DNA of 64,000 nt. It comes from Brucella pseudogrignonensis (lineage in GTDB: Bacteria > Pseudomonadota > Alphaproteobacteria > Rhizobiales > Rhizobiaceae). Shown in pieces: positions 1-64,000 of the stretch. The first letter of the stretch is position 1. Each line of letters begins with the position of its first letter. The notes beneath the pieces were generated by a model. The model saw nothing but the letters and a program-made list of their open reading frames with translations. It was not told the origin of the DNA and did not search any database. The stretch covers positions 124,001 to 188,000 of the forward strand of contig NZ_NNRM01000021.1 of assembly GCF_002252525.1 (NCBI RefSeq). The letters are read 5' to 3'. A program made the position numbers and the translations under genes.

Positions 1-528
1 GTCACGGGCTGTAGAGCCGTCGAGCGTTCCGGTTCTGCGAAGTGCTGGCAAGCCACCTTTGGTCCACCAGCATGTTGCTTTCTTCACATTGTCCGGGCCG
101 TTCTCGTCAGTGCCAAACCACCACGGCTGGACGGTCTGATTGGGCTTGCCGATCATCTGTTGAGCATATCCAAGCATGACAGGGTTTTCCCATGCGGCGA
201 ACTTCACGGGGCAAGTCTGCATGTGGTACCAGAAAGCCCAAGCATCACGGCCCATCTTAAGCCAACGGTCTTCATCCAGACCGCCGTTCTTGCTCATGTT
301 CAGGTAAAGGTGCTTTGCCCCAGAGTTTGCCATAAATGTGCAAGTGCGATGGAAGATAGCTAAATCCCATCCATCTCCCTCAATTTCTGACCAGTCGCCC
401 TGATGATGAGGACCGGCCACAGAAGTTGGCGAAAAATCGCACGACATGGCGTTGTGGCCTAGTGCAAGAAAAGCGTCACGGATTGTGCCGGAATACTCTC
501 CGCCGATTAATACTCGCAACATACTCAT
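1..528 (-). CDS. Phage cytosine methyltransferase-like protein (C-terminus cut by window edge)
   Basis: The frame is open to position 1, so at least 176 residues are present and the C-terminus is missing. The start ATG at 528 overlaps the upstream stop by ATGA. The N-terminus (MLRVLIGGEYSGTIRDAF) is a SAM-binding-like Rossmann start, followed by DFSPTSVAGPHHQGDW, an ENP motif (AAWENPVMLGYA) and TVQPWWFG, the layout of the phage DNA cytosine methyltransferase-like family. In that family the catalytic loop normally reads HPPCT; here it reads HRTCT, so the Pro before the Cys is lost. It may therefore be inactive or have another role. Last visible gene of the leftward operon. Confidence 0.75.
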   Translation of the reverse strand, partial: MSMLRVLIGGEYSGTIRDAFLALGHNAMSCDFSPTSVAGPHHQGDWSEIEGDGWDLAIFHRTCTFMANSGAKHLYLNMSKNGGLDEDRWLKMGRDAWAFWYHMQTCPVKFAAWENPVMLGYAQQMIGKPNQTVQPWWFGTDENGPDNVKKATCWWTKGGLPALRRTGTLDGSTARD

Positions 529-1283
529 TCCGACGCTCCCGGTGAGGCTGGGAGGAGACGCCAGTGGGTGGGATCATTTGCCGGAATGAAGGGTGTATTA
601 GAGCCGAAAAGCCACCGTTCTTCATCGTACCAAATTACGTCGATACCTGTCCCGTCACTGAATTGGTCATCAGGGACAAAGACAAGGAACGGCGTCCCAT
701 CCTTCGGCGCTGTCTCAATCGGCAACCACCCATCCGCTACAGGCTGAGACGAGAGGGCGCGGATTTCTTCACATATCTCATCATAAACGTATCGAGCGCC
801 CTGCTGAAAAATTGAGTTTCCGCTGCAATCGCCATTCCCCATGTATTCGCCATTCTCTGAAACATCGAATGCGATCTTCGCCGCTTCCTCCAACGCCTGC
901 GCACGCGGGGATGGGGCCGGATAGCCGAAGTCCTTGAGTGAAAAATCCCTGTTCGCCTGCTTTTCGTGGTCGAATGCAGTCAATAGCCATTGCGGTTCCG
1001 GGTGCCATTCTGTCGATCCATACCAAGGCTTGATTGGCGTGATTGTGCGTTCCGAGGTCTCGCCGCGGTAGTTCGTGTAAACAAGCGTTATCGGATTTCC
1101 GATATCGGTCGCTCCTACCTGCACCCCTTCCAGGAAAGGCAGGGCAAGATCGGCGCGAACGTATTCAACATTGTAATCAAGGCTTGGTGTGTCGAAGCTA
1201 ACAACGCAGCTCGACCCTTCCGTCCGCTTCACCGCGTAAATGCGGTCTGGCATAGCCTGTACCGCTTCATCTGGGATGGTCAT
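525..1283 (-). CDS. Phage mosaic protein with WYL-like and DUF551-like segments
   Basis: 252 residues. Three segments can be told apart: an N-terminal part (1-55) with DRIYAVKRTEGSS; a middle part (about 60-118) with TNYRGETSERTITP and STEWHPEPQWLLTAFD, as seen in short WYL-like proteins of rhizobial genomes and phages; and a C-terminal part (about 185-250) with WLPIETAPKDGTPFLVF and THWRLLP, typical of DUF551-like phage proteins. No catalytic residues are recognised. The start overlaps the upstream gene by ATGA and the stop overlaps the next start, so it is translationally coupled within the leftward operon. Function unknown; the segment assignments are from memory of the families. Confidence 0.75.
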   Translation of the reverse strand: MTIPDEAVQAMPDRIYAVKRTEGSSCVVSFDTPSLDYNVEYVRADLALPFLEGVQVGATDIGNPITLVYTNYRGETSERTITPIKPWYGSTEWHPEPQWLLTAFDHEKQANRDFSLKDFGYPAPSPRAQALEEAAKIAFDVSENGEYMGNGDCSGNSIFQQGARYVYDEICEEIRALSSQPVADGWLPIETAPKDGTPFLVFVPDDQFSDGTGIDVIWYDEERWLFGSNTPFIPANDPTHWRLLPASPGASE

Positions 1284-1474
1284 GGGCGTGCGCTCCCGAT
1301 CAGAGAAAGCACGCTTTCTGCGGCCTTCTCGTAAATGTAAGCTGTGGTGGCGTCTTCTTTTTCAGCGTCCGAATGAGGCTCAGAACGGTTAATCTCTGTG
1401 CGTTCCCACATTGCTGAGGAAATTGCGTTGAGGTGGTCGGATGCTGCTTTAAGTGTTTGCTCGCACAGTTTCAT
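1280..1474 (-). CDS. Small phage protein, unknown function
   Basis: 64 residues, mostly helical in composition, charged and rich in Ala and Glu, with no motif I recognise. It overlaps both neighbours by four bases (ATGA), the strongest reason to accept it as a real member of the leftward operon between the HNH gene and the 252-residue mosaic protein. No signal peptide or membrane segment. Confidence 0.65.
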   Translation of the reverse strand: MKLCEQTLKAASDHLNAISSAMWERTEINRSEPHSDAEKEDATTAYIYEKAAESVLSLIGSARP

Positions 1475-1893
1475 GCTCGCGTCCTCGCAATCCCTGACTG
1501 CATGAGCCGGGGCAATGGCAATGGTGGAAGGGCTTTTTTGTCGATGCGGGCGGGCTTTTCGAATTTCGGGAAGCCGGCGCTTTTAATCGTGCCTTTCGGG
1601 CCTTTGATGCCCAAATGCTTATCCTGAACCTTGTTGACCTTGGCGCGAACCGTGGCTTCGGCCTTTGTCTTGGCCTTGTGTTCCTCGGCGCAAATAGCAT
1701 GGAGATTGCTTTCGCGGTGTTCTCCACCAAGCCAGAGAGGGACCTTGTGATCAAACTCAGGCTTGTTTCCGGGTCCGAAAGGCTTGCCAGACAATGCGCA
1801 GCAGCCTTCCTGACGATTGACAATCCGGCGCTTGACGCCATCAGGTATCGCAGCGTCGTCGTGCTTGCCTATCCATTCTTTAACGGTTCGCAT
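1471..1893 (-). CDS. HNH endonuclease
   Basis: 140 residues. The HNH core is visible: FDHKVPLWLGGEHRESNLHAIC followed by EH, with His49 (after Asp48), Asn63 and His72 in the usual order and Cys31/32 and Cys68 nearby as possible zinc ligands. It would nick or cleave DNA. Small HNH proteins in early operons may act in recombination, or with terminase when placed beside it; here it lies far from the terminase, among recombination genes. The basic C-terminal tail (from about residue 75) probably contacts DNA. The start lies 14 bases inside the end of the upstream gene. Confidence 0.85.
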   Translation of the reverse strand: MRTVKEWIGKHDDAAIPDGVKRRIVNRQEGCCALSGKPFGPGNKPEFDHKVPLWLGGEHRESNLHAICAEEHKAKTKAEATVRAKVNKVQDKHLGIKGPKGTIKSAGFPKFEKPARIDKKALPPLPLPRLMQSGIARTRA

Positions 1894-2068
1894 GGTTCAC
1901 CTCCGAGAAGTCGGTGAGCGACAGGACGATATCAAGCTCCAGAACACACTCACGGTCGAACTTGCCGCGCACTTCGCGTTCAAGCTGGTCATGTGTGGCG
2001 ATGTAGAGCTTTGCCTTCTCACGACTGCGGCGAACATCGGAAGGGGCTTGGAGGGACATGGTTTTCAT
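1880..2068 (-). CDS. Small phage protein, unknown function
   Basis: 62 residues, Arg- and Glu-rich (RRSREKAKLYIATHDQLE). No known domain recognised. It overlaps the upstream 169-residue gene by ATGA and its end overlaps the HNH start by 14 bases, so it sits tightly in the leftward operon. Probably an accessory early protein. Confidence 0.6.
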   Translation of the reverse strand: MKTMSLQAPSDVRRSREKAKLYIATHDQLEREVRGKFDRECVLELDIVLSLTDFSEVNHANR

Positions 2069-2574
2069 GCTGCGCTCCTTGCCAAATCCTCAGGCTGAAC
2101 GCCGAGAAGCCCAGCTATAAAGTCGAGAACATCCTGTTTGGACTTCTGAAATTCGCGAGCGTCCATTGCGCTCTTTTTCTGGCTCTTGGCTGTCCATTCA
2201 CGCACAACGCATTCGACGTTGAACACGATGGAATAATCATCAGCCGGTCGCATGAACGCTGCTACACGTTCGGCGTCAGCCTTTGACGACAGCACAATAT
2301 CCCTCTCGTTGCGATAACCACAGCGAATGAGTGCTTTCTTGCGCAGATGCTCAGCAGTTGGATAATCGCCGCGCAATTCGTCTGGCAGATTGTCGAATCC
2401 ATTCTTTACCGCGGCAAAATAATGGTTGTGGCTGTTCTCTGAACGGTCGTTATGTTCGACCATTTTGTAAACTTCACCGACGACAAACTGGCGGTCAGCG
2501 CGAGCGGCCCATAAAGCGGAAGCCGGTATCATGGCCTCGCCATTCCATTCCATTGTAATAGGAGCGCTAGACAT
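2065..2574 (-). CDS. Conserved phage protein, possibly DUF1367-like
   Basis: 169 residues. The segment from about 65 to 160 (HLRKKALIRCGYRNERDI, then AERVAAFMRPADDYSIVF, then a helical tail with FQKSKQDVLDFIAGLLGV) has the pattern of a phage protein widespread in alphaproteobacterial prophages and related, I believe, to DUF1367. No function is known. It starts directly at the stop of the exonuclease gene (TAATG overlap), within the recombination cluster, so a role in phage recombination or replication is the natural inference. Confidence 0.7.
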   Translation of the reverse strand: MSSAPITMEWNGEAMIPASALWAARADRQFVVGEVYKMVEHNDRSENSHNHYFAAVKNGFDNLPDELRGDYPTAEHLRKKALIRCGYRNERDIVLSSKADAERVAAFMRPADDYSIVFNVECVVREWTAKSQKKSAMDAREFQKSKQDVLDFIAGLLGVQPEDLARSAA

Positions 2575-3191
2575 TATGCTGCTTCCTTCGCCGGTTCCTG
2601 ACCGTAAGAGCGGATGCGCTCGATCAGTGCCGCTTTCTCATCGTTGAAGCGGTCAATCTCGTCAGACATGGTTTTGATGTAGTCTTCATCGCGAAACACG
2701 CGGACGCACAGCATCGGCAGGCGAGGCCAGTAGGAAACGAAATCCCACCATTCCCGGTCTGATATCCAAAGATTGCCCTGTACCTGTGCCTTATGCTCTG
2801 GTGGCAGGCGGTTACGTTCCAAGCGGTCGATCTGGATGTGTGGCAAGGCGGTCTTAATTTCCAAGCCGCCTATTACTCCGATCAGACTGTCAGGGCTTGC
2901 GCCCTTTTCGCCGTTGCGGATGAAGCCGACGAGTTCAGGCTCTACGCTATTGATGAAGGCGTATGTCTGACGGGCTTCGTCCTCCATTTCCTTGCCGCGC
3001 TCAGTGTGAGAGTTTGAAAAGCTCTCAGTCACTTCGCCGGTGATGATTTCACCAGCCAGCTTGCGCATGTACTCTGAGCGCGTCTTGCCTTCGCCTTTCG
3101 CCATGACTGTTGCGAACTTTGAAGCGGTAGGGATGCCGAGACGAGCCTGAAACCACTCGTCTCCACCCTGATCCATGTCGAACACTTCCAT
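2574..3191 (-). CDS. YqaJ/lambda-type alkaline exonuclease
   Basis: 205 residues. The PD-(D/E)XK nuclease core is clear: GASPDSLIG with Asp101, then GGLEIKT with Glu111 and Lys113, preceded by an acidic helix (ERGKEMEDEAR, about 64-73) that usually supplies another metal ligand. It would resect double-stranded ends 5' to 3' and load the single-strand annealing protein. Its partner, ERF, lies directly upstream with a two-base gap, forming a Red/RecET-like two-gene recombinase. Length is typical of the YqaJ family. Confidence 0.92.
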   Translation of the reverse strand: MEVFDMDQGGDEWFQARLGIPTASKFATVMAKGEGKTRSEYMRKLAGEIITGEVTESFSNSHTERGKEMEDEARQTYAFINSVEPELVGFIRNGEKGASPDSLIGVIGGLEIKTALPHIQIDRLERNRLPPEHKAQVQGNLWISDREWWDFVSYWPRLPMLCVRVFRDEDYIKTMSDEIDRFNDEKAALIERIRSYGQEPAKEAA

Positions 3192-3193
3192 GG

Positions 3194-3973
3194 TCAGTGA
3201 CCCCGCTTAGCAAGGCGCTGCTTGAGAATGTTCATGGCATTGTCGAACTGGTTTACCGCCATGTCAGAAAGGTTGCTGATGCCGCCGAGTGAGAGGAATT
3301 GTTTCTCGTCGGATTCGGTAGCTTCCAGCATCTCCCGGATTTTCATCTGCTGTTCTTCCGATATTGTTTTGACGTCTGGCTTCGGCGCGTTGCCGTCGCG
3401 GTCATCACCTGTGCTGATGTTGAACAGCATGCAAAGCAGATATCGACGGCCATATGTGGCGGTGCTGCCAAACGCCTGCGTTCCAGTCTTGTTGACCTTG
3501 CCCTGTGCTCCTGCGCCATCGACAGGGATTTCGCCTACACCGTTTCTGGAATGGCCTTCCGCGTGCGAGATTTCCCAGAGAATGCGAAGCTCACCCTTAT
3601 CGTTATAGCCGTCTGGCTGGAACGAAACTGCAAAGCCGTGTGCGTGAATGATCGGCATTGCCTGATCTTCGATTGCTGCAAGGTCCGCATATGTAGAATT
3701 GGTGTGGCTGTTCTTGCGCGTCTTTGTCACGACTGGCAATTCAGCCTGGCACTTAGACATCGCCGCGAAATATGCCTTCTTGGCCTGCCGTTCCTCGTCT
3801 TCTCGGGCGCGGTCTTCCATACGCTCCTTCATATCGAGCATCTTTTCCAGACGGTCGAGAGGGATTGTCGGGTCCATGGCGATACGTTCGATCATGGAAA
3901 TCATTGGAGCATCGCCGCCACGGTAAACGGGCGCATTGCTCTCCTGCTTAATATCAAGTGCTTGAGCGGCCAT
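3194..3973 (-). CDS. ERF-family single-strand annealing protein
   Basis: 259 residues. The ERF domain runs from about 55 to 195, with the hallmarks YADLAAIEDQAMPIIHAHGF, then a beta-rich stretch, then NKTGTQAFGSTATYGRRYLL. ERF proteins form rings on single-stranded DNA and anneal complementary strands, allowing circularisation of the terminally redundant genome after infection. The C-terminal 60 residues are variable and helical. It is coupled with the YqaJ exonuclease immediately downstream (two bases between stop and start), which supports a joint role. Confidence 0.93.
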   Translation of the reverse strand: MAAQALDIKQESNAPVYRGGDAPMISMIERIAMDPTIPLDRLEKMLDMKERMEDRAREDEERQAKKAYFAAMSKCQAELPVVTKTRKNSHTNSTYADLAAIEDQAMPIIHAHGFAVSFQPDGYNDKGELRILWEISHAEGHSRNGVGEIPVDGAGAQGKVNKTGTQAFGSTATYGRRYLLCMLFNISTGDDRDGNAPKPDVKTISEEQQMKIREMLEATESDEKQFLSLGGISNLSDMAVNQFDNAMNILKQRLAKRGH

Positions 3974-3975
3974 GA

Positions 3976-5061
3976 TTAAAACCTCAATGTTACGTTGGGG
4001 ATTTCGCCAGCGATAACCGCGAGAACGATCTTCTTGGCTGTTTCTTCGTCTGCGCCTTGGGCCATCAATGCCTCTTTTGCAGACTTCATGATTTTGGAGC
4101 GATGAGCTGTGTCGGCATCACGTGCCGCCTGTTCGTCGGCTATGCGTTTGGCTTCGGCTGCACGCTTTGCTTCGGCCTGTTCGGCTTTCTGCTTTACTGC
4201 GAGGGCTTCTGCCTCAGCCTTGGCAACAGCGTCTGCTTTTTCACGTTCGGCACGTTCAATCGCTTCGCGCGCTTCACGCTCTGCCTGTTCACGCGCTTGC
4301 TGAGCCGCACGTTCTTCGCGGGCCTTCTGCTCTGCTGCCAAGCGTTCCTGATGCTCTTTCTCAGCCTTTTCTCGAGCAAGTGCTTCCTGAGCGATGCGTT
4401 CTTTTTCTGCGCGTTTCGCTTCAAGCCGGTCGCGTTCTTCCTTTTCAGCACGCAGCTTTTCAAGTTCGATACGGTCGGCCTCGGCCTTCTGGTGGGCATC
4501 GAAGGCGATTTTCAGCTTTGCGAGAGCCTCCGATTTTGCGGCTTCTGCCTGTTCCTTGAACTCACCAAAGCTGTCATCAATGATGATCTTTTCTTCCAGT
4601 TCACGGAAAAGAATGGCGAACGCCTGCGGCTCGCCGCCGATCATACCTTTGCCACACGCATCGATATGGGCGAGAGTAGACTTGATATTCTCAATGCGCG
4701 CTTCTTCGGCAGCTTCCCATTCGGTCAGCGGCTTGCGAACAGTTTCAGCAAGCGTGTCGAGTTCTTCACGGATCTTACGGCGCTGCGCATCAACCGCATT
4801 GATCTTGGCGCGAGCGTCTTCATTCAGCTTTTTGCCAGCTGCATCGATAGCCGTCTTGGTGCGCGTCACCTTATAGGCGAGGGAAGATATTTCCTTGCGG
4901 CTCGAAACGGTCGAAAGGTCTGGCTTGAAAGCGTCAGTCTCGGCCTTGATCTGCTCGTAGAACTGAGAATATATTTTCTCATCAACGAGAACCGAAACAG
5001 GATTAGCCGATACATAGCCGACGATATCAGTTCCGGTTTCTGTCTGTGTCTGCGCATTCAT
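3976..5061 (-). CDS. Long coiled-coil phage early protein
   Basis: 361 residues. Residues 1-150 are mixed helical (SSLAYKVTRTKTAIDAAGK, KINAVDAQRRKIREELD, a pattern common in phage DUF1351-like proteins). Residues 175-325 form an uninterrupted highly charged coiled coil of Glu, Lys, Arg and Ala. The end (GADEETAKKIVLAVIAGEIPNVTLRF) is a short conserved tail. It lies two bases upstream of the ERF gene. Homologous proteins often sit beside recombinases, so it may be a recombination accessory or scaffold. The DUF1351 link is tentative. Confidence 0.75.
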   Translation of the reverse strand: MNAQTQTETGTDIVGYVSANPVSVLVDEKIYSQFYEQIKAETDAFKPDLSTVSSRKEISSLAYKVTRTKTAIDAAGKKLNEDARAKINAVDAQRRKIREELDTLAETVRKPLTEWEAAEEARIENIKSTLAHIDACGKGMIGGEPQAFAILFRELEEKIIIDDSFGEFKEQAEAAKSEALAKLKIAFDAHQKAEADRIELEKLRAEKEERDRLEAKRAEKERIAQEALAREKAEKEHQERLAAEQKAREERAAQQAREQAEREAREAIERAEREKADAVAKAEAEALAVKQKAEQAEAKRAAEAKRIADEQAARDADTAHRSKIMKSAKEALMAQGADEETAKKIVLAVIAGEIPNVTLRF

Positions 5062-5267
5062 GCTGCAATTCCTTCTTCGGCCAGATACTTACGATCTGTG
5101 AGGTTCAGATAGATCGACCGGATTTCACGGCGTGCGTCGTAAGGGAGAGGACGGGCGAGAAGGTCGCCAGCTGCTTGAATGCGGTCGTCGATTGGCTTGT
5201 CTGTGCTGATTGCGGTCAGATACAATTCGACCTGTTCAGCGCTGAGGTGGTCGGCATGATTGGTCAT
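5058..5267 (-). CDS. Small phage early protein
   Basis: 69 residues, acidic to neutral, probably helical (HLSAEQVELYLTAISTDKPIDDRI). ATGA overlaps at both ends place it in the leftward operon. No family recognised. Confidence 0.6.
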   Translation of the reverse strand: MTNHADHLSAEQVELYLTAISTDKPIDDRIQAAGDLLARPLPYDARREIRSIYLNLTDRKYLAEEGIAA

Positions 5268-5539
5268 GAAGCACCTCTGGCTTTCGCTCTCAGATCATCG
5301 ACACGGCGCAAAACACGAGGGTCAATGTCGAGGGCAGAAACGATATCCAACACCTCAAGCATTTCAGGAGCTAGGGCGAATGTGTGCGGCGAGAACTTCC
5401 CAAAGAAGCCAGAGAAGTCGACATAGATGTCGTCCCACTCTCCTGCCGCATCGCGGTAGTTGCTTCTAATCTCGAACTGACGAGTTGAACGCGACGGCAT
5501 CACAGATATTTTCAGCGGTGTATTTTCTTTAGAGCGCAT
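5264..5539 (-). CDS. Small phage early protein, start chosen by RBS
   Basis: 91 residues beginning MRSKENTPLK. This ATG (5539) has a GGAGTG sequence eight bases upstream, whereas an in-frame ATG 75 bases earlier has none and would lie within the overlapping 42-residue membrane ORF. The body has a beta-rich segment (RQFEIRSNYRDAAGEWDDIYVDF) and a helical C-terminus. No family recognised. Confidence 0.6.
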   Translation of the reverse strand: MRSKENTPLKISVMPSRSTRQFEIRSNYRDAAGEWDDIYVDFSGFFGKFSPHTFALAPEMLEVLDIVSALDIDPRVLRRVDDLRAKARGAS

Positions 5540-5657
5540 CTGTTTCACTCCGAGCGATTTCCGCCATTGTTTCGGCATGGCAGAGCATGAGAAACGTTGC
5601 TGCTGTTGCAGCAATGGCGAGGATGAAAAGGATTGTTACGAAGGTGCAGAGGGTCAT
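5529..5657 (-). CDS. 42-residue single-pass membrane protein
   Basis: A short frame translating to MTLCTFVTILFILAIAATAA and onward to residue 42. Residues 5-26 form one hydrophobic membrane helix, followed by a short polar tail (HAETMAEIARSETDAL). The ATG overlaps the stop of the upstream 84-residue gene by ATGA, and its TAA lies inside the start region of the next gene, exactly like every other junction of this operon. That coupling is the main support. A membrane-active early peptide (for example superinfection exclusion) is possible but unproven. Confidence 0.55.
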   Translation of the reverse strand: MTLCTFVTILFILAIAATAATFLMLCHAETMAEIARSETDAL

Positions 5658-5908
5658 GAAGCACCGCCTTCGCGGGCTGTGATCATGGCGTCGGCATACA
5701 GATACGCGTTTGTTGCCAGATTGCGCCGTACATCGGAATCCGTGCTGAAATTCCCAACTTCTTTGATAAAATCGGAGACATATCGGCTGGAGAGAAACCC
5801 TTGAAGTGCTTTCGCTGCAATGTAATCGCGAAGCGTCATGCCGGGTTGGAATTCTGTGCCAACATTTTCTAGAGGAAACGCTGGACCTCCTGTTTTAATC
5901 TCGGCCAT
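5654..5908 (-). CDS. Conserved phage protein (GGPAFP / GMTLRDY family)
   Basis: 84 residues with the pattern GGPAFPLENV, then GMTLRDYIAAKALQGFL, then ATNAYLYADAMI. This small protein is common in phages and prophages of Proteobacteria, where its function is not known. It starts at the stop of the first operon gene (TAATG overlap) and overlaps the membrane peptide gene by ATGA. Confidence 0.75.
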   Translation of the reverse strand: MAEIKTGGPAFPLENVGTEFQPGMTLRDYIAAKALQGFLSSRYVSDFIKEVGNFSTDSDVRRNLATNAYLYADAMITAREGGAS

Positions 5909-6168
5909 TACAGGAACTCCTCAAGCATTTCTGCGAAGCGCTTCATGCTTGGAGCGCGGCTTGCAATGTAATGAGCGCCTTCAACGGTCGAGTTCAGACG
6001 ATTGGCGTAGTAGCGAGCGTTAAGCTCGAAATAGGCGCAATCCTCGTCTCCACGTTCTTTCTTGATGGCGAGAACGTCACGCAAAAAGCGTGGCTTGTTT
6101 ACCGTCTGAGCAATGCCTGCAAAGGCTCTCGCAAGGTCGTTTCCGGTGATCTGGTATGTGGAGTGCAT
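5908..6168 (-). CDS. First gene of the leftward early operon
   Basis: 86 residues beginning MHSTYQITGN. The ATG at 6168 has GGAG seven bases upstream; a longer reading (to 6285) would cross the operator sites and add a hydrophobic stretch that looks accidental. The protein is mixed alpha/beta (NDLARAFAGIAQTVNKPRFL, YFELNARYYANRL). Not recognised. Being promoter-proximal, it is probably the first early-left product made when the repressor is lost. Confidence 0.6.
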   Translation of the reverse strand: MHSTYQITGNDLARAFAGIAQTVNKPRFLRDVLAIKKERGDEDCAYFELNARYYANRLNSTVEGAHYIASRAPSMKRFAEMLEEFL

Positions 6169-6199
6169 TTCGTTGCTCCAATTCGTTTGTTGAATTGAA

Positions 6200-6215
6200 T
6201 GTACGATAAACGCAC
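6200..6215 (-). promoter_or_regulatory. Repressor operator copy 1
   Basis: TGTACGATAAACGCAC on the plus strand. It is the exact reverse complement of the copy at 7652-7667. It contains the imperfect dyad GTACG-N5-CGCAC. The location just upstream of the leftward operon fits repression of that operon by the XRE/S24 repressor. Confidence 0.7.
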
Positions 6216-6233
6216 AGAGCGTGCAATAGAAAA

Positions 6234-6249
6234 TGTACGAAAAAAGCAC
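6234..6249 (-). promoter_or_regulatory. Repressor operator copy 2
   Basis: TGTACGAAAAAAGCAC, differing from copy 1 at two of sixteen positions and in the same orientation. Paired sites at this spacing commonly give cooperative binding of CI-type repressors. Confidence 0.6.
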
Positions 6250-6361
6250 AAAAAAATTGTGACGTGCGAATCGCGCCTTGAACAAAAATAAGACTCGACT
6301 CTTTTCTTACGTTCTGGCTGAATGAGAACAGAAAGAGAACATCGCGGAGAGGTAGAAGGGA

Positions 6362-6592
6362 ATGGGGTGGGCGTTACGGCAACATGAGTATCAGTCATTC
6401 ACACTTCATATTCGGTGTGAAAATTGCATGAGAGAGTCAGAGAGAGGTCTGACTGTCCCTGTCTGCGCCGATATGCCAACGGATGCCGATGAACTGATAC
6501 AAAGCGCCTTGTTAAGCGATATGCGGTTCTGCTGCATTCACTGTCAAAGCGTTATCGGTCAGCTTTTAGATATAACCGTAGGAGACGAGTAA
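6362..6592 (+). CDS. Small putative zinc-binding protein
   Basis: 76 residues with two cysteine pairs, CENC (residues 19-22) and CCIHC (57-61), which could form a zinc ribbon. GAAGGG precedes the ATG closely. The stop codon overlaps the next start (TAATG), so the two genes form a small rightward unit that runs convergently into the repressor gene. No family recognised; an early regulatory or accessory role is only inferred. Confidence 0.6.
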   Translation: MGWALRQHEYQSFTLHIRCENCMRESERGLTVPVCADMPTDADELIQSALLSDMRFCCIHCQSVIGQLLDITVGDE

Positions 6593-6891
6593 TGACGCGT
6601 GAAGTCTTGGAATACATCATTGTTCCACCATATGAGCGCGCGGCTCAGGTGGCAGATTCAGCAGAGATGCTTAAAGACCACTTATCCCGTAAGTTTCCGG
6701 GCTACAGCTTTAAGATATCCGGTTTTGTACCGGTTGGGGATGAGGAAGAATTCTGCGTCCTCCCGATCATGAACTATCTCAGCCCAGATGGTCGCTCGCT
6801 TATGTGCGAGCAACCTAATCGGTGGTTCATGGCGGACATCGCTAAGGCTTGCCGTGATTTCGATTTTGACAGCAAGAAATTCGCTGCTTAG
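6592..6891 (+). CDS. Unknown phage protein next to the repressor
   Basis: 99 residues, acidic, mixed alpha/beta, no known motif. Its TAG (6889-6891) interlocks with the TAA of the convergent repressor gene (6888-6890), so the two stops share bases in the string TTAG. Coupled to the preceding Cys-rich gene by TAATG. Confidence 0.6.
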   Translation: MTREVLEYIIVPPYERAAQVADSAEMLKDHLSRKFPGYSFKISGFVPVGDEEEFCVLPIMNYLSPDGRSLMCEQPNRWFMADIAKACRDFDFDSKKFAA

Positions 6892-7580
6892 AACATCGGC
6901 GCACTGACTATCTGTATCACCAGTCCAATAACCCGGACGGTTTCGCCATTGTCCGGGTCTTCATTTTTCTCAATAATTATTGGCTTATGGCGTGCGCTAG
7001 TTGATCTTGGATGAAACTCCGCCCGATCATCAAAGAGTTGAATTTCCTTTACGGACCATTCGCGCATCTGACCGCCATCACGCTCGCGCTCGACAACTAC
7101 TGTCAGACCGTTCCGCAACGGAAATTCGTGCTGAATGTCTTCATAGGCTAAAGCAATTACCCTATCCCCCGGTAAAATCGGACGTGGTTTAAGGGCGTTC
7201 ATTGAATCCCCAGCTACATCAAAGGCAATGATACGCGCATTCGGGAAACGTTCGTCGCGCTCAGCTGGTATCTCCGGCAAGTCGTCTTGGTTGGTGTCAT
7301 CAACTTCGCGAAATGAGCCAGCGTCAGCAGTGCCAATCACTTTGGCAACAGTTTGCTTCTTTGATTTGACCGGTACGGCATCGCTACCTGGAATAGGGAT
7401 GCCAATGTATTCTGATATCTTCTGCAACTCGTGGACTTTGATTGAGCGTGTACCCTTTAGTAGGCGCGAGATCTGCGGATGAGCAACGCCAAGATATTGA
7501 GCTAGCCCTGTTTGGGTTTTGCCGTCTACCTTCAAGCCTTCTCTGATCCAGTCGATATAGGTTTGCTGCAAATTTTCCAT
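6888..7580 (-). CDS. CI-type XRE/S24 phage repressor
   Basis: 230 residues from the chosen start (MENLQQTYID). Residues 23-43 form an XRE helix-turn-helix (TQTGLAQYLGVAHPQISRLL). A linker carries the Ala87-Gly88 autocleavage site (TADAGSF), and the C-terminal S24 peptidase has catalytic Ser126 in AGDSMN. It should hold the prophage silent and be cleaved with RecA after DNA damage. An in-frame ATG at 7634 exists, but it would put an operator-like sequence (TATCGTACA, 7625-7633) inside the gene, while the chosen ATG has no Shine-Dalgarno and may be read leaderless. The start is therefore uncertain; the family is not. Confidence 0.92.
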   Translation of the reverse strand: MENLQQTYIDWIREGLKVDGKTQTGLAQYLGVAHPQISRLLKGTRSIKVHELQKISEYIGIPIPGSDAVPVKSKKQTVAKVIGTADAGSFREVDDTNQDDLPEIPAERDERFPNARIIAFDVAGDSMNALKPRPILPGDRVIALAYEDIQHEFPLRNGLTVVVERERDGGQMREWSVKEIQLFDDRAEFHPRSTSARHKPIIIEKNEDPDNGETVRVIGLVIQIVSAPMF

Positions 7581-7651
7581 GATGGATGATTTTCGCACAG
7601 CCACGCGCGTAATTCCTGTAGCAATATCGTACATTTCCTCTTGCGATGCGT

Positions 7652-7667
7652 GTGCGTTTATCGTACA
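7652..7667 (+). promoter_or_regulatory. Repressor operator copy 3 (cro side)
   Basis: GTGCGTTTATCGTACA, identical over 16 bases to the reverse complement of 6200-6215. It lies nine bases before the cro-like ATG and between the divergent repressor and cro-like genes. A partial copy (TATCGTACA) lies at 7625-7633. This is the expected right operator controlling the rightward early promoter and perhaps the repressor itself. Confidence 0.7.
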
Positions 7668-7675
7668 TTCCTCTC

Positions 7676-7933
7676 ATGAGACACGAGCCAGCAAATAAAA
7701 TCATCAAAGAATTCGGCGGGTTGACCGCCGTTGCGACAATCGTCGGCGTTTCTCCACATACGGTGATGCGCTGGCGTATGCCTAAGCAATCGGGCGGCAC
7801 CGGTGGCGCTATTCCTCACTGGCATTTGCCTATTCTGATTACTGCGGCAAAGGAGCGGAAGCTCAAACTTAAGCCGGAAGATTTCGTGTCTTTCGAGAAA
7901 ACGTCCATGCAATGTGCAAGAGCGTCAGCATGA
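7676..7933 (+). CDS. Cro-like DNA-binding protein
   Basis: 85 residues beginning [10 protein letters not shown]. The helix-turn-helix [20 protein letters not shown] is followed by [20 protein letters not shown], the pattern of small Cro/YdaS-like regulators in rhizobial prophages that sit divergent to the repressor. It would compete for the shared operators and favour lytic growth. The ATG has no clear Shine-Dalgarno and lies close to operator copy 3, suggesting a very short or absent leader. First gene of the rightward early operon; its stop overlaps a possible upstream start of the next gene by ATGA. Confidence 0.8.
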
Positions 7934-7968
7934 ACAACCCAAACCTCAACCCTAATCAGGATTATCCA

Positions 7969-8229
7969 ATGAGCGACGATATTACATCGGAAGCCCAGAC
8001 GATTGCTGTCGGCCAATTGCGTGCCTTCATCGAGCGTATTGAACGCCTCGAAGAAGAAAAAAAGACAATCGGCGACGACATCAAGGAAGTTTATGCGGAA
8101 CTGAAAGGCTCTGGATTCCAAGCGCCCGTTGTTCGCGAAATTATCCGTCTCCGTAAAAAAGAAGATCATGAGCGCCAAGAAGCCGAAGCAATGCTTCAGC
8201 TTTACATGGACGCATTGGGCATGAGCTGA
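7969..8229 (+). CDS. GapR-family (DUF2312) nucleoid protein encoded by the prophage
   Basis: 86 residues beginning [10 protein letters not shown], with AGGA eight bases upstream. The core [20 protein letters not shown] and [18 protein letters not shown] matches the GapR/DUF2312 family of Alphaproteobacteria almost throughout. GapR in Caulobacter binds overtwisted AT-rich DNA and helps topoisomerases ahead of replication forks. A phage copy could support its own replication or silence DNA. Two earlier in-frame ATGs (7912 and 7930, the latter overlapping the Cro-like stop by ATGA) would add a Pro/Asn-rich tail not expected in the family. Confidence 0.88.
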
Positions 8230-8232
8230 GCC

Positions 8233-8436
8233 ATGAGCGCGACCGTATATCCCACACAAGACGGTAATTTCATTGCGACTTGCCAGATCACCGGCAAAGG
8301 CGCGAGCGGTCGCACTCGTCATCATGCTTTACGCAATCTCCTTTCGTCTGCGTCTCCCGCCTCCCAAGCAGCAGACGAGAAAAGCCTCACCGCCTTCAAT
8401 AAGCGCGGTGAGGCTCTCCTTTCTGGACAGGAATAG
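8233..8436 (+). CDS. Small phage early protein
   Basis: 67 residues. The N-terminal half (TVYPTQDGNFIATCQITGKG) looks like a short beta-hairpin unit and the rest is helical and polar. It starts three bases after the GapR-like stop. No family recognised. Confidence 0.5.
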   Translation: MSATVYPTQDGNFIATCQITGKGASGRTRHHALRNLLSSASPASQAADEKSLTAFNKRGEALLSGQE

Positions 8437-8472
8437 GCGGCGATGATGAGAAACATCCTGTCCAATTCAAAT

Positions 8473-8841
8473 TCAAATGCCCGTCGAGCGTTTATCTCGC
8501 GATCTACCAATCATGGCCGGGTCTTCGATGGTGCTAGCGGATGCCTCCGGCTGTGGCACAGCATGGTTGGTCTTAGACCTCACCGGAACCTTGAACATTC
8601 CGTTGTGCGCCTGTGCATCCGCGTCATTTCTTCGGGCTATCGCTGCCTTTCGTGCGTTCTGCAAAACGCGCCACGCTGCGTGCCCGATGTGCTGCAAATT
8701 CTCTCTCCTGCGTTCGTTACGTCTCAGGCTCTCCATGTCCTGAAACGTAGCGTGGAGATTTTCGGAAATGTCCGAAAAGTTGTCGGAGAAATCAGAAATG
8801 TCTGAATTGGTTTTCGCGTCCAAGGTTTTGAAAGAACGCAT
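8473..8841 (-). CDS. Opposite-strand gene inside the rightward operon, unknown
   Basis: 122 residues beginning MRSFKTLDAK. It has a strong ribosome site (GGAGG five bases before the ATG) and the plus-strand frames over most of this interval are short and Cys-rich without a ribosome site. Residues 12-30 are acidic and Ser-rich (NSDISDFSDNFSDISENLH), followed by a basic helical part (RRNERRRENLQH) and a polar tail. It overlaps the start of the next plus-strand gene head-to-head by 44 bases. No family recognised; DNA binding or a coiled coil is possible. Confidence 0.5.
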   Translation of the reverse strand: MRSFKTLDAKTNSDISDFSDNFSDISENLHATFQDMESLRRNERRRENLQHIGHAAWRVLQNARKAAIARRNDADAQAHNGMFKVPVRSKTNHAVPQPEASASTIEDPAMIGRSRDKRSTGI

Positions 8842-9190
8842 TGCGCCTCCATCGGCAGCAAGCGGCATTGGCGCGCGAATCCTTACCGCATCACGAGCAC
8901 TCAAGTGGTCATTCAATCGAACCAAGGACGTTTGGTACGCCGATGAGCGCGTATCGATCAAGCCGAAAGAGCTACGAAAAGTAGAGGAGGTGTCCGGTGT
9001 CAAATACGGACAGCAAAAACTCAGCGAAGTCGATGAACTCATCAGCAGAGCAACGGAAATCTTGGGGAACGATGATCAGGATTTCGCTCGCCCTCTCGCT
9101 GTTGCGATGCGGGCGTTCCTTAGCGCTCTGGATAGCGCCAGAACTGGCAAACCCAATGGCAAAGACTGGCATCATCCAGACGCTCGTTGA
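8798..9190 (+). CDS. Conserved rhizobial prophage protein, unknown function
   Basis: 130 residues beginning MSELVFASKVLKER; GGAG lies about nine bases upstream, and an earlier ATG at 8768 would add ten residues. The segment RALKWSFNRTKDVWYADERV resembles a small DNA-binding helix pair, followed by KPKELRKVEEVSG and an acidic helix (VDELISRATEILGN). Proteins of this design recur in prophages of Hyphomicrobiales. The C-terminus overlaps the next, membrane, frame by about 119 bases. Confidence 0.7.
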   Translation: MSELVFASKVLKERIAPPSAASGIGARILTASRALKWSFNRTKDVWYADERVSIKPKELRKVEEVSGVKYGQQKLSEVDELISRATEILGNDDQDFARPLAVAMRAFLSALDSARTGKPNGKDWHHPDAR

Positions 9191-9266
9191 GTGGGCTATC
9201 GTTGCCCTTATCATCGTATTCCCACCGCTCGCCGTCGCTGTTGTCTATGCGAAGTGGGTGGCGTGA
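9072..9266 (+). CDS. Overlapping small membrane protein
   Basis: 64 residues in a different frame from the 3' part of the preceding gene. GGGG lies four bases before the ATG at 9072. It shows a weakly hydrophobic N-terminal segment (MIRISLALSLLRCGRSLALW) and a clear membrane helix near residues 36-57 (TLVEWAIVALIIVFPPLAVA). Its TGA interlocks with the methyltransferase ATG (TGATG), a typical operon junction and the main reason to accept it. A shorter start at 9156 is also possible. Function unknown. Confidence 0.5.
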   Translation: MIRISLALSLLRCGRSLALWIAPELANPMAKTGIIQTLVEWAIVALIIVFPPLAVAVVYAKWVA

Positions 9267-9937
9267 TGACAGCAAGCGCACGCGGTCTTTTCAGAGCTAC
9301 AGGGAATAAGCCTAAGCCGGTTCACATCATGCTCGATGGCGAGATTGTTAAAACCGATTCCCTTGAGCGTGAACCAAACGAGTTTTATCCGACACCGCCA
9401 GAGCCGACGCGCGCGTTTCTCCATGCTGAGATTGAGCGCCTGCGCGACTTCCCTTGCATTTGGGGACCTGCAGCAGGTGACGGCGCAATGGTTCGCGAAA
9501 TGGAATCTCTTGGCCTTGTCGTTCGTTCGTCTGATCTGATCGATCGCGGCTGCGATGCGGATATCCGGTCTTTCTATGACTTCCCGGTATCGCCAGCGCC
9601 TGCCATCGTAACGAATCCACCTTTCGATCAATGCGGATGGGGCAACGGCAAAGCACGCTGGCTTTATCATGCTCTTGATACCCTTGACGTTGATTACATG
9701 GCGCTACTGCTCAACTGGTCTTGGCCGGGGGCAGGTGGCCTTGCATCATTCTGGGGCCGGTTCCCTCCTGCGCGCGTCTACCTAATGCGCTGGAAGATTG
9801 ATTTCACCGGTCAGGGCGCGCCGCCAATGCTCAACGCCTGGTTCGTCTGGGATAAAGAGCATCGTGGCGAAACCGTTCTACGCATGCTCGACCGCAAAGA
9901 CGCCAGACAGGGCGAACTATTTGGAGGCGAAGCATGA
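9266..9937 (+). CDS. Phage DNA N6-adenine methyltransferase
   Basis: 223 residues. SAM-binding motif I is WGPAAGDGAMVREMESLG (from residue 66) and the catalytic motif IV is TNPPF (116-120), the (N/D)PP(Y/F) signature of amino-methyltransferases. The N-terminal EFYPTPPEPTRAFL resembles related phage methyltransferases. It probably methylates adenines in phage or host DNA, protecting against restriction or changing gene control. No partner restriction enzyme is nearby, so it is an orphan methyltransferase. Starts by TGATG overlap and overlaps rusA by four bases. Confidence 0.85.
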   Translation: MTASARGLFRATGNKPKPVHIMLDGEIVKTDSLEREPNEFYPTPPEPTRAFLHAEIERLRDFPCIWGPAAGDGAMVREMESLGLVVRSSDLIDRGCDADIRSFYDFPVSPAPAIVTNPPFDQCGWGNGKARWLYHALDTLDVDYMALLLNWSWPGAGGLASFWGRFPPARVYLMRWKIDFTGQGAPPMLNAWFVWDKEHRGETVLRMLDRKDARQGELFGGEA

Positions 9938-10287
9938 TCAAGCTCGCGCTCCCGTTCCCTCCGTCTGTTTGGGACATCTATGTCGGCTGGGGCAAGTCTC
10001 GCCGCGTGTCGCCTGAATATGCGAAGTGGCGCAAAGACTGCGGGTTCTTCCTCAACCGCAAGAACGAATTCATCGACGGGCCTTTCAGCATCTCAGTTGC
10101 TTTGAAGCGCCCGCATAAGCGCATGGACCTCGACAACCGCATGAAAGCGCTTCTCGACGTTCTCCAGCATTACAAGGTCATCAAGAACGACAGCCTCTGT
10201 GAACGCCTCACAATGACGTGGGATGCCGGTTTGAAAGAGGAGTGTGTCGTCATCTTGCAGCGCGCCGAGGAGGCGTTGTCGTCATGA
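9934..10287 (+). CDS. rusA: RusA-like Holliday junction resolvase
   Basis: 117 residues, the normal RusA length. The N-terminal LALPFPPSVWDIY matches the family entry strand, and the acidic catalytic cluster is visible as KRMDLDNRMKALLD (Asp65, Asp67, Asn68) followed by KNDS with Asp86. It would cut four-way DNA junctions made during recombination-dependent phage replication, working with ERF and the YqaJ exonuclease. ATGA overlaps on both sides bind it into the rightward operon. Confidence 0.92.
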   Translation: MIKLALPFPPSVWDIYVGWGKSRRVSPEYAKWRKDCGFFLNRKNEFIDGPFSISVALKRPHKRMDLDNRMKALLDVLQHYKVIKNDSLCERLTMTWDAGLKEECVVILQRAEEALSS

Positions 10288-11135
10288 GCAGATGGGTGCG
10301 CGTTCAAGCAGACATACTCGACCATCCTTTGTTCGCCAATTCCGAGCGATCAGAGAGCGATGCATGGCTGTGGCTTATCACGAACGCTGCATGGTCTCCG
10401 ACGCATCACCGCATCGGGAATGACGTTGTTCCTGTGCCTGTTGGTTCGGTCTTCGTCACCCTGCGCGGACTGGCAAAAGAGTGGAATTGGAAGTCAGAAA
10501 AACGCGTTCGCACCTTCCTTCGCGTGCTCGAAAATCACGAAATGATCGTGACAAAAACGGACGCAGGCAAGACGCAGGTAACTATCTGTAATTACTCGAA
10601 ATATCAGGAAGGCGGACGCACGCAGGACGCAGAGCGGACGCAAGACGGACGCACTAAATACACCAATACACCAAATACATCTTCACTTCGTTCAGATGTT
10701 AAGGCGCAAGCGCCCGCAAAACCATCTGTCAAAAGCGAATTGATGAATGTTCTGGATGAAGATCATTCGCAGGCAGTGATTGATCACCGCAAAGCAATCA
10801 AAAAACCCATGACCGTCAGAGCAGCTCAATTGCTCGCAGCCGAATTTGCCAAGTGCTCAGATCCGAACGAAGCGGCTGACGTGATGATTTCGGCGGGCTG
10901 GCAGGGATTCAAGCCGGAATGGGTCGAGAACCGAAAATCTTCCACACGTCGAGAACCTCCGCCCAAGCGTGGTGAAACAGCCACTGAAATTTGGGGAGAT
11001 GACCTGAGAGAACGAGGAATTTTACGAGATGAACCAGATAGCTACCAATCAGGCATACTCGATGTTGGTTACGGAGGAGGACATTTCGAAGGCAATGTAC
11101 GTCCTCTCCGCATTGCCAGCGCGGGTTCAAAGTGA
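10284..11135 (+). CDS. Phage replication protein, winged-helix N-terminus
   Basis: 283 residues. Residues 1-105 are typical of phage replication initiator/primosome-like proteins: MSRWVRVQADILDHPLF, WLWLITNAAW, VPVGSVFVTLRGLAKEW, VRTFLRVLENHEMI, then ICNYSKYQ. The middle is a polar linker, and 165-220 is helical (KKPMTVRAAQLLAAEFAKC, ADVMISAGWQGFKPEWV), a common C-terminal module. It probably recognises the phage origin or bridges to the helicase. The last 107 bases overlap the next gene in another frame. No helicase gene is seen nearby, so host DnaB is presumably recruited. Confidence 0.75.
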   Translation: MSRWVRVQADILDHPLFANSERSESDAWLWLITNAAWSPTHHRIGNDVVPVPVGSVFVTLRGLAKEWNWKSEKRVRTFLRVLENHEMIVTKTDAGKTQVTICNYSKYQEGGRTQDAERTQDGRTKYTNTPNTSSLRSDVKAQAPAKPSVKSELMNVLDEDHSQAVIDHRKAIKKPMTVRAAQLLAAEFAKCSDPNEAADVMISAGWQGFKPEWVENRKSSTRREPPPKRGETATEIWGDDLRERGILRDEPDSYQSGILDVGYGGGHFEGNVRPLRIASAGSK

Positions 11136-11532
11136 CCGCAAGCTGTTCAAGGAAGTTTATTTTCGCGCGCTTCATGGCGTCTCTCGCCACAGCTTGGAAA
11201 TGGCCGTCCAGAACATCATTCAGGGTCATTCAGAGTTGCAGCATGGCTTCATGCCTTCGCCGCCAGAGCTTCGCCGCGAGTGCGAACGAGTTATGAAACC
11301 GATCCTCGACAGCATGGCCTACGTCCGTGAAGTCGAGGCAGCACGCAGAGAAGCAGCAGAACATCGAAGCAGAGCCAGTAAGGTAGACCACACCAAAGGC
11401 CGGGAAGTTATCGCGACTGGCATTGATCACGGTGTCTGGTCTTCCAAAGGCAAGCGAGAATTTCCAGTCGGTTCGCTTTGGGTAGCCAAGACAGGAACCG
11501 TCTATGGGCCAGCAAAGGGAGCACGCGCATGA
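11029..11532 (+). CDS. Phage replication-associated protein
   Basis: 167 residues; GAGG lies ahead of the ATG. Residues 14-85 are helical (EEDISKAMYVLSALPARV, FKEVYFRALHGVSRHSLEMA, HGFMPSPPELRRECERVM), the layout of small proteins that follow replication initiators in rhizobial prophages and may act in helicase loading. The C-terminal part (WSSKGKREFPVGSLWVAKTGTVY) is a small beta unit. Helicase-loader function is inferred from position only. The long overlap with the upstream gene suggests translational coupling. Confidence 0.65.
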   Translation: MNQIATNQAYSMLVTEEDISKAMYVLSALPARVQSDRKLFKEVYFRALHGVSRHSLEMAVQNIIQGHSELQHGFMPSPPELRRECERVMKPILDSMAYVREVEAARREAAEHRSRASKVDHTKGREVIATGIDHGVWSSKGKREFPVGSLWVAKTGTVYGPAKGARA

Positions 11533-11759
11533 TCACGCTGACCAAGCGCCAGAAAGACGCTTACGACTTCATAAAATCTTACGCCAGTACGAAAGGCTAC
11601 GGGCCTTCGTATGAAGAAATATCAGCCGGGATTGGCCTTGCCTCAAAGTCGAGCGTTCACCGCCTTGTCTATGGATTGGTAGATCGCGGCTTGCTCATCA
11701 AGCATCAAGGCGTTGCCAGAGGTTATTCATTCCCGCAGCAGGAAGGGAGGGCCGCGTGA
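11529..11759 (+). CDS. LexA-like winged-helix DNA-binding protein
   Basis: 76 residues. The whole chain equals the LexA N-terminal domain: LTKRQKDAYDFIKSYASTKGYGPSYEEIS, then GLASKSSVHRLVYGLVDRGLLI. It has no S24 peptidase domain, so it cannot self-cleave. It may bind LexA-type or phage-specific operators. ATGA overlap upstream and TGATG overlap downstream. Confidence 0.85.
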   Translation: MITLTKRQKDAYDFIKSYASTKGYGPSYEEISAGIGLASKSSVHRLVYGLVDRGLLIKHQGVARGYSFPQQEGRAA

Positions 11760-12115
11760 TGGCCGATACAAAGTTTACGCCGGGGCCGTGGCATCTATGC
11801 GCGCACTTGGCAAATATAGACAAAGAGATTGAATGCGGTTGCGGATTTAGAGGCGTTATTTATGGGCCTGAAGGCATAGGTTACGCCATCTGCCAGCCGG
11901 GTTTTGATTCAGACAATGAAGGTGAGGAAGGTCTTTCTCCGCCTCGGTATGATCGAATGACAGAGATTGCAAACGCCCACCTAATCGCCGCATCGCCAGA
12001 GCTTTATGAGGCGTTGGAAGACGTGCTTGGACTTATCACGCCGGAGTTCAAGGAATGCCCCATGGTTGCGTTCGCAAAGGCAGCGTTAGCCAAGGCTCGC
12101 GGGGAGGTTGTGTGA
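11759..12115 (+). CDS. Phage protein of the TPGPW/NAHLIAASPELYEAL family
   Basis: 118 residues. The ends are diagnostic: FTPGPWHLCAH at the start and EIANAHLIAASPELYEALED near the C-terminus, as in Ea22/Ead-like phage proteins found across Proteobacteria. The middle (ECGCGFRGVIYGPEGIGYAIC) contains three Cys that could bind a metal. No function is established. TGATG junctions on both sides; a GTG directly upstream (11756) could also serve as start. Confidence 0.7.
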   Translation: MADTKFTPGPWHLCAHLANIDKEIECGCGFRGVIYGPEGIGYAICQPGFDSDNEGEEGLSPPRYDRMTEIANAHLIAASPELYEALEDVLGLITPEFKECPMVAFAKAALAKARGEVV

Positions 12116-12639
12116 TGTTCGCAGTTTCAGCAATCCGTACAAATCAGGGCGCTGCAAAAATCATCGCGCAACGCAATGCAGAGCGTAAGCTCAAGGAGCG
12201 TTTGTTGTTGGAAGCCCAAGCGGCTGCGAAGGCAGAAGCCGAACGCGAAGCTGCCGAGCATCTGGAAGTCATTGCAAAGTCGGTGGCGATAATCTCGAGC
12301 TTTCGAGCAGTCGATATCATTTTGGGTGAGCGTACACAGGTCAAAGATATCGTCACTCATGCAGTGGCAGGCACAAAGTACACAGCTCAAGACATTCTAG
12401 GCCATCGCCGTATGCGCACCATGACCGATCTGCGCCACTACGCTATCCTTTGCGCATGGGCGCTTCGTCCAGACATGAGCCTGCCGCAGCTTGGCAAGCT
12501 TCTCGGCGGTCGTGACCACACAACAATCCTTCACGCAAAGAACCGCTTTGGCTTTGAAAGCCGAGAAGAAGCAGCGCGTTTTATCAAACAACACGGCAGG
12601 GACGCCACACTCGCGCGTCTCGTCAAGCAGGCGGCATAG
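12115..12639 (+). CDS. DnaA domain IV-like protein lacking the ATPase
   Basis: 174 residues. Residues 1-60 form a charged coiled-coil segment. Residues about 85-145 match the DNA-binding domain IV of DnaA: YTAQDILGHRRMRTMTDLRHYAILCAWAL, then MSLPQLGKLLGGRDHTTILHA, where GGRDHTTILHA (131-141) is close to the DnaA signature. There is no AAA+ ATPase, so it cannot open an origin by itself. It could mask or mark DnaA boxes, act as a regulator, or help phage origin choice. Perfect DnaA boxes occur in this prophage at 37620-37642. Confidence 0.88.
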   Translation: MFAVSAIRTNQGAAKIIAQRNAERKLKERLLLEAQAAAKAEAEREAAEHLEVIAKSVAIISSFRAVDIILGERTQVKDIVTHAVAGTKYTAQDILGHRRMRTMTDLRHYAILCAWALRPDMSLPQLGKLLGGRDHTTILHAKNRFGFESREEAARFIKQHGRDATLARLVKQAA

Positions 12640-12648
12640 GAGAGGGCT

Positions 12649-12924
12649 ATGCTCTACGTGGTCAGCAACGAACCGGCAGAAGTGCAGACACAGAAATGCG
12701 TTGATGCCTTCTATGCAAAGAACGGCCCTTGCTGTGCTGGCTGCGATTTCTGGCGCTGGATTAGCGCGACAGTTGGCGAGTGTGTTCGATTCCCTCCGAA
12801 CCACAACCATGACGCGGCGGCAGGACTTGGCATGACTTCATGCTCTTTGCCGCGCTCAACAACAAATCTGACAAAGCGGGATCATTGGTGCGGCGAGTTC
12901 CGAGACGATCCTGACCAAGCATAA
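12649..12924 (+). CDS. Cysteine-rich phage protein
   Basis: 91 residues with Cys in the pattern CCAGCDFW, GECVRFPP, SCSLP and HWCGEF, similar to small phage proteins ending in a WCGEF motif that probably bind zinc. AGGAGAGGG lies just before the ATG, a strong ribosome site. Function unknown; sits between the DnaA-like gene and the last gene of the early operon. Confidence 0.7.
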   Translation: MLYVVSNEPAEVQTQKCVDAFYAKNGPCCAGCDFWRWISATVGECVRFPPNHNHDAAAGLGMTSCSLPRSTTNLTKRDHWCGEFRDDPDQA

Positions 12925-12947
12925 CCCCAGGCGATGAGGAAACAGGC

Positions 12948-13574
12948 ATGGCGGCATATTCAAAGGCTGAAAAGCGACGACTGAAAAAGGGAAGGCCAGT
13001 TTTGCCAGCGGCAGAGCGTGAGCCAAACGGACGAAAGAGCAGACGCAAGTCATCTATCGTCCGCAGAACACATGAATCAGAAGCAGAGACAAAGCTGGTT
13101 GTTATTTCAGCCCGCATGAAAATGGGGATGTCTGCATCGATCGCAGAGCGGCCAGAAGCGGGATCCGTTCTCGGTCGCCTCCATATCCTGTTTCCAGATC
13201 GCGTCACCTATGCGCATTATCAGGCAGGATTGCGGTATGGTGCCGACTATTGCCGGTATTACGCTCTAAGCGGCATTCCATACCCATCTGCGCGGGCACA
13301 TGATATGACCCGCGTTCATGGCTCTGGCATTGATAAGCCGGAAGCGGCTGAGCAGGCGCGCGAGCGTATTCTTGATCTGGGTGAAGCAATCCGCAGGGTC
13401 GATCAATCAGGACGGCCGATCGCCACCACAGTCCGCAATGTCTGCATTCTCGATGAGGATACAGGCATGCATCTGCCTCACATGGCCCGCTTCCTCGCCA
13501 TAGGCTTAGACGCACTTGTGGACTTCTACGGGATAGACCGCAAGGCGATTCCACAGGACTTGACTAACGAATGA
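12948..13574 (+). CDS. Last early-operon protein, antiterminator (Q) position
   Basis: 208 residues. Residues 1-45 are strongly basic (KAEKRRLKKGRP, GRKSRRKSS), followed by a central part with HILFPDRVTYAHYQAGLRYGADY and a helical C-terminus. It is a recurring protein of rhizobial prophages just before the terminase region. Its place, directly upstream of a strong terminator that separates early from late genes, is where lambdoid phages encode the Q antiterminator. That function is inferred from position and charge only. Confidence 0.6.
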   Translation: MAAYSKAEKRRLKKGRPVLPAAEREPNGRKSRRKSSIVRRTHESEAETKLVVISARMKMGMSASIAERPEAGSVLGRLHILFPDRVTYAHYQAGLRYGADYCRYYALSGIPYPSARAHDMTRVHGSGIDKPEAAEQARERILDLGEAIRRVDQSGRPIATTVRNVCILDEDTGMHLPHMARFLAIGLDALVDFYGIDRKAIPQDLTNE

Positions 13575-13677
13575 CATTTAGTCAGCCTGAATAAGGTAGG
13601 TGATTTGTTTCACCAAGATAGATTTAAGTTTCTCTCGACCCGCTAGTTTATTGCCCCAATCATGTAAGTGGAAATAG

Positions 13678-13703
13678 CCGTCACCTTCGGGTGGCGGTTT
13701 TTT
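13678..13703 (+). terminator. Intrinsic terminator between early and late genes
   Basis: CCGTCACC, loop TTCG, GGTGGCGG (one wobble pair) followed by six T. It lies about 100 bases after the last early gene. Late gene expression must read through it or begin just upstream or downstream. Confidence 0.85.
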
Positions 13704-13717
13704 ATTGGAGCCTCAAA

Positions 13718-13900
13718 ATGCGCCCATATCATCCAGCGAATTTCAAACTTCAGCCTTTCCCTGCTTGGCGTGTTGCTTGCCTTGCGTGGGCAGCAAAGGC
13801 ACTTGGCATTCAGTTCAAGATTGAGGGTATCCCGTTTGGGTCGCGTCGGTTGAAAAACAATAAGGTTGTCTATGAGTGCGGAATCCAAGAGGGAATGTGA
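13718..13900 (+). CDS. Small protein after the early terminator
   Basis: 60 residues beginning MRPYHPANFK, with GGAG seven bases upstream. Basic and aromatic (FPAWRVACLAWAAKALGIQF); no family recognised. First gene of the late unit. Its end overlaps the next gene. Confidence 0.55.
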   Translation: MRPYHPANFKLQPFPAWRVACLAWAAKALGIQFKIEGIPFGSRRLKNNKVVYECGIQEGM

Positions 13901-14063
13901 TTTAATCACCTCTCTAGCAGAAGCTTCACAAAAGAAGGTCTGGCGCGCTCGCAATATGATCATTCTTGAAGCAGTCATAGCCGCTTTCATGGATAGCGAC
14001 ACACCACAAGACGTGGCGCAGATACTCAGAAAGCAGGCAGACCAGCTTGAGGAGTTTGGATGA
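13872..14063 (+). CDS. Small helical phage protein
   Basis: 63 residues beginning MSAESKRECD, with AAGG upstream. Helical throughout (KKVWRARNMIILEAVIAAFMD). A TTG two codons earlier is a less likely start. Overlaps the preceding gene and joins the next by ATGA. Confidence 0.55.
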   Translation: MSAESKRECDLITSLAEASQKKVWRARNMIILEAVIAAFMDSDTPQDVAQILRKQADQLEEFG

Positions 14064-14275
14064 GCGGTGCGCAAATCATTTCACTTGGTGCTCATGAGCG
14101 GATGACGGTCAAGGAATGCCTAGATTATTGCGCCCGCGATCATGACGGATATCAAGATGTCATTGTCGTCGGCGTCGATCACGAAGGCAACACTATTCTC
14201 CGATCATCCCGCCTCACAAGAGCAGAAGCATCGTTCATACTGATGGACGCGTTAGATCGAGCAAGAGGAAAGTAA
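14060..14275 (+). CDS. Small conserved phage protein
   Basis: 71 residues, alpha/beta pattern (DVIVVGVDHEGNTILRSSRL, then EASFILMDALDRA). Similar short proteins are common in rhizobial phages. Function unknown. Translationally coupled (ATGA) to the preceding gene. Confidence 0.6.
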   Translation: MSGAQIISLGAHERMTVKECLDYCARDHDGYQDVIVVGVDHEGNTILRSSRLTRAEASFILMDALDRARGK

Positions 14276-14277
14276 GA

Positions 14278-14391
14278 ATGACCACCAAGCTTCTCGCTCT
14301 CTCTGCGTTTATCCTACTTGCAGCATGTGCGCTACCTTACGAGCGTCACTGCTCATTCAACGATTACCTGACAAAGACGTGGTGTAGGTGA
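14278..14391 (+). CDS. 37-residue lipoprotein
   Basis: A short frame with a complete lipoprotein signal: MTTKLLALSAFILLAAC, lipobox LLAAC with Cys17 as the lipidation site, and a 20-residue polar tail with two more Cys. GAGG lies about nine bases before the ATG and the stop interlocks with the terminase small subunit start (TGATG). Phage lipoproteins at this size act in lysis or superinfection exclusion; which applies is unknown. The spanin lipoprotein of this phage is a different gene (36012). Confidence 0.6.
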   Translation: MTTKLLALSAFILLAACALPYERHCSFNDYLTKTWCR

Positions 14392-14885
14392 TGGCTCTCT
14401 CACCGGAGCGTGTAAAAGAAATTGCTGACAGGGCAGAAGCGAAAGCAGGCCAGCCGGTCACTAAGGGCAGGCCGACAGAATATACAGAGGCATTAGCAGC
14501 ATACATTCTGAAAGAGCTTGCTTCCGGACGTTCGCTTCGTTCGATTTGTTCAGAGAGTGGAATGCCAGCTGAAAGCACTGTTCGCCTTTGGGTAACAGAT
14601 GATCGTGAAGGCTTTTCTGCGCAGTACGCACGCGCACGCGAAGCTCAGGTTGACGCGATGGCCGAGGATATTCTCGAAATCGCTGACGAAGGCAACGAAG
14701 AAGACACTCAGCGGGCAAAGCTCAGGATTGATGCTCGTAAATGGCTCATGTCGAAGATCGCGCCGAAGAAGTACGGCGACAAGGTTATGAATGAGCATAG
14801 CGGCCCAGACGGTGGCCCTATTCCTGTAAGACGTTTCGAGGTTGAATTTGTCGAACAATCTGGCTCAACGGATAAGAATACCTGA
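14391..14885 (+). CDS. terS: Terminase small subunit
   Basis: 164 residues. The N-terminal helix-turn-helix (YTEALAAYILKELASGRSLRS then SGMPAESTVRLW) recognises the packaging site, followed by the oligomerisation region (FSAQYARAREAQVDAMAEDI, AKLRIDARKWLMSKIAPKKYG) typical of terminase small subunits. It would bind pac/cos DNA and hand it to the large subunit, whose gene overlaps its 3' end by 44 bases. Starts by TGATG overlap with the lipoprotein gene; an adjacent GTG (14388) is also possible. Confidence 0.9.
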   Translation: MALSPERVKEIADRAEAKAGQPVTKGRPTEYTEALAAYILKELASGRSLRSICSESGMPAESTVRLWVTDDREGFSAQYARAREAQVDAMAEDILEIADEGNEEDTQRAKLRIDARKWLMSKIAPKKYGDKVMNEHSGPDGGPIPVRRFEVEFVEQSGSTDKNT

Positions 14886-16155
14886 GGTATTCAAGCCGCT
14901 GTTTCGTCCAGGCGCTCGCTATTATGGCGCATGGGGCGGGCGCGGTTCGGGTAAATCTCATGCATTCGCCACGCGCCTTGTGCTTGAGTGCGTACATCAG
15001 CAGATACGTGCTGTGTGTCTGCGTGAGGTGCAGAACTCGATCAAGGATTCCGTCAAGCAGCTGATCGAAGATAAGATCGGTGAATATGGCCTGCTTGGTG
15101 ACTTCGATATTACTGATCAGGAGATACGCGGGCCGAATGACAGCCTGATAATCTTTCGCGGCCTCAAGAGCCACAATGCGGCGTCTATCAAGTCGCTGGA
15201 AGGTTTCAACAGGGCGTGGGTAGAAGAAGCGCAGACTGTTTCGCAGAAGTCGCTTGATCTGCTCATCCCAACACTTCGTGCAGAAGGCTCGGAACTGTGG
15301 TTCTCGTGGAATCCAGATCAGCCGACCGATCCGATTGATAAGCTGCTGCGCAACACAGCGAATGACAATGCTGTCGTGGTGCGTGCGAACTTTTCTGATA
15401 ATCCGTTTTTCCCTGTCGCTCTTCGTGAGGATATGGAGCGCGATAAACGGTCTGACCCTGCAAAATATGCGCATGTTTGGCTCGGTGAGTATCAGACGCT
15501 TGCAGATATGCAGTTCATCTCATGGGATGACGTGAACGCGGCTCAGAATCGTCAATTCAAACGTGGTGCCAAGCCGGTACTTTTTGGCATTGACGTAGCG
15601 CGATTTGGTGATGACCGTTCTGTGTTGGCAATCCGTGAAGGTGACGTGCTTGTCGACACGATGAAGTGGGAGCGCCTCGATACGCAACAGCTATCGGGAT
15701 ACATTTCCGAGGTCGCCAAGTCTCGCAACCCTCAGGCCATATTCGTTGATGGCGTGGGTGTAGGCGGCGGTGTTGTTGATCGGCTTCGCGTTCTTGGCCT
15801 TAATGTGATCGAAGTCAATGGCGGCGCAAAGGCTGCGCAAGACAATCGCTATTATAATAAACGCGCTGAAATGTGGGGCCGCATGCGTGAATGGCTTCGT
15901 GACCGAGGCGTCATTCATCAGACTGAGATTGATCTGGCCGCAGAATTGACAGGCCCGCAATACAAATTCGATCCTTCTAATCGCATCATGCTTGAGAAGA
16001 AGGACGACATGAAAAAGCGCGGACTTCGGTCTCCTGACTTGGCTGACGCGCTGTCACTGACATTTGCAGAGCATGTGGTGGTTCCGCATCAGAACATGGG
16101 GCATTTCGAACCTCAGTTTGTAGCCCCTGACGAAAACATACTGGACAGCTGGTGA
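14842..16155 (+). CDS. terL: Terminase large subunit (PBSX type)
   Basis: 437 residues from a TTG start; no ATG is available in frame near the beginning. The N-terminal ATPase has Walker A GGRGSGKS (33-40) and the Walker B-like WVEEA; the C-terminal RNase H-like nuclease has GIDVARFGDDRS, FVDGVGVGGG and SPDLADALSLTFA, which carry the metal-binding acidic residues. It packages DNA into the prohead and cuts concatemers. Family and length are as expected. Overlaps the small subunit by 44 bases, and its stop overlaps the next start (GTGA). Confidence 0.95.
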   Translation: MNLSNNLAQRIRIPEVFKPLFRPGARYYGAWGGRGSGKSHAFATRLVLECVHQQIRAVCLREVQNSIKDSVKQLIEDKIGEYGLLGDFDITDQEIRGPNDSLIIFRGLKSHNAASIKSLEGFNRAWVEEAQTVSQKSLDLLIPTLRAEGSELWFSWNPDQPTDPIDKLLRNTANDNAVVVRANFSDNPFFPVALREDMERDKRSDPAKYAHVWLGEYQTLADMQFISWDDVNAAQNRQFKRGAKPVLFGIDVARFGDDRSVLAIREGDVLVDTMKWERLDTQQLSGYISEVAKSRNPQAIFVDGVGVGGGVVDRLRVLGLNVIEVNGGAKAAQDNRYYNKRAEMWGRMREWLRDRGVIHQTEIDLAAELTGPQYKFDPSNRIMLEKKDDMKKRGLRSPDLADALSLTFAEHVVVPHQNMGHFEPQFVAPDENILDSW

Positions 16156-16652
16156 AAGTCGAAATCAGAGACGGCACGCTGCGAGACATATGCTTCGTCG
16201 CGGCAAACCTGCGCGATCAGGACAGGCGGGAGATATTCGCTACGGCAGTTCTTGATAGCGGGTCACAAGCCGGTGCTGTTTCATATCTGACATCACCTGA
16301 CTTCTGCTGGACAGCTTGGATAGAAGGTCAGCCGGTCGCGGCATTTGGCGTTACTCAGGGCAACCCACAGTATCAGCCTCATATCCGTTATGCCTGGGCG
16401 TATGGGACAGACAAGTTTAAGCGCGCTGCACCAGCAATAACAAGGTTCTGCATTCAGGAGTGGCCGAAGCGTCTCATTGCAGAAGGCGCTACACGCGTCG
16501 AAATTCGTTCACTTGCAGATCATGACCTTGCTCATAAGTGGCTGAAATCCATTCGAGCGAAACACGAAGCCGACATGCCCAACTATGGCGTTAACGGCGA
16601 AACATTCCAGCTTTGGGCTTGGTTGAAAGAGGATTGGGAAGATGTGCTTTAA
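16152..16652 (+). CDS. T7 Gp13-like (DUF2833) virion protein, GNAT fold
   Basis: 166 residues from a GTG that overlaps the terL stop. The GNAT-like pattern is VAANLRDQDRREIFAT, FCWTAWIEGQPVAAFGVT, then WPKRLIAEGATRVEIRSL and a C-terminal FQLWAWL. This fits the Gp13-like family found beside terminase and portal genes of podoviruses, where it is thought to be an internal or ejection-related protein. Whether it keeps acetyltransferase activity cannot be told from the sequence. Confidence 0.8.
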   Translation: MKVEIRDGTLRDICFVAANLRDQDRREIFATAVLDSGSQAGAVSYLTSPDFCWTAWIEGQPVAAFGVTQGNPQYQPHIRYAWAYGTDKFKRAAPAITRFCIQEWPKRLIAEGATRVEIRSLADHDLAHKWLKSIRAKHEADMPNYGVNGETFQLWAWLKEDWEDVL

Positions 16653-16851
16653 GCCAGATACACCGAAAGTGCCAGAGGCACCAGCCGTGCCAAGCGAAGA
16701 TGCAGAGGCAGCAAAGAGCCGCCGAGCAGCAGAGCAAGACGCAAGCCGTCAGGCGCAGGGTCGCGCTTCAACCATTATCACTACGCCGCTCGGCGCTCAG
16801 GATTATGGCAATGAAGAAAACCGCCGCCGCACCACAATCAGCGGGTTCTAA
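16642..16851 (+). CDS. Small podovirus protein before the portal
   Basis: 69 residues, beginning MCFKPDTPKVPEAPAVPSED, polar and Pro/Ala rich, apparently disordered, ending GAQDYGNEENRRRTTISGF. Short proteins starting with MCF and a Pro-rich stretch are regularly found just before the portal of such phages. Function unknown. Overlaps the Gp13-like gene by 11 bases. Confidence 0.7.
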   Translation: MCFKPDTPKVPEAPAVPSEDAEAAKSRRAAEQDASRQAQGRASTIITTPLGAQDYGNEENRRRTTISGF

Positions 16852-16854
16852 TCT

Positions 16855-18567
16855 ATGAGCATCTCAGACGATATCATGCAGATGCAGTCGCAGATGGCGG
16901 CTGAACGCTCTCCGTGGGAAGCTGCGTGGCGTGATGTCGTTAATCTGTGCATGCCTTATGCCTCGCACAAGTATGAGATCAACGGGCTTACGCTATCGTC
17001 GTCTCTAACCGGTACGGCGCAGCAGCCACAGGCCGCACAGCGCAGCAAAGAGATATTCGACAACACAGCATCATGGGCGCTCACTCGTCTGTCTGCTGGT
17101 ATGGAAAGCCTGATTACGCCGCGAGTTCAGAAGTGGCATTCGTTCTCTCTAGACGATCCGTTCTCACCAGAGCCGACCGATCTTGAGGAAGAATGGCTTG
17201 ACCATTTGCGCGATTATCACTTCTCGGCGCGGTATAATACGAAATCAAACTTCGCCCTTGCTAATCAGAAGGCCATTCGCGCCACCTGTGGGCTTGGTAC
17301 AGGCATTACGTACCTTGAGGAAAATCTAGGCCGGCGCGGTGTCGATCCGGTCAAGGTGCCTTTCTTCTACCGATCGGTGCCGGTCGTTGAATGCTATCTC
17401 GGCATCAATGCTTATGACGATGTTGATAAGTGCATTCGCGTCCATGAAATGACGGCGCGTGCAGCTCGTGACTATTTCAATCAGGAAGGTGACAAGCTCC
17501 CCGGGGTCGTTAAACAGGTTCTTGAGAAGAAGCCAGACCAGCCGTTTACCTTCGTTCATGCCGTCATGCCTCGCGAGGAAGCGGGTGAATACAAAGACAA
17601 ACGGCGACATTCCGCCTATGCCTCATTCTGGATTGAAGTTTCCAGCCGCTCCCTGATCAGGTCGAGCGGCTTTTTTACGTTCCCATATAACGTGATGTGG
17701 TGGGACCAGACGGACGGCTCCCCTTACGGCCAGTCGCCAATCATGGAAGCACTCTCGGAAATCAAGATGCTCCAGGTCATGGGCAAGACAGTTGCTCAAG
17801 TCTCGCAGCAGATGATTAAGCCACCAATGGCTACGGCGCGCGGTATCTACAACCGCCTGAACCTGAACAGTGGCGCGGTCAATCCCGGCTATCTGGATGA
17901 GCAGGGCCGCTTGCTGGCACAGCCAATCATTCAGGCACAGAACCCGACATTCGCAGAGCGCCTGATTGAAACGAAGCGCATGGGCGTGCGTCAGAGCATG
18001 TTCGTTGACCTGTTTCAGATCCTTGCCGAAGACCCGCAGAAGACAGCAACAGAAGCCTTGCTTCGCGCGAATGAGAAGGGCGAGCAGCTTGGACCGGCAG
18101 GCGCTAAGATCGAAAGCGGCATTGCGCAGGGTGTCGAGCGTGAAGTTGATATCATTCAGCGCAAGGGAGCGTTTGAAGCAGGTTCACCATTGGAACCGCC
18201 AGCATCGATCGGTGGCAAGAATGTCAGCCCTGCATTTACCGGGCCGCTGGCTCGCATGCGCCGTATGGCTGAATTGCAGGGTGTAGAGCGTGTGCTCCAG
18301 ATGGCAACAGTCGTCGGTCAGTATGACCAGTCAGTACTTGCTCGCATTGATGGCGATGAAGTCCTTGAGCAAACCCGCGAGATTAGCGGCGCGCCGCGCA
18401 AAATGTTCCGTACTGATGACGAGGTAGGACAGATAAGACAGGCCGCAGCCCAACAGCAAGAGCAGGCCGCAGCGCTTCAAATGGCCCAAGGCATGGCAAC
18501 AGCCGCTAAGGACGCCACGCCAGCAATGCAGGCCATGGCACAGGCTAACGGGATGGCTCCTGCATGA
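16855..18567 (+). CDS. Portal (head-to-tail connector) protein
   Basis: 570 residues. It shows the podovirus head-tail connector pattern: SPWEAAWRDVVNLCMP near the start, DNTASWALTRLSAGMESLITP, GTGITYLEE, YGQSPIMEALSEIKMLQVM, and a Gln/Ala-rich helical C-terminus that forms the barrel/crown. Twelve copies would form the DNA channel at one head vertex, bind terminase during packaging and the tail tubular proteins afterwards. Length is normal. Confidence 0.95.
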   Translation: MSISDDIMQMQSQMAAERSPWEAAWRDVVNLCMPYASHKYEINGLTLSSSLTGTAQQPQAAQRSKEIFDNTASWALTRLSAGMESLITPRVQKWHSFSLDDPFSPEPTDLEEEWLDHLRDYHFSARYNTKSNFALANQKAIRATCGLGTGITYLEENLGRRGVDPVKVPFFYRSVPVVECYLGINAYDDVDKCIRVHEMTARAARDYFNQEGDKLPGVVKQVLEKKPDQPFTFVHAVMPREEAGEYKDKRRHSAYASFWIEVSSRSLIRSSGFFTFPYNVMWWDQTDGSPYGQSPIMEALSEIKMLQVMGKTVAQVSQQMIKPPMATARGIYNRLNLNSGAVNPGYLDEQGRLLAQPIIQAQNPTFAERLIETKRMGVRQSMFVDLFQILAEDPQKTATEALLRANEKGEQLGPAGAKIESGIAQGVEREVDIIQRKGAFEAGSPLEPPASIGGKNVSPAFTGPLARMRRMAELQGVERVLQMATVVGQYDQSVLARIDGDEVLEQTREISGAPRKMFRTDDEVGQIRQAAAQQQEQAAALQMAQGMATAAKDATPAMQAMAQANGMAPA

Positions 18568-18884
18568 GTTGGCGCAACCTAGCATCAAAGCGTCAGACTG
18601 TTCCATTCTATACTGAGCTACAGCTCACGAACGCTTACAAGTCCGTTCTTGGCAAGCAGACGGAAGAAACAGAAATCGTGCTGGCGGACTTTGCTGCACA
18701 CACTGGTTTCTATCAGGTCGAAGCTCCGGGAGCGGACCTTTCACAGTTTCAAGCTGGCTACAATGCAGGCCTTCGTGCCGCATTCGGCCACTTACTCGGT
18801 TTCCTGCACCTCTCTGATTCACAGATGAGGGAATTGGAAAATGCAGCCCAACAAGAAGCCGCAGCGCTTCAAGGGCAATATTAA
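18564..18884 (+). CDS. Bbp19-like small phage protein
   Basis: 106 residues joined to the portal by ATGA. Pattern EIVLADFAAHTGFYQV then FQAGYNAGLRAAFGHLLGFL, like the Bbp19 family in the same position of BPP-1-like podoviruses. Role unknown, presumably in head assembly. Confidence 0.7.
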   Translation: MSWRNLASKRQTVPFYTELQLTNAYKSVLGKQTEETEIVLADFAAHTGFYQVEAPGADLSQFQAGYNAGLRAAFGHLLGFLHLSDSQMRELENAAQQEAAALQGQY

Positions 18885-18899
18885 CCCAAGGAAAATCTT

Positions 18900-19778
18900 A
18901 TGACAGAGCAGGCGAATGGGCCTGTGGCAGTGGAAGCTACGGCTCCCGCTCCACAGACAACCGCGACCGACTCGACCGTTATCACTGATCATGGGTCGAA
19001 CGGCGGTAACGAGAACTGGGTGGCTGGCCTTCAAATTGAAGATAACCGCACTCTAGTCGAAGCGAAGCAGTGGAAATCCGCAGACGATGCGATCAAGTCG
19101 TATCGTGATCTGGAAGCCCACGCGAGCAAGGCCTTGAAAGTGCCGGGTGCAGATGCAACGGCAGAAGATTGGAATGCGTTCTACGGAAAGTTGGGCCGAC
19201 CAGAAAGCCCGGATAAGTATGAGCTTAAGCTCAATACCGAAGCCGTGCCACAGGATTTCCCATATGATGAAAAGAGCGCGATTGAGTTCCGTACATGGGC
19301 GCACGAAGCGGGTCTAACCCCGCAACAGGCGCAATCCCTTCATGACAAGTTCGTCGGGCAGCAAGCCGGTGTCTTTTCCTCAACGCTAGAGCAGCAAGCA
19401 AAAGCCGAAGGTGATGCACACCGAGCGATCACATCACAGTGGGGCGATCCGGACACCGATGGTTACAAGCACAATCTCGAATACACGAGCCGTGCAATCA
19501 GCCAGCTTGGTTTGAAGGACAGCCTTGTGAAGGGCGGCATTCTTTCCCCTCAGGGGGCGGTGCTTGATCCAAATGTCGCGTTCGCTTTGGCGAAAGTCGG
19601 CAAGGAAATGTACGGCGAAGATTCCACGGCAACCAATGCCTCCGGATCACTCAACAATCCATTCTCATCCGAAAACTTCAACCTGACACAGCAAGGCAAG
19701 CTCATCCGTGACGACCCGAGCAAAGCAAAGTCGCTGATACGAGCCGCAGGCGGGAACCCCGCTGAGTTCGGCCTTTAA
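18900..19778 (+). CDS. Scaffolding / head assembly protein
   Basis: 292 residues. The N-terminus (1-45) is low-complexity, then WKSADDAIKSYRDLEAHASKAL, PEDW-like segments, GLTPQQAQSLHDKF and a long helical tail. Composition and place between portal and capsid match podovirus scaffolding proteins, which guide capsid shell assembly and then leave. Very acidic and polar as expected. Confidence 0.85.
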   Translation: MTEQANGPVAVEATAPAPQTTATDSTVITDHGSNGGNENWVAGLQIEDNRTLVEAKQWKSADDAIKSYRDLEAHASKALKVPGADATAEDWNAFYGKLGRPESPDKYELKLNTEAVPQDFPYDEKSAIEFRTWAHEAGLTPQQAQSLHDKFVGQQAGVFSSTLEQQAKAEGDAHRAITSQWGDPDTDGYKHNLEYTSRAISQLGLKDSLVKGGILSPQGAVLDPNVAFALAKVGKEMYGEDSTATNASGSLNNPFSSENFNLTQQGKLIRDDPSKAKSLIRAAGGNPAEFGL

Positions 19779-19807
19779 GCGACTGCCATTCACGAAAGGT
19801 TATAGCA

Positions 19808-20827
19808 ATGGCTACTACTCGCCTCTCGGACGTGATTGTTCCGGAAGTATTCTATCCATACCTCATCAAGCGCACCAAAGAACGTGGTGCGATCTTCCAG
19901 TCTGGTATTCTTCGCAATGATGCGAATATGTCCAGCTTCCTTACAGGCGGTGGCCGCACAGCCAACGTTCCTTTTTGGCGTGATCTGGCAGACGATGGCT
20001 CGTTCGTAGGCTCTGATGATCCTGCGCAGCTCATCACTCATGGTAAAATCCAGGCACTCAAGGATGTTGCGGCCCGTCAGGTTCGCACCAAGTCTTGGTC
20101 ATCGATGCGACTGTCAGGTGTTCTGGCTGGTGATGATCCGATGCAGGCGATTGGCAATCTGGTTGCCGATTGGTGGATTCGTGAATTGAATAAGATCCTT
20201 GTTGCTTCATTGCAAGGCGTCTACCTTGACAATGTTGCCAACGATAGCGGCGACATGGTCAACAACATCAGCCTCACGACTGGCACGCCCGCTGATGCAA
20301 ACCTTATCTCTGCCGAAGCTATCCTTGATACCAAGCAGACGATGGGTGATGCAGCAGAAGACCTGTCAACACTGATCATGCACTCGGCTGTTTACACCCG
20401 CTTGCAGAAGCAGAACCTCATCGACTTTATTCCAGACGCGCGCGGTGAAGTTCGCTTCCCGACTTATCTGGGCTATCGCGTTGTGGTGTCTGACACTGTC
20501 CAGGTCATCAACAACGGCGCAAACAACCCATCGGGCTATGTCACGTATCTGCTTGGCAATGAAGCAATCAGCTTCAACGAACAGGCGATGATGACAAGCC
20601 CTAATGTCGAAACAGAGCGCAAGCCAGATCAGGGTAACGGCGTCGGTGGCGACATTCTCTACACCCGTCGCCAGTTCGTGCTGCATCCATATGGCATTGC
20701 TTGGCAGGATGCATCCGTCGCAGCAGAGTTCCCAACCAATGTGGAACTGGCTACCGCCGCTAATTGGAACCGCGTCTATCCAGAGCGCAAGCAGGTTCCA
20801 ATCAGTTTCCTTGTAACCAACGGCTAA
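19808..20827 (+). CDS. Major capsid protein
   Basis: 339 residues. It begins MATTRLSDVIVPEVF and has the order seen in coat proteins of this podovirus group: GGGRTANVPFWRDL, VAARQVRTKSWSSM, LNKILVASLQGVYLD, ILDTKQTMGDAAEDLSTLIMHSAVYTRLQ and RRQFVLHPYGIAWQ. It forms the icosahedral shell. An AAAGG ribosome site precedes it, and a strong terminator follows, consistent with separate high expression. Confidence 0.92.
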   Translation: MATTRLSDVIVPEVFYPYLIKRTKERGAIFQSGILRNDANMSSFLTGGGRTANVPFWRDLADDGSFVGSDDPAQLITHGKIQALKDVAARQVRTKSWSSMRLSGVLAGDDPMQAIGNLVADWWIRELNKILVASLQGVYLDNVANDSGDMVNNISLTTGTPADANLISAEAILDTKQTMGDAAEDLSTLIMHSAVYTRLQKQNLIDFIPDARGEVRFPTYLGYRVVVSDTVQVINNGANNPSGYVTYLLGNEAISFNEQAMMTSPNVETERKPDQGNGVGGDILYTRRQFVLHPYGIAWQDASVAAEFPTNVELATAANWNRVYPERKQVPISFLVTNG

Positions 20828-20829
20828 TC

Positions 20830-20852
20830 GGAGGGCTTCGGCCCTCCTTTCT
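20830..20852 (+). terminator. Terminator after the capsid gene
   Basis: Perfect stem GGAGGGC / GCCCTCC with a TTCG loop, followed by TTTCTTTC. It probably reduces transcription of the tail genes relative to the capsid. Confidence 0.85.
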
Positions 20853-20871
20853 TTCAAGAAAGGCAATTCCG

Positions 20872-21063
20872 ATGTCCCATGGTCTTCCAAGGTCACTTAA
20901 GCGTGCGAAGCTTCCTGCCAGCCCTGTGGCGACTACCACAACCGCAGGGACAGTAAAAAAGGCAGCAACTCAGGCGAATAGCACTGCAACAGATGTCGCG
21001 GGCGTTGTTGCCGATTTGAATGCGCTTCTGGCAAAACTCAAAGCGTCTGGCCAAATGGCTTAA
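20872..21063 (+). CDS. Small phage structural-region protein
   Basis: 63 residues beginning MSHGLPRSLKRAKLPASPVA. Ala/Thr-rich with a helical C-terminus (GVVADLNALLAKLKAS). Lies between two hairpin terminators. GAAAGG upstream. Possibly a minor head or decoration protein; unproven. Confidence 0.6.
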   Translation: MSHGLPRSLKRAKLPASPVATTTTAGTVKKAATQANSTATDVAGVVADLNALLAKLKASGQMA

Positions 21064-21065
21064 CA

Positions 21066-21092
21066 GAGGGAGGCTTTCGAGCCTCTCTTTTC
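21066..21092 (+). terminator. Second terminator-like hairpin
   Basis: GAGGCT, loop TTCG, AGCCTC, with a wobble-extended lower stem and TTTT after it. Same UUCG design as the capsid terminator. Confidence 0.75.
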
Positions 21093-21106
21093 GATTGGAG
21101 ATTACC

Positions 21107-21298
21107 ATGCCAAAGCAAGAAGACGCCCCATTGAGGGAGAAGACACTGCACGAACTGAACATGGAACAGCGCGCGATTGATCGCGCCAATCGGGTTCCAG
21201 AAGAAGAAAATGTCCTTGCGAAACTGCCTGCTGATATCCGACGCAGCGTTGCAAAGCGTCTGCAGAAGCCAGTCCGTGCACCTGTAAAGGATGACTAA
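21107..21298 (+). CDS. Small charged phage protein
   Basis: 63 residues beginning MPKQEDAPLREKTLHELNME, highly charged and helical, no family recognised. GGAG lies six bases before the ATG. Confidence 0.6.
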   Translation: MPKQEDAPLREKTLHELNMEQRAIDRANRVPEEENVLAKLPADIRRSVAKRLQKPVRAPVKDD

Positions 21299-21300
21299 CG

Positions 21301-21420
21301 ATGTCGCGCTATAGCCCGCCTCTCGCTTGGTATTACCTGAAAAAGCAGCGTCAGCGCCGCGAGCAGCAGGAAGAAACACCGCCGCCTGCGCCTGAACCGG
21401 AAGAAGGTGAGGGCGAATGA
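21301..21420 (+). CDS. 39-residue Pro/Glu-rich peptide
   Basis: Short frame MSRYSPPLAWYYLKKQRQRR followed by an acidic Pro/Glu tail. It starts two bases after the preceding stop and its TGA interlocks with the tail tubular protein A start (ATGA). The position and coupling support it; no function is known. Confidence 0.5.
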   Translation: MSRYSPPLAWYYLKKQRQRREQQEETPPPAPEPEEGEGE

Positions 21421-21992
21421 CGCCGACTGATATCTGCAATCTCAGTCTCGACATTATGAAAGAGACAGAGATTACCAATCTAGAGAACGACAATCGGCCT
21501 ATCGTGCGATGGATGAAGCGAAACTTCGGCCTGTCGCGGGATAGCTTGCTTGCTCGGTATGATTGGAATTTCGCGCTCAAGCGTGTCTTGTTGGCAAAGG
21601 ACAGCGTTGCGCCGGACTTTGGATGGGGCAACCGCTTCACTATTCCGGCTGACAGTCTACGCATTCTGCCTTTGACGGTGTGTGGCAACTTCGAAGGCAC
21701 GCCAATCCCGCACGAGGTCGAAGGACCGTATATCCTGACCAATGCGCCGGGGCCGATCCGCTGCCGGTATATCTTCCGCAATGAGGATTACGACCGATAC
21801 CCGCCTGTATTTGTAGAAGCGTTGGCTTCGTATCTCGCAATGAAATGCGGGCATTGGGTAACTGGCAAGGTTTCATATGTTCAAATCGCTCAAGGTATGC
21901 ACCGCGAGGCTATCGACAATGCTTGGCGTGTTGATGCCATTGAAGGCACTTCACCGCGCGCAGCCGATAACGAATGGGTACAGCAGCGTTGA
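21417..21992 (+). CDS. Tail tubular protein A-like (T7 gp11 type)
   Basis: 191 residues. It begins MTPTDICNLSLDIMKETEIT and contains WMKRNFGLSRDSLLARYDWNFALKR, then RCRYIFRNEDYDRYPPVFVEALASYLA, the classical gp11-like order. Twelve copies form the adaptor ring between portal and nozzle. Directly followed by the nozzle gene with an 19-base overlap. Confidence 0.9.
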   Translation: MTPTDICNLSLDIMKETEITNLENDNRPIVRWMKRNFGLSRDSLLARYDWNFALKRVLLAKDSVAPDFGWGNRFTIPADSLRILPLTVCGNFEGTPIPHEVEGPYILTNAPGPIRCRYIFRNEDYDRYPPVFVEALASYLAMKCGHWVTGKVSYVQIAQGMHREAIDNAWRVDAIEGTSPRAADNEWVQQR

Positions 21993-24373
21993 CCTATTAT
22001 CCGGTACAGAACACCTTTGACAAAGGCGAGATTAGCCCGCTTCTCGGCGCGCGCTCTGATGTTGATTTCTGGCGCTCGTCATTGGAGTTTTGCCGGAACT
22101 TCAATGTGCTCACGCATGGCGGGTTGCGTCGTCGCTCTGGCACCGTGTTTTTGACAGAAGTTGCAGACAGCAGCCAGTTTACGCGGCTGTTATCATTCCG
22201 GTTCTCCGAAGATCAGGCTTATGTGCTCGCCCTTAATGGCAATGGCACAATGCGCTTCCTCTCGGAGCGTCAGCAGCTTATTTCAGGCGGCGTGCCGTAT
22301 TCCATCGCGCAGCCATTCAGTGCGGCCGCATTGCCGAAAGTCAGTTACGATCAATTTAACGACACGGCCTATCTGGCGCATAAGAATTATCGTCCACGTA
22401 AACTTTCACGATTAGGGGATGTAAACTGGACAATAGAAAATGCTCCGTTCGAAGACGGCCCATATCTCGACAGAGATTTGACTGTATCAACAAGGTTTAC
22501 CCCTTCTGGCTTAGGATCCCCACCCGTTTCTTCATCATCAAAGAGCACATCGCTAACATCTGGCTACGTAGAGTTCATCCTGTCCTCACCAGTTGCGGTT
22601 GATGCCTATTGGATACTTTCTGTTTCTGACAACCCCGGCGACTCGCCTAGCGGGTGGAAGTTTTCTGGTTGGGATGGGGGAGTATGGGTGGTTCTTGACA
22701 GTCGAGACGGCGAAGCAGGGTGGGTTTCAGGTGAGAGACATTTCTACGACTTTAATAATTCGGCGGTATATTCGAGATACAGATTCGATTGGAATGGTGC
22801 GCAAAGTAGCGGTGCTTCGAAAATCGATTTCACCGACATCCGAATGCATCAAATTGCTGATACGCAGACGCCATCAAATTTTACAGCATCTTCGGTCGTT
22901 GGAATTAACGGTGGTAGTGGTTTCCATACAAGTGATGTAGGTCGCTCGTTTAGAATTAAAGGTGCAAGCGGTCGATGGGTTTGGGTAGAGATTAAGTCCG
23001 TTATTTCCAGCACGCAGGTTACTGGGGTTATTCACAAGCATGGGCTTGTGGATACTTCACCTATTTCGGAGTGGCAACTTGGGGCGTTTTCCGATCAATC
23101 TGGGTGGCCAGGATGCGTTTCACTGTTCAACGAGCGCCTTATGTGGGCGCGTACAAATACCCAGCCTGTAACTGTCTTTGGATCTAAGCAGGGAAACTTC
23201 AGAGATTATGGTGTAGGTGATAGCGCCGTTGAGACGGACGGTTTGTCAATTACGCTGCTATCTTCAAACCAGAATGAAATACTATGGCTAGCCGATGATG
23301 ACGATCTTGCAACGGGATCTTCGGGGCAGATAAGAATTATAGGGCCCGCCGACCTCAATAAATCGTTCTCAGCAATCAACATTACTCAACGAAAGGGACC
23401 CACAAGTGGCGCAGCTCAGTTGCGCCCGCTGTCGATCGGTGGCATCACTCTTTACGCAGGCATCGGCGCGACCAAGATCCGTGAGCTGGTTATGGGCGAC
23501 CAGAACCGATACGTGGCCCCTGAATTGTCCCTGCTTGGCGAGCATCTGTTCAAAAGCGGTATTGTTGATTGGGGATACTGCGAGCGTCCGGACCCGCAGA
23601 TTTATTGCGCCATGGCTGATGGATCGCTTGTCTCTGTCACCTATGACCGTGAGCAGAAGGTTGTTGGCTTTGCAAAGCACGAGATTACAAGCGGCTTTGT
23701 TGAAAGCATCGCAGTCGTTCCCGGTGTCGAAGATGGCTTTGATGATGTTTATCTCTGTGTGCGCCGCACCATTAACGGCCAGTTGAAGCGCTATATAGAA
23801 GTGCTTGAGCGCCCGTTCGACGGTGACATTGATACGATCAACGAAGCTTTTCATGTCGATTGCGGCTTGAAATACAGCGGTTCTCCCATCCAGTCAGTGA
23901 CCGGCCTCGGCCATCTTGAGGGGGAAACTGTTGTCGCTCTCGCTGACGGCAATGTGTTGATTGGCCTTGCGGTAGAAAACGGGCAAGTCAAGTTACCATA
24001 TGCTGTTTCAAACATCGCCATTGGGCTTGCCTACACAAGCCGTGCAGTGACGCTCCCGGTATCAGGGCCACAGCAGGATGGCACACTGTTTGGGCGCAAG
24101 AAGACCATTCAGGGCGCTATGCTCGATGTTCTGTATTCAGGTGCCGCGACGGTCGGAATGGCTGGCTCTAAAGACTGGTCACCGCCGCTATTCGAGCAGC
24201 TTCTTAAAACGGGTGGCGGTCTATTCGGTAACGAAATCGAACTGCGCACAGGCATCATACCGTGTGACATCGAGGGTTCTTGGGGCAACGGCGCTCAGAT
24301 CGTCATGGAAACTGATGAGCCTCTGCCGCTGTTGATCCGCGCCCTAGTGATGCAACTCGACAGCGAGCCTTAA
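21974..24373 (+). CDS. Tail tubular protein B-like nozzle protein (T7 gp12 type)
   Basis: 799 residues. The N-terminus YYPVQNTFDKGEISPLLGAR and the segment FNVLTHGGLRRRSGTVFL are characteristic of the gp12-like nozzle. The chain is beta-rich throughout, including FNERLMWARTNTQPVTVFGS and KRYIEVLERPFDG. Six copies would form the tip of the short tail. The stretch 22480-23400 is less GC-rich than its surroundings, with Ser-rich sequence, and may be a replaced module. The ATG overlaps the gp11-like gene; a TTG 15 bases later is an alternative. Confidence 0.9.
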   Translation: MGTAALTYYPVQNTFDKGEISPLLGARSDVDFWRSSLEFCRNFNVLTHGGLRRRSGTVFLTEVADSSQFTRLLSFRFSEDQAYVLALNGNGTMRFLSERQQLISGGVPYSIAQPFSAAALPKVSYDQFNDTAYLAHKNYRPRKLSRLGDVNWTIENAPFEDGPYLDRDLTVSTRFTPSGLGSPPVSSSSKSTSLTSGYVEFILSSPVAVDAYWILSVSDNPGDSPSGWKFSGWDGGVWVVLDSRDGEAGWVSGERHFYDFNNSAVYSRYRFDWNGAQSSGASKIDFTDIRMHQIADTQTPSNFTASSVVGINGGSGFHTSDVGRSFRIKGASGRWVWVEIKSVISSTQVTGVIHKHGLVDTSPISEWQLGAFSDQSGWPGCVSLFNERLMWARTNTQPVTVFGSKQGNFRDYGVGDSAVETDGLSITLLSSNQNEILWLADDDDLATGSSGQIRIIGPADLNKSFSAINITQRKGPTSGAAQLRPLSIGGITLYAGIGATKIRELVMGDQNRYVAPELSLLGEHLFKSGIVDWGYCERPDPQIYCAMADGSLVSVTYDREQKVVGFAKHEITSGFVESIAVVPGVEDGFDDVYLCVRRTINGQLKRYIEVLERPFDGDIDTINEAFHVDCGLKYSGSPIQSVTGLGHLEGETVVALADGNVLIGLAVENGQVKLPYAVSNIAIGLAYTSRAVTLPVSGPQQDGTLFGRKKTIQGAMLDVLYSGAATVGMAGSKDWSPPLFEQLLKTGGGLFGNEIELRTGIIPCDIEGSWGNGAQIVMETDEPLPLLIRALVMQLDSEP

Positions 24374-24384
24374 GGAGAACGACC

Positions 24385-24906
24385 ATTTGCTTTGATCCTT
24401 TATCACTCGCTATCATTGGTGGCGTGGCATCTGGTGCTAGCCAGATTTACAGCGCTCAGGCTCAATCCGCATCATACAAAGCGCAGGCGGCTTATGCTGA
24501 TCGTCAGGCTGAAATGGCCGGTCAGAAAGGCAACTACGACGCCAATCAGCAAGCACGTCAGAATGATCGCCAGCTTGCCAACATGCGCGGGCAGTATCTT
24601 TCGAGTGGGATCGCGTTGTCTGGGTCGGCAACCGATGTTCTGCAGGATAGCGCTACGCAAGCGAGCCTTGACGAGCAGGCCATTCGGTACGGCGCGCAAG
24701 TCACCAGTGACAACTATCGTTTTCAGGCTGGCTTGGCTCGATCGAATGCACGTTCGGCTCAAATGGGTGGTTATCTCGGAGCGCTTTCTACCGGCGTCAA
24801 TACACTGTCTGGAATCAACACACTGAACCAGCAGCGCACAATGATCACGAATCCATACGTTAGTGCCGGGGCGTCTCGCGACCCTTGGAATGGTCTGCGC
24901 GGGTAG
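24385..24906 (+). CDS. Internal virion protein, probable ATT start
   Basis: 173 residues if translation begins at ATT 24385. A perfect AAGGAG (24372-24377) lies seven bases upstream, and the first residues would read MCFDPLSLAII, matching the MC-x-DP start usual in this podovirus family. No ATG, GTG or TTG is in frame there; the next one is GTG 24424, with no ribosome site. The remainder is Ala/Gln-rich and helical (YKAQAAYADRQAEM), with a Ser/Gly-rich C-terminus. It probably belongs to the ejected core, as T7 gp14 does. Confidence 0.75.
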   Translation: MCFDPLSLAIIGGVASGASQIYSAQAQSASYKAQAAYADRQAEMAGQKGNYDANQQARQNDRQLANMRGQYLSSGIALSGSATDVLQDSATQASLDEQAIRYGAQVTSDNYRFQAGLARSNARSAQMGGYLGALSTGVNTLSGINTLNQQRTMITNPYVSAGASRDPWNGLRG

Positions 24907-24917
24907 GATAAACACAT

Positions 24918-27900
24918 ATGGCAGTCATCAATCCTATTCAGGCGCAGCGGTCGATTGATATCGGCAGCATTCCTGACACTCGTGTCGATAATAGCATCGG
25001 CCAAGGCATCGCACAGCTTGGTGGGGCTATAGGGAGCGCTGCTGAACAGCAGAACGTTTTGGCAAACCGTCGCCTTGAAATGCAGCGGCAGGCGGATGAG
25101 TTCGCAGCCAATCAATCATTCCAGCGCTGGCAGGATGACAACGCACTCGAATTTGGTCAGTCCGAGCAGAAGATTGACCCGTCAGGAAAGGGATTCACCG
25201 ATACTGTTTCGGGTATCTACACGAAACGCTCTGAGGAGTTTCTTAAGACTGTCCCGGCGTCTTTGCAGCCTCGCTTTCAGGAACTGGTCGCCACCGCCCG
25301 CAACCAGTGGATTGATAAGGGCGCAGCTACCGAGATCGATCAGCGCAACACTTGGTATCGCACTGGCATCACAGAGCGTCAGCAGACCTTGCAAAATCAG
25401 GTCTTCAACGATCCCGCGATGTTTGACGCAGCCAAGCAGGACGCCTACCGCACGATTGACGCCTCCGGTTTGCCGCCTTCGGAGAAGGAAGCGCTTCGCA
25501 AGAAGACAGACGAAATGTTTGCACTCACCATTGGTGAGCGTGAAATCCGTGATGCGGAGGTAAATCCAGTATCAGCTGGCAGTGCGGCAGAGCGCCTTGG
25601 TGTGACCGGTGCCGTGACAACTTCCCGGGGAGGTGACGCAATGTCGCTGCTCCGTAAGTTTGAGGGGTTCCGAGAAACACCTTATTGGGACGTAAATGCT
25701 CACCGCGTTGGCTACGGTTCCGATACGATCACCACGGCAGACGGCCGCAAGGTGAAGGTCGAGCAGGGCATGAAGGTGAGCCGTGCGGACGCTGAGCGTG
25801 ATCTGGCGCGACGTACCAAAGAATTTGAGCAAGGAGCCGCCGCCAAGGTTGGGGTTGAGAATTGGAACAATCTTGCCCCGAATGTACAGGCTGCACTGGT
25901 ATCTGTCGCTTACAACTATGGTTCTTTGCCTGATAACGTTGCTCAGGCCGCTCGTTCTGGTGATGTGCATGCTATTGCAACGGCAGTCGATGCAAGATCA
26001 GGCGATAACGGTGGTGTAAACCGCAAGCGCCGCATGGAAGAAGCGAACATCATTCGCGGTGGCGCTCAGATCACTGGCAATGCTCCAGCGTTTGACCCTG
26101 CCTCTATGGACCCACGCTATGCAAATCTGTCGCTCTCTCAGCGTCTTTCATTGTATGACCAGACGCAAGCAGCAGCGCGGCGTGGGCAGACAGCTATCGA
26201 TGCTCAGCAGACCGCCGCTTACAATTCACAAAAGGGCGCATTGCAGCTTGGGATTCAGACGGGTGATGTTTCCAGCTCGGAACAAATTCTGTCGAGCGGT
26301 ATGAATGATAGCGATAAAGCAACGTTGATTTCTGCTCTGCGTTCGCGTCAGGGTGATCAAATTGCGGTAGGCGAAGCAGTCGCGGCTTTCCAGAATGGGA
26401 GCTTGACGGTCGATCCTTATTCGACAGATGGACGCAAGCGTGTCGATGCTGTCGGTGATGTGATTTCCAAGTCTGTGCCAGCGGATCAGCAGCAGCCAGC
26501 ATATGAGGAATTGGTGCGCCAGTCCGGAACGCTGCCGCAGTCCGTACTTAATAATATCCGGGCAGGCGCAGATAGTCAGGTCGCCTCCGAAGTGCAGGCC
26601 GCAATGCAGGCCGCTTCGCGCTTTGCACAAATCAATCCGTCCGCACTTGGTCGGCGCGAAGGTGGCGAGGCTATTCAGCGCAAGGTTGATGACTTCGATT
26701 ACTATGTGAACACTCTCAATCTCGATCCATCTGACGCCGCGCGCCGAATCGCGGAGCAAAACGACCCGAATAAGGTTCGTGACCGTAAGGCGCTTGAGCC
26801 AGCAGCGAAAGAGTTCCGTAAACAGCTTGAGGGCGCTGACATTGGCGCAATGTTCGATGACAGCTTTATGGGGTGGCGTTCGAATCCGAATGTAGGCTTC
26901 ACGGAAGGGCAGGCGGCAGGCATAGCAGCGGATTACCTCGCGATAGCGGAAGAACAATTCTACCTCACGAGTGGCAACACCGATCTGGCTAAGTCTCGCG
27001 CAGAGCAGGAAATGAAGCGCCTCTATGGTGTTTCGGAAATCGGTGGCTCGAAAACCATCATGAAATACCCGCCTGAGAAATACTGGCCGGGTATGCCGGG
27101 GGAAAGCGATCCATATGCTTACGCCAAAGAGCAACTTATCGCTGATCTTGCAGAGGCGTTTCCAAATGATCCATTGTTGAATCCTGTTCGCTCGATGAAG
27201 GCTGGCCCGCAGGGCGCTGTTACTGGTCTTAAGGTCGAAGGGAATATTGATCTGGCTCGCCGTCCGCAGGTGGCAAACGAAGACGGCTCGATTAGCACGG
27301 TTCGCTCCATCTCTTTTAATGAAGATGGTGCAGAAGTGCTGATCCCAACTGTTTCACCAGACGGCAAGATCCTTTCTGATGATGACGCAATTGCTTTGTA
27401 CGAGCGAACTGGCCAGCATCTTGGAAAGTTCAGCACTCCAGAAGCTGCAACCAAATATGCCGAAGCACTACACGACGCGCAGGCTAAGTTCTATGACCCG
27501 GCATCGATCGTTGCCGACACATTGACTGGCCGCGCAGATGGTCGTGATATTAAAATCCGGGGTGCTGCCGGTGTCGATGAATACCGAAACATGATCCGCG
27601 ATACAGCATTGAGCCGTATTGTGCTGGTTGCCACTCCAGAGACTGGAGCGGAGGCGAAATCGAACCATCTCCCCGGCTATACCGTCCTTTATAAAGATGA
27701 GAATGGCAACTTGCAGACACTGTATGGCAAGCAGTGGCGTCCTGACCCGCAGGCAGTAGTTAGCGGTGCGCGGCGCCAGCAGCAAGACCGCTTAGGTCGT
27801 GCGGGGGTATACCAACAGACAGGGCAGGGCCTGGCTGACTTCCTCGCAGGTGGCGCTATACCAATGGGCGCAGGTAGCGCGTGGGATAACCCAGAGGCGC

Positions 27901-28049
27901 AACAGACGGCACCTATTCCAGCACAAGCACCATCAGCACCGGTTCCGACAACGCCAAATCCAACTGTTCAAGGCAACTTGCAGGATCAGCGCTCGCAGCT
28001 GTTCCAGAACGCACAGCAGAGCGGCATGCTCACGCCGGGGGGAATGTAA
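24918..28049 (+). CDS. Internal virion protein with embedded lysozyme domain
   Basis: 1043 residues. The N-terminal 230 residues are helical. A GH24 lysozyme-like domain starts near residue 242: LLRKFEGFRETPYWDVNAHRVGYGSDT, with catalytic Glu249 and Asp258 in the T4-lysozyme spacing; the following Thr is replaced by Arg263. The rest is a long helical region, and near 745-860 there is a beta unit (DGSISTVRSISFNEDGAEVLIPTVS). The protein is likely ejected with the DNA and cuts peptidoglycan locally to pass the periplasm. The C-terminus is Pro/Gln-rich. Confidence 0.88.
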   Translation: MAVINPIQAQRSIDIGSIPDTRVDNSIGQGIAQLGGAIGSAAEQQNVLANRRLEMQRQADEFAANQSFQRWQDDNALEFGQSEQKIDPSGKGFTDTVSGIYTKRSEEFLKTVPASLQPRFQELVATARNQWIDKGAATEIDQRNTWYRTGITERQQTLQNQVFNDPAMFDAAKQDAYRTIDASGLPPSEKEALRKKTDEMFALTIGEREIRDAEVNPVSAGSAAERLGVTGAVTTSRGGDAMSLLRKFEGFRETPYWDVNAHRVGYGSDTITTADGRKVKVEQGMKVSRADAERDLARRTKEFEQGAAAKVGVENWNNLAPNVQAALVSVAYNYGSLPDNVAQAARSGDVHAIATAVDARSGDNGGVNRKRRMEEANIIRGGAQITGNAPAFDPASMDPRYANLSLSQRLSLYDQTQAAARRGQTAIDAQQTAAYNSQKGALQLGIQTGDVSSSEQILSSGMNDSDKATLISALRSRQGDQIAVGEAVAAFQNGSLTVDPYSTDGRKRVDAVGDVISKSVPADQQQPAYEELVRQSGTLPQSVLNNIRAGADSQVASEVQAAMQAASRFAQINPSALGRREGGEAIQRKVDDFDYYVNTLNLDPSDAARRIAEQNDPNKVRDRKALEPAAKEFRKQLEGADIGAMFDDSFMGWRSNPNVGFTEGQAAGIAADYLAIAEEQFYLTSGNTDLAKSRAEQEMKRLYGVSEIGGSKTIMKYPPEKYWPGMPGESDPYAYAKEQLIADLAEAFPNDPLLNPVRSMKAGPQGAVTGLKVEGNIDLARRPQVANEDGSISTVRSISFNEDGAEVLIPTVSPDGKILSDDDAIALYERTGQHLGKFSTPEAATKYAEALHDAQAKFYDPASIVADTLTGRADGRDIKIRGAAGVDEYRNMIRDTALSRIVLVATPETGAEAKSNHLPGYTVLYKDENGNLQTLYGKQWRPDPQAVVSGARRQQQDRLGRAGVYQQTGQGLADFLAGGAIPMGAGSAWDNPEAQQTAPIPAQAPSAPVPTTPNPTVQGNLQDQRSQLFQNAQQSGMLTPGGM

Positions 28050-31000
28050 TGCCGTTTTATGAACCTACCGTTCGCGTGAAAGAGTTGACGAACATTGCTC
28101 CAGTTGAGCAGCCAGACGATCCAAGCCTTGGCGAGACATGGGGCGCGGCGTTCCGGACCGAAAACATTGTGGGTTCTTATCTGTCATCGCGTGGCGTTCA
28201 GAACCCTTACGAAGTCGAACAGGGCTTCAACTCCATCGACTATGTGAAAGACGACCCGGATTTTGCACAACATGTCGAGCGCTTTGGCGGCGTCTTCAAT
28301 CGTAAGGCGGCTGACGCCCTTAAGGTTCAAATCAAGCGCGAGGAAGAAGACCGGCGCACGCTGGACGCCGCAGGGATTAATGGCACAATAGCGTCACTCG
28401 CGGCTGGCGTGTTTGATATTCCTACGGTCTTCTCGGTTGGCGGCGGTATCGCGGGCGCAGGGAGAACCGCACTCGGCACGGCCATTCGCACCAGTGCTGG
28501 AGCAGGCATCGATGCTGCTGTTTCCGAAACTGGCCTGCAGCTCACACAGCAGACCAGAACTGGCGAAGAAACAGCGTTTAATGTTGGCGGTTCAATCCTA
28601 TTGGGTGGCGCACTTGGCACACTGGCAGGGCGCTATCTGTCGAATGCCGAAGCTTCTGCACTCACTCGGAAGATTGAGGAACAAGGCCGTGGATTCGATG
28701 AAGCTGACGCGGCAGTGTTTGGCACAGGCGGCGGCGCGCAATCAGCAGGCGCGGCGGCAGTAACCAAAGGTCCGATGCATTTAAAGGACGAAGCGCTTAT
28801 CAATAAGATTTGGGGCGTCCGCTCACAGGATCCGCTTATCCGTTCACAGCTATCTGATTTTGATGAAACACGAAACACGGTTCGCCAATTGGCAGAAACT
28901 CCGCTGGAATATGCCGAAAACGCGCAGGGAGTAGCAACCGAGATTGGCGGCTCAGTCGAAACCCGCATGAAGATGTGGCAGGCGCCGCTCGCTGATAGCT
29001 TGCAGCAGATCGATACTGCTTATGCGAAATACTTCCACAGCACGCCAGAGCCGACAGGCTGGCAGCGTCGACTTGCTCCGATGCGCTCGGAAATGCAGCG
29101 CATCACTGGCGGCGACAAGCTGACGTTCAAACAGTTCAAGGAAGAAGTGGGACGTGCAGCTTTCAGCGGCGACACACATGCAATTCCAGAAGTAGCGGAA
29201 GCTGCAAAGGTTTACCGTCAAATTGATGATGCGATGAAGCGAGCTGCTATCGAAGCGCGTCTTTTGCCAGAAGATATTGCAGTTGAGGCAGATATTTCTC
29301 ACCTGTTCCGTATGTACAACAAGGACAAGATTGCTGCGTATCGCTCAGACTTTGGCCGAATCCTGCACGACTATTTCATAACTAAGCGCGATGCGGCGGC
29401 GAAGATCGGTGACGCTGAAAACGTTGCAAGGAAGGCAGACGCTAAGGCAGATGCAGCGGCAAAGAAGGCAGAAGAATTTTCGCGCCTCTCCGATCAGGAA
29501 GTAAGTGAACTGGTCGAGGAAACGATTGATACAATCCTCGGCAATGTGGACGGTCGTATCCCATATGACAGTATTGTTTCCGGTCCACGCGGTCCGTTGA
29601 AAGAGCGTCTTCTCCGCATTGAGAGCAAGAAGATTCAGGAATTTCTCAATACCGATATCGAAGAAGTGCTTCATGCTCAAACGCGCACCATGTCCGCTGA
29701 TGTGGAGCTTGCCAAGAAATTCGGCTCCGTCGATATGTCTGAGCAGATTGCTAAGATTAATGACGAGGCGAACCGGAGGATTGCTGCCGTTGATCGTATG
29801 ACAGACAAAGACGGCAAGGCCGTATCCCCAGAGGTTAAAGCCAAGGAACGCGCACGGCTCGACAGATCGCGCAAAAGCGCGGTTCGCGATATCGAAGCAA
29901 TGCGCGACCGTTTACGCGGTCAATATGCCTTGCCTTCAAACCCTGATGGAATCGTCCTGCGGGCGGGACGCGTGGCGCGAAACCTGAATTATCTTCGCCT
30001 CCTCGGTGGCATGACGCTGTCAGCCTTCCCGGATATGGCCGGTATTGTTCTCAAGCATGGACTTACCTCAACATTCCGCGACGGGTTCGCGCCTCTCGTC
30101 TCCAACATGAAGGCTGTGAAGCTGGCCGGTGCGGAAGTGAAGGCCGCAGGCACTGCACTTGATATGATCCTCGATAGCCGTGCCATGTCTCTTGCTGAGA
30201 TTGGCGATGACTTCGGACGCGGTAGTAAATTCGAACGAGCCATTAAATCAGCTGGCACTCGCTTTGGTGTTGTCTCTCTTATGGCTCCTTGGAATGCTTC
30301 AATGAAGCAATTCAGCGGCATGATCGTGATGACCAATCTTTTGCGCGCTGCTGAAAAGGTGGCAAATGGCGGTGCCAGTCCGAAGGAAATCAGAAAGCTT
30401 GCGGCCGCAGGCATCAATGCCGATCTGGCGCAGCGTATCACCCAACAATTCGCGAAACACGGCGAGACACAAAGTGGCGTACTGTTGGCAAAAGCTGGCG
30501 CTTGGGAAGACAGGCTTGCACGAGAAGCTTTCCGATCCGCTGTTGTTCGTGACGTTGACCGCATCATTGTAACTCCTGGACAGGATAAACCTCTCTGGAT
30601 GAGTACCGAACTTGGCAAAACTGTCGGTCAGTTCAAGAGCTTCAACGTTTCAGCAATGCAGCGTATCGCGCTATCCGCCTTGCAGCAGCGAGACGCGGAA
30701 ACTTTGGCCGGCGTTGTAACTGCCCTATCGCTTGGTGCGATGACCTATGCTGCCAAGCAGGCAGTTGCAGGAAAAGAACTTTCGGACAAACCATCGGTAT
30801 GGGCAACGAACGCATTTGACTGGTCTGGCCTTGCTGGTTGGTTCATGGAAGTTAACAACGTGGCTGAAAAGGCTACACGAGGTCGAGTAGGTTTGTCAGC
30901 ACTAACCGGCGAGCAGATGAGCCGATATCAGTCACGAAACGTTGTTGGCGCGTTCCTTGGCCCAACGCCTGATGCAGTCTCCGACATTTTCCAGTTCACA

Positions 31001-31156
31001 GGATCGATGTTCGCGGGCGATACGACAAAATCAGACTTGAGGAAAATGCGGCAATTGCTGCCTTTCCAAAACCTTTTCTATGTCCGTGGTCTTCTTAATC
31101 AGGTAGAATCCGCAACTGGCGATGCATTGAAACTACCAGAGACAAGGAAGAACTGA
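28049..31156 (+). CDS. Internal core protein, DNA-ejection channel (T7 gp16 analogue)
   Basis: 1035 residues. Hydrophobic Gly/Ala-rich segments around 108-190 (IASLAAGVFDIPTVFSVGG, GGSILLGGALGTLAG) could insert in the membrane, followed by long charged helices (e.g. AENVARKADAKADAAAKKAEE) and a helical C-terminal third. This design and place, last and largest of the internal proteins, match the transmembrane ejection conduit of podoviruses. The start overlaps the previous stop by one base (TAATG). No enzyme domain seen. Confidence 0.85.
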   Translation: MPFYEPTVRVKELTNIAPVEQPDDPSLGETWGAAFRTENIVGSYLSSRGVQNPYEVEQGFNSIDYVKDDPDFAQHVERFGGVFNRKAADALKVQIKREEEDRRTLDAAGINGTIASLAAGVFDIPTVFSVGGGIAGAGRTALGTAIRTSAGAGIDAAVSETGLQLTQQTRTGEETAFNVGGSILLGGALGTLAGRYLSNAEASALTRKIEEQGRGFDEADAAVFGTGGGAQSAGAAAVTKGPMHLKDEALINKIWGVRSQDPLIRSQLSDFDETRNTVRQLAETPLEYAENAQGVATEIGGSVETRMKMWQAPLADSLQQIDTAYAKYFHSTPEPTGWQRRLAPMRSEMQRITGGDKLTFKQFKEEVGRAAFSGDTHAIPEVAEAAKVYRQIDDAMKRAAIEARLLPEDIAVEADISHLFRMYNKDKIAAYRSDFGRILHDYFITKRDAAAKIGDAENVARKADAKADAAAKKAEEFSRLSDQEVSELVEETIDTILGNVDGRIPYDSIVSGPRGPLKERLLRIESKKIQEFLNTDIEEVLHAQTRTMSADVELAKKFGSVDMSEQIAKINDEANRRIAAVDRMTDKDGKAVSPEVKAKERARLDRSRKSAVRDIEAMRDRLRGQYALPSNPDGIVLRAGRVARNLNYLRLLGGMTLSAFPDMAGIVLKHGLTSTFRDGFAPLVSNMKAVKLAGAEVKAAGTALDMILDSRAMSLAEIGDDFGRGSKFERAIKSAGTRFGVVSLMAPWNASMKQFSGMIVMTNLLRAAEKVANGGASPKEIRKLAAAGINADLAQRITQQFAKHGETQSGVLLAKAGAWEDRLAREAFRSAVVRDVDRIIVTPGQDKPLWMSTELGKTVGQFKSFNVSAMQRIALSALQQRDAETLAGVVTALSLGAMTYAAKQAVAGKELSDKPSVWATNAFDWSGLAGWFMEVNNVAEKATRGRVGLSALTGEQMSRYQSRNVVGAFLGPTPDAVSDIFQFTGSMFAGDTTKSDLRKMRQLLPFQNLFYVRGLLNQVESATGDALKLPETRKN

Positions 31157-31375
31157 TTGTTTCTCATACAGCTGCTCGCCGTGCTTACATTCTTTCCCAT
31201 GATAATCGCTGCGCTGATGTCCATTTCGGCGCTACGCAAAAAAGAACATGACTTCGCAATGAAATCAGGCGCGGTCTTTCTCGTCTGCCTGCTGATCGTT
31301 GTCATTGCACCCAAGGGCAAACCCCACATGTCTGACGGTTGCCGTTCTTACGGGCGCTTCGCGACTGACTGTTAA
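31157..31375 (+). CDS. Small membrane protein, TTG start
   Basis: 72 residues with two membrane segments (LIQLLAVLTFFPMIIAALMSI and SGAVFLVCLLIVVIA) separated by a charged loop RKKEHD. TTG follows the previous TGA directly, with AAGGA eight bases upstream; ATG 31199 is an alternative. Could be a holin or antiholin, but other candidates exist at the lysis locus. Confidence 0.6.
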   Translation: MFLIQLLAVLTFFPMIIAALMSISALRKKEHDFAMKSGAVFLVCLLIVVIAPKGKPHMSDGCRSYGRFATDC

Positions 31376-31397
31376 CTGATCTCAACAATCTGAATAT

Positions 31398-31425
31398 CCC
31401 GCCTCGCTCACGCGGGGCCTTTTTC
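31398..31425 (+). terminator. Terminator before the tailspike, first hairpin
   Basis: CCCGC / GCGGG hairpin with GCCTTTTTC after it. Confidence 0.65.
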
Positions 31426-31430
31426 GTTTC

Positions 31431-31459
31431 AGGCCGTCCTTTCGCAGGACGGCCTTTTT
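31431..31459 (+). terminator. Terminator before the tailspike, second hairpin
   Basis: Perfect ten-base stem AGGCCGTCCT / AGGACGGCCT with loop TTCGC, followed by TTTTCTTT. It lies directly upstream of the tailspike ribosome site, so the tailspike is separated from the core genes. Confidence 0.85.
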
Positions 31460-31473
31460 CTTTGGAGCCTCGC

Positions 31474-33420
31474 ATGACTGTTCCTGTACCTGACCAGCTC
31501 GAATACATCTCTGATGCTAACGGAGTAACTAAGGACTTCTCTTATCCAAAGCGCTTTTTGCAGAAAGATGAGGTAGTCGTTGCGCTCCGGGATGCTGATG
31601 GCGTGGAAACCCCGCAAGTCTTGAACACACACTACACCATCGCTGGAAGTTCTTGGCCGAATGGCGGGACAGTATCGTTTATCACTGCGCCGCTAGCTCC
31701 ATATAAAGTCGTGCGCTATCGCATGACGCAGGCCAAGCAGACAGTCGATCTGGAGAACAATCAGCGAAACGACGCCCCAAGCGTCGAACTTCAGCTTGAT
31801 CGTCTCACTATGGCGATTCAGGACAGAGGAAGCTTTCTAACCCGTATTTGGGATTGGCTGACTTCCACGGCGATTGCACTGAGGATGGAGCGTGCGGCTA
31901 GAATAGCAGGCGACGCTGCGCTAAATGTACGTGTTGATCAGGAAATCATTGATCGCGCTGATGGTGATAAGGCGCTGGCTTCACTTGTAGGTCAAGCTGG
32001 CTCCATTGAAGTGCCGCTTTTTGATACGGCACTTGCCGTTGCTTTTGCTGTCATCAAGCCTACAGTCAATGCAATTCGTACCAGCGGTTATTCTGCGGCG
32101 GGTGATGGTGGATCTGCAATCTATATTCGAGTAGACGCAGAACCCCTGCATGCAGGGAAGATTCGGACGCTAGACGGTGCTTGGTTCGAGATAGTAGGGC
32201 CGCTCAATGTTCGTCAGTTCGGTGCTAAGGGCGACAATGTGACGAATGATACGGTTGCGATTAATGCCGCAATCACTGCTGCCGATGCCCTTTCTGAAGG
32301 CGAACTGCGTATCCCGGCGGGAAGTTACTTGCTCTCCCAGCGCATTGATGTGCCAGTCAACAGTCCTTTAATTATCACGGGGGATGGTCAGACGAAAACT
32401 GTGTTTCGTCAGGGGAATCCATCGGCGGGTGGAATAAGATTTAGGCGCAATAATTACGTCTCCCTCGGCGGAGGGATTAGAGATTGCAGCATTGAAGCCG
32501 GACCGGGGTTCTTGAATAGTGGATTTTTTGGAGATGGTTCTTCGGGAACTGGATTGGATTTGATCCGCCCCAACGACGGTTTTATTGTTGACAATGTGGG
32601 CGTCTATAACTTTGCAGTGAATATGGCAGAGAAGGGTGGATGGAACGCGAGATACCGAAACCTTGTCTCGTTGTTTTACAGATACTCTGGCTTTCTTATC
32701 ACTAAGTCGGATGACGGCGTGGTAGGCGGCAGTAGTACCCTGCTAACTTCGAAAGTATCGAATAATGGATATACCGGCGCTGTAAAGACTGACGCCAAAG
32801 GGTTGGACATTCGCGCAACGGGTGGCTTCCAGTTCGGGAAGGTCGATGTTACTGGCGCTTATAATGGTGTACACGTAAAACCAGCGGCGGGTGATCAGGT
32901 CGCATATCTCTTCTTCGATACCGTTCTAGCTGATACTTGTCTCGGTGATGGATGGGTATTTGATGGCACTGATGGGAAGATTGTTACTGTTGGCGGAAGT
33001 CTCTGTTGGGGAGCTTACTGTGACGGAAATGGTATGGTGACTAAAGGTGCAAATCTTGATGATCTCACCATGACAAACATGGCCCTCCGCCAAAACAAGC
33101 TTCGCGGATGGCATAATCAGGGCGGTACTAATCTTTCGCTGGACGCGGCAAAGGTAGCAGCCAACAGCCGTGATAATCCTGTACATATGCCTGGTATTGA
33201 AATCGATGCCGCCGTGGTTGATTGGAAGATCACCAGTTGCCGGATTGGAAATTATGCAAATGCTGGTGTAGTTTCGCAAGGGGATGGTGTTCGCATCAAT
33301 GCCGGTGCAGACTATGGCGTTGTTGTAGGGAATAAGTGCAATGGATCTGCCCCCGGTTATGCTGGTGTAAATAACATGAGCATCGCTCCAGATATTATCG
33401 TGGCCAATAATCAATCGTAA
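31474..33420 (+). CDS. Tailspike with T7-fibre-like N-terminus and beta-helix
   Basis: 648 residues beginning MTVPVPDQLE; GGAG precedes the ATG. Residues 1-110 resemble the T7 tail fibre N-terminal anchor (TKDFSYPKRFLQKDEVVVALRD, YRMTQAKQTVDLENNQRND). From about 245 the pectate-lyase-like start NVRQFGAKGDNVTNDTVAINA opens a right-handed beta-helix that continues to the end. It should bind, and perhaps cleave, the surface polysaccharide of the host. The next gene is an acyltransferase that could modify that same receptor. Confidence 0.9.
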   Translation: MTVPVPDQLEYISDANGVTKDFSYPKRFLQKDEVVVALRDADGVETPQVLNTHYTIAGSSWPNGGTVSFITAPLAPYKVVRYRMTQAKQTVDLENNQRNDAPSVELQLDRLTMAIQDRGSFLTRIWDWLTSTAIALRMERAARIAGDAALNVRVDQEIIDRADGDKALASLVGQAGSIEVPLFDTALAVAFAVIKPTVNAIRTSGYSAAGDGGSAIYIRVDAEPLHAGKIRTLDGAWFEIVGPLNVRQFGAKGDNVTNDTVAINAAITAADALSEGELRIPAGSYLLSQRIDVPVNSPLIITGDGQTKTVFRQGNPSAGGIRFRRNNYVSLGGGIRDCSIEAGPGFLNSGFFGDGSSGTGLDLIRPNDGFIVDNVGVYNFAVNMAEKGGWNARYRNLVSLFYRYSGFLITKSDDGVVGGSSTLLTSKVSNNGYTGAVKTDAKGLDIRATGGFQFGKVDVTGAYNGVHVKPAAGDQVAYLFFDTVLADTCLGDGWVFDGTDGKIVTVGGSLCWGAYCDGNGMVTKGANLDDLTMTNMALRQNKLRGWHNQGGTNLSLDAAKVAANSRDNPVHMPGIEIDAAVVDWKITSCRIGNYANAGVVSQGDGVRINAGADYGVVVGNKCNGSAPGYAGVNNMSIAPDIIVANNQS

Positions 33421-33421
33421 A

Positions 33422-34507
33422 TCATTTGATAATGTAAGGTTTCTTAAATGCGTGAAAAGGCTTTTCTATTGCATAGTACACTAACGTTCCGATTGCTATT
33501 ACTATTGGAATTTCAATAATGGTGCAGGTGATTATAGCGTCAATTTTATCGTTTGATGTGAACTGAATTGATCTCCATTCAAGTATCTTTGCTAGATTTA
33601 ATTCAATTATCCTATGAACAATGTATATTGAGAAGCTGATTTCTCCAACAAATATAGCTGGTTTATTAATAATTGCCGGTATGTTTATGTCCATTTTTAA
33701 GAATGCCAATATAAACCAAGCGAAAGCTAGTGCTTGAACGTCCGGCCAAATGATCGAAAACCAGTGCATCATCGGCTTGTCTTCCCACGGGTGCGCAGAC
33801 CCATAAATCTCGTGGAAGTACTGAACGGAGATTGCAATCATCACGATCGAAGCCAACAGAGAAAGGGAGCCGCCGACAAACGGCATACGCCAATTTCGGT
33901 ATGCATATCCCGCAAGCATTCCAATAAGGAACTGATCTCCTCGCCCTAATAGCGTCCAGTATCCAAGGTGGTTGACATCGTGATCAAGCCCCCAGAGAGC
34001 AGCGCGTAGAAGAATCAGGACGATGACGAGTAAGACAATTCGTTGAATTCCATCTCTTGCCAACACTAAAGTAAGGAATGGGAAAATAAGGTAAAACTGG
34101 AACTCAATGACAATAGACCAAGTTTGACCAAACATTGTTCCCGGCCATGCAGTCGGGGCAAAAAGCGCCATCTGCATTAAAAAATCGGGAAAACTGCTTT
34201 TCAGTGTCAGAACACCAGCCAAAACAGCTAGTCCATACAGCGGGTAAATTCTCCACATTCGTGCTTGGATAAACCGCCAGTAATTAACCTTCTTTCCAGC
34301 CACGATGTATTCAAAGATAAACCCGGAAACTACACAAAATAGAGAAACTCCTATTGCGCCTTCGGCTAGAATGCTTGCTCCCATCGGCCAAGTGTCGGTT
34401 TTAAAGCTGGGCAGAAATGAATCGAGATAATGTCGGTATACAACCAACAATGCTCCAATTCCGCGTATAATATCCAACCTGCTTAAATAATTAGGGTTGC
34501 TGAGCAT
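33422..34507 (-). CDS. Acyltransferase 3 (OafA/YrhL-like) moron
   Basis: 361 residues with about ten membrane helices. The family start is clear: YLSRLDIIRGIGALLVVYRHYLDSF, with the conserved Arg of RGI and His of YRHY, later FSIYIVHRIIE. It would O-acetylate (or similar) lipopolysaccharide O-antigen or another glycan at the inner membrane. It is antisense to all late genes, ends one base from the tailspike stop, is more AT-rich than its surroundings, and is capped upstream by minus-strand terminators: the picture of a lysogenic-conversion moron with its own promoter. The start has a weak ribosome site. Confidence 0.88.
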   Translation of the reverse strand: MLSNPNYLSRLDIIRGIGALLVVYRHYLDSFLPSFKTDTWPMGASILAEGAIGVSLFCVVSGFIFEYIVAGKKVNYWRFIQARMWRIYPLYGLAVLAGVLTLKSSFPDFLMQMALFAPTAWPGTMFGQTWSIVIEFQFYLIFPFLTLVLARDGIQRIVLLVIVLILLRAALWGLDHDVNHLGYWTLLGRGDQFLIGMLAGYAYRNWRMPFVGGSLSLLASIVMIAISVQYFHEIYGSAHPWEDKPMMHWFSIIWPDVQALAFAWFILAFLKMDINIPAIINKPAIFVGEISFSIYIVHRIIELNLAKILEWRSIQFTSNDKIDAIITCTIIEIPIVIAIGTLVYYAIEKPFHAFKKPYIIK

Positions 34508-34722
34508 AAAGTTAATGTTTCCGAATGTTTCCCGTTTTGCCTGTCACCATTAAGCGAAGATTTTGAGACCCGCAATCGGCGCTCAGTTCTTTACCCAGTA
34601 TTTGCAAATAACAAAGCTCTTCACTCCGATCTGTGCTTTGCGCCGCTCGCCCGATCCTGAGAGTTTCCTGCAACGGAATAATCAGGATCGTACGCAACGC
34701 CAGCCATAATCTCAGAATAATG

Positions 34723-34761
34723 CAAAAAGAAAGCCCCGACCGATTATATGCGGTCAGGGCT
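34723..34761 (-). terminator. Leftward terminator hairpin 1
   Basis: Stem AGCCCCGACCG / CGGTCAGGGCT (one wobble in RNA), loop of eight, with TTCTTTTTG following on the minus strand. It would stop transcripts before the acyltransferase gene. Confidence 0.75.
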
Positions 34762-34828
34762 GCGCAGATCGCCGGTCACGTCACGAGGATGACCTGCGCA
34801 AGGCAAGCTTACCCCCGCCATCGAATGA

Positions 34829-34863
34829 AGAAAACCCCAGCAAGTCGGTAGCCTTGCCGGGGT
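34829..34863 (-). terminator. Leftward terminator hairpin 2
   Basis: Stem ACCCCAGCAAG / CTTGCCGGGGT (one wobble), loop of eight, with TTTCTTC after it on the minus strand. Confidence 0.7.
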
Positions 34864-34921
34864 CGCGCGTAATGAAGGTCTGATATTCAATGACGCGATA
34901 ATAGCATAACAATCTTCGAAT

Positions 34922-34959
34922 AAAAGAAAAGCCCCAGAGGCGCTTGAAATCTCTGGGGC
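34922..34959 (-). terminator. Leftward terminator hairpin 3
   Basis: Perfect nine-base stem GCCCCAGAG / CTCTGGGGC, eleven-base loop, followed by TTTTCTTTT on the minus strand. Confidence 0.75.
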
Positions 34960-35080
34960 CAACCCGGCAGGCGGGCAGCCATGAACCGGGGTTACTCACG
35001 TTACATTCAAGCGGGGGCTGTGATGTCGTGAATAAACAATCAAAGTAGATCGCGATTTTTCAGCGTCAAGAGCTCCAAAT

Positions 35081-35144
35081 AAGAAAAGCCCCGACGAGAG
35101 GGATCAAGTCAGGGCAGCGCGCCGGGGTTGAAGCTGAGGGGCTT
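35081..35144 (-). terminator. Leftward hairpin 4, larger
   Basis: AAGCCCC pairs with GGGGCTT over a 44-base interior that can also form CCCCG / CGGGG. TTTTCTT follows on the minus strand. Looser than the other three. Confidence 0.5.
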
Positions 35145-35189
35145 GGGACGGCGCACCCCATCATCATCTCACAATAAAAGGAAAATACA

Positions 35190-35873
35190 ATGGCACGACG
35201 CATCAACGCGGCGGGGCTTTCGCTCATCAAGCAGTGGGAAGGCCTCAAAACAACGGCTTATAAGGATGTCGCAGGCATTCTGACTATTGGCTACGGGCAT
35301 ACGTCCGCGGCTGGCGCTCCCAAAGTAACGCCGGGTATGGCAATTGGCGATAAAGAAGCCGAACGCATTCTGCAGAATGATCTGGCTAAATTCGAGGCGA
35401 GGGTAGAGCGCCTTGTTACCGTGCCGCTTACTGACAATCAGTTTGCTGTGCTTGTCTCGTTCGACTTTAACACTGGCGCGCTTCACAAATCGACACTGCT
35501 CAAGAAGCTGAACAAGGGCGATTACGCTGCTGTGCCTGGTGAACTTGCCAAGTGGGTAAACGCAGGCGGCAAGAAAGTGCAGGGTCTTGTCAACCGGCGC
35601 GCTGCTGAGGCTGGTCTATGGGCCAAGGGTGCATTCGTGTCTTCAAACACAGTCACAGCAACCACTAAGACCGATAGGACTGACGTTGTGGCAATCGGCG
35701 GTGCTGGTGCGGCTGGCGTCGGTGGCGCGGTCGGGCCCATCCTTCCAGACATAACTCAGGCCATTGTTGACCAGCAAGACAGCCTCACGAGTGGACAGTG
35801 GGCGCGCATCATTGTCGGTGGTGTTGTCTTGGCTCTGACGCTCTGGGGCATCTACCGGAAGATCAAATCATGA
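35190..35873 (+). CDS. GH24 endolysin with C-terminal membrane anchor
   Basis: 227 residues. The T4-lysozyme-type catalytic triad is present in correct spacing: Glu17 (KQWEGLK), Asp26 (YKDVAG) and Thr32 (LTIGYGHT). The lysozyme domain spans 1-150. A polar and then Gly/Ala-rich linker leads to a C-terminal membrane helix (about 203-221, ARIIVGGVVLALTLWGIY) ending in Lys/Arg. There is no N-terminal signal, so release must depend on a holin or on the C-terminal anchor. It begins the lysis cassette and overlaps the spanin gene by ATGA. Confidence 0.92.
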   Translation: MARRINAAGLSLIKQWEGLKTTAYKDVAGILTIGYGHTSAAGAPKVTPGMAIGDKEAERILQNDLAKFEARVERLVTVPLTDNQFAVLVSFDFNTGALHKSTLLKKLNKGDYAAVPGELAKWVNAGGKKVQGLVNRRAAEAGLWAKGAFVSSNTVTATTKTDRTDVVAIGGAGAAGVGGAVGPILPDITQAIVDQQDSLTSGQWARIIVGGVVLALTLWGIYRKIKS

Positions 35874-36118
35874 TCTGGGCGCTAATCCCCAACTGGTTGA
35901 AGATCACCGCCGCCGCTGTTCTGGCGGCATTTTTGTGTCTGGCTGCTGGATATGTGGCTGGGAAACGTGATGGCCGGTCCAGCATCGAAGCCAAAATCGA
36001 AAGACAGAACAATGAAGCGACTGACAAAGCCCTTGGCGCTGTGCTCGATTATGATGAGTGCGTCGATGCTGGCGGGGTGTGGACATTCAAGACCGGTAAA
36101 TGTGAACGGCGTCCGTAG
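35870..36118 (+). CDS. Rz-like inner-membrane spanin
   Basis: 82 residues beginning MIWALIPNWLKITAAAVLAA. One N-terminal membrane helix (residues 9-28) is followed by a charged helical periplasmic part (AGKRDGRSSIEAKIERQNNEAT) and a short C-terminus with two Cys. A lipoprotein frame is nested inside its 3' half, as in lambda Rz/Rz1. Together they would fuse inner and outer membranes at the last lysis step. Identification rests on topology and nesting, since spanins share little sequence. Confidence 0.78.
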   Translation: MIWALIPNWLKITAAAVLAAFLCLAAGYVAGKRDGRSSIEAKIERQNNEATDKALGAVLDYDECVDAGGVWTFKTGKCERRP

Positions 36119-36254
36119 CGTACTTGGCACCGATCTGCTCGGCGCTCGTGGTGCAACTGATGCAGATCAGCGAAAAATTGACCGGACAATCGTGCGTGGC
36201 TGTGCTGGTGGCGTCTGGTCGAAAGATGAATGCGCAAAGCATGATGAGAATTAA
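36012..36254 (+). CDS. Rz1-like outer-membrane lipoprotein spanin (nested)
   Basis: 80 residues in the other frame, starting 142 bases inside the Rz-like gene and running beyond it. MKRLTKPLALCSIMMSASML is a lipoprotein signal, with lipobox LAGC and Cys23 as the lipidation site. The mature part is 58 residues with two further Cys. The embedded arrangement is diagnostic for the Rz1 partner. Confidence 0.75.
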   Translation: MKRLTKPLALCSIMMSASMLAGCGHSRPVNVNGVRSVLGTDLLGARGATDADQRKIDRTIVRGCAGGVWSKDECAKHDEN

Positions 36255-36269
36255 GAGGGGCGGCGGGAA

Positions 36270-36581
36270 GTGAGCTCACAAATGCCAGACACCGAAAACG
36301 ATCTACGCGCTCGAGTGGTCGGGCTTGAACATGCAACGCAAACGAACAATCAGCGCTTAACAACGCTCGAAGCATGGCAGCGCCAGCGTGAAATAGACAG
36401 TGCCCGGAACGATGAGAAGTGGGTAGCCATGGAGGCCCGAATTGATACGCGGTTCACAGGGCTGGAAAGCTCTAACAAAAGCATTCACTCGACCCTCTCG
36501 CGCATCAACTGGATGATTATTGGCGGGCTGGTCGCAGCATTCATTGCTTTTGTCGTCGGTGGCGGATTGAAGTCCCTGTAA
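36270..36581 (+). CDS. Holin candidate: coiled coil plus C-terminal membrane helix
   Basis: 103 residues from GTG 36270 (GGGAA just upstream; ATG 36282 also possible). Residues 10-70 form a helical coiled coil (LRARVVGLEHATQTNNQRLT); residues 80-99 form a single membrane helix (WMIIGGLVAAFIAFVVGGGL). Position in the lysis cassette suggests a holin or lysis regulator. Proteins of this build are common in rhizobial prophages beside endolysins. Confidence 0.65.
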   Translation: MSSQMPDTENDLRARVVGLEHATQTNNQRLTTLEAWQRQREIDSARNDEKWVAMEARIDTRFTGLESSNKSIHSTLSRINWMIIGGLVAAFIAFVVGGGLKSL

Positions 36582-36593
36582 GGAGTGCTTAGG

Positions 36594-36971
36594 TCAGCAG
36601 CCAAAGTACTTTTTGATGCCGCGCTTAGTATGCGGGCTGGCGCACAATCCATTGAGTACCCGTCCAAACACTTCGGCAGTCATGACTTCCCTGACTTCGA
36701 ACATACCCTTCTCAATGCCATTATCTAACGTTGATGCAGCTTCGAGCCGCGCAGCACGATAAAGGACCCAAGATTTATGGACGACCCACGGGTGATCGCC
36801 ACCATCAAGGATGCACGTTCCATCGCATAAGTCGTTCTTCCAAGAAGTTACGGATACAACAAGTTGCTTTTGTTTCGCGCAAGGGTCGGTGCAAACTATA
36901 TGAAGATGTCGCATGCCAGGATTTTCATCCGGTCCTGACGGGATCAGCAATGTTCCTGCTCTGGCAACCAA
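36594..36971 (-). CDS. Putative toxin partner of the Panacea antitoxin
   Basis: 125 residues from a TTG that follows the antitoxin stop immediately (TAATTG); ATG 36914 is an alternative giving 106 residues. The pattern LHIVCTDPCAKQKQLVVSVT, then GDHPWVVHKSWVLYRAARLE, then VFGRVLNGLCASPHTKRGIKKYF suggests a small beta-barrel protein with conserved GDHP and HKSxVxYR motifs. I do not know an assigned activity. Its coupling to a Panacea-domain gene suggests the toxin of a PanAT-type pair. Toxicity is an inference. Confidence 0.6.
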   Translation of the reverse strand: MVARAGTLLIPSGPDENPGMRHLHIVCTDPCAKQKQLVVSVTSWKNDLCDGTCILDGGDHPWVVHKSWVLYRAARLEAASTLDNGIEKGMFEVREVMTAEVFGRVLNGLCASPHTKRGIKKYFGC

Positions 36972-37544
36972 TTAATGCACCCGAGCTCGCATAAAGGACT
37001 GATCGATTGCCTCAAGAGAGCGAACTGTTTCTTCGACCTCATCGATGTTTTCTACGGATAGAACTTGCAGAATGCGTCGAAGCGGAATGACCGTCGAGCC
37101 GCCTTTTGGGTCTTCCCACTCAGGGATATTTTTCGGATCATGTGTCCAGTCACGGATTTCCCATTGGTTCATTTTGCCAAAGGCATCCCAGACAGTGTCA
37201 ACACATTCCAAGTCCGCGTCACTCAGTTCATCGAGAGTATCGAGATCAATGCTCGTATCGGCGAGTGCGATTTGATGATTGGCTTTGTCTTGCAGGAAAT
37301 CTGACCAACCACACTCTTTCAAATCATATTCGCCGTTAATGTGGCTATATGTATATGAGTTGACAGGCCCGTGCGGCATTGAAACACGGGCTTCCTCCAA
37401 CACAGGGAAACCATATCGCTTGATGCTCTCACGGTCTACGAGGTAGACAAGCTTAACCGCTTTCAGGATGTTGAGCGATTGCTCACCGGCCTTCAATATT
37501 AGCGCCGCAATCAACTGCGCTGCTTTTCTCGGTTCATAACTCAT
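36972..37544 (-). CDS. Panacea-domain (DUF4065/SocA-like) antitoxin
   Basis: 190 residues beginning MSYEPRKAAQLIAALILKAG, with AAGGA nine bases before the ATG. The domain is recognised by KAAQLIAALILKAGEQSLNILKAVKLVYLVDRE, RYGFPVLEEARVSMPHGPV and TYSHINGEYDL. Panacea domains act as antitoxins against many unrelated toxins by direct binding, and SocA in Caulobacter is a proteolytic adaptor for its toxin. Gene order antitoxin then toxin fits. The promoter region upstream carries a palindrome of two DnaA boxes. Confidence 0.85.
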   Translation of the reverse strand: MSYEPRKAAQLIAALILKAGEQSLNILKAVKLVYLVDRESIKRYGFPVLEEARVSMPHGPVNSYTYSHINGEYDLKECGWSDFLQDKANHQIALADTSIDLDTLDELSDADLECVDTVWDAFGKMNQWEIRDWTHDPKNIPEWEDPKGGSTVIPLRRILQVLSVENIDEVEETVRSLEAIDQSFMRARVH

Positions 37545-37601
37545 CTTATGGGTCCTTACGCTCGAGGCGTGTACGACTCTGTTATGCGCACCATATAGCG
37601 G

Positions 37602-37642
37602 TTTTCCACAGGAAAGCAATTATCCACAATCATTGTGGATAA
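37602..37642. promoter_or_regulatory. DnaA-box palindrome upstream of the Panacea module
   Basis: TTATCCACAAT-C-ATTGTGGATAA (37620-37642) is a perfect inverted repeat of eleven-base arms with a one-base centre. Each arm contains the consensus DnaA box TTATCCACA. A third, near-consensus box TTTTCCACA lies at 37602-37610 in the same orientation as the left arm. The site is 76-98 bases upstream of the antitoxin ATG. It could be an autoregulatory operator, a DnaA-responsive control site, or part of an origin. Confidence 0.7.
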
Positions 37643-37664
37643 ACGATGAATAACCTGTGTGAAG

Positions 37665-37859
37665 TCACTCGTCCGGGTCGGTTCCCCGTTCGCCCATGTG
37701 AATAGCGATAGCGGCCTCAACAATAGCCTTGGCCGCTTCTATCCTATCCCATCCTGCCGCTTCTGCCTCATCTAGAGCTTCGACCAGTTTACCGGATACC
37801 GCTTCCTGACATTCTAGCCCACGATCTGGATAATTGCCTTCGCGCTTTGGTCCGTTCAT
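37665..37859 (-). CDS. Small phage accessory protein
   Basis: 64 residues, acidic and Ala-rich (LVEALDEAEAAGWDRIEAAK), helical. A strong AGGAGG lies five bases before the ATG. Similar short proteins are frequent in alphaproteobacterial prophages. It lies between the integrase-arm fusion gene and the Panacea module on the same strand. Function unknown. Confidence 0.65.
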   Translation of the reverse strand: MNGPKREGNYPDRGLECQEAVSGKLVEALDEAEAAGWDRIEAAKAIVEAAIAIHMGERGTDPDE

Positions 37860-37910
37860 AGTATCCTCCTTTTTGAAGGGAGGTAGGGCGATATTCCGCC
37901 CTGTCGAGCT

Positions 37911-38441
37911 TCAAGCACTTCTGGATAAGAACATTGCGAGTTCTCCCTCAAGCCTAAACCATTCGCCCTTTTGTCGGTAAGAACCGAAGTGTGTATGAAA
38001 GTATCGCTCAGTCTGGCTTGTGCCGGGTATGATCTTGATAATTTCAATCTCGGTAGGGCAGGCGGTCGATATGCTTTTCAGGCGCTTCGGGACGGATTTG
38101 GAGAAACCGATCTTCACTAAGTCACCGGACCGCGCAAAGTAGGTGTATCCGACAGTCCCTTTTTCAAGGGAATATGATGGCAGTGCGGCGGGCTCAGAAA
38201 CTTTGAAGGCCTGACCATTAGCTGCAGCATCGTACGCACGATTGAATATTGCCGCGCCGACGAGATCGGGATCCGGCAAGCGAGTACGGCGTCCTTTCCC
38301 AATCCGAAAGTAATATACAGTCTTGCCATGCCGAGTTGTATTCTTCTCAATATGACGCTTGCCCACCACCGATCTCTCGAGTAATTCAGCATCTTTCTTC
38401 GCCTGGATTATACGATTTTGAACATAATTTGACTTTGTCAT
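37911..38441 (-). CDS. Integrase-arm domain fused to a T5orf172/GIY-YIG-like nuclease
   Basis: 176 residues in two parts. Residues 27-80 (KRHIEKNTTRHGKTVYYFRI, GRRTRLPD, NRAYDAAANG) copy the N-terminal arm-type DNA-binding segment of rhizobial tyrosine integrases. Residues 95-172 read VGYTYFARSGDLVKIGFSKS, KRLKSISTACP, ERYFHTHFG and GEWFRLEGEL, the T5orf172/Mug113 version of the GIY-YIG fold with its conserved Tyr, Lys-Ile-Gly, Arg, Glu and Trp-Phe positions. The recombinase catalytic domain (Arg-His-Arg-Tyr) is absent. It is the prophage gene nearest tRNA-Pro. Confidence 0.75.
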   Translation of the reverse strand: MTKSNYVQNRIIQAKKDAELLERSVVGKRHIEKNTTRHGKTVYYFRIGKGRRTRLPDPDLVGAAIFNRAYDAAANGQAFKVSEPAALPSYSLEKGTVGYTYFARSGDLVKIGFSKSVPKRLKSISTACPTEIEIIKIIPGTSQTERYFHTHFGSYRQKGEWFRLEGELAMFLSRSA

Positions 38442-38608
38442 TTTCTAATCCTGTTGCCTTGGAACAATACTAGAACACCCGTGGCTTTTCGCGTGGCGTT
38501 TTTTGTTCTGACGCTCGCCACGCCGTGCATCTGTGTTCATTTCGTTCTTTTTTCATATTTTAAGGGCTTGCGGTTTAAGCCTTTATATTCTACGGCTTTT
38601 TCATGGTC

Positions 38609-38685
<77 letters not shown>

Positions 38686-39279
38686 TTAAATCAAGCCAAT
38701 CAATAGAAATTTTTATGGTGCTTTTGCTGACGCTTTTCTTAAACTTCGGCTGAGAATTTCCATCATTTTGAAAATTGTTTTGTAGCCGAAGTGAAGCGCT
38801 CAGTGCCGTCTGCAGTCTGCACAAGCACAAAAAAGCCCCTGTATAGAACAGGGGCAATTTTGTTAACCTAATGCAATTTTGGATAAGAATACGTACGGGG
38901 GTAATACGATAAACTGATCCATAATGAAGTTAGTAAAAGAAGTTACGAAAATCTATTTCCACGTTAAATGAAAAAATGCCTGGTAATAGTATATCTTGAT
39001 TAGATCGCAATTTTAGTTATTGAACAACCGCACTTGTTCGCTCACAATTATGAAGTGGGATTGTCTTATATGATGCAAGTTTGGTTGATTGATATTTTCC
39101 AAACGAAAAGAAATTTTACCATTTGGTTTAAAATATTTATTTGTATAATGCGGCGCTTCACGAATGTTATATTTAAGAGGAATCGTTCTTTCATTGCTGA
39201 AATTATTGCTGTTATCTGATCTCAAGCGGTATTTATTCGTCTTTTTCAGGTTGATGCTTGATGTGCGAGGCATGTAGTG
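38686..39279. other. AT-rich intergenic stretch after tRNA-Pro
   Basis: 594 bases with one terminator (38835-38864) and no convincing gene. Frames present on both strands (for example 39013-39273 minus) are AT-driven, rich in Asn, Lys, Ile and Phe, and lack ribosome sites. The end supplies the GAGG ribosome site of marC. Confidence 0.6.
38835..38864. terminator. Bidirectional terminator downstream of tRNA-Pro
   Basis: Perfect stem GCCCCTGT / ACAGGGGC, loop ATAGA, flanked by AAAAAA on the left and AATTTTG on the right, so it could work in both directions. Confidence 0.75.
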
Positions 39280-39945
39280 ATGAGTTTGATCATTGATTTC
39301 GTCAAATACGTTTCAATCGTCGTGATTGGTCTTTTGCCTATTATGAATCCCTTGACGACAATTCCCTTATATATGTCGCTGACCAAGCGCATGAGTGCTG
39401 AAAACAAACGTGTTCAGGCGCGAAAAGCATGTATTTATGCATTTTCGATTCTCACAGCATTTCTATTGCTCGGAAACGGGATCATCTCGCTTTTCAGCAT
39501 ATCCATGCCAGGTATTCGCGTCGCTGGCGGGCTGATCATCATGATCTTGGCGTTGCGGATGATTTTCTCGGGGGAGGATTCGTCATCAGAAGTAGATGCA
39601 GAGCCCGCCGATATCAAAAAAGCTGATCTGGATTATTCTTTCTCACCACTCGCAATGCCGAGCCTTGCTGGGCCGGGCTCTATTGCGGTTATTATGAGCT
39701 TTGGATCGCAGATTCCGTCTGAGCACACAATCATCGGCCATGGGATTGTCATTGTTGGTATCGCCATCACGATCTGCGTTGCTTATCTCGCACTCTCGTC
39801 TGCGTCACTGATTGAAAAAGTGCTTGGGGAACACGGTATGCAGGCTGTGACAAAGATCATGGGCTTTCTGCTGACCTGTGTAGCCGTGCAGTTTCTGGCG
39901 TCCGGTATCCGCGATTTCTACATCGAGTTCAGCAAAATCAGCTGA
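39280..39945 (+). CDS. MarC-family (UPF0056) inner membrane protein
   Basis: 221 residues with six membrane helices. The family markers are IGLLPIMNPLTTIPLYMSLT near the N-terminus, IMILALRMIFSG and SPLAMPSLAGPGSIAVIM in the middle. MarC proteins are integral membrane proteins; members such as YchE/SnatA have been linked to amino acid export, and the old link to antibiotic resistance was not confirmed. GAGG lies before the ATG; an adjacent GTG (39277) is an alternative. Monocistronic between prophage and exopolysaccharide genes. Confidence 0.92.
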   Translation: MSLIIDFVKYVSIVVIGLLPIMNPLTTIPLYMSLTKRMSAENKRVQARKACIYAFSILTAFLLLGNGIISLFSISMPGIRVAGGLIIMILALRMIFSGEDSSSEVDAEPADIKKADLDYSFSPLAMPSLAGPGSIAVIMSFGSQIPSEHTIIGHGIVIVGIAITICVAYLALSSASLIEKVLGEHGMQAVTKIMGFLLTCVAVQFLASGIRDFYIEFSKIS

Positions 39946-39950
39946 TCCAA

Positions 39951-40271
39951 TCAGGATCGTGGGACGAAGAGGATGATACAGGTACCGACAAAGGCCGTTG
40001 CGGCACCAATGATATCCCAGCGGTCTGGACGCATTCCTTCTGCAGCCCAAATCCAAACAATCGAAGCGATGATGTAAATACCGCCATAAGCGGCGTAAGC
40101 ACGGCCAGCAGCGTCACTTTCAATCAGTGTAAGCAGGTAAGCAAAGAGCCCAAGGCAAACCAGCCCGGGAATGAGCCAGAGCGGCGACTTATCGAGTTTG
40201 AGCCACGCCCAGAATGTAAAACAGCCTGCGATTTCAAACAAAGCTGCGGCGACATAGATAAGAAGCTGCAA
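39951..40271 (-). CDS. YnfA-family (UPF0060) membrane protein, TTG start
   Basis: 106 residues if it begins at TTG 40271 ([23 protein letters not shown]), eight bases after AGGA. That gives the usual family length of about 108. Hallmarks are [37 protein letters not shown] and [18 protein letters not shown]; four membrane helices. These proteins resemble small multidrug resistance transporters but have no agreed substrate. It lies ten bases downstream of the polymerase/ligase gene and may be cotranscribed. Confidence 0.9.
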
Positions 40272-40281
40272 AGCGATTTTC

Positions 40282-41574
40282 CTAGAGACGGTTTGTTGCA
40301 CAAGGCTGAGGTTCAGCAGCTTTGCGCTGGTATTTATACTCCAGCCCCGCGCACCCCCAAATAATGCCGAATAGCAAATAGAAATGACGCCAGTGATCGG
40401 TATCAATGACATTGCCAATCAGCACATGCCCCAGATAGGCAGCATAGGCGCACATCAGAAATGGCTGCCACGGGCGGTTTCGAAACATCAGTTTGAAACC
40501 AATGCCGAGCGTTAGAAAAGTCAGCGTCATAAAGCTTATGAAACCGATCCATCCATAGTCGAGTACCGCTTTTAGCCAGGTATTATGCGTGTCCTCACCA
40601 AACATAGGCCCAAACTCAAGCGGTCCAATGCCCAAGGGATGTTCGGTGGCTAACCACATGCCCAGCCAGTGACGCGCAAAGCGGCCCAGCCGCGCGCTAT
40701 CGTAGCTTTGTTCCAGCTGTGCACGCTCGAGAAAGAAGGAGCGAACATCTGGAATCTGCAGCAGCAGCAGCACAGTGAGAACAATCACGACAACAGAGAG
40801 GAGGCCAATCGTTATAAGTCGCAGCCGGAACTTGTTGCTTTCACTTTGCAAAAACAGAACTGCGAAAATGCAAATGAAGGAGAGGGGAACCATCCCCCAT
40901 GCGGCGCGTGAGAACGATACCAATATGCCCAGCACAAGCACACAACATAGCGGCATGTAAATCAGGAGATCGCGCATATTTCCGCGCATGATACGGTAAA
41001 GGCACCATGTAAAAGGCAGGACCAGAAACGGAGCGTAGACGTTAGAATCCTGAAATGCCCCTTTAGCACGATCATAACGCGTGAAGATTTCCGCACCGGG
41101 AAAAAGATTGAGATAGCCAGCAATGCCCAATAGCGAAGATACAAGACCGATGAGCAGATAGGCATTGAAGATCATTTTCAGGCGCCGATAGTCGGCTTCG
41201 ATGATTGCTGCATAGAAAACTGCTGTGAAGGCCAGGAAGAGCGACACAGCGATGTAAAGCGGCGCATCCTTGGTATCCGCCATCTGCATGACGGAAATCA
41301 TGCCGCCGAAATTGAACATGGCGAAGATTGCAAGCAGCACCATACTGGTCCGCGTCAACCGCATCCCGAAAAGCAGCGCTACACTAATGAGCGCGACCAT
41401 ATAGAGTTCATACGGCGCGGGCTCGCTCATGACGAACCCAAGCAGAAATACACCGAACCCTATAGCGAAATTACTGATCAGCCTGTTCAGTGCGCGCTTG
41501 CCCGCAACATCGGCAGCAGGCAGGCTACGCCGATTTTGAGCCGCATCGTTGACGCTATGGGAAATCGCGCTCAA
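40282..41574 (-). CDS. O-antigen ligase/polymerase-like membrane protein
   Basis: 430 residues with about 11-12 membrane helices. The Wzy_C/WaaL-type periplasmic loop is visible around 290-345: [29 protein letters not shown], then [15 protein letters not shown], the conserved H-N-x-W/L signature of polysaccharide polymerases and ligases. Just downstream of, and overlapping (ATGA), a priming glycosyltransferase gene, so it most probably polymerises exopolysaccharide repeat units on undecaprenyl carriers. Ligase versus polymerase cannot be decided from sequence. Confidence 0.87.
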
Positions 41575-43109
41575 TAAGCATTTTCCGTATTGAGAAGTCG
41601 GATCGGCGTGAGAAACAGGATCTTCAGGTCAAACCAAAGCGACCAGTTTTCAATATAAAACAGATCATATTCGGTGCGCATTCTGATCTTGTCGTCATTG
41701 TCGATTTCGCCGCGCCAGCCATTGATCTGAGCCCAGCCTGTTACGCCCGGTTTTACGCGGTGGCGGGCGAAATAGCCGTCAACCACTTCGTTGTAGAGCA
41801 CATTGTGTGAGTGAGCAGCTACTGCATGGGGGCGAGGTCCGACGAGGGACAGCGATCCGGTTAGCGAGTTGAAGAACTGTGGCAGCTCATCGATAGACGT
41901 TTTGCGGATAAAGCGGCCAACTCGAGTTACACGCGGATCATTTTTAGTGACGGCATTGCGCGCTGTCGGGTCGCTAAGCTCGGTGTACATCGAGCGGAAC
42001 TTCCAGACATTGATCACTTCGTTGTTAAAGCCATGGCGCTTCTGCTTGAAGATTACAGGTCCCTTGCTGTCGAGCTTGATGGCAATGGCTGTGGCCAGCA
42101 TGATCGGCGAAAGGAAAATGATGCCAAGCAGACTGAAGGTAATGTCGAAAATACGTTTCGCGACAGAATCCCAATCGTTGATTGGTTTGTCGAAAATATC
42201 CAGCATCGGCACGGTGCCGATGTAGGAATAAGCACGGGGACGGAAGCGAAGATGATTGTTGAGGGCCGAAAGACGAATATCGACCGGCAGGACCCAAAGC
42301 TTGTTCAAGATCATTAGAATACGCTCTTCAGCACTGATCGGCAGAGAGACGATCAGCATGTCGATATAGGCGATACGTGCAAATTCTATGAGTTCTTTGA
42401 TGTTTCCAAGCTTGGGATAGCCAGCGACGATAGGTGGAGAGCGTTTATCATCGCGATCATCGAAAATGCCGCAAATGCGAATATCATTATCCGGCTGTTG
42501 CTCGAGCGAGCGGATCAGCGCTTCAGCGTTAGGGCCACCACCGACGATTACGGCGCGACGCTCCATGATACCGTTTCGTGCCCAGCGGCGGATGCGCCAT
42601 GAAACGAACAGACGGCAAATAATGAGAACAATCAGACCGCTCAAGGCCCAGATAAGAAACCAGGCACGCGAAAAGTCGGACGAAACTTTAAACAGAAAGC
42701 CAGCGACGGCGACTGTGCCAAGAACCGTCGCCCAGCTGATGATGACGCGTTTCAAATGGCGGCTGGGGCTACGCAGAATATTGATCTGATAGCCGTTGTT
42801 TATTTCCATCGAAAGCACATACAGGCCACCACCTGCGGCCATGATCAGGAAATAATAAAGCAGATGAGGAGTGTTGAAGCTTACATAATAAGCGAAACTG
42901 AATACGCCCGTCAGAAAAACAATGCCGAACTCAACGAGCCTGATGACCCCGCTCACCATGGTTGGTGACAATGTGTCACGAGCATATTGCTCGGCCATCT
43001 GGCGCGCCATCGGGTTCAGTTCTACCCGTTCGTTCTGCTTGGAATCCTTCGCACCGCTGGCATTGCTTGCCTCAAGGCTGTTTGGAGAAGGCGTATTATT
43101 ATCCCGCAC
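41571..43109 (-). CDS. Undecaprenyl-phosphate glycosylphosphotransferase (WcaJ/ExoY type)
   Basis: 512 residues from GTG 43109, which has AGGGG seven bases upstream; an earlier TTG at 43130 is less likely. N-terminal four-helix membrane region, a CoA-binding-like central domain (RRAVIVGGGPNAEALIRSLE), then a fifth hydrophobic segment (FDITFSLLGIIFLSPIMLATAIAIKLDSKGPVIFKQKRHG) and the bacterial sugar transferase domain with KFRSMYTE, RKTSIDELPQFFNSLTGSLSLVGPRPH and KPGVTGWAQINGWRG. It loads the first sugar phosphate onto undecaprenyl phosphate. Confidence 0.93.
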   Translation of the reverse strand: MRDNNTPSPNSLEASNASGAKDSKQNERVELNPMARQMAEQYARDTLSPTMVSGVIRLVEFGIVFLTGVFSFAYYVSFNTPHLLYYFLIMAAGGGLYVLSMEINNGYQINILRSPSRHLKRVIISWATVLGTVAVAGFLFKVSSDFSRAWFLIWALSGLIVLIICRLFVSWRIRRWARNGIMERRAVIVGGGPNAEALIRSLEQQPDNDIRICGIFDDRDDKRSPPIVAGYPKLGNIKELIEFARIAYIDMLIVSLPISAEERILMILNKLWVLPVDIRLSALNNHLRFRPRAYSYIGTVPMLDIFDKPINDWDSVAKRIFDITFSLLGIIFLSPIMLATAIAIKLDSKGPVIFKQKRHGFNNEVINVWKFRSMYTELSDPTARNAVTKNDPRVTRVGRFIRKTSIDELPQFFNSLTGSLSLVGPRPHAVAAHSHNVLYNEVVDGYFARHRVKPGVTGWAQINGWRGEIDNDDKIRMRTEYDLFYIENWSLWFDLKILFLTPIRLLNTENAY

Positions 43110-43201
43110 AGTTTTACCCCTACTAATCAAAGTGCCGGGCTATCTTTAAAGGCAAATCCTAAGGAATTGCTGATTAAACGGCCTCCATCACGATAAGATC
43201 G

Positions 43202-44344
43202 TTAGGATCGTGCCTCACGGTAAACCAATTCTATAGAATGTGCCATTGTCTGGAGGCTGAAGCGCTCATGCAAGCGCGAGGCGTCGGGCATGGAAGCCTT
43301 GAAGCTGTCTTCGTCGTTCATGATGACAAGCAGCTTAGCTGCCAATTTCTCCACGTCGGGTTCGACGAGAGAAGGAGAGCTGGGGCCGAAGATTTCAGGG
43401 ATGCCACCGACATTGCTGGCGAGCACAGCCTTTCCTGCAGCCAAAGCTTCCAGAACGATATAGGGAAAAGCTTCTGCACGCGATGGCACGACCATGACTT
43501 TCCCGAGCGCAAAAGCTTCGCGTGCTGCCATTCCAGACATGAAACGGATTTGGTCCGCCATTCCCAGCTCATCTGAGAGCGCCAGAAATTCCGGCTTCTC
43601 GGCGCCGTCGCCTATGATTGTCGTGGTGAAGCGTTGGTTGTGTTTGTCGCGAAGGTCGGCGAGGGCGCGGATCAACAGATCAGGGCCCTTCAAGGCACGC
43701 ATGGTTCCGACAAATAGAAAATCGGTGGCGTCTGGTACGGTTGCCGCATGAACAAACTCTTCATCGGACAAACCATTATAGATGACCGCATGAAGATCAT
43801 ATGGTCGACCGACTTTCTCTTCGTATGTTCGCTTCTCAAAATTTGAAACAAACAGAACAGCGTCGGTCAGCGGCGCCAGCAGTTTTTCGATGAGAAAGAC
43901 AGCGCCACCGCGGCGTGTCTTTCTGTCGAAATGCAGGCTACCGCCATGCGGTGAATAGATACGGGCTACGCGAGACTTAAAAACCCGTAGGACTGAACCG
44001 AACAGACGTGCATAAACGCCACCTTTGGCGCCATGACCGTGCAGGATGTCCGGCTGCAATTTCTTGATGATACGATACGCTTTGAATGCCGCTTTGATAT
44101 CGCCAGTGCCGATATGTCGTTGCATGGCGATACGGTGGATACCAAGCGTAAGGTACGGCTGTAACTCTTCGAGCAACGCTTCTTCACGCGGACCGCCGGT
44201 CGTAGCATCGCAGACGATGCCGACCTGATGTCCATTTTGAGCTTGCGTCGCGACGAGATCACGCACATGGCGGAACAGCCCGCCGGTTGGCTCACGGAAA
44301 CAATGGACGATCCGAAGTGGGGAAACGCTTTTTTCATCAGACAT
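43202..44344 (-). CDS. GT4-family glycosyltransferase
   Basis: 380 residues. GT-B fold: N-terminal REPTGGLFRHVRDLVATQAQNGHQVGIV and LHGHGAKGGVYARL, C-terminal FVGTMRALKGPDLLIRALADL, IIGDGAEKPEF and the donor-binding EAFPYIVLEALAAGKAVLASNVGGIPEIF. A retaining enzyme that adds a sugar during repeat-unit assembly in the cytoplasm. It starts ten bases after the export lipoprotein gene, in the same operon. Confidence 0.92.
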   Translation of the reverse strand: MSDEKSVSPLRIVHCFREPTGGLFRHVRDLVATQAQNGHQVGIVCDATTGGPREEALLEELQPYLTLGIHRIAMQRHIGTGDIKAAFKAYRIIKKLQPDILHGHGAKGGVYARLFGSVLRVFKSRVARIYSPHGGSLHFDRKTRRGGAVFLIEKLLAPLTDAVLFVSNFEKRTYEEKVGRPYDLHAVIYNGLSDEEFVHAATVPDATDFLFVGTMRALKGPDLLIRALADLRDKHNQRFTTTIIGDGAEKPEFLALSDELGMADQIRFMSGMAAREAFALGKVMVVPSRAEAFPYIVLEALAAGKAVLASNVGGIPEIFGPSSPSLVEPDVEKLAAKLLVIMNDEDSFKASMPDASRLHERFSLQTMAHSIELVYREARS

Positions 44345-44353
44345 TTATCGCCA

Positions 44354-44944
44354 TCAGAACAGACGTTCGCGGACATAGACTGTGTCGCCCGGCAGGATCG
44401 GATCAGAGATCAGAACCCGACCTGTCACCACTTCGCCGTTAACGGTGCGCGTGATGTCTACATTCTCCTGATTGGCACGAGGGCTGAAACCGCCAGCCGC
44501 AGCAATGGCTTTCTGAACAGTCATGCCCGGCACGTATGAATACTGACCGGAGCCACCGACTTCACCCATGATGAAGATTGGTCGATAGCGATCAACCTCG
44601 ACACTTACATCTGGATCGCGAAGGTAGCCGCCGCGCAGTTTGGACGCGATAATGCCTTCAAGCTGCTTTACGGTTTTGCCGCTCGCAGGAACGCTGCCAA
44701 TAAGCGGGAAAGCGATGTAGCCCGATTGATCGACGCTATAATTATTGGTGAGGCTTGCCTGCTCAAATACGGTAACGCGCACGCGGTCGCCAGAATTGAG
44801 CATATAAGGCTCGTTCAGTGCTGCATGAAAAGCCGGAGGAGCAGGGCGATAGCTTGAACATGCGGAAAGCGTCATCGCCGCGAGGCCGAGCGCGATGAGG
44901 ACCACGTGGCCCGAGCGCTTTTTATGAGTTTTCTGCATTGTCAT
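44354..44944 (-). CDS. Wza/ExoF-like polysaccharide export lipoprotein
   Basis: 196 residues. Signal peptide with lipobox LSAC (Cys29), then the Poly_export domain (YMLNSGDRVRVTVFEQASLTNNYSV, GYIAFPLIGSV) and a SLBB domain (PIFIMGEVGGSGQYSYVPGMTVQKAIAAAGGFS). Shorter than Wza (about 380), as is usual for alphaproteobacterial versions lacking the C-terminal outer membrane helix. Acts in export of exopolysaccharide through the periplasm. GAGG precedes the ATG. First gene of the leftward exopolysaccharide operon. Confidence 0.92.
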   Translation of the reverse strand: MTMQKTHKKRSGHVVLIALGLAAMTLSACSSYRPAPPAFHAALNEPYMLNSGDRVRVTVFEQASLTNNYSVDQSGYIAFPLIGSVPASGKTVKQLEGIIASKLRGGYLRDPDVSVEVDRYRPIFIMGEVGGSGQYSYVPGMTVQKAIAAAGGFSPRANQENVDITRTVNGEVVTGRVLISDPILPGDTVYVRERLF

Positions 44945-45311
44945 TGTTGCCTCGGTCTCTTCCGAAAAGCCTGCCGCATTTAGAGATTCGGATCACGAAT
45001 ATCCGAATGCTTATGAGTGATGTTATCGTTTGATTAAGGTTAATGGCTGGTAAAGAACCGCCATTCGGATGAAAAATCTTTATACATGGGCAGCTTATAC
45101 AGGGCGTATTGAATAAAACCCGTTTGTCCTCTGCTAATTCGAGCGGCGATCCGTGCTGCGTCAGCAATTTGAGCCTTGGTATTAACATTGCGATGCGTGT
45201 GTTTAACGGTCTGGTTACCTTGTTCGTTTACGTTTCCTTACAAAATTGGCTGTTTGCCTTTGTATGGGTGAGGGCGGTTGCTCGAGAACCGTTGTCTCGC
45301 GGAGTGTCGGA
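44945..45311. promoter_or_regulatory. Divergent promoter region of the exopolysaccharide locus
   Basis: 367 bases between the divergent export lipoprotein and the chain-length protein. AT-rich, must hold promoters for both directions. I see no gene and no clear operator repeat. Confidence 0.5.
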
Positions 45312-47501
45312 ATGACTGAAGTCGATAGCCTGTCGAAAGACGCAGATATTGATATCGGTGCGCTCTTTGCGAGCCTGCGCCGCAATTGGCTTTTGATTAT
45401 CAGTGGTGCAGCCATCATGGCTGTGCTGGCGTGGATTATTTGTCTGCTTCTCACCCCGGACTATCGTGCAGAAACGCGCATTCTGATTGAATCGCGCGAG
45501 TCCGTTTTTACGCGCCCCAATGGTGAAGCGACGACCGAACGTCCTGTCATGGACCCCGAAGGCGTTAAAAGTCAGGTCGAGGTTCTAACCTCTGGCGATC
45601 TTTTGAAGCAGGTTGCAGACAAGCTCAAGCTTACCGAAAACGAGGCATTTACCTCAACGAATATAAAGCCTTGGACGCGTGTCTTGATTCTTCTTGGGAT
45701 GCGTAACAACCCAGAAAATCTGACGCCTGAAGAGCGCGTGTTGCAGATTCTGCGTCAAAACCTGCAAGTCTTCAATGTCGCCGGTTCACGCGTGATCGTG
45801 GTTCAATATACGTCTGCCAGTGCGCAGGAAGCAGCTGATATCGCAAATGCGGTTGCAGACGCATATATCGCGCTTCAAGGTGCTGCAAAACTTCAATCCA
45901 ATGATGATGCTACCGGCTGGCTTGCGCCTGAAATCGAGGATCTGCGCGGTAAGGTTCGCGATTCAGAAAAGAAAGTCGCTGATTATCGTGCGGCCCAGGG
46001 ACTTCTGACCGGACAGACGAACAGCACCATCGCCGCCCAGCAGCTCACAGAAGTTACAACCGAACTTACGCGTCTGCGCGCCAATCGTGCCGCTTCGGAA
46101 GCTCGTGCCGAGAGCGTCCGTCAGGCACTCGCTTCGGGTGTGCCGGTTGATACGCTGCCCGATTTGGTTGCGTCAGGCATGATGCAGCGCCTTGCTGAAC
46201 GTCGCATTGAACTCAACGCGCAAATTGCTGATCTATCGGTGACGCTGCTTGAAGGTCATCCGCGTATTAAGGCTTTGCGTTCGCAGCTTGCCGATCTGGA
46301 TCGTCAGATTAATGCGGAAGGTCGCAAATTGCTTGCGAGCCTCAATAATGAGGTGAACGCCGCGAAACTTCGCGAAGATGAGCTTAACCGCGAGCTTAAT
46401 CGTGTCAAAGCACAGGCCGCACAGGCTGGCGCGCAGGAAGTGGAGTTGCGGGCTCTTGAGCGTGAAGCCGCGGCTCAGCGTCAGCTGCTGGAAACTTATC
46501 TGACGCGTTATCGCGAAGCTGCGTCGCGAACGGATCGCAATTATGTTCCTGCCGATGCGCGCATCTTCTCGCGCGCCGATGCACCTGCCGTTCCTTATTA
46601 TCCGAAGATCTTGCCTATCGTCAGCGCAACCTTTGTTGCCGGACTTCTCATTCTTTCAATCTTCGTATTGCTACGTGAGCTGTTCAGCGGTCGGGCATTT
46701 GTAACTGCGGATGGAAGGCGCATTGCTTCGGTCGAAGAAATTGAAATGCCGGTCATTGGGGCTGCGACCGATATGGCTTTTGTGCCGCCTTCGGAAAATG
46801 AACTAGAAGGCGCTCACAGGCCTGTCCGGCATTGGACATCGCCATTCATGACGGAAGCTTTGGTCGAAATCGACCAGAATGCTCCAGCCATTCCGGAAAA
46901 CCCGAATGGTGTGAAAGCGGTTGCCGATAGGCTCGTGGCGAACAAATTGAAGCGCGTTATTGCGGTTTCGCCAGAAGGCGATGCGGCTTCCGCGGGCACT
47001 GTTCGGTTGCTGCGCGAGCTGGCGGATCGTGGCAAGCGTGCCATTCTGATCGATATGACTGCCTATGGCACGTTGGGGCGAACAATGCTGGATGGCGGCA
47101 ACCGTGCCGGCATTACAGAGCTTCTCGCGGGAGAACGCCGCTTCAATGACGTCATTCACACCGACCACTATTCTCAGGCGCATGTAATGCCGCTTGGTAA
47201 AGTTGAGCCGGAAAGCGCAATGCGTTCGGCTGATCGTCTGCCGTATATTCTTGACGCGCTGGAAACGGTTTATGATTTCGTCGTTGTCGAATGTGGTCCT
47301 TCGACCTCACGTCAGATACGCCGTATCGCAGATGGTCCGGCATTGGTTATCATGAATATCGTCGATCCTGACGACAATACTGTCGTTATGGCAGCCCTTG
47401 ATATGGATCAGGGTGGCTATGAAGACGTCATCATTCTGATGGATAGCCCGGCCCACGCTGCGGCTGCTTCCAGTTCTGAAACGCCACGGCCGACAGCCTG
47501 A
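45312..47501 (+). CDS. Wzz/ExoP-like chain-length protein with degenerate kinase domain
   Basis: 729 residues beginning MTEVDSLSKDADIDIGALFA, GGAG upstream. Two membrane helices (about 33-53 and 437-458) frame a periplasmic coiled-coil Wzz domain. The C-terminal domain has the fold of BY-kinases but its P-loop reads SPEGDAASAGTVRLLRELA, with no GKS/T; the Walker A' ILIDMT and Walker B-like FVVVECGP are also altered, and no Tyr cluster ends the protein. It probably controls chain length without kinase activity. Divergent to the export operon. Confidence 0.88.
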   Translation: MTEVDSLSKDADIDIGALFASLRRNWLLIISGAAIMAVLAWIICLLLTPDYRAETRILIESRESVFTRPNGEATTERPVMDPEGVKSQVEVLTSGDLLKQVADKLKLTENEAFTSTNIKPWTRVLILLGMRNNPENLTPEERVLQILRQNLQVFNVAGSRVIVVQYTSASAQEAADIANAVADAYIALQGAAKLQSNDDATGWLAPEIEDLRGKVRDSEKKVADYRAAQGLLTGQTNSTIAAQQLTEVTTELTRLRANRAASEARAESVRQALASGVPVDTLPDLVASGMMQRLAERRIELNAQIADLSVTLLEGHPRIKALRSQLADLDRQINAEGRKLLASLNNEVNAAKLREDELNRELNRVKAQAAQAGAQEVELRALEREAAAQRQLLETYLTRYREAASRTDRNYVPADARIFSRADAPAVPYYPKILPIVSATFVAGLLILSIFVLLRELFSGRAFVTADGRRIASVEEIEMPVIGAATDMAFVPPSENELEGAHRPVRHWTSPFMTEALVEIDQNAPAIPENPNGVKAVADRLVANKLKRVIAVSPEGDAASAGTVRLLRELADRGKRAILIDMTAYGTLGRTMLDGGNRAGITELLAGERRFNDVIHTDHYSQAHVMPLGKVEPESAMRSADRLPYILDALETVYDFVVVECGPSTSRQIRRIADGPALVIMNIVDPDDNTVVMAALDMDQGGYEDVIILMDSPAHAAAASSSETPRPTA

Positions 47502-47569
47502 TTTCGATTCCCCATCAATGAGATAGCGCTTTCAACTGAATCAGATCGGGAAGCGCTTACCTTGAAATC

Positions 47570-48694
47570 TCAGCGTCGGGCCAATTTGCTCCGCATAGTC
47601 TTTGCTAATTGCCATAGGCGCGGATTGCCCTTGATTGCAGCAACCATCTTGCTTCTTGCTGATTGCAATACAGTGAATGCTTTGCCTTTTGCAGTCAGCG
47701 GAATGATGGTGTCGTAGATGCTGGATTGGATATCGCACCATTCCCGCTTATAGGACTCATCGCCGATACCGAAACTATAGATGTCTCGTCCGCTCTCGCA
47801 GTTTTTCTTGATATCTTCGTAGAACAAAAACTCGCCGGGGCTGGCGGTCATCAACTCATCATCGGCAATGGCGCTGAACTCGACGGTTGGCCCGGATTTC
47901 GAGATGCTCTTGCCAATAAGCGAACGGATTTTGCCGTTCACCTCCAGAACCTGAAGTTCGAAATTTGGAGATTGCTGTTCTGCAGCATGGCTATAAAGCT
48001 GTTTGAAGAAGGCCTGAATGTTTGCCTCTGCAAAAGGGTCGCTTATTCCCATTTGTTTAAAACGGTGGGCTTTGAGTGCAAAGAATGCGTCGAGCGCCTG
48101 CTCAGATTGCAGACGAGATTCAGGCCTATAAATCCGCCATCCGCCAGCTTCTTCATAGCGCCGACCATGCTGACGATGTTTTTTAAGTTTACGCTTGGCG
48201 TTGCTGCGCTCCAGCACGCTTTCAAAGCTGCAAGTGATAGATGCCGCAAGAACCGGATTAGGGTTCTCTGCGCTCTTCGTCTGTAACAACGGATTATCGC
48301 GCCCAGATAAGGACGGTAGCTGCCGCGTCAGTGAAAGCACATCCACGTCTGGGCGCGCTTTGCGTATAGCTGTCACAAGATTTTCGATTGATTCGTAATC
48401 AACCTGACCGTCAAGCCATGGGAAATTGCAATTCGCGTGGCTTCCACCGGGATAGCGCAGAACGCGTGCGCCATTCATTCTTAGGGCTTCCAATGGCAAT
48501 AGCATGATGGGCTCGTTGCCAGCAAAAAGACCCGCTACAAAGCTATCCGCATTAACTTGCCTGCGCCAGCAGTCGATCCAGTCAAAACTTTGAGCATTCC
48601 CGTGGACGGCATCCTGTTTTGACCAGATATCGCGCAACTGCTCATAATCGGTGATGAGCCGCGGTGTCAGGCTAACTGTTGCCTTGTCAGTCAC
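47570..48694 (-). CDS. FemAB/BioF2-like GNAT acyltransferase
   Basis: 374 residues from a GTG start. The pattern IMLLPLEALRMNGARVLRYPGGSHANCNFPWLD at the N-terminal half and KLKKHRQHGRRYEEAGGWRI then FFALKAHRFKQMG in the C-terminal half is typical of the acetyltransferase_6 (BioF2-like, cellulose-biosynthesis CelD-like) family often linked to exopolysaccharide loci. Might acylate a polysaccharide or cell surface compound. Convergent to the ExoP-like gene, with a hairpin-capable gap (47522-47560). Confidence 0.8.
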   Translation of the reverse strand: MTDKATVSLTPRLITDYEQLRDIWSKQDAVHGNAQSFDWIDCWRRQVNADSFVAGLFAGNEPIMLLPLEALRMNGARVLRYPGGSHANCNFPWLDGQVDYESIENLVTAIRKARPDVDVLSLTRQLPSLSGRDNPLLQTKSAENPNPVLAASITCSFESVLERSNAKRKLKKHRQHGRRYEEAGGWRIYRPESRLQSEQALDAFFALKAHRFKQMGISDPFAEANIQAFFKQLYSHAAEQQSPNFELQVLEVNGKIRSLIGKSISKSGPTVEFSAIADDELMTASPGEFLFYEDIKKNCESGRDIYSFGIGDESYKREWCDIQSSIYDTIIPLTAKGKAFTVLQSARSKMVAAIKGNPRLWQLAKTMRSKLARR

Positions 48695-48718
48695 GTTCGA
48701 CCCGCCCCCGCAAAATAA

Positions 48719-48937
48719 TCAGTGACGTTTTTGGCGCGGAGGTTGTGCCATCCACCAGATAATACCCATGGCTGGTAAAACCCATAAAAGACCTGTGAGA
48801 AGGAAGTAGAGCAGATGTACCCATGCCGGTGAATTGGCGAGCTGGGCTACAGCGATGATCGTTGCAAAAACTGCATAGATAATCACAAGGGCTACCAGCA
48901 GAAACGTGCCAATGAGTTTTTTCAGCCGAACGGGCAT
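48719..48937 (-). CDS. DUF2842 small membrane protein
   Basis: 72 residues beginning MPVRLKKLIGTFLLVALVII; GAGGAG six bases before the ATG. Two membrane helices (about 9-31 and 39-62) and a basic tail. This alphaproteobacterial family has no known function. It is divergent to the heme A synthase gene, as is common in the order, suggesting a link to respiratory chain biogenesis. Confidence 0.85.
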   Translation of the reverse strand: MPVRLKKLIGTFLLVALVIIYAVFATIIAVAQLANSPAWVHLLYFLLTGLLWVLPAMGIIWWMAQPPRQKRH

Positions 48938-49082
48938 GTCTTTCTCCTCTGTCCTGTCTTCACTAGCTCGTGAGCACGCGCAAAGGAAGCGAAAACGCGT
49001 CGGCATGTCGCGTGAACCTGTCTTGTAACCTCTTCGCCTATGCGGCATGTATCCCTGACTAAATATTGAAGGAAGAGATGGC

Positions 49083-50156
49083 ATGGCGGCAGTTACCGTT
49101 CGACATGAAGGGCAGGGCGCAACAAGATCCCGCGATGATACAAATCGTCGGTTGATCCGGTATTGGCTCTATGCGGTTTTTGTCGTTCTGATCGCCATTG
49201 TCATGGTCGGCGGCGCCACCCGCATGACAGGCTCGGGCCTGTCGATTACCGAGTGGAAGCCGATCCATGGCGTTATTCCGCCACTCAATCATGCAGAATG
49301 GCTGGAAGAATTCGATAAGTACCGCCAGATTCCGCAATATCAGCAGATTAACAAGGGCATGGCCCTTGAAGAGTTTCAGTTCATCTTCTGGTGGGAATGG
49401 GCGCATCGTATGCTGGCCCGCTTCGTGGGCTTTCTGGTGGCGGTGCCGCTTGCGTTCTTCTGGCTTACGGGCCGTCTTAACACGACACTGAAATATCGTA
49501 TGCTCGGTCTGCTTGCATTGGGCGGTTTTCAGGGCGCAATCGGCTGGTGGATGGTTGCATCGGGCCTGAGCGAACGCACAAGTGTCAGCCAGTATCGCCT
49601 GGCGATCCACCTGACCACAGCCTGCGTCATCATAACGGCGGTGTTCTACATCGCCCGCGGTTTGGTGAAATATACCGAACGCCCGGCGGAACGGTCTATC
49701 CAGCGTTTCGCAGGCTGGCTGGTATTTGCGGTGCTGATACAGATTTATCTTGGCGGTCTGGTTGCCGGTCTTCATGCCGGTCTGACTTATAACACCTGGC
49801 CATTGATGGACGGTGCGATCATTCCGTCAGATCTGTTCATACAGTCGCCTTGGTGGCGTAACCTGTTTGAAAATCCAAAGACCGTGCAGTTCGTTCACCG
49901 GATGTTTGCCTATACGGTGCTGGTTCTGGCTGTGCTTCATGCTGTGCAGGTCTGGAAAAACGCAGCTGCAACCACCCATGCGCGCCGGACCATCGTTCTG
50001 CTGGGCCTGATACTGGTACAGGCGGCTATCGGCATTGCAACACTTCTGATGAGCGTTCCACTTGATCTCGGTCTCACACACCAGTTTGTTGCGCTGATGG
50101 TGCTGGCCTTTGCTGTGGCGCATTGGCGCGCAACGAAGGGCGCTTACGAGGGATAG
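49083..50156 (+). CDS. ctaA: Heme A synthase (COX15/CtaA)
   Basis: 357 residues, eight membrane helices. Two internally related halves: [27 protein letters not shown] with [16 protein letters not shown] in the first, and [27 protein letters not shown] with [13 protein letters not shown] in the second, giving the conserved His pairs that hold heme. Oxidises the C8 methyl group of heme O to make heme A for aa3-type cytochrome oxidase. Length and motif set are those of the type-2 (alphaproteobacterial/mitochondrial) enzyme. The start ATG has GAAGGAAGAG upstream. Confidence 0.96.
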
Positions 50157-50186
50157 GCTTCGGGCCTATTATGAAGGGGTCCAAGC

Positions 50187-51011
50187 CTAAGCCGTCAGGC
50201 GCAGGCTTCGTAGCGCAGAGGCTATTTTCAGCTCCCGCGCTTCATCGGCATCATTGCCGTCTTCACGGTGCCACGCCGCCGAAAGGCAGCCATAAGCAAA
50301 AGCATAATCCAGAACATAGGCCGGATCGCGTTTGAGGATTGGCGCGAAATGCTCGGCCATGTGCTTTGCGCGTTGAAGATCAAGGCACAGATCATCGCGA
50401 TCAAGCGGATTGTAGAAGATATTGGCGGCATCGAATGCTGCATCACCTATCAATCCATGGGGATCGATCACCAGCCACCCGCGCGGCCCAAAAATGACGT
50501 TCTCGTGGTGAATATCACCATGCAGCGGAATGACGCTATGTGGCGATGACAGAAGGCGTTGGGCAAGGGATGCGGCTTCCGCATAGACCGGGCTTTCATT
50601 GGCGACTGCAAACAGACCTGCGAAATGCTTATCCAAAGGCTGCAGATCAGTGGGAACGGCAGCGGGAGAAGGCTGATGCAGTGCAGCCAGAACCTCACCG
50701 AAAACTGTCAGGCACTCGCCGTCTTTACCGTTCTTCAGGTGCTGATCAAGATGATAGCTGCCCGCATATTCGAGCAGCATCGACGTGTCTTTGAGATCGT
50801 AAAGCTTTGCAGCGCCGTGACCGTCACGCCATGAAAGATAATGCGCGCCACGCAATTCTTCCATGCCTGCAGGCTTCAGCTGCTTGATAACAAAAACGTC
50901 GTCTGGATAATCGTTGCGTTCGACTTTCCAGACGAGGCTTGAATGTGTATCAGCCAGTGGCTCAAAAGAGCCGATATTCCATTCGGCAGGGAATATCGGC
51001 CTTTCCGTCAT
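50187..51011 (-). CDS. Aminoglycoside/hydroxyurea phosphotransferase-like kinase
   Basis: 274 residues. Kinase-like fold with VFVIKQLKPAGMEELRGAHYLSW (nucleotide-binding Lys), LHGDIHHENVIF (Brenner-type catalytic loop) and GWLVIDPHGLIGDAAFDAANIFYNPL (metal-binding Asp), the signature of the APH(6)/hydroxyurea family. Members phosphorylate streptomycin or hydroxyurea, but chromosomal copies like this often have unknown natural substrates. It starts by TAATG overlap with argC, so is cotranscribed with it. Confidence 0.85.
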   Translation of the reverse strand: MTERPIFPAEWNIGSFEPLADTHSSLVWKVERNDYPDDVFVIKQLKPAGMEELRGAHYLSWRDGHGAAKLYDLKDTSMLLEYAGSYHLDQHLKNGKDGECLTVFGEVLAALHQPSPAAVPTDLQPLDKHFAGLFAVANESPVYAEAASLAQRLLSSPHSVIPLHGDIHHENVIFGPRGWLVIDPHGLIGDAAFDAANIFYNPLDRDDLCLDLQRAKHMAEHFAPILKRDPAYVLDYAFAYGCLSAAWHREDGNDADEARELKIASALRSLRLTA

Positions 51012-51946
51012 TAGGCTTTTCCAAGCATCAGATTCATGTTCTGAACAGCGGCACCCGAAGCACCCTTGCCGAGATTGTCGAGCAGCGCCACGAGATTGAC
51101 CTGATTGTCACCTTCCGTGCCAAACACGAACAGCTTCATGCCATCCTTGCCTGCAAGCTCCTCAGCATCGACGCGCGCAAGCTTGCTGCTTTCATCAAGC
51201 GAAACCACTTCCACAATATCCTGACCGGCGTAATGTGCAGTCAGAGCGGCATGAATATCCTTGAGCGATGGAGTGCCTTCAAGCTCGGTAACAAACAGCG
51301 GAACCTGAACGATCATACCCTGCGGGAAACGGCCCACGCTTGGGCTGAAAATCGGACGACGATCCAGACGGCCATGCAACTGAAGCTCCGGCACATGCTT
51401 GTGGTGCAGCGACAAGCCATAAAGGAAGTTATTGGCTGCGAGATGCTCTGGATGGTTCTTGTCTTCCATCTGCGCGATCATCTGCTTGCCGCCGCCCGTA
51501 TAGCCGGAAACCGCGTTGACGCTGATCGGATAATCCGCAGCCAGCAGGCCAGCGTCGCGCAATGGGCGCACCAATGCGATTGCACCTGTCGGATAGCAGC
51601 CGGGATTGGCAACGAGCCGTGCCTCAGAAATCCGCTCACGCTGTCCTTTTGCAAGCTCTGCAAAACCATAGGCCCAGTCGGCATGTACCCGATGTGCGGT
51701 CGAGGTATCGATGATGCGGGTCGAGTTGTGACCTTCCAGCAGTGTGACAGCTTCCTTGGAAGCATCGTCCGGCAGGCAGAGGATCGCGATATCGGCAGCG
51801 CGCAGATAGTCGGCGCGCAAATCCTTGTTGCGTCGCTCGGCTTCCGGGATGGAAATAACTTCAAGATCGTCGCGCTCGGCAAGGCGGCTGCGGATTTGCA
51901 GACCAGTTGTGCCGTGTTCGCCGTCGATGAAGATTTTCGGTTTCAT
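51011..51946 (-). CDS. argC: N-acetyl-gamma-glutamyl-phosphate reductase, type 2
   Basis: 311 residues, the shorter type-2 form found in Alphaproteobacteria. N-terminal [18 protein letters not shown] binds NADPH, and the catalytic Cys117 lies in [22 protein letters not shown] and the C-terminal [31 protein letters not shown] follow the family. Third step of arginine synthesis, reducing N-acetylglutamyl phosphate to the semialdehyde. AAAGG lies before the ATG. Neighbour speB works on agmatine, an arginine product, but a functional link is not implied. Confidence 0.96.
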
Positions 51947-52029
51947 GCGCTTTGCCTTTAGATTTCAGAAAGTTACATCAATATTCGGAATCGATTTTTC
52001 AGCCACTTGAATCAGTTTCTGAGCTTTAT

Positions 52030-52983
52030 CTATCGTCGTCGTGCTTTTTGTTCAGCCAGCAATCCAAGATAATACATTGCGATTGTGGCACCTGCGATTG
52101 CCGTTATATCAGCATGATCATAAGCCGGTGCAACCTCAACAACGTCCGCACCCACAAAATCAAGCGAAGTGAGCTTACGAAGCACGGAAAGCATTTTTGC
52201 AGACGAAGGGCCACCGGCAACAGGTGTGCCTGTTCCTGGCGCAAAGGCCGGGTCGAGGCAATCAATGTCGAAAGTCAGATAGGTCTTCTTGCCTGCGGTA
52301 CGCTTGAGAATTTCGTCAGCAATTGCCTGCGCCGACATATCCTCGACTTCGTGACCATAAATGATCTTGATGCCGCAATCTTCCGGCGCATGTGTGCGAA
52401 TACCGACCTGGATCGAATGTTCGGGGTCGATAATCCCGTCACGAACGGCACGCGCGACGAAAGAGCCGTGATCGATGCGTTTGCCATCGTCGAACCACGT
52501 ATCCTGATGTGCGTCAAACTGAACGAGCGCCAGCGGGCCATATTTTGCAGCGTGGGCTTTAAGCAGGGGCCACGTCACGAAATGATCGCCGCCAAGCGTT
52601 AGCAAAAATGCATCTGATTTGAGGATTTTTGCGGCTTCCCGCTCGATAGTAGCTGGCGTCTTATAGTGATTGCCATAATCAAGCAGGCAATCACCGTAGT
52701 CGATGACAGCAAGGTCTTCGAACAGATCGCGCTCGAATGGATATTGCGGATCATTGTCGAAAATTGCCGATGCACGCCGAATGGCCTGCGGACCAAACCG
52801 TGCGCCCGGACGATTAGAGACCGCCGCATCGAATGGAATACCCCAGACCACTGCTTCTACACCTTTCAACGATTTACTGTAAAGACGCCGCATAAACGAC
52901 AGCACACCCGCATGGGTGGGGTCGGTGGCAGCACTTGTCAGGCTGCGAGCGGTGAAAGCATGGTCAATCGTCTTAGAAGGCAT
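52030..52983 (-). CDS. speB: Agmatinase
   Basis: 317 residues of the ureohydrolase family. The binuclear manganese site residues are visible in GGDHFVTWP, FDAHQDTWFDD and TFDIDCLDPAFAPGTGTPVAGG. Splits agmatine to putrescine and urea. N-terminal segment (1-45) and the GIPFDAAVSNRPGARFGPQAIRRAS stretch fit bacterial agmatinases. Related enzymes (guanidinobutyrase, arginase) share these motifs, so substrate is assigned by overall similarity. Confidence 0.92.
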   Translation of the reverse strand: MPSKTIDHAFTARSLTSAATDPTHAGVLSFMRRLYSKSLKGVEAVVWGIPFDAAVSNRPGARFGPQAIRRASAIFDNDPQYPFERDLFEDLAVIDYGDCLLDYGNHYKTPATIEREAAKILKSDAFLLTLGGDHFVTWPLLKAHAAKYGPLALVQFDAHQDTWFDDGKRIDHGSFVARAVRDGIIDPEHSIQVGIRTHAPEDCGIKIIYGHEVEDMSAQAIADEILKRTAGKKTYLTFDIDCLDPAFAPGTGTPVAGGPSSAKMLSVLRKLTSLDFVGADVVEVAPAYDHADITAIAGATIAMYYLGLLAEQKARRR

Positions 52984-53060
52984 GGCCGGCTCCCGGATGG
53001 TGTCTCAACTCTCATAGCGCTTCACGAAGCAAAATGGGAGATTGCTTTATGCGGTTTTAA

Positions 53061-53107
53061 AGCATGTCGCGGAAAAGTGGGAACCGGTTTTCCGATAACG
53101 ATATGCT
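53061..53107. repeat. RIME-like palindromic intergenic repeat
   Basis: A 47-base imperfect palindrome: AGCATGTCG at one end and CGATATGCT at the other, with inner arms CGGAAAA and TTTTCCG. It resembles the short intergenic palindromes (AGCATGTCGCG...GATAACGACATGC type) scattered through genomes of rhizobia and Brucella. Lies between speB and the monooxygenase-fold gene. Confidence 0.7.
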
Positions 53108-53145
53108 TAAAATCAAAAAAGATGGGGCGATCATAATGATTACGA

Positions 53146-53496
53146 TTAAGTGCGACGCCCTCTATCTTCAAACCCGTAAGCGCGTTCTACACGCGCAATG
53201 CGAACGCAATAAGTTTCATACCACTGCTGGCGACCAAGCTTTTGTGCCACAAGATGATCGACGTCGCGCTTCCATGCTCGGATGCTATCTTCATCCACCC
53301 AGAATGAATTGGTAATGCCGAAACCTTCTGCATCGCGCGCACTCTCAACGCCAATATAGCCGGGCTGCTTTGCAGCAAGCTCCGCCATGCGGTCGGCCAT
53401 TTTACCATAGCCATCATCATCGCCCAGACGTTGCGACGAAAACGAAACAACGAAGTAGGGTGGTTGGGGTGTATGAGCGAAGCGTTGCGACGGCAT
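53146..53496 (-). CDS. Antibiotic biosynthesis monooxygenase-fold protein
   Basis: 116 residues. ABM ferredoxin-like fold pattern: YFVVSFSSQRLGDDDGYGKMADRMAELAAKQPGYIGVES, then FGITNSFWVDEDSIRAWKRDVDHLVAQKLGRQQWYETYCVRI. These small proteins are heme-degrading enzymes or cofactor-free oxygenases; the specific role here is unknown. Stands alone. Confidence 0.85.
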   Translation of the reverse strand: MPSQRFAHTPQPPYFVVSFSSQRLGDDDGYGKMADRMAELAAKQPGYIGVESARDAEGFGITNSFWVDEDSIRAWKRDVDHLVAQKLGRQQWYETYCVRIARVERAYGFEDRGRRT

Positions 53497-53532
53497 TTAT
53501 TGTTTCCAGCTTTACAATCCGGTGATCAATAA

Positions 53533-53558
53533 CAAAAAAGCGGACCCGAAGGCCCGCT
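53533..53558 (-). terminator. Terminator of the rplM-rpsI operon
   Basis: On the minus strand AGCGGGCC, loop TTCG, GGTCCGCT (one wobble) followed by TTTTTTG. Located about 55 bases after the rpsI stop. Confidence 0.88.
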
Positions 53559-53586
53559 TTTCTGTAATTCCAAAGCGATAAATATG

Positions 53587-53633
53587 AACGCTTCGAGAAC
53601 TGGCCTGAAGCGTATTAACGCTTCGAGAACTGG
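53587..53633. repeat. Duplicated 3' end of rpsI
   Basis: The 17-base string AACGCTTCGAGAACTGG occurs at 53617-53633 (the last codons and stop of rpsI) and again at 53587-53603, thirty bases further downstream in the gene's own direction. A small tandem duplication that leaves the coding sequence intact. Confidence 0.8.
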
Positions 53634-54088
53634 AACGAACGGCGAGCCTTGGCCTTACCGTACTTCTTACGTTCAACAACGCGGCTATCACGGGTAAGGA
53701 AGCCACCCTTCTTAAGAACCGTGCGAAGGCCTGGTTCGTAGTAGGTGAGTGCCTTGGAGATGCCGTGACGAACAGCACCGGCCTGACCGGAAAGACCGCC
53801 GCCAACAACAGTTGCGACAACGTCGAACTGACCAGCGCGGTTCGAAGCAACGATTGGCTGCTGCAGGATCATCTGCAGAACCGGACGTGCGAAATACGCA
53901 GCGAATTCTTTGCCGTTGACTGTGATCTTGCCAGAACCTGGCTTGACCCAAACGCGAGCAATCGCATCTTTACGCTTGCCGGTCGCGTAAGCGCGGCCCT
54001 GAGCGTCGATCTTCTGAACGTGAACCGGAGCGGCTTGTTCAACGGCTACGCTGCCGAGTTCTTCGAGCGAGTTGAGCTGCTCAGCCAT
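53615..54088 (-). CDS. rpsI: 30S ribosomal protein S9
   Basis: 157 residues. Core [50 protein letters not shown] and the C-terminal [17 protein letters not shown] with the universal SKR tail that reaches the decoding site. Two bases downstream of rplM, the conserved S9/L13 operon order. The extra N-terminal 25 residues are common in Alphaproteobacteria. Confidence 0.98.
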
Positions 54089-54090
54089 GA

Positions 54091-54555
54091 TTATGCATTC
54101 CCTTTGTTCTTGCGGTTCAGCGCTGCAACGTCCAGAACTTCTGGCTGCTGAGCTTCATGCTGATGTTCTGCACCTGCGTAAACGCGCAGGTTCTTCATCT
54201 GGCGACGGCCAAGAGGACCGCGTGGGATCATGCGCTCGATAGCCTTTTCAAGAACGCGTTCCGGGAAACGGCCTTCGAGAATCTGGCGAGCAGTACGTTC
54301 CTTGATGCCACCTGGATGGCCAGTGTGCCAGTAGTAAACCTTGTCGGTGTACTTCTTGCCGGTCAGAACAACCTTGTCTGCATTGATGATGATGACATTG
54401 TCGCCATCGTCAACGTGCGGGGTGAAGGTTGCTTTATGCTTACCGCGCAGGCGATTGGCGACGAGGGATGCGAGACGACCGACGACGAGACCTTCTGCGT
54501 CGATCAGAATCCACTTCTTCACCACTTCGGCTGGCTTCTGAGAAAAAGTTGCCAT
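54091..54555 (-). CDS. rplM: 50S ribosomal protein L13
   Basis: 154 residues beginning [25 protein letters not shown] precedes the ATG. Signature stretches [57 protein letters not shown] and [24 protein letters not shown]. An early assembler of the large subunit. First gene of the operon with rpsI; the 240-base upstream gap would contain its promoter and leader. Confidence 0.98.
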
Positions 54556-54795
54556 TGAAGTCTTCCTTGACTTAATCCCCGATCTTGCGATCCGGGCTTT
54601 TCTTGTTGCTTGTGTTGGTCGTACCAATCGTGACGACGGCCAACCGTAAGAACGTATAAAAGCGGGCTTCCATACGTGCTGGGCGGGTCGATACACAAAC
54701 TCTGACGGGCCGTCAAGCGCTGTTTTTACCGCAATCTTTTAAAATATCAATAAAAACAAAGACTTATGATATTGGTATTATAATACCGTATCTTT

Positions 54796-55242
54796 TTATC
54801 GTGGTGGAATGGAATAAGTCGCGGTTGCGTGTGCAATAAGCTCACCTGTTGTGGTGCTTGTAAGGCTTATATCCAAAACGGCCAAACGCTTTCCGAGCTT
54901 GAGAATCCGTGCCACGGCTTCGACTATGCCTGGATCGGCTTTGCGGAGAAAATTGATGTTGAGGTTGGTCGTGACCGCCAGCGCTACAGGCCCGATATGA
55001 CCTAAAATCGCTGCGTAAGCCGCCACATCAGCCAGGGCAAAGAGAGAAGGGCCTGATACAGTGCCGCCCGGTCGTAAATGTTGTTCGTCAGCATGAAGAT
55101 GCATGATCGCAGCACCCTCGCTGACCGACACGATCTTAAAGCTTTCACCAAGCTGCGGAAATTCGCGCTCCATGAAGGTTTGTAAATCTTCAATGCTCAT
55201 GACGGGACTCAAGCCGGTATGGTGTGCGGTGCTGATGTTCAT
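54796..55242 (-). CDS. PaaI-like hotdog thioesterase
   Basis: 148 residues. Hotdog fold: EQHLRPGGTVSGPSLFALADVAAYAAIL with the G-x-x-x-x-x-D helix typical of PaaI/YbgC-type thioesterases, followed by VTTNLNINFLRKADPGIVEAVARILKLGKRLAVLDISL. Probably hydrolyses acyl- or aryl-CoA thioesters. GGGAGA lies before ATG 55242; an internal ATG (residue 15) is possible. Divergent to the CoA-binding protein gene. Confidence 0.9.
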   Translation of the reverse strand: MNISTAHHTGLSPVMSIEDLQTFMEREFPQLGESFKIVSVSEGAAIMHLHADEQHLRPGGTVSGPSLFALADVAAYAAILGHIGPVALAVTTNLNINFLRKADPGIVEAVARILKLGKRLAVLDISLTSTTTGELIAHATATYSIPPR

Positions 55243-55345
55243 CTTCTCTCCCTTGTAATAAGGAATAGGGGGAGTACGGCCGGTCTTGCAAGCCTGTGTT
55301 TCTGTATGCTTACAATAAAAGCCGCAATGGCATTGGAGGAACGTT

Positions 55346-55768
55346 ATGCAGATGTCTTCAGATTACGAGATTCTCGATATTCTGCAGTCGGTCAAAACGA
55401 TTGCTTTGCTTGGTGCTTCGCCAAAACCGGAGCGGCCGAGCAACGGTGTCATGAAGTTTCTGTTGGATCGTGGCTATCACGTCATTCCCGTTAATCCGGG
55501 GCAGGTGGGAAAGACCATCCACGGGCAGCAAGTCGTAGCCGAGCTTGCCGACATCAATGAGCCGATTGATATGGTGGACGTGTTTCGCGCGTCCTATTCA
55601 CTTCCCGGTATTGTGGATGAAATTCTCACCTTAAAACATCGCCCGGCCGTTCTTTGGACACAGCTTGATGTGGTGCATGAAGAGGCTGCAAAAAAGGCTG
55701 AAGAAGCTGGCTTGAAGGTTGTGATGGATCGGTGTCCAGCTATCGAGTACCCGCGTCTGATTGGTTGA
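55346..55768 (+). CDS. CoA-binding protein (YccU-like)
   Basis: 140 residues. Rossmann-type CoA-binding domain: IALLGASPKPERPSNGVMKFLLDRGYHVIPVNPG, then PIDMVDVFR, AVLWTQLDVVHEEAAKKAEEAGLKVVMDRCPAIEYPRL. Stand-alone versions bind CoA, exact role unknown. GGAGG precedes the ATG. Directly upstream of the metY leader. Confidence 0.9.
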   Translation: MQMSSDYEILDILQSVKTIALLGASPKPERPSNGVMKFLLDRGYHVIPVNPGQVGKTIHGQQVVAELADINEPIDMVDVFRASYSLPGIVDEILTLKHRPAVLWTQLDVVHEEAAKKAEEAGLKVVMDRCPAIEYPRLIG

Positions 55769-55797
55769 CCGTAAACCACGGAATTAATTTCTTTAAT

Positions 55798-55890
55798 TGT
55801 GTCGCTCGGAGCAAGTTCCTCCTTTGCTTTCTTTCAAGCAAAGCCTAACGTCCGGTCACATTATTTGGCATAGGCTGTCAGGAGGAACTC
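55798..55890 (+). promoter_or_regulatory. Structured metY leader with ribosome-site sequestering stem
   Basis: The string AGTTCCTCCT (55814-55823) is a perfect ten-base complement of AGGAGGAACT (55880-55889), which contains the metY ribosome site just before ATG 55891. Between them lie two further stems: CTTTGCTT / AAGCAAAG (55822-55843) and GCCTA / TAGGC (55843-55875). The result is a closed junction whose closing stem hides the ribosome site, as translational riboswitches do. It does not show the SAM-I or SAM-II core sequences that I know. Ligand or regulator unknown. Confidence 0.6.
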
Positions 55891-57174
55891 ATGTCTAAGC
55901 GCTCACCAGGGATCGAAACACTCGCAGTTCACGCAGGCGCGAAGCCTGACCCAACCACGGGCGCGCGGGCCACACCGATCTATCAGACCACATCCTTCGT
56001 GTTTAACGATGCAGATCATGCCGCATCTCTGTTTGGCCTGCAGGCTTTTGGCAATATCTATACGCGCATCACAAATCCAACCACAGCCGTTCTGGAAGAG
56101 CGCATTGCGGCACTTGAAGGTGGTACGGCGGCTGTTGCGACGGCTTCCGGTCATGCTGCACAGCTGCTTGTTTTCCATACACTGCTGCAGCCGGGTGATA
56201 ATTTCATCGCAGCGCGCCAGCTTTACGGCGGTTCGATCAACCAGTTCGGTCAGTCGTTCAAATCTTTCGGCTGGCAGGTCCGTTGGGCTGATGCGACCAA
56301 CCCGACCGATTTTGCAAAGCAGATCGATAGCAAAACACGCGCAATCTTCATTGAAAGCTTTGCCAATCCGGGTGGAATCGTCGTCGATATCGAAGCGATT
56401 GCCGAAATTGCACACAAGCATGGTCTGCCACTGATCGTAGATAATACGCTGGCATCGCCTTATCTGGTACGCCCGATTGAGCACGGCGCGGATATCGTCG
56501 TGCATTCGCTGACCAAATTCATCGGCGGTCATGGCAATTCGATGGGGGGCATTCTGGTTGACGCTGGCACATTTGATTGGGCCAAGTCCGGCAATTATCC
56601 TCTTCTGACTGAACCGCGCCCAGACTATGCAGGGCTCGAATTGCATAAGACCTTTGGCAATATCTCGTTTGCCATTGCGGCGCGCGTGCTCGGTCTGCGT
56701 GATTTTGGCCCGGCCATTTCACCGTTCAATGCATTCCAGATCCTGACAGGCGTTGAAACGCTGCCACTGCGTATGCAGCGCCACGCGGATAACGCATTGA
56801 AAGTTGCGTCATGGCTGCATGGGCACGAAAAAGTGTCCTGGGTAAATTATGCAGGACTGCCGCATGACAAATATCATGCGCTGCAGCAGAAATATTCGCC
56901 GAAGGGCGCTGGCTCGGTTTTCACCTTCGGTCTGAAGAGTGGCTATGAAGCGGGCGTCAAGTTTGTTGATAGCCTTGAGCTGTTCTCGCTTCTCGCCAAT
57001 ATCGGTGACACGCGTTCGCTGGTTATTCACCCGGCATCAACGACGCATCGTCAGCTGACTGACGAACAGAAGGTCGCGGCGGGCGCAGGTCCTGACGTTG
57101 TTCGTCTGTCCATTGGCATTGAAGACGCCGATGACATCATCGCTGATATCGAGCAGGCACTCGGCAAGGTTTGA
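55891..57174 (+). CDS. metY: O-acetylhomoserine sulfhydrylase (MetY-type)
   Basis: 427 residues, a PLP enzyme of the Cys/Met metabolism family. Typical start ETLAVHAGAKPDPTTGARATPIYQTTSFVF, the YTRITNPTTAVLEERIAALEGG stretch, and the PLP-binding Lys209 in VVHSLTKFIGGHG. The length and the FGNISFAIAARVLGLRDFG segment favour the O-acetylhomoserine branch (MetY) over cystathionine synthase. Makes homocysteine from O-acetylhomoserine and sulfide. The leader can sequester its ribosome site. Confidence 0.93.
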   Translation: MSKRSPGIETLAVHAGAKPDPTTGARATPIYQTTSFVFNDADHAASLFGLQAFGNIYTRITNPTTAVLEERIAALEGGTAAVATASGHAAQLLVFHTLLQPGDNFIAARQLYGGSINQFGQSFKSFGWQVRWADATNPTDFAKQIDSKTRAIFIESFANPGGIVVDIEAIAEIAHKHGLPLIVDNTLASPYLVRPIEHGADIVVHSLTKFIGGHGNSMGGILVDAGTFDWAKSGNYPLLTEPRPDYAGLELHKTFGNISFAIAARVLGLRDFGPAISPFNAFQILTGVETLPLRMQRHADNALKVASWLHGHEKVSWVNYAGLPHDKYHALQQKYSPKGAGSVFTFGLKSGYEAGVKFVDSLELFSLLANIGDTRSLVIHPASTTHRQLTDEQKVAAGAGPDVVRLSIGIEDADDIIADIEQALGKV

Positions 57175-57178
57175 TGCG

Positions 57179-57526
57179 ATGAGCCGATTCCTCAGCTTTG
57201 ATATCGATGGTGTGGAACCAGAAGAAAGCGCTCCTTTGCCGGAGCGCGTTCTTTCGGGCGATCCGCGGTTTCTTACGTGGAACTTCGAGGAAAGTACCGA
57301 CGGCAAGCTATTCGCAGGCATATGGGAGAGCTCATCCGGAAAATGGCGCGTAGAATATGACGAATGGGAGTTTTGCCATATTCTGGCAGGCCACTCGGTT
57401 TTGACGGAAGAGGGCGGCGAAGCACGTACGCTTAAAGCAGGCGATAGTTTTGTTATTCAGCCGGGTTTCAAAGGTACCTGGGACGTTATTGAAACTACGC
57501 GCAAAGAATATGTAATCCGGCTTTGA
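57179..57526 (+). CDS. Small cupin-domain protein (DUF861 type)
   Basis: 115 residues beginning MSRFLSFDIDGVEPEESAPL. Single cupin: FAGIWESSSGKWRVEYDEWEFCHILAGHSVLTEEGGEARTLKAGDSFVIQPGFKGTWDVI. The metal-binding His set is incomplete (Glu and one His kept), usual for cupin_3/DUF861 members. Four bases after metY, so cotranscribed. Function unknown. Confidence 0.88.
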   Translation: MSRFLSFDIDGVEPEESAPLPERVLSGDPRFLTWNFEESTDGKLFAGIWESSSGKWRVEYDEWEFCHILAGHSVLTEEGGEARTLKAGDSFVIQPGFKGTWDVIETTRKEYVIRL

Positions 57527-57552
57527 AAGTGCCGCTTGATTGTTTGAAACTG

Positions 57553-57586
57553 AAAGGCCCGGTCGATTGACCGGGCCTTTCTTTTT
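57553..57586. terminator. Bidirectional terminator between metY-cupin and the aldehyde dehydrogenase
   Basis: Perfect twelve-base stem AAAGGCCCGGTC / GACCGGGCCTTT with loop GATT, followed by CTTTTT. It touches the aldehyde dehydrogenase stop (57585), and may also end leftward transcription, though the T-tract is poorer in that direction. Confidence 0.88.
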
Positions 57587-59981
57587 AAGCGCCGTATGGC
57601 ACCCAAATGTTTTTGACCTGAACAGCTCTGCGCAAGTAATCGCGACCTTGTGCTTCGCTGGTATTGTTCCAGTTAGGCAGGCGGCCATTATTGACCCAAG
57701 TGGCCTTGAGATTTCCGGCAGAAGCCTTTTCAACCATCGCGCTGCCTTCCTTAGAACCGAAGTACCAAAGGGCTGCCACTTCATCATGTTCAGCCAATGT
57801 CTTGGCTAAGACATCACGCTCGCCGGTGACAATGTTGATTACCCCACCCGGCACATCCGATGTGTCGAGCACCTGATAGAAATCGCCAACAATCAGCGGA
57901 TGATGGCTTGATGGCACGACAACTGTGCGATTACCCATCGCAATGGCAGGCAGCACAAGTGAGACCAGCGATAAAAGCGGAGCTTCATCGGGGCAGACAA
58001 CGCCCATCACACCCCATGGCTCGTTCATGGCGAGCGTCACATGACGCGACTTGGTTGAATGTACTGCGCCGTCGAACTTGTCGGCCTGTGCCGCATAATA
58101 GAAAATGCGACGCAGGGATGCTTCGACTTCTTCGGTCGCTTTCTTTTCGCTGACACCAGTGCTCTCAACGAGGCGAGCCACAAATTCGTCGCGGCGTGCA
58201 TCGAGGTTTTCACCCAGATAATAAAGCACCTGTGCCCGGTTATGGGCGGTGGCGCTGCCCCAGCTTGATGCTTTAGCCGCAGCTTCAACCGCATTGCGGA
58301 TATCTTTGCGGTTGCCAATGCCAGCCTGACCGATAACTGCGCCGCCTTTGCCTGTAACCGAATAGCTATAACCACCATCAGGACGAGCCTGCTTACCGCC
58401 AATATAGTTCTTCATCGTGCGGTCAATGCCATTGATGACGATCTTGTCTTCACCTGACGGCGCCGCAGATGGTGCGAAATTTTCGACAGCCTTTGGAGAA
58501 GTCAGTCCCTTTTCCCAATCGGCTGCAAGATACTCGTAAAGGCCTTCGCGTGCGCCTTCACGGCCGTATCCGCTTTCGCGATAGCCACCAAAGCCTGCGC
58601 CTGCATCCAGCATATTGGTGCAGTTGATCCAGACAACACCGGCCTTCACGCGAGCCGCGAGGTCCAGCGCAACATTGATGTTTTCCGACCAGATGGATGC
58701 GGCAAGGCCATAACGCGTATTGTTGGCGAGTGCCACAGCCTCATCTGGCGTGCGGAATGTTGTGGCGGCGGCGATTGGTCCGAAGATTTCCACCTGACAG
58801 ACCGTTGCCGCCTGATCGACCTCAGTGAAAAAACCGGGCGCAATGTAATTACCCTTGGCAGGCAGCGGATGAGGCGTCTGCCAGAGTTGTCCGCCTTCAT
58901 CGATACCTTTCTGGATCAGATCGGATATGCGTTTCACCTGAGTAGGCGAGACAATGGCACCAACATCAGTGGATTTGTCGAGCGGATCACCGACGCGCAG
59001 GCTTTCAAGCCGCTTTTTCAGCTTGGCATAAAAGCGATCGGCAATGCCTTCCTGCACCAGAAGACGCGAACCCGCGCAGCAGACTTCGCCCTGGTTAAAC
59101 CAGATGGCGTCGACGACACCTTCAACAGCGGCATCGAGATCAGCATCTTCAAATACGATGAAGGGCGATTTGCCACCAAGCTCCAGCGAGAGCTTCTTGC
59201 CGGAACCTGCAATCTGTTCGCGGATGATGCGGCCCACTTGTGTCGAGCCGGTGAAAGCAACCTTGTCGACGCCGTCATGACCGCAGACGCTCGCACCCGT
59301 TGTGCCATCGCCCTGTACGATATTGACGACACCGGCAGGCAGGCCAACTTCGTGGCAGATTTCTGCAAAAGCGATAGCAGTCAGTGGTGTGAGATCAGCA
59401 GGCTTCAGCACCACCGTATTGCCAGCAGCCAAGGCTGGCGCGATCTTCCACGCCAGCATCAACAATGGGAAGTTCCAAGGGATCACCTGACCACAAACGC
59501 CAACCGGTGAGAAGCCCTTGAACTCATCTTCAACCATCTCTGCCCAACCGGCATGATGGTAGAAATGACGAACTGCCAGCGGAATATCGATGTCGCGCGT
59601 TTCACGCAGCGGTTTGCCATTATCCATGGTTTCCAGAACCGAGAGGAAGCGTTCTCGCTTCTGGATATGGCGGGCGATTGCATAAAGATATTTTGCACGT
59701 TCATGGCCGGATAGCTTTGACCACTTGCCAAAGGCACCACGCGCAGCTTTCACAGCCTGATCGACGTCTTCCTGCGTTCCAAGTGTGATCTCGGCAAGCT
59801 TGTCGCCATTGGCAGGATTGGCCACGGCAATGGTTTTGCGACCTTCCGGTTTGACGAAAGCGCCGTTGATATAATGACCGAAAGAATGGCCATGCTGTTC
59901 CAGCCACTGCTTCACATCGCCGTTTGCTTCAGGGGAAGGTCCATATTCCATGGTCTTCAGAATGTCCTTGATGGGTCGCAT
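57585..59981 (-). CDS. Tandem-domain aldehyde dehydrogenase
   Basis: 798 residues beginning MRPIKDILKTMEYGPSPEAN, with AAGGA upstream. The first domain (about 1-490) is a complete aldehyde dehydrogenase: VIPWNFPLLMLAWKIAPALAAGNTVVLKPADLTP, FTGSTQVGR, LSLELGGKSPFIVFEDAD with the catalytic Glu and NQGEVCCAGSR with the Cys. The second domain (about 515-798) repeats the N-terminal fold (NEPWGVMGVVCPDEAPLLSLVSL) but stops where the Cys loop would be. Probably oxidises acetaldehyde released by DeoC, whose gene lies directly upstream. The start is chosen by ribosome site. Confidence 0.9.
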   Translation of the reverse strand: MRPIKDILKTMEYGPSPEANGDVKQWLEQHGHSFGHYINGAFVKPEGRKTIAVANPANGDKLAEITLGTQEDVDQAVKAARGAFGKWSKLSGHERAKYLYAIARHIQKRERFLSVLETMDNGKPLRETRDIDIPLAVRHFYHHAGWAEMVEDEFKGFSPVGVCGQVIPWNFPLLMLAWKIAPALAAGNTVVLKPADLTPLTAIAFAEICHEVGLPAGVVNIVQGDGTTGASVCGHDGVDKVAFTGSTQVGRIIREQIAGSGKKLSLELGGKSPFIVFEDADLDAAVEGVVDAIWFNQGEVCCAGSRLLVQEGIADRFYAKLKKRLESLRVGDPLDKSTDVGAIVSPTQVKRISDLIQKGIDEGGQLWQTPHPLPAKGNYIAPGFFTEVDQAATVCQVEIFGPIAAATTFRTPDEAVALANNTRYGLAASIWSENINVALDLAARVKAGVVWINCTNMLDAGAGFGGYRESGYGREGAREGLYEYLAADWEKGLTSPKAVENFAPSAAPSGEDKIVINGIDRTMKNYIGGKQARPDGGYSYSVTGKGGAVIGQAGIGNRKDIRNAVEAAAKASSWGSATAHNRAQVLYYLGENLDARRDEFVARLVESTGVSEKKATEEVEASLRRIFYYAAQADKFDGAVHSTKSRHVTLAMNEPWGVMGVVCPDEAPLLSLVSLVLPAIAMGNRTVVVPSSHHPLIVGDFYQVLDTSDVPGGVINIVTGERDVLAKTLAEHDEVAALWYFGSKEGSAMVEKASAGNLKATWVNNGRLPNWNNTSEAQGRDYLRRAVQVKNIWVPYGA

Positions 59982-60052
59982 TTTATGTTCCTTACGAGCA
60001 TTTCCAGCAAAACTGCGTGAGCGTTTGAGTAGGAGAATGCGAAATGCCAAGT

Positions 60053-61012
60053 TTAAGCAGCGGCGTGACGATTGGCGCTCGAATAGCGTCCGGTCACGAA
60101 GTGCTCTAGTTGTCGTTCAATGTCGCCGAGCATTGATGATGCGCCGATGCGGAAAAGATCGGGTTCAAGCCAGCGATTGCCGAGCTCTTCTTTCATGAGC
60201 GTGAGCCAAGCGAGTGCGTCCTTGGCGGTCTTGAGACCACCGGCAGGCTTGAATCCGACGATCTGCCCGGATAGCTCGCCGTAATCCCGCAATGCCCGCA
60301 CCATGGTAAGGCTGACGGGCAGCGTCGCGTTGACATCTTCCTTGCCGGTCGAGGTCTTGATGAAATCAGAGCCCGCCTGCATCGCAACCATCGAGGCGCG
60401 ATAAACATTGGTGAGCGTGTTGAGATCACCGGTTGCGAGAATGGCCTTCATATGCGCCTCGCCACAGGCTTCGCGCATGGCGGCAATTTCGTCATAAAGC
60501 GCGGACCAGTTTTGTGTCAGCACATGCTCGCGGGTAATGACGATGTCGATTTCGTGCGCACCCTGCTCAACCGCATAGGTGATTTCTGCAAGGCGCAATG
60601 GCAAAGGTGTCAGGCCTGCCGGAAAACCTGTTGCCACAGAGGCTACGGGAATGCCGGAGCCCTCCAGTGCTTTGACTGCATGGGACACCATGGTCGGATA
60701 AACACAGACTGCGCCGGTGGTTATGCCTGCATCAAGCAGGCCGAGGGCTTCAAGAATGTCATCGCGCACGGGGCGGCGCGCTTTGGCACAAAGCCTGCGC
60801 ACACGTCCGGCAGTATCATCACCGGCGAGCGTAGTCAGGTCGATGCACTGGATTGCACGGATAAGCCATGCTGCCTGATATTCTTTCTTGATCGAACGTC
60901 GCGCTGGCAGCGTTGCAGCGCGACGTTCCGAGGCGCTGCGGTTCACGACAACATCTTCAAACCATTCAGGCTTGAGCGGCGTGCCATTATTGCGGGGAAG
61001 GGTTTCGGTCAT
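60053..61012 (-). CDS. deoC: Deoxyribose-phosphate aldolase
   Basis: 319 residues, longer than E. coli DeoC but like other alphaproteobacterial forms. Class I aldolase motifs: GAVCVYPTMV, VATGFPAG, EIDIVI, LATGDLNTLTNVYRAS, the Schiff-base Lys in GSDFIKTSTGKE, and IVGFKPAGGLKTAKDA. Splits deoxyribose 5-phosphate into glyceraldehyde 3-phosphate and acetaldehyde. Sits between aldehyde dehydrogenase and ribokinase genes in a leftward operon, a coherent deoxyribonucleoside or ribose breakdown set. Confidence 0.95.
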   Translation of the reverse strand: MTETLPRNNGTPLKPEWFEDVVVNRSASERRAATLPARRSIKKEYQAAWLIRAIQCIDLTTLAGDDTAGRVRRLCAKARRPVRDDILEALGLLDAGITTGAVCVYPTMVSHAVKALEGSGIPVASVATGFPAGLTPLPLRLAEITYAVEQGAHEIDIVITREHVLTQNWSALYDEIAAMREACGEAHMKAILATGDLNTLTNVYRASMVAMQAGSDFIKTSTGKEDVNATLPVSLTMVRALRDYGELSGQIVGFKPAGGLKTAKDALAWLTLMKEELGNRWLEPDLFRIGASSMLGDIERQLEHFVTGRYSSANRHAAA

Positions 61013-61053
61013 TGTATTGTCCGTCTGTGAGGTTTGTTGACGTTCAAGAGCAC

Positions 61054-61998
61054 TTAGGCGCGTTCGATCAAAGGCGCGTGGTCACGGCAGAACGTTTCAA
61101 ATTCATCGGCACTGGCATAAGCCTTTTGCGTGCCGGGTCGGGTGATGGAATGAGCGGCATAAAGGGAGGCTTTGCGAAGGGCCGCTTCCACATCGCCGGT
61201 CTCTGCATAAAAGCGTGCAAACGAGCCGATAAAAGCATCGCCTGCGCCTGTCGTATCTTTCGGTGTGACTTTGACCGGCGGGATATTGACGATCTCAGTT
61301 GCGGTAATCATGCGTGCGCCACGTCCGCCCAGTGTCACGATGACCGTGCGGATCCCACGCGCAATCAGCGAGCGGGCGGCAACGACAATCTCATCATCCG
61401 TGCTGGTTGGTAGGCCAGACAAAAGAGCAAGCTCGCTCTCGTTGGGCACGAGGAAGGTCACTTGCCGGATGCGTTCCGGATCAAGATCAGCCGCCGCAGG
61501 CGCAGGGTTCAAAATGGTTTCGATGCCGTTTTCAGCTGCAAAAGCGATGGTGTGGTAGACGGTCTCGACCGGCACTTCCATCTGCATGAGGATCAGGCCG
61601 CATTCCTTCAGATCATCGGCAGCCTTATCGACTTCGGCGGGCAGGAGGTCTGCATTTGCACCTTTGACGATCAGGATCGAGTTTTCGCCTGAAGGTTCGA
61701 CGAAGATGGGGGCTACACCGCTCGACTTGCCCGATACCTTGAGAACGTGTCGCGTATCGACGCCAAAGCTATTGAGATTGCGGATCGTATTATCGGCAAA
61801 GACGTCGTCGCCAACACGCGTTACCATCATCACGTCGGCACCGAGGCGTGCAGCTGCAACAGCCTGATTTGCCCCCTTGCCGCCGCAGCCAATTTCGAAC
61901 GTTGGTGCTTCAAGCGTCTCGCCGGGGCCAGGCATACGGTTCACATAGGTGATGAGATCCACCATGTTGGAGCCGACCACTCCGATCTTTCTGGTCAT
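61054..61998 (-). CDS. rbsK: Ribokinase
   Basis: 314 residues beginning MTRKIGVVGSNMVDLITYVN; AAGGA precedes the ATG, and an upstream in-frame ATG would add only 15 poor residues. PfkB signatures: GCGGKGANQAVAAARLGADV, NPAPAA, FLVPNESELALLSG and the catalytic DTTGAGDAFIGSFARF. Phosphorylates ribose, or deoxyribose in such operons, at O5. The neighbouring deoC makes a deoxyribokinase role plausible. Confidence 0.93.
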   Translation of the reverse strand: MTRKIGVVGSNMVDLITYVNRMPGPGETLEAPTFEIGCGGKGANQAVAAARLGADVMMVTRVGDDVFADNTIRNLNSFGVDTRHVLKVSGKSSGVAPIFVEPSGENSILIVKGANADLLPAEVDKAADDLKECGLILMQMEVPVETVYHTIAFAAENGIETILNPAPAAADLDPERIRQVTFLVPNESELALLSGLPTSTDDEIVVAARSLIARGIRTVIVTLGGRGARMITATEIVNIPPVKVTPKDTTGAGDAFIGSFARFYAETGDVEAALRKASLYAAHSITRPGTQKAYASADEFETFCRDHAPLIERA

Positions 61999-62017
61999 AA
62001 GAAGTTCCTTTGAAATT

Positions 62018-63100
62018 TCAGAGTGCCCTGATCTTGGCTTCAAACTGTTCGGCGGCAGGCTGATCTAGATAGCCAAGGCGCACGGGGAAGATGGCGCGCT
62101 CACCCGACGCCAGTATCCGCACATTGTTCTTGGCTTTTTCGGCGAGATAGCCTTCCGGCTCGCAAGTGGATGGCAGGGCAAAGGCTGCAACCTGCGCATC
62201 ACCGTTGACGAGAATCCACCGCACGGTTTTCGGGAAAGCCTCAACCGGATAGGAGATCGCAAAGCCGTCACCATCGGCTAACTGCATCATCTGATGGGTC
62301 TTGCCATCGGCATCGGACGGTAAGCCACGAATGTAGAAAACCTGCTCGGGATCGTAGCGCTCCGGCTCATCGAGCACTTCCATCACGGAAGGATCTGCGG
62401 CCAGTTCATCAATCAAGGAGAGGTAATCGTCATTGGGCGTCACATGGCCCGGAACGGCCGTGCGAACCTGCACCTGATCTGGTGTAAAGGCGACCGGCTG
62501 CACAATGCGCGCGTCTTCGTCATAGGCGAAATTGACGTGGCACATATACATCAGCTCCATCGGAGCCGATGACAGGTTTTCAACATCCATGGTGATGTCG
62601 AAGAGCGTTTCCTTCGCATGAAGCCGAACGTTTGGCCGAGCGAGATAATGCGCGCCAAAGCCCATGACATATTCATATTCGCCAGTGACTTCGACAAAGC
62701 TGCCATGTTCATCCGCTCCGAATAAAAGCCCTGCCTTGTCCATCTTTGCGCAGGCCATCTCACCATGCAGAAGGTGATTATCCTGCGGTGAAGGGCAGCC
62801 ATTGCGCAAGATTCCGCTGTGAAAAGCAAAGCATCCGTAAGTCTCGACGATGGTTGTTGCCGGGCGCGGCATGGAGAAGCTGTTGCCCATGGTGAGATCA
62901 ATGCCGTCGAACTCTGCGCCCCATACCATCTGCCCCATGAATGGAAGCACAATGATATTGCCGCGCTCGTTTTCGATCAGCAGAGCTTCAATACCGCTTG
63001 GATAGCGAAATGCCGTCACACTCAGCCCGTCTGCACTGGCAATGACATGCGGCTGTTCGACAAAGTCCTGACGACGAAGATGAAATTCAATATCCTGCAT
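62018..63100 (-). CDS. DUF4432 aldose-epimerase-like protein
   Basis: 360 residues. Galactose-mutarotase-like beta-sandwich pattern: SGIEALLIENERGNIIVLPFMGQMVWGAEFDG, TYGCFAFHSGILRNGCPSPQDNHLLHGEMACAKMD, MELMYMCHVNFAY. The DUF4432 family is linked to sugar operons and probably converts or binds a sugar anomer. AGGTGA precedes the ATG; the permease gene ends seven bases upstream. Confidence 0.87.
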   Translation of the reverse strand: MQDIEFHLRRQDFVEQPHVIASADGLSVTAFRYPSGIEALLIENERGNIIVLPFMGQMVWGAEFDGIDLTMGNSFSMPRPATTIVETYGCFAFHSGILRNGCPSPQDNHLLHGEMACAKMDKAGLLFGADEHGSFVEVTGEYEYVMGFGAHYLARPNVRLHAKETLFDITMDVENLSSAPMELMYMCHVNFAYDEDARIVQPVAFTPDQVQVRTAVPGHVTPNDDYLSLIDELAADPSVMEVLDEPERYDPEQVFYIRGLPSDADGKTHQMMQLADGDGFAISYPVEAFPKTVRWILVNGDAQVAAFALPSTCEPEGYLAEKAKNNVRILASGERAIFPVRLGYLDQPAAEQFEAKIRAL

Positions 63101-63106
63101 TTGAGA

Positions 63107-64000
63107 TCACCTGCCTTGATTGCGCGAAGCATTGATCGCGATAACGAGGATGAGGAACGCACCCCAGATGAAGTCGATCAGGTGGTTGGAGAACCGCATC
63201 ATCTGAAAGCCGGAGGAAAGAAGCATGAGAGCGATCAGCGCGATTGCGATGCCCAGCACACGCCCCTTGCCGCCTGCCGGATTCGTGCCGCCAAGCACGG
63301 CGATCAAAACCGCCTGCAACAGATAGGATGCGCCGTAATCGGATTTGGCCGCATTGGTACGTCCCGACAAAATGATGCCCGCAAGCGAAGCGAGAACGCC
63401 CGTCAGCATGTAGGAATAAAGGATCATGCGTTCTTTGCGGATGCCAGCAAACACGGCTGCGCGCGGGTTGGTGCCGATCAGCATCAGATTGATACCAAGC
63501 GTGGTGCGGGTCAGCAAAATTCCGACGAGAATGCAGACCACAATGAATAGAAGGAAAGGCGTGGCGATGCCCATGATCTTGCCATTGCCTACCCAGTTCC
63601 AAGCATCTGGGAAACCAACGATGGCAGGCCCACCGGTAAGCACCAGCGCCAGTCCCATCAGAACCTGGCCTGTGCCGAGTGTTGCGAGGATCGGCGTGAT
63701 GCGCAGCTTGGCGATCAGCAATCCATTCACAAGGCCTGATAGAAGCCCGATGAGTATCGCAAGCAGGATACCAATGACCGTGTAGAATAACATTCCAGAG
63801 CCTGAAGTCTGGGCTGCCTGCACCATGGATGAATGGAAATAGACGCCAGCGACAATACCCGCCAGATTGGCAATGCCGACGACCGAAAGATCAATGCCGC
63901 CCGTCAACATGGCAATCATCATGGCGATGGAGAGGATGCCCAGCTCCGGCATGATGTAGCTGATTGATTCAAAATTGTAGTAGCGCAGGAACTTGTCCGG
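63107..64000 (-). CDS. Sugar ABC transporter permease, RbsC-type (5' end cut)
   Basis: At least 298 residues; the frame stays open to the window edge, so the N-terminus lies beyond 64000. Eight or more membrane helices, with the branched-chain/ribose permease pattern MIAMLTGGIDLSVVGIANLAG and GLVNGLLIAKLRITPILATLGTGQVLMGL, then AVFAGIRKERMILYSYMLTGVLASLAGIILSGRTNAA and LLQAVLIAVLGGTNPAGGKGRVLG. Imports ribose or a related sugar for the catabolic genes downstream. Confidence 0.93.
   Translation of the reverse strand, partial: PDKFLRYYNFESISYIMPELGILSIAMMIAMLTGGIDLSVVGIANLAGIVAGVYFHSSMVQAAQTSGSGMLFYTVIGILLAILIGLLSGLVNGLLIAKLRITPILATLGTGQVLMGLALVLTGGPAIVGFPDAWNWVGNGKIMGIATPFLLFIVVCILVGILLTRTTLGINLMLIGTNPRAAVFAGIRKERMILYSYMLTGVLASLAGIILSGRTNAAKSDYGASYLLQAVLIAVLGGTNPAGGKGRVLGIAIALIALMLLSSGFQMMRFSNHLIDFIWGAFLILVIAINASRNQGR

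Follow-up and report, generated by a model that had tools for sequence, protein, structure and literature searches.

A chimaeric gene joining an integrase-type arm domain to a predicted GIY-YIG nuclease beside the attachment site of a Brucella pseudogrignonensis prophage

The chimaeric gene and its prophage

The stretch of DNA analysed here (the window) comprises 64,000 nucleotides of Brucella pseudogrignonensis contig NZ_NNRM01000021.1 and includes one end of a ~43-kb prophage. The last gene of this prophage (37911..38441, minus strand) predicts a chimaeric protein of 176 aa, in which an arm-type DNA-binding domain is joined to a GIY-YIG (MUG113/T5orf172) nuclease domain. A helix (residues 4-26; 38364..38432, minus strand) precedes the arm domain (residues ~28-77; 38211..38360, minus strand), which sequence searches found to be homologous to the N-termini of tyrosine integrases. 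Phage_integrase was present in 10 of 10 full-length ORFs with the window-type arm that were tested. The predicted fold, a sheet of three strands (residues 31-35, 41-45 and 53-55) and a helix (residues 63-74), matches solved arm domains, and residues 28-81 share this arrangement with the arm domains of P4-like integrases (PDB 3ju0 and 3rmp). However, the P4-like proteins continue into a catalytic recombinase domain, whereas the window protein does not, and no PF00589 was found in its 176 aa by Pfam.

The GIY-YIG domain (residues ~95-174; 37920..38159, minus strand) scores well above the Pfam cut-offs for both MUG113 (52.9 bits, cut-off 22.3) and T5orf172 (35.2 bits, cut-off 20). Its core residues, with roles assigned by analogy with GIY-YIG enzymes, are Y99 and Y101 (YxY, 99-101), the KIG beginning at K110 (110-112), R120 and E145. 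The second tyrosine usual in GIY-YIG is a lysine, as it is in other aligned MUG113/T5orf172 proteins. Structure comparison of this half of the model with solved proteins gave low Z scores (4.4 for 1ywl, 4.2 for 6sei and 3.1 for 1yd2), and the model of the sister protein of locus L070 gave 5.9 with HIGLE and 5.8 with Slx1. Nothing was found at E<=1 among PDB sequences with a profile of the fusion alignment, or at E<=1e-3 with Foldseek; NCBIfam has no family for the window protein, RepA_N is not among its Pfam matches up to E 1, and PADLOC gave only weak PDC-S57 matches, which are confined to the nuclease part. With the key residues kept, the gene product is probably a DNA-cutting protein. An earlier note, made from the sequence alone, had described an integrase arm domain that lacks the recombinase domain and is followed by a GIY-YIG/T5orf172-like domain, and every part of that description is borne out.

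The prophage occupies a tRNA-Pro (GGG) gene (38609..38685, plus strand), which represents attB. The attR core (38583..38647) is identical over 65 bp to attL, which is to the left of the window (contig C13:119640-119704), and this repeat spans the first 39 bp of the tRNA and another 26 bp ahead of it, showing that the phage integrates using the 5' half of the gene. The identity takes in those 26 bp, and the region upstream of tRNA-Pro beside attR may accordingly have been supplied by the phage. The prophage integrase (C13:119721-120857, minus strand; PF00589, 4.4e-31) is 16 bp from attL and is preceded by an ORF that appears by eye to be excisionase-like. The chimaeric gene starts 141 bp from attR, and the intervening segment (38442..38582) is the phage-side (P') arm of attP, where five GAAC/GTTC words (38462, 38473, 38505, 38535 and 38544) stand as putative arm sites. 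Because the integrase gene adjoins attL and the chimaeric gene adjoins attR, the order in the circular phage is int - attP - fusion, all on a single strand, with 222 bp between the two genes. The placement at a prophage end next to a tRNA, also proposed in the earlier note, is confirmed by the repeat.

Further into the prophage, an ORF of 64 aa (37665-37859) separates the chimaeric gene from one for a Panacea/SocA-like antitoxin-domain protein (36972-37619, minus strand; SocA_Panacea, E 1.4e-20), which is the only such match in the genome. The prophage also includes an acyltransferase-3/O-acetyltransferase gene (33422-34507, minus strand) that is likely to be a surface-changing lysogenic conversion gene.

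Close relatives and a prophage that lacks the gene

Two relatives, in Mesorhizobium sp. CA8 (L002) and in an IMG/VR record (L004), are each 52% identical to the window protein over its full length and share its architecture. The L004 record has a 127-bp terminal overlap and was therefore read as circular, with the integrase gene (6714-7778), attP and the fusion gene (from 7998) following one another. Its 48-bp attP core is the 3' end of a tRNA-Gly, a gene that ARAGORN found in L060, and L002 is an integrated form with the core of L004 at both ends. Between the fusion genes of L002 and L004 dN/dS is 0.045 overall, a value that comes from a single pair with a dS of 1.49, which is near saturation. 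The arm half gives 0.036 and the GIY half 0.051, and in this pair both domains thus appear to be under strong purifying selection. The dS of the neighbouring integrase genes is only 0.545. So large a difference suggests that one gene has been exchanged between phages, and the histories of nuclease and integrase seem to be partly separate in these two.

The attP of L004 (7779-7997) contains four TGTAAAAC repeats, at 7787, 7799, 7935 and 7987, and the last of these ends 3 bp before the fusion start codon. Nuclease expression might be blocked when Int is bound at that site. These repeats were considered as arm sites of the fusion protein and rejected, because look-alikes stand beside related integrases (TTTTACA in L223, TGCAAAAC in L229 and TGTAAAA in L231), and inspection by eye of the ~120-800 bp behind int found no arm-GIY gene in any of these three. 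The repeats were assigned to the L004 integrase.

Another prophage (L233/L234, IMG/VR 3300031110_000342) is inserted in the same tRNA-Pro. Its integrase is 91% identical to that of the window prophage and the flanking host genes are similar by eye. On the attR side the two are 89% identical from 38687 to 38472 and alignable to about 38460, and the right arm of L233/L234 also holds five GAAC/GTTC words. The alignment ends some 20-30 bp before the fusion start codon, and beyond that point the sequences differ. A profile of the fusion that detects the window gene at 7.9e-101 has no match in the L233/L234 record. The gene borders the conserved right arm on its outer side, like a cassette, and in this single case it is present in one and absent from the other of two close relatives at one attB. 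As judged from this one comparison, the fusion gene is an optional add-on to the integration module, and the recombination module works without it as far as sequence can tell.

Integrase N-domains fused to nucleases at other integration sites

The loci collected were scanned with local profiles of four kinds (arm domain, GIY-YIG, HNH and a second type of integrase N-domain), which identified at least 13 distinct genes in which an integrase N-domain is followed by a nuclease. Seven are GIY-YIG fusions (the window gene and those of L002, L004, L194, L195, L070 and L071) and six are HNH-like (L063:3192-3746(-), L064:4971-5603(+), L066:4744-5355(+), L067:4309-4878(-), L076:4992-5573(+) and L077:4803-5339(+)). 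All seven GIY-YIG fusions retain KIG, Arg and Glu, and the six besides the window gene likewise exceed both Pfam cut-offs. Among PHROG families, the HNH parts match those of endonuclease, endonuclease VII and HNH, with phrog_3322 found in all six (3.4e-20 to 3.3e-26); Pfam reported nothing for the four HNH-like fusions that were tested. Four further candidates (L012, L062, L065 and L072) were rejected as fusions, since by sequence they appear to be integrases, in some cases truncated or interrupted by a contig end. Pfam was run on the last three of these, and only L072 was above the cut-off.

Two types of N-domain, RHG..YFR and PHVxWRDGRPRF, and two nuclease folds occur across the set. The PHVxWRDGRPRF type is found in L070 and L071. 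In L071 it shares 39 of 60 positions with an adjoining recombinase-like ORF, and in L070 it shares 38 identities, over 76 alignment columns of which 18 are gaps, with an integrase-like ORF at the opposite end of the prophage. These partners were detected by our own integrase profile only, at 7.7e-10 for L220 and over the C-terminal region of the L071 ORF, and Pfam Phage_integrase did not match the integrase-like ORFs of L071, L220 and L200 that carry this N-domain. The L220 ORF is at a prophage end adjoining a tRNA-Lys. Almost solely the nuclease half of the model of this type found structural partners, and its N-domain is best described as a putative arm domain.

All 13 genes are on the strand of the integrase and beside the integrase gene, the attachment site or both. 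Eight overlap int or adjoin it directly (gaps of -50 to +1 bp, with some start codons chosen by us and the L194 integrase split over two ORFs), the L071 fusion is 672 bp behind int, and four (window, L002, L004 and L070) are across attP from it. The six arm-HNH genes start within 17 bp of the integrase stop and are likely to be translationally coupled to the integrase. In L194, L195, L064, L066 and L067 the nuclease gene is followed at 9-69 bp by a tRNA gene found with ARAGORN, which detected none there in L063, L076 and L077; behind the arm-HNH gene of L077 is a presumed att core that by eye looks like a tRNA 3' end. A 46-bp tRNA-Lys repeat marks both ends of the L070 prophage; the fusion gene is 667 bp inside one of them, and the integrase-like ORF is 1083 bp in from the other. 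The earlier note had proposed to see whether homologues are found at integration sites, and all 13 distinct loci show this. An unrelated N-terminal part, or homologues without a link to integration sites, would have spoken against the proposal; both were looked for, and neither was found.

GIY-YIG genes without an arm domain were used as a control. An integrase was present within 1.5 kb in 8 of the 32 loci counted as arm-less. Two of the 32 (L006 and L023) were later recognised as the L070/L071 fusions, and the cleaned figure is 7/30, which still includes the xis-like fusions L011 and L159. Among the fusions, 10/13 have int within 1.5 kb and the other three have an att repeat within 0.7 kb, a comparison that is uneven in that the att-repeat search covered the fusion loci and not the control loci. 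GIY-YIG genes in general therefore show some attraction to integrases, less than the fusions do.

Three genes of another form were seen, in which GIY-YIG is located behind an excisionase-like helix-turn-helix (L011:1480-1938(-), L196:5699-6487(-) and L197:4336-4839(-)). The likeness rests in L011 on a HTH_17 match below the cut-off (4.3e-5); for L196 and L197 it was judged by eye. Where xis would be expected, directly ahead of the integrase gene, L011 and L196 have the GIY-YIG gene, and the three may be another kind of chimaera of the integration module. L077 has, after int and the arm-HNH gene and behind the presumed attP, a GIY-YIG gene without an arm (L077:5503-5883(+)). By eye this gene begins with SYFKQR, and a similar SYFxQR start is shared by the window gene, L002 and L004. 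It is possibly an ancestor-like form of the window gene.

The relation of each RHG..YFR-type arm to its partner was assessed against 84 integrase N-termini, gathered by their similarity to window-like arms, so that the ranks in this biased panel are descriptive only; L070 and L071 fall outside it. The own integrase ranks 83 for the window, 81 for L002, 79 for L004, 63 for L194, 43 for L063 and 41 for L066, and ranks high for L195 (7), L067 (6), L064 (4), L076 (2) and L077 (2). The closest matches of the window arm in the panel are integrases of other loci, which reach ~52% identity (28/54 with L007). The arm clearly resembles the own integrase in L067, L070, L071, L077 and L195 (24/48 in L195 and 27/55 in L077) but not in the window, L002 or L004. 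As far as can be judged from these alignments, the arm domain of the window lineage probably does not target its own phage, and the suggestion in the earlier note that it binds the attP arms of this prophage is not supported. The mismatch fits either a domain captured from a rival or a later exchange of the integrase module.

A motif hunt behind integrases with the fusion-type arm yielded no assignable arm-site sequence. One candidate, GGTGCGG, looked enriched behind same-arm integrases and was dropped because two inverted copies stand 76 bp apart in L066 and L074 and tRNA genes are located behind int; it was taken to be a tRNA acceptor stem.

A candidate attachment-site-directed nuclease

The explanation that we place first, at about even chances, is a free-standing nuclease of the homing-endonuclease or Odn type that is directed at attachment sites and serves to cut competitors, to home, or both. 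The arm domain would be the aiming part and the GIY-YIG domain the cutting part of one protein. Where an element has an integrase with the same kind of arm, the arm domain would dock on the arm-type repeats next to that element's attachment site, and the nuclease would cut at the docked region, in the att of competing or gene-less elements. Cutting would damage or block the attP of an incoming competitor, and repair from the nuclease-carrying copy would spread the gene, as with intronless homing endonucleases. This reading rests on the two domains, the active-site residues, selection in one pair, the position at int or attP in 13/13 loci and the occupied and empty alleles, and it is from these that we infer DNA binding, cutting, the sites hit and the beneficiary. 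Of the roles suggested in the earlier note, attack on rival elements and protection of the attachment site are both plausible.

The nearest precedent, and the closest in working principle, is Odn of phage ICP1 (Gp88), a T5orf172 nuclease with a DNA-binding domain in common with the replication initiator of a rival, at whose origin it is directed (PMC8263062). The Odn N-terminus is 42% identical to the RepA_N domain of the satellite (PMC8263062). Odn and the window protein are alike in joining a T5orf172 (GIY-YIG) nuclease to an N-terminal DNA-binding domain that also occurs in a protein encoded by a different mobile element, and in retaining Arg and Glu in the GIY-YIG motif. They differ in that Odn has RepA_N, acts on the replication origin of a satellite and belongs to a lytic phage (PMC8263062), whereas the window protein is a predicted nuclease with an integrase arm domain, at the attP of temperate phages; an arm domain that does not match the own integrase would also fit a domain taken from a rival as in Odn. 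The earlier note knew of no description of such an activity. This holds for an integrase-derived version, for which no report was found among the open-licence PMC papers listed, but not for the principle, for which Odn is a related precedent.

Nuclease activity is glutamate-dependent for T5orf172 in at least one case, and T5orf172 homing genes carry exchangeable DNA-binding domains, with CapR/DUF723/DUF4397 zinc fingers in 200/229 and RepA_N as another (PMC10448857). The T5orf172 and IPA-HNH homing genes of ICP1-like and other phages resemble the fusions in being free-standing, in exchanging domains and in varying between related phages; integrase arm domains and a position at attP are not mentioned in the sections of the paper covered here (PMC10448857). 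HNH-AP2 homing genes are also mentioned, citing Magnani 2004 (PMC10448857). The six HNH-like fusions place the arm domain first and stand directly behind int. In AP2-HNH homing endonucleases, by contrast, HNH is N-terminal and AP2, whose fold is related to integrase arm domains, is C-terminal.

Several observations weigh against an attachment-site-directed nuclease. No one target rule obviously fits all of the loci, given that the arm matches the own integrase in some and not in others. GIY-YIG genes without an arm also occur near integrases (7/30 within 1.5 kb), the second tyrosine is a lysine, and only one empty allele was found.

The main rival, which we consider unlikely, is a regulator of integration or excision that acts at arm sites, in competition with Int or in its support, as a directionality factor or repressor, with a nuclease that is idle or only nicks. 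Such a role would suit the eight genes that abut or overlap int, the N-domains that resemble the partner integrase (L195, L077 and L071) and the TGTAAAAC repeat just before the L004 start codon. However, a prophage with the same attB and right arm and a closely similar integrase lacks the gene, which seems dispensable for recombination, the arm is unlike that of the partner integrase in the window, L002 and L004, and the nuclease residues are kept in all GIY-YIG fusions, with both halves constrained in the single pair tested.

Improbable to the same degree as a regulator is a standard phage homing endonuclease or moron whose DNA-binding domain is arm-like but whose target is other than an att site; on this view it would be one of the cargo genes that prophage ends often carry. 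The 7/30 arm-less genes and the presence of another accessory-looking gene, the Panacea-domain ORF, beside the fusion in the window prophage would be in keeping with this, but the aiming domain is specifically that of an integrase, and two N-domain types with two nuclease folds are found at int or att in 13/13 loci. It is very improbable that the product is a toxin with the Panacea protein as its antitoxin: the two genes are on the same strand and about 0.3 kb apart, but SocA_Panacea, detected in the window, matches nothing in either the Mesorhizobium genome that includes L002 or the L004 phage record, and the neighbour common to the fusions is int/attP. Hardly any weight is given to a decaying integrase relic produced by chance fusion, for although truncated ORFs with this arm exist (150 aa in L062 and 246 aa in L065), the architecture is complete in two relatives 52% identical to the window protein, with low dN/dS between them, and it recurs at other loci beside the partner integrase.

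An attachment-site-directed nuclease thus remains our preferred reading of the window gene. We put it at somewhat below even chances that the fusions form a distinct class of such nucleases, carried by temperate phages and islands and assembled repeatedly from an integrase N-domain and a GIY-YIG or HNH domain, which attack attP with matching arms and home between integration modules.

Competition for one integration site is usually seen as a matter of occupancy and repressor immunity. If the proposed activity is true, it would also be fought by cutting, and the integration module would have a direct weapon, or else a parasite, in a nuclease that takes its aim from an integrase DNA-binding domain. 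With Odn as a precedent, such a mechanism is credible and testable. Because the pattern recurs across two types of N-domain and as many nuclease folds, the class can be searched for by architecture, and natural pairings of nuclease and att site could be tested and used as tools.
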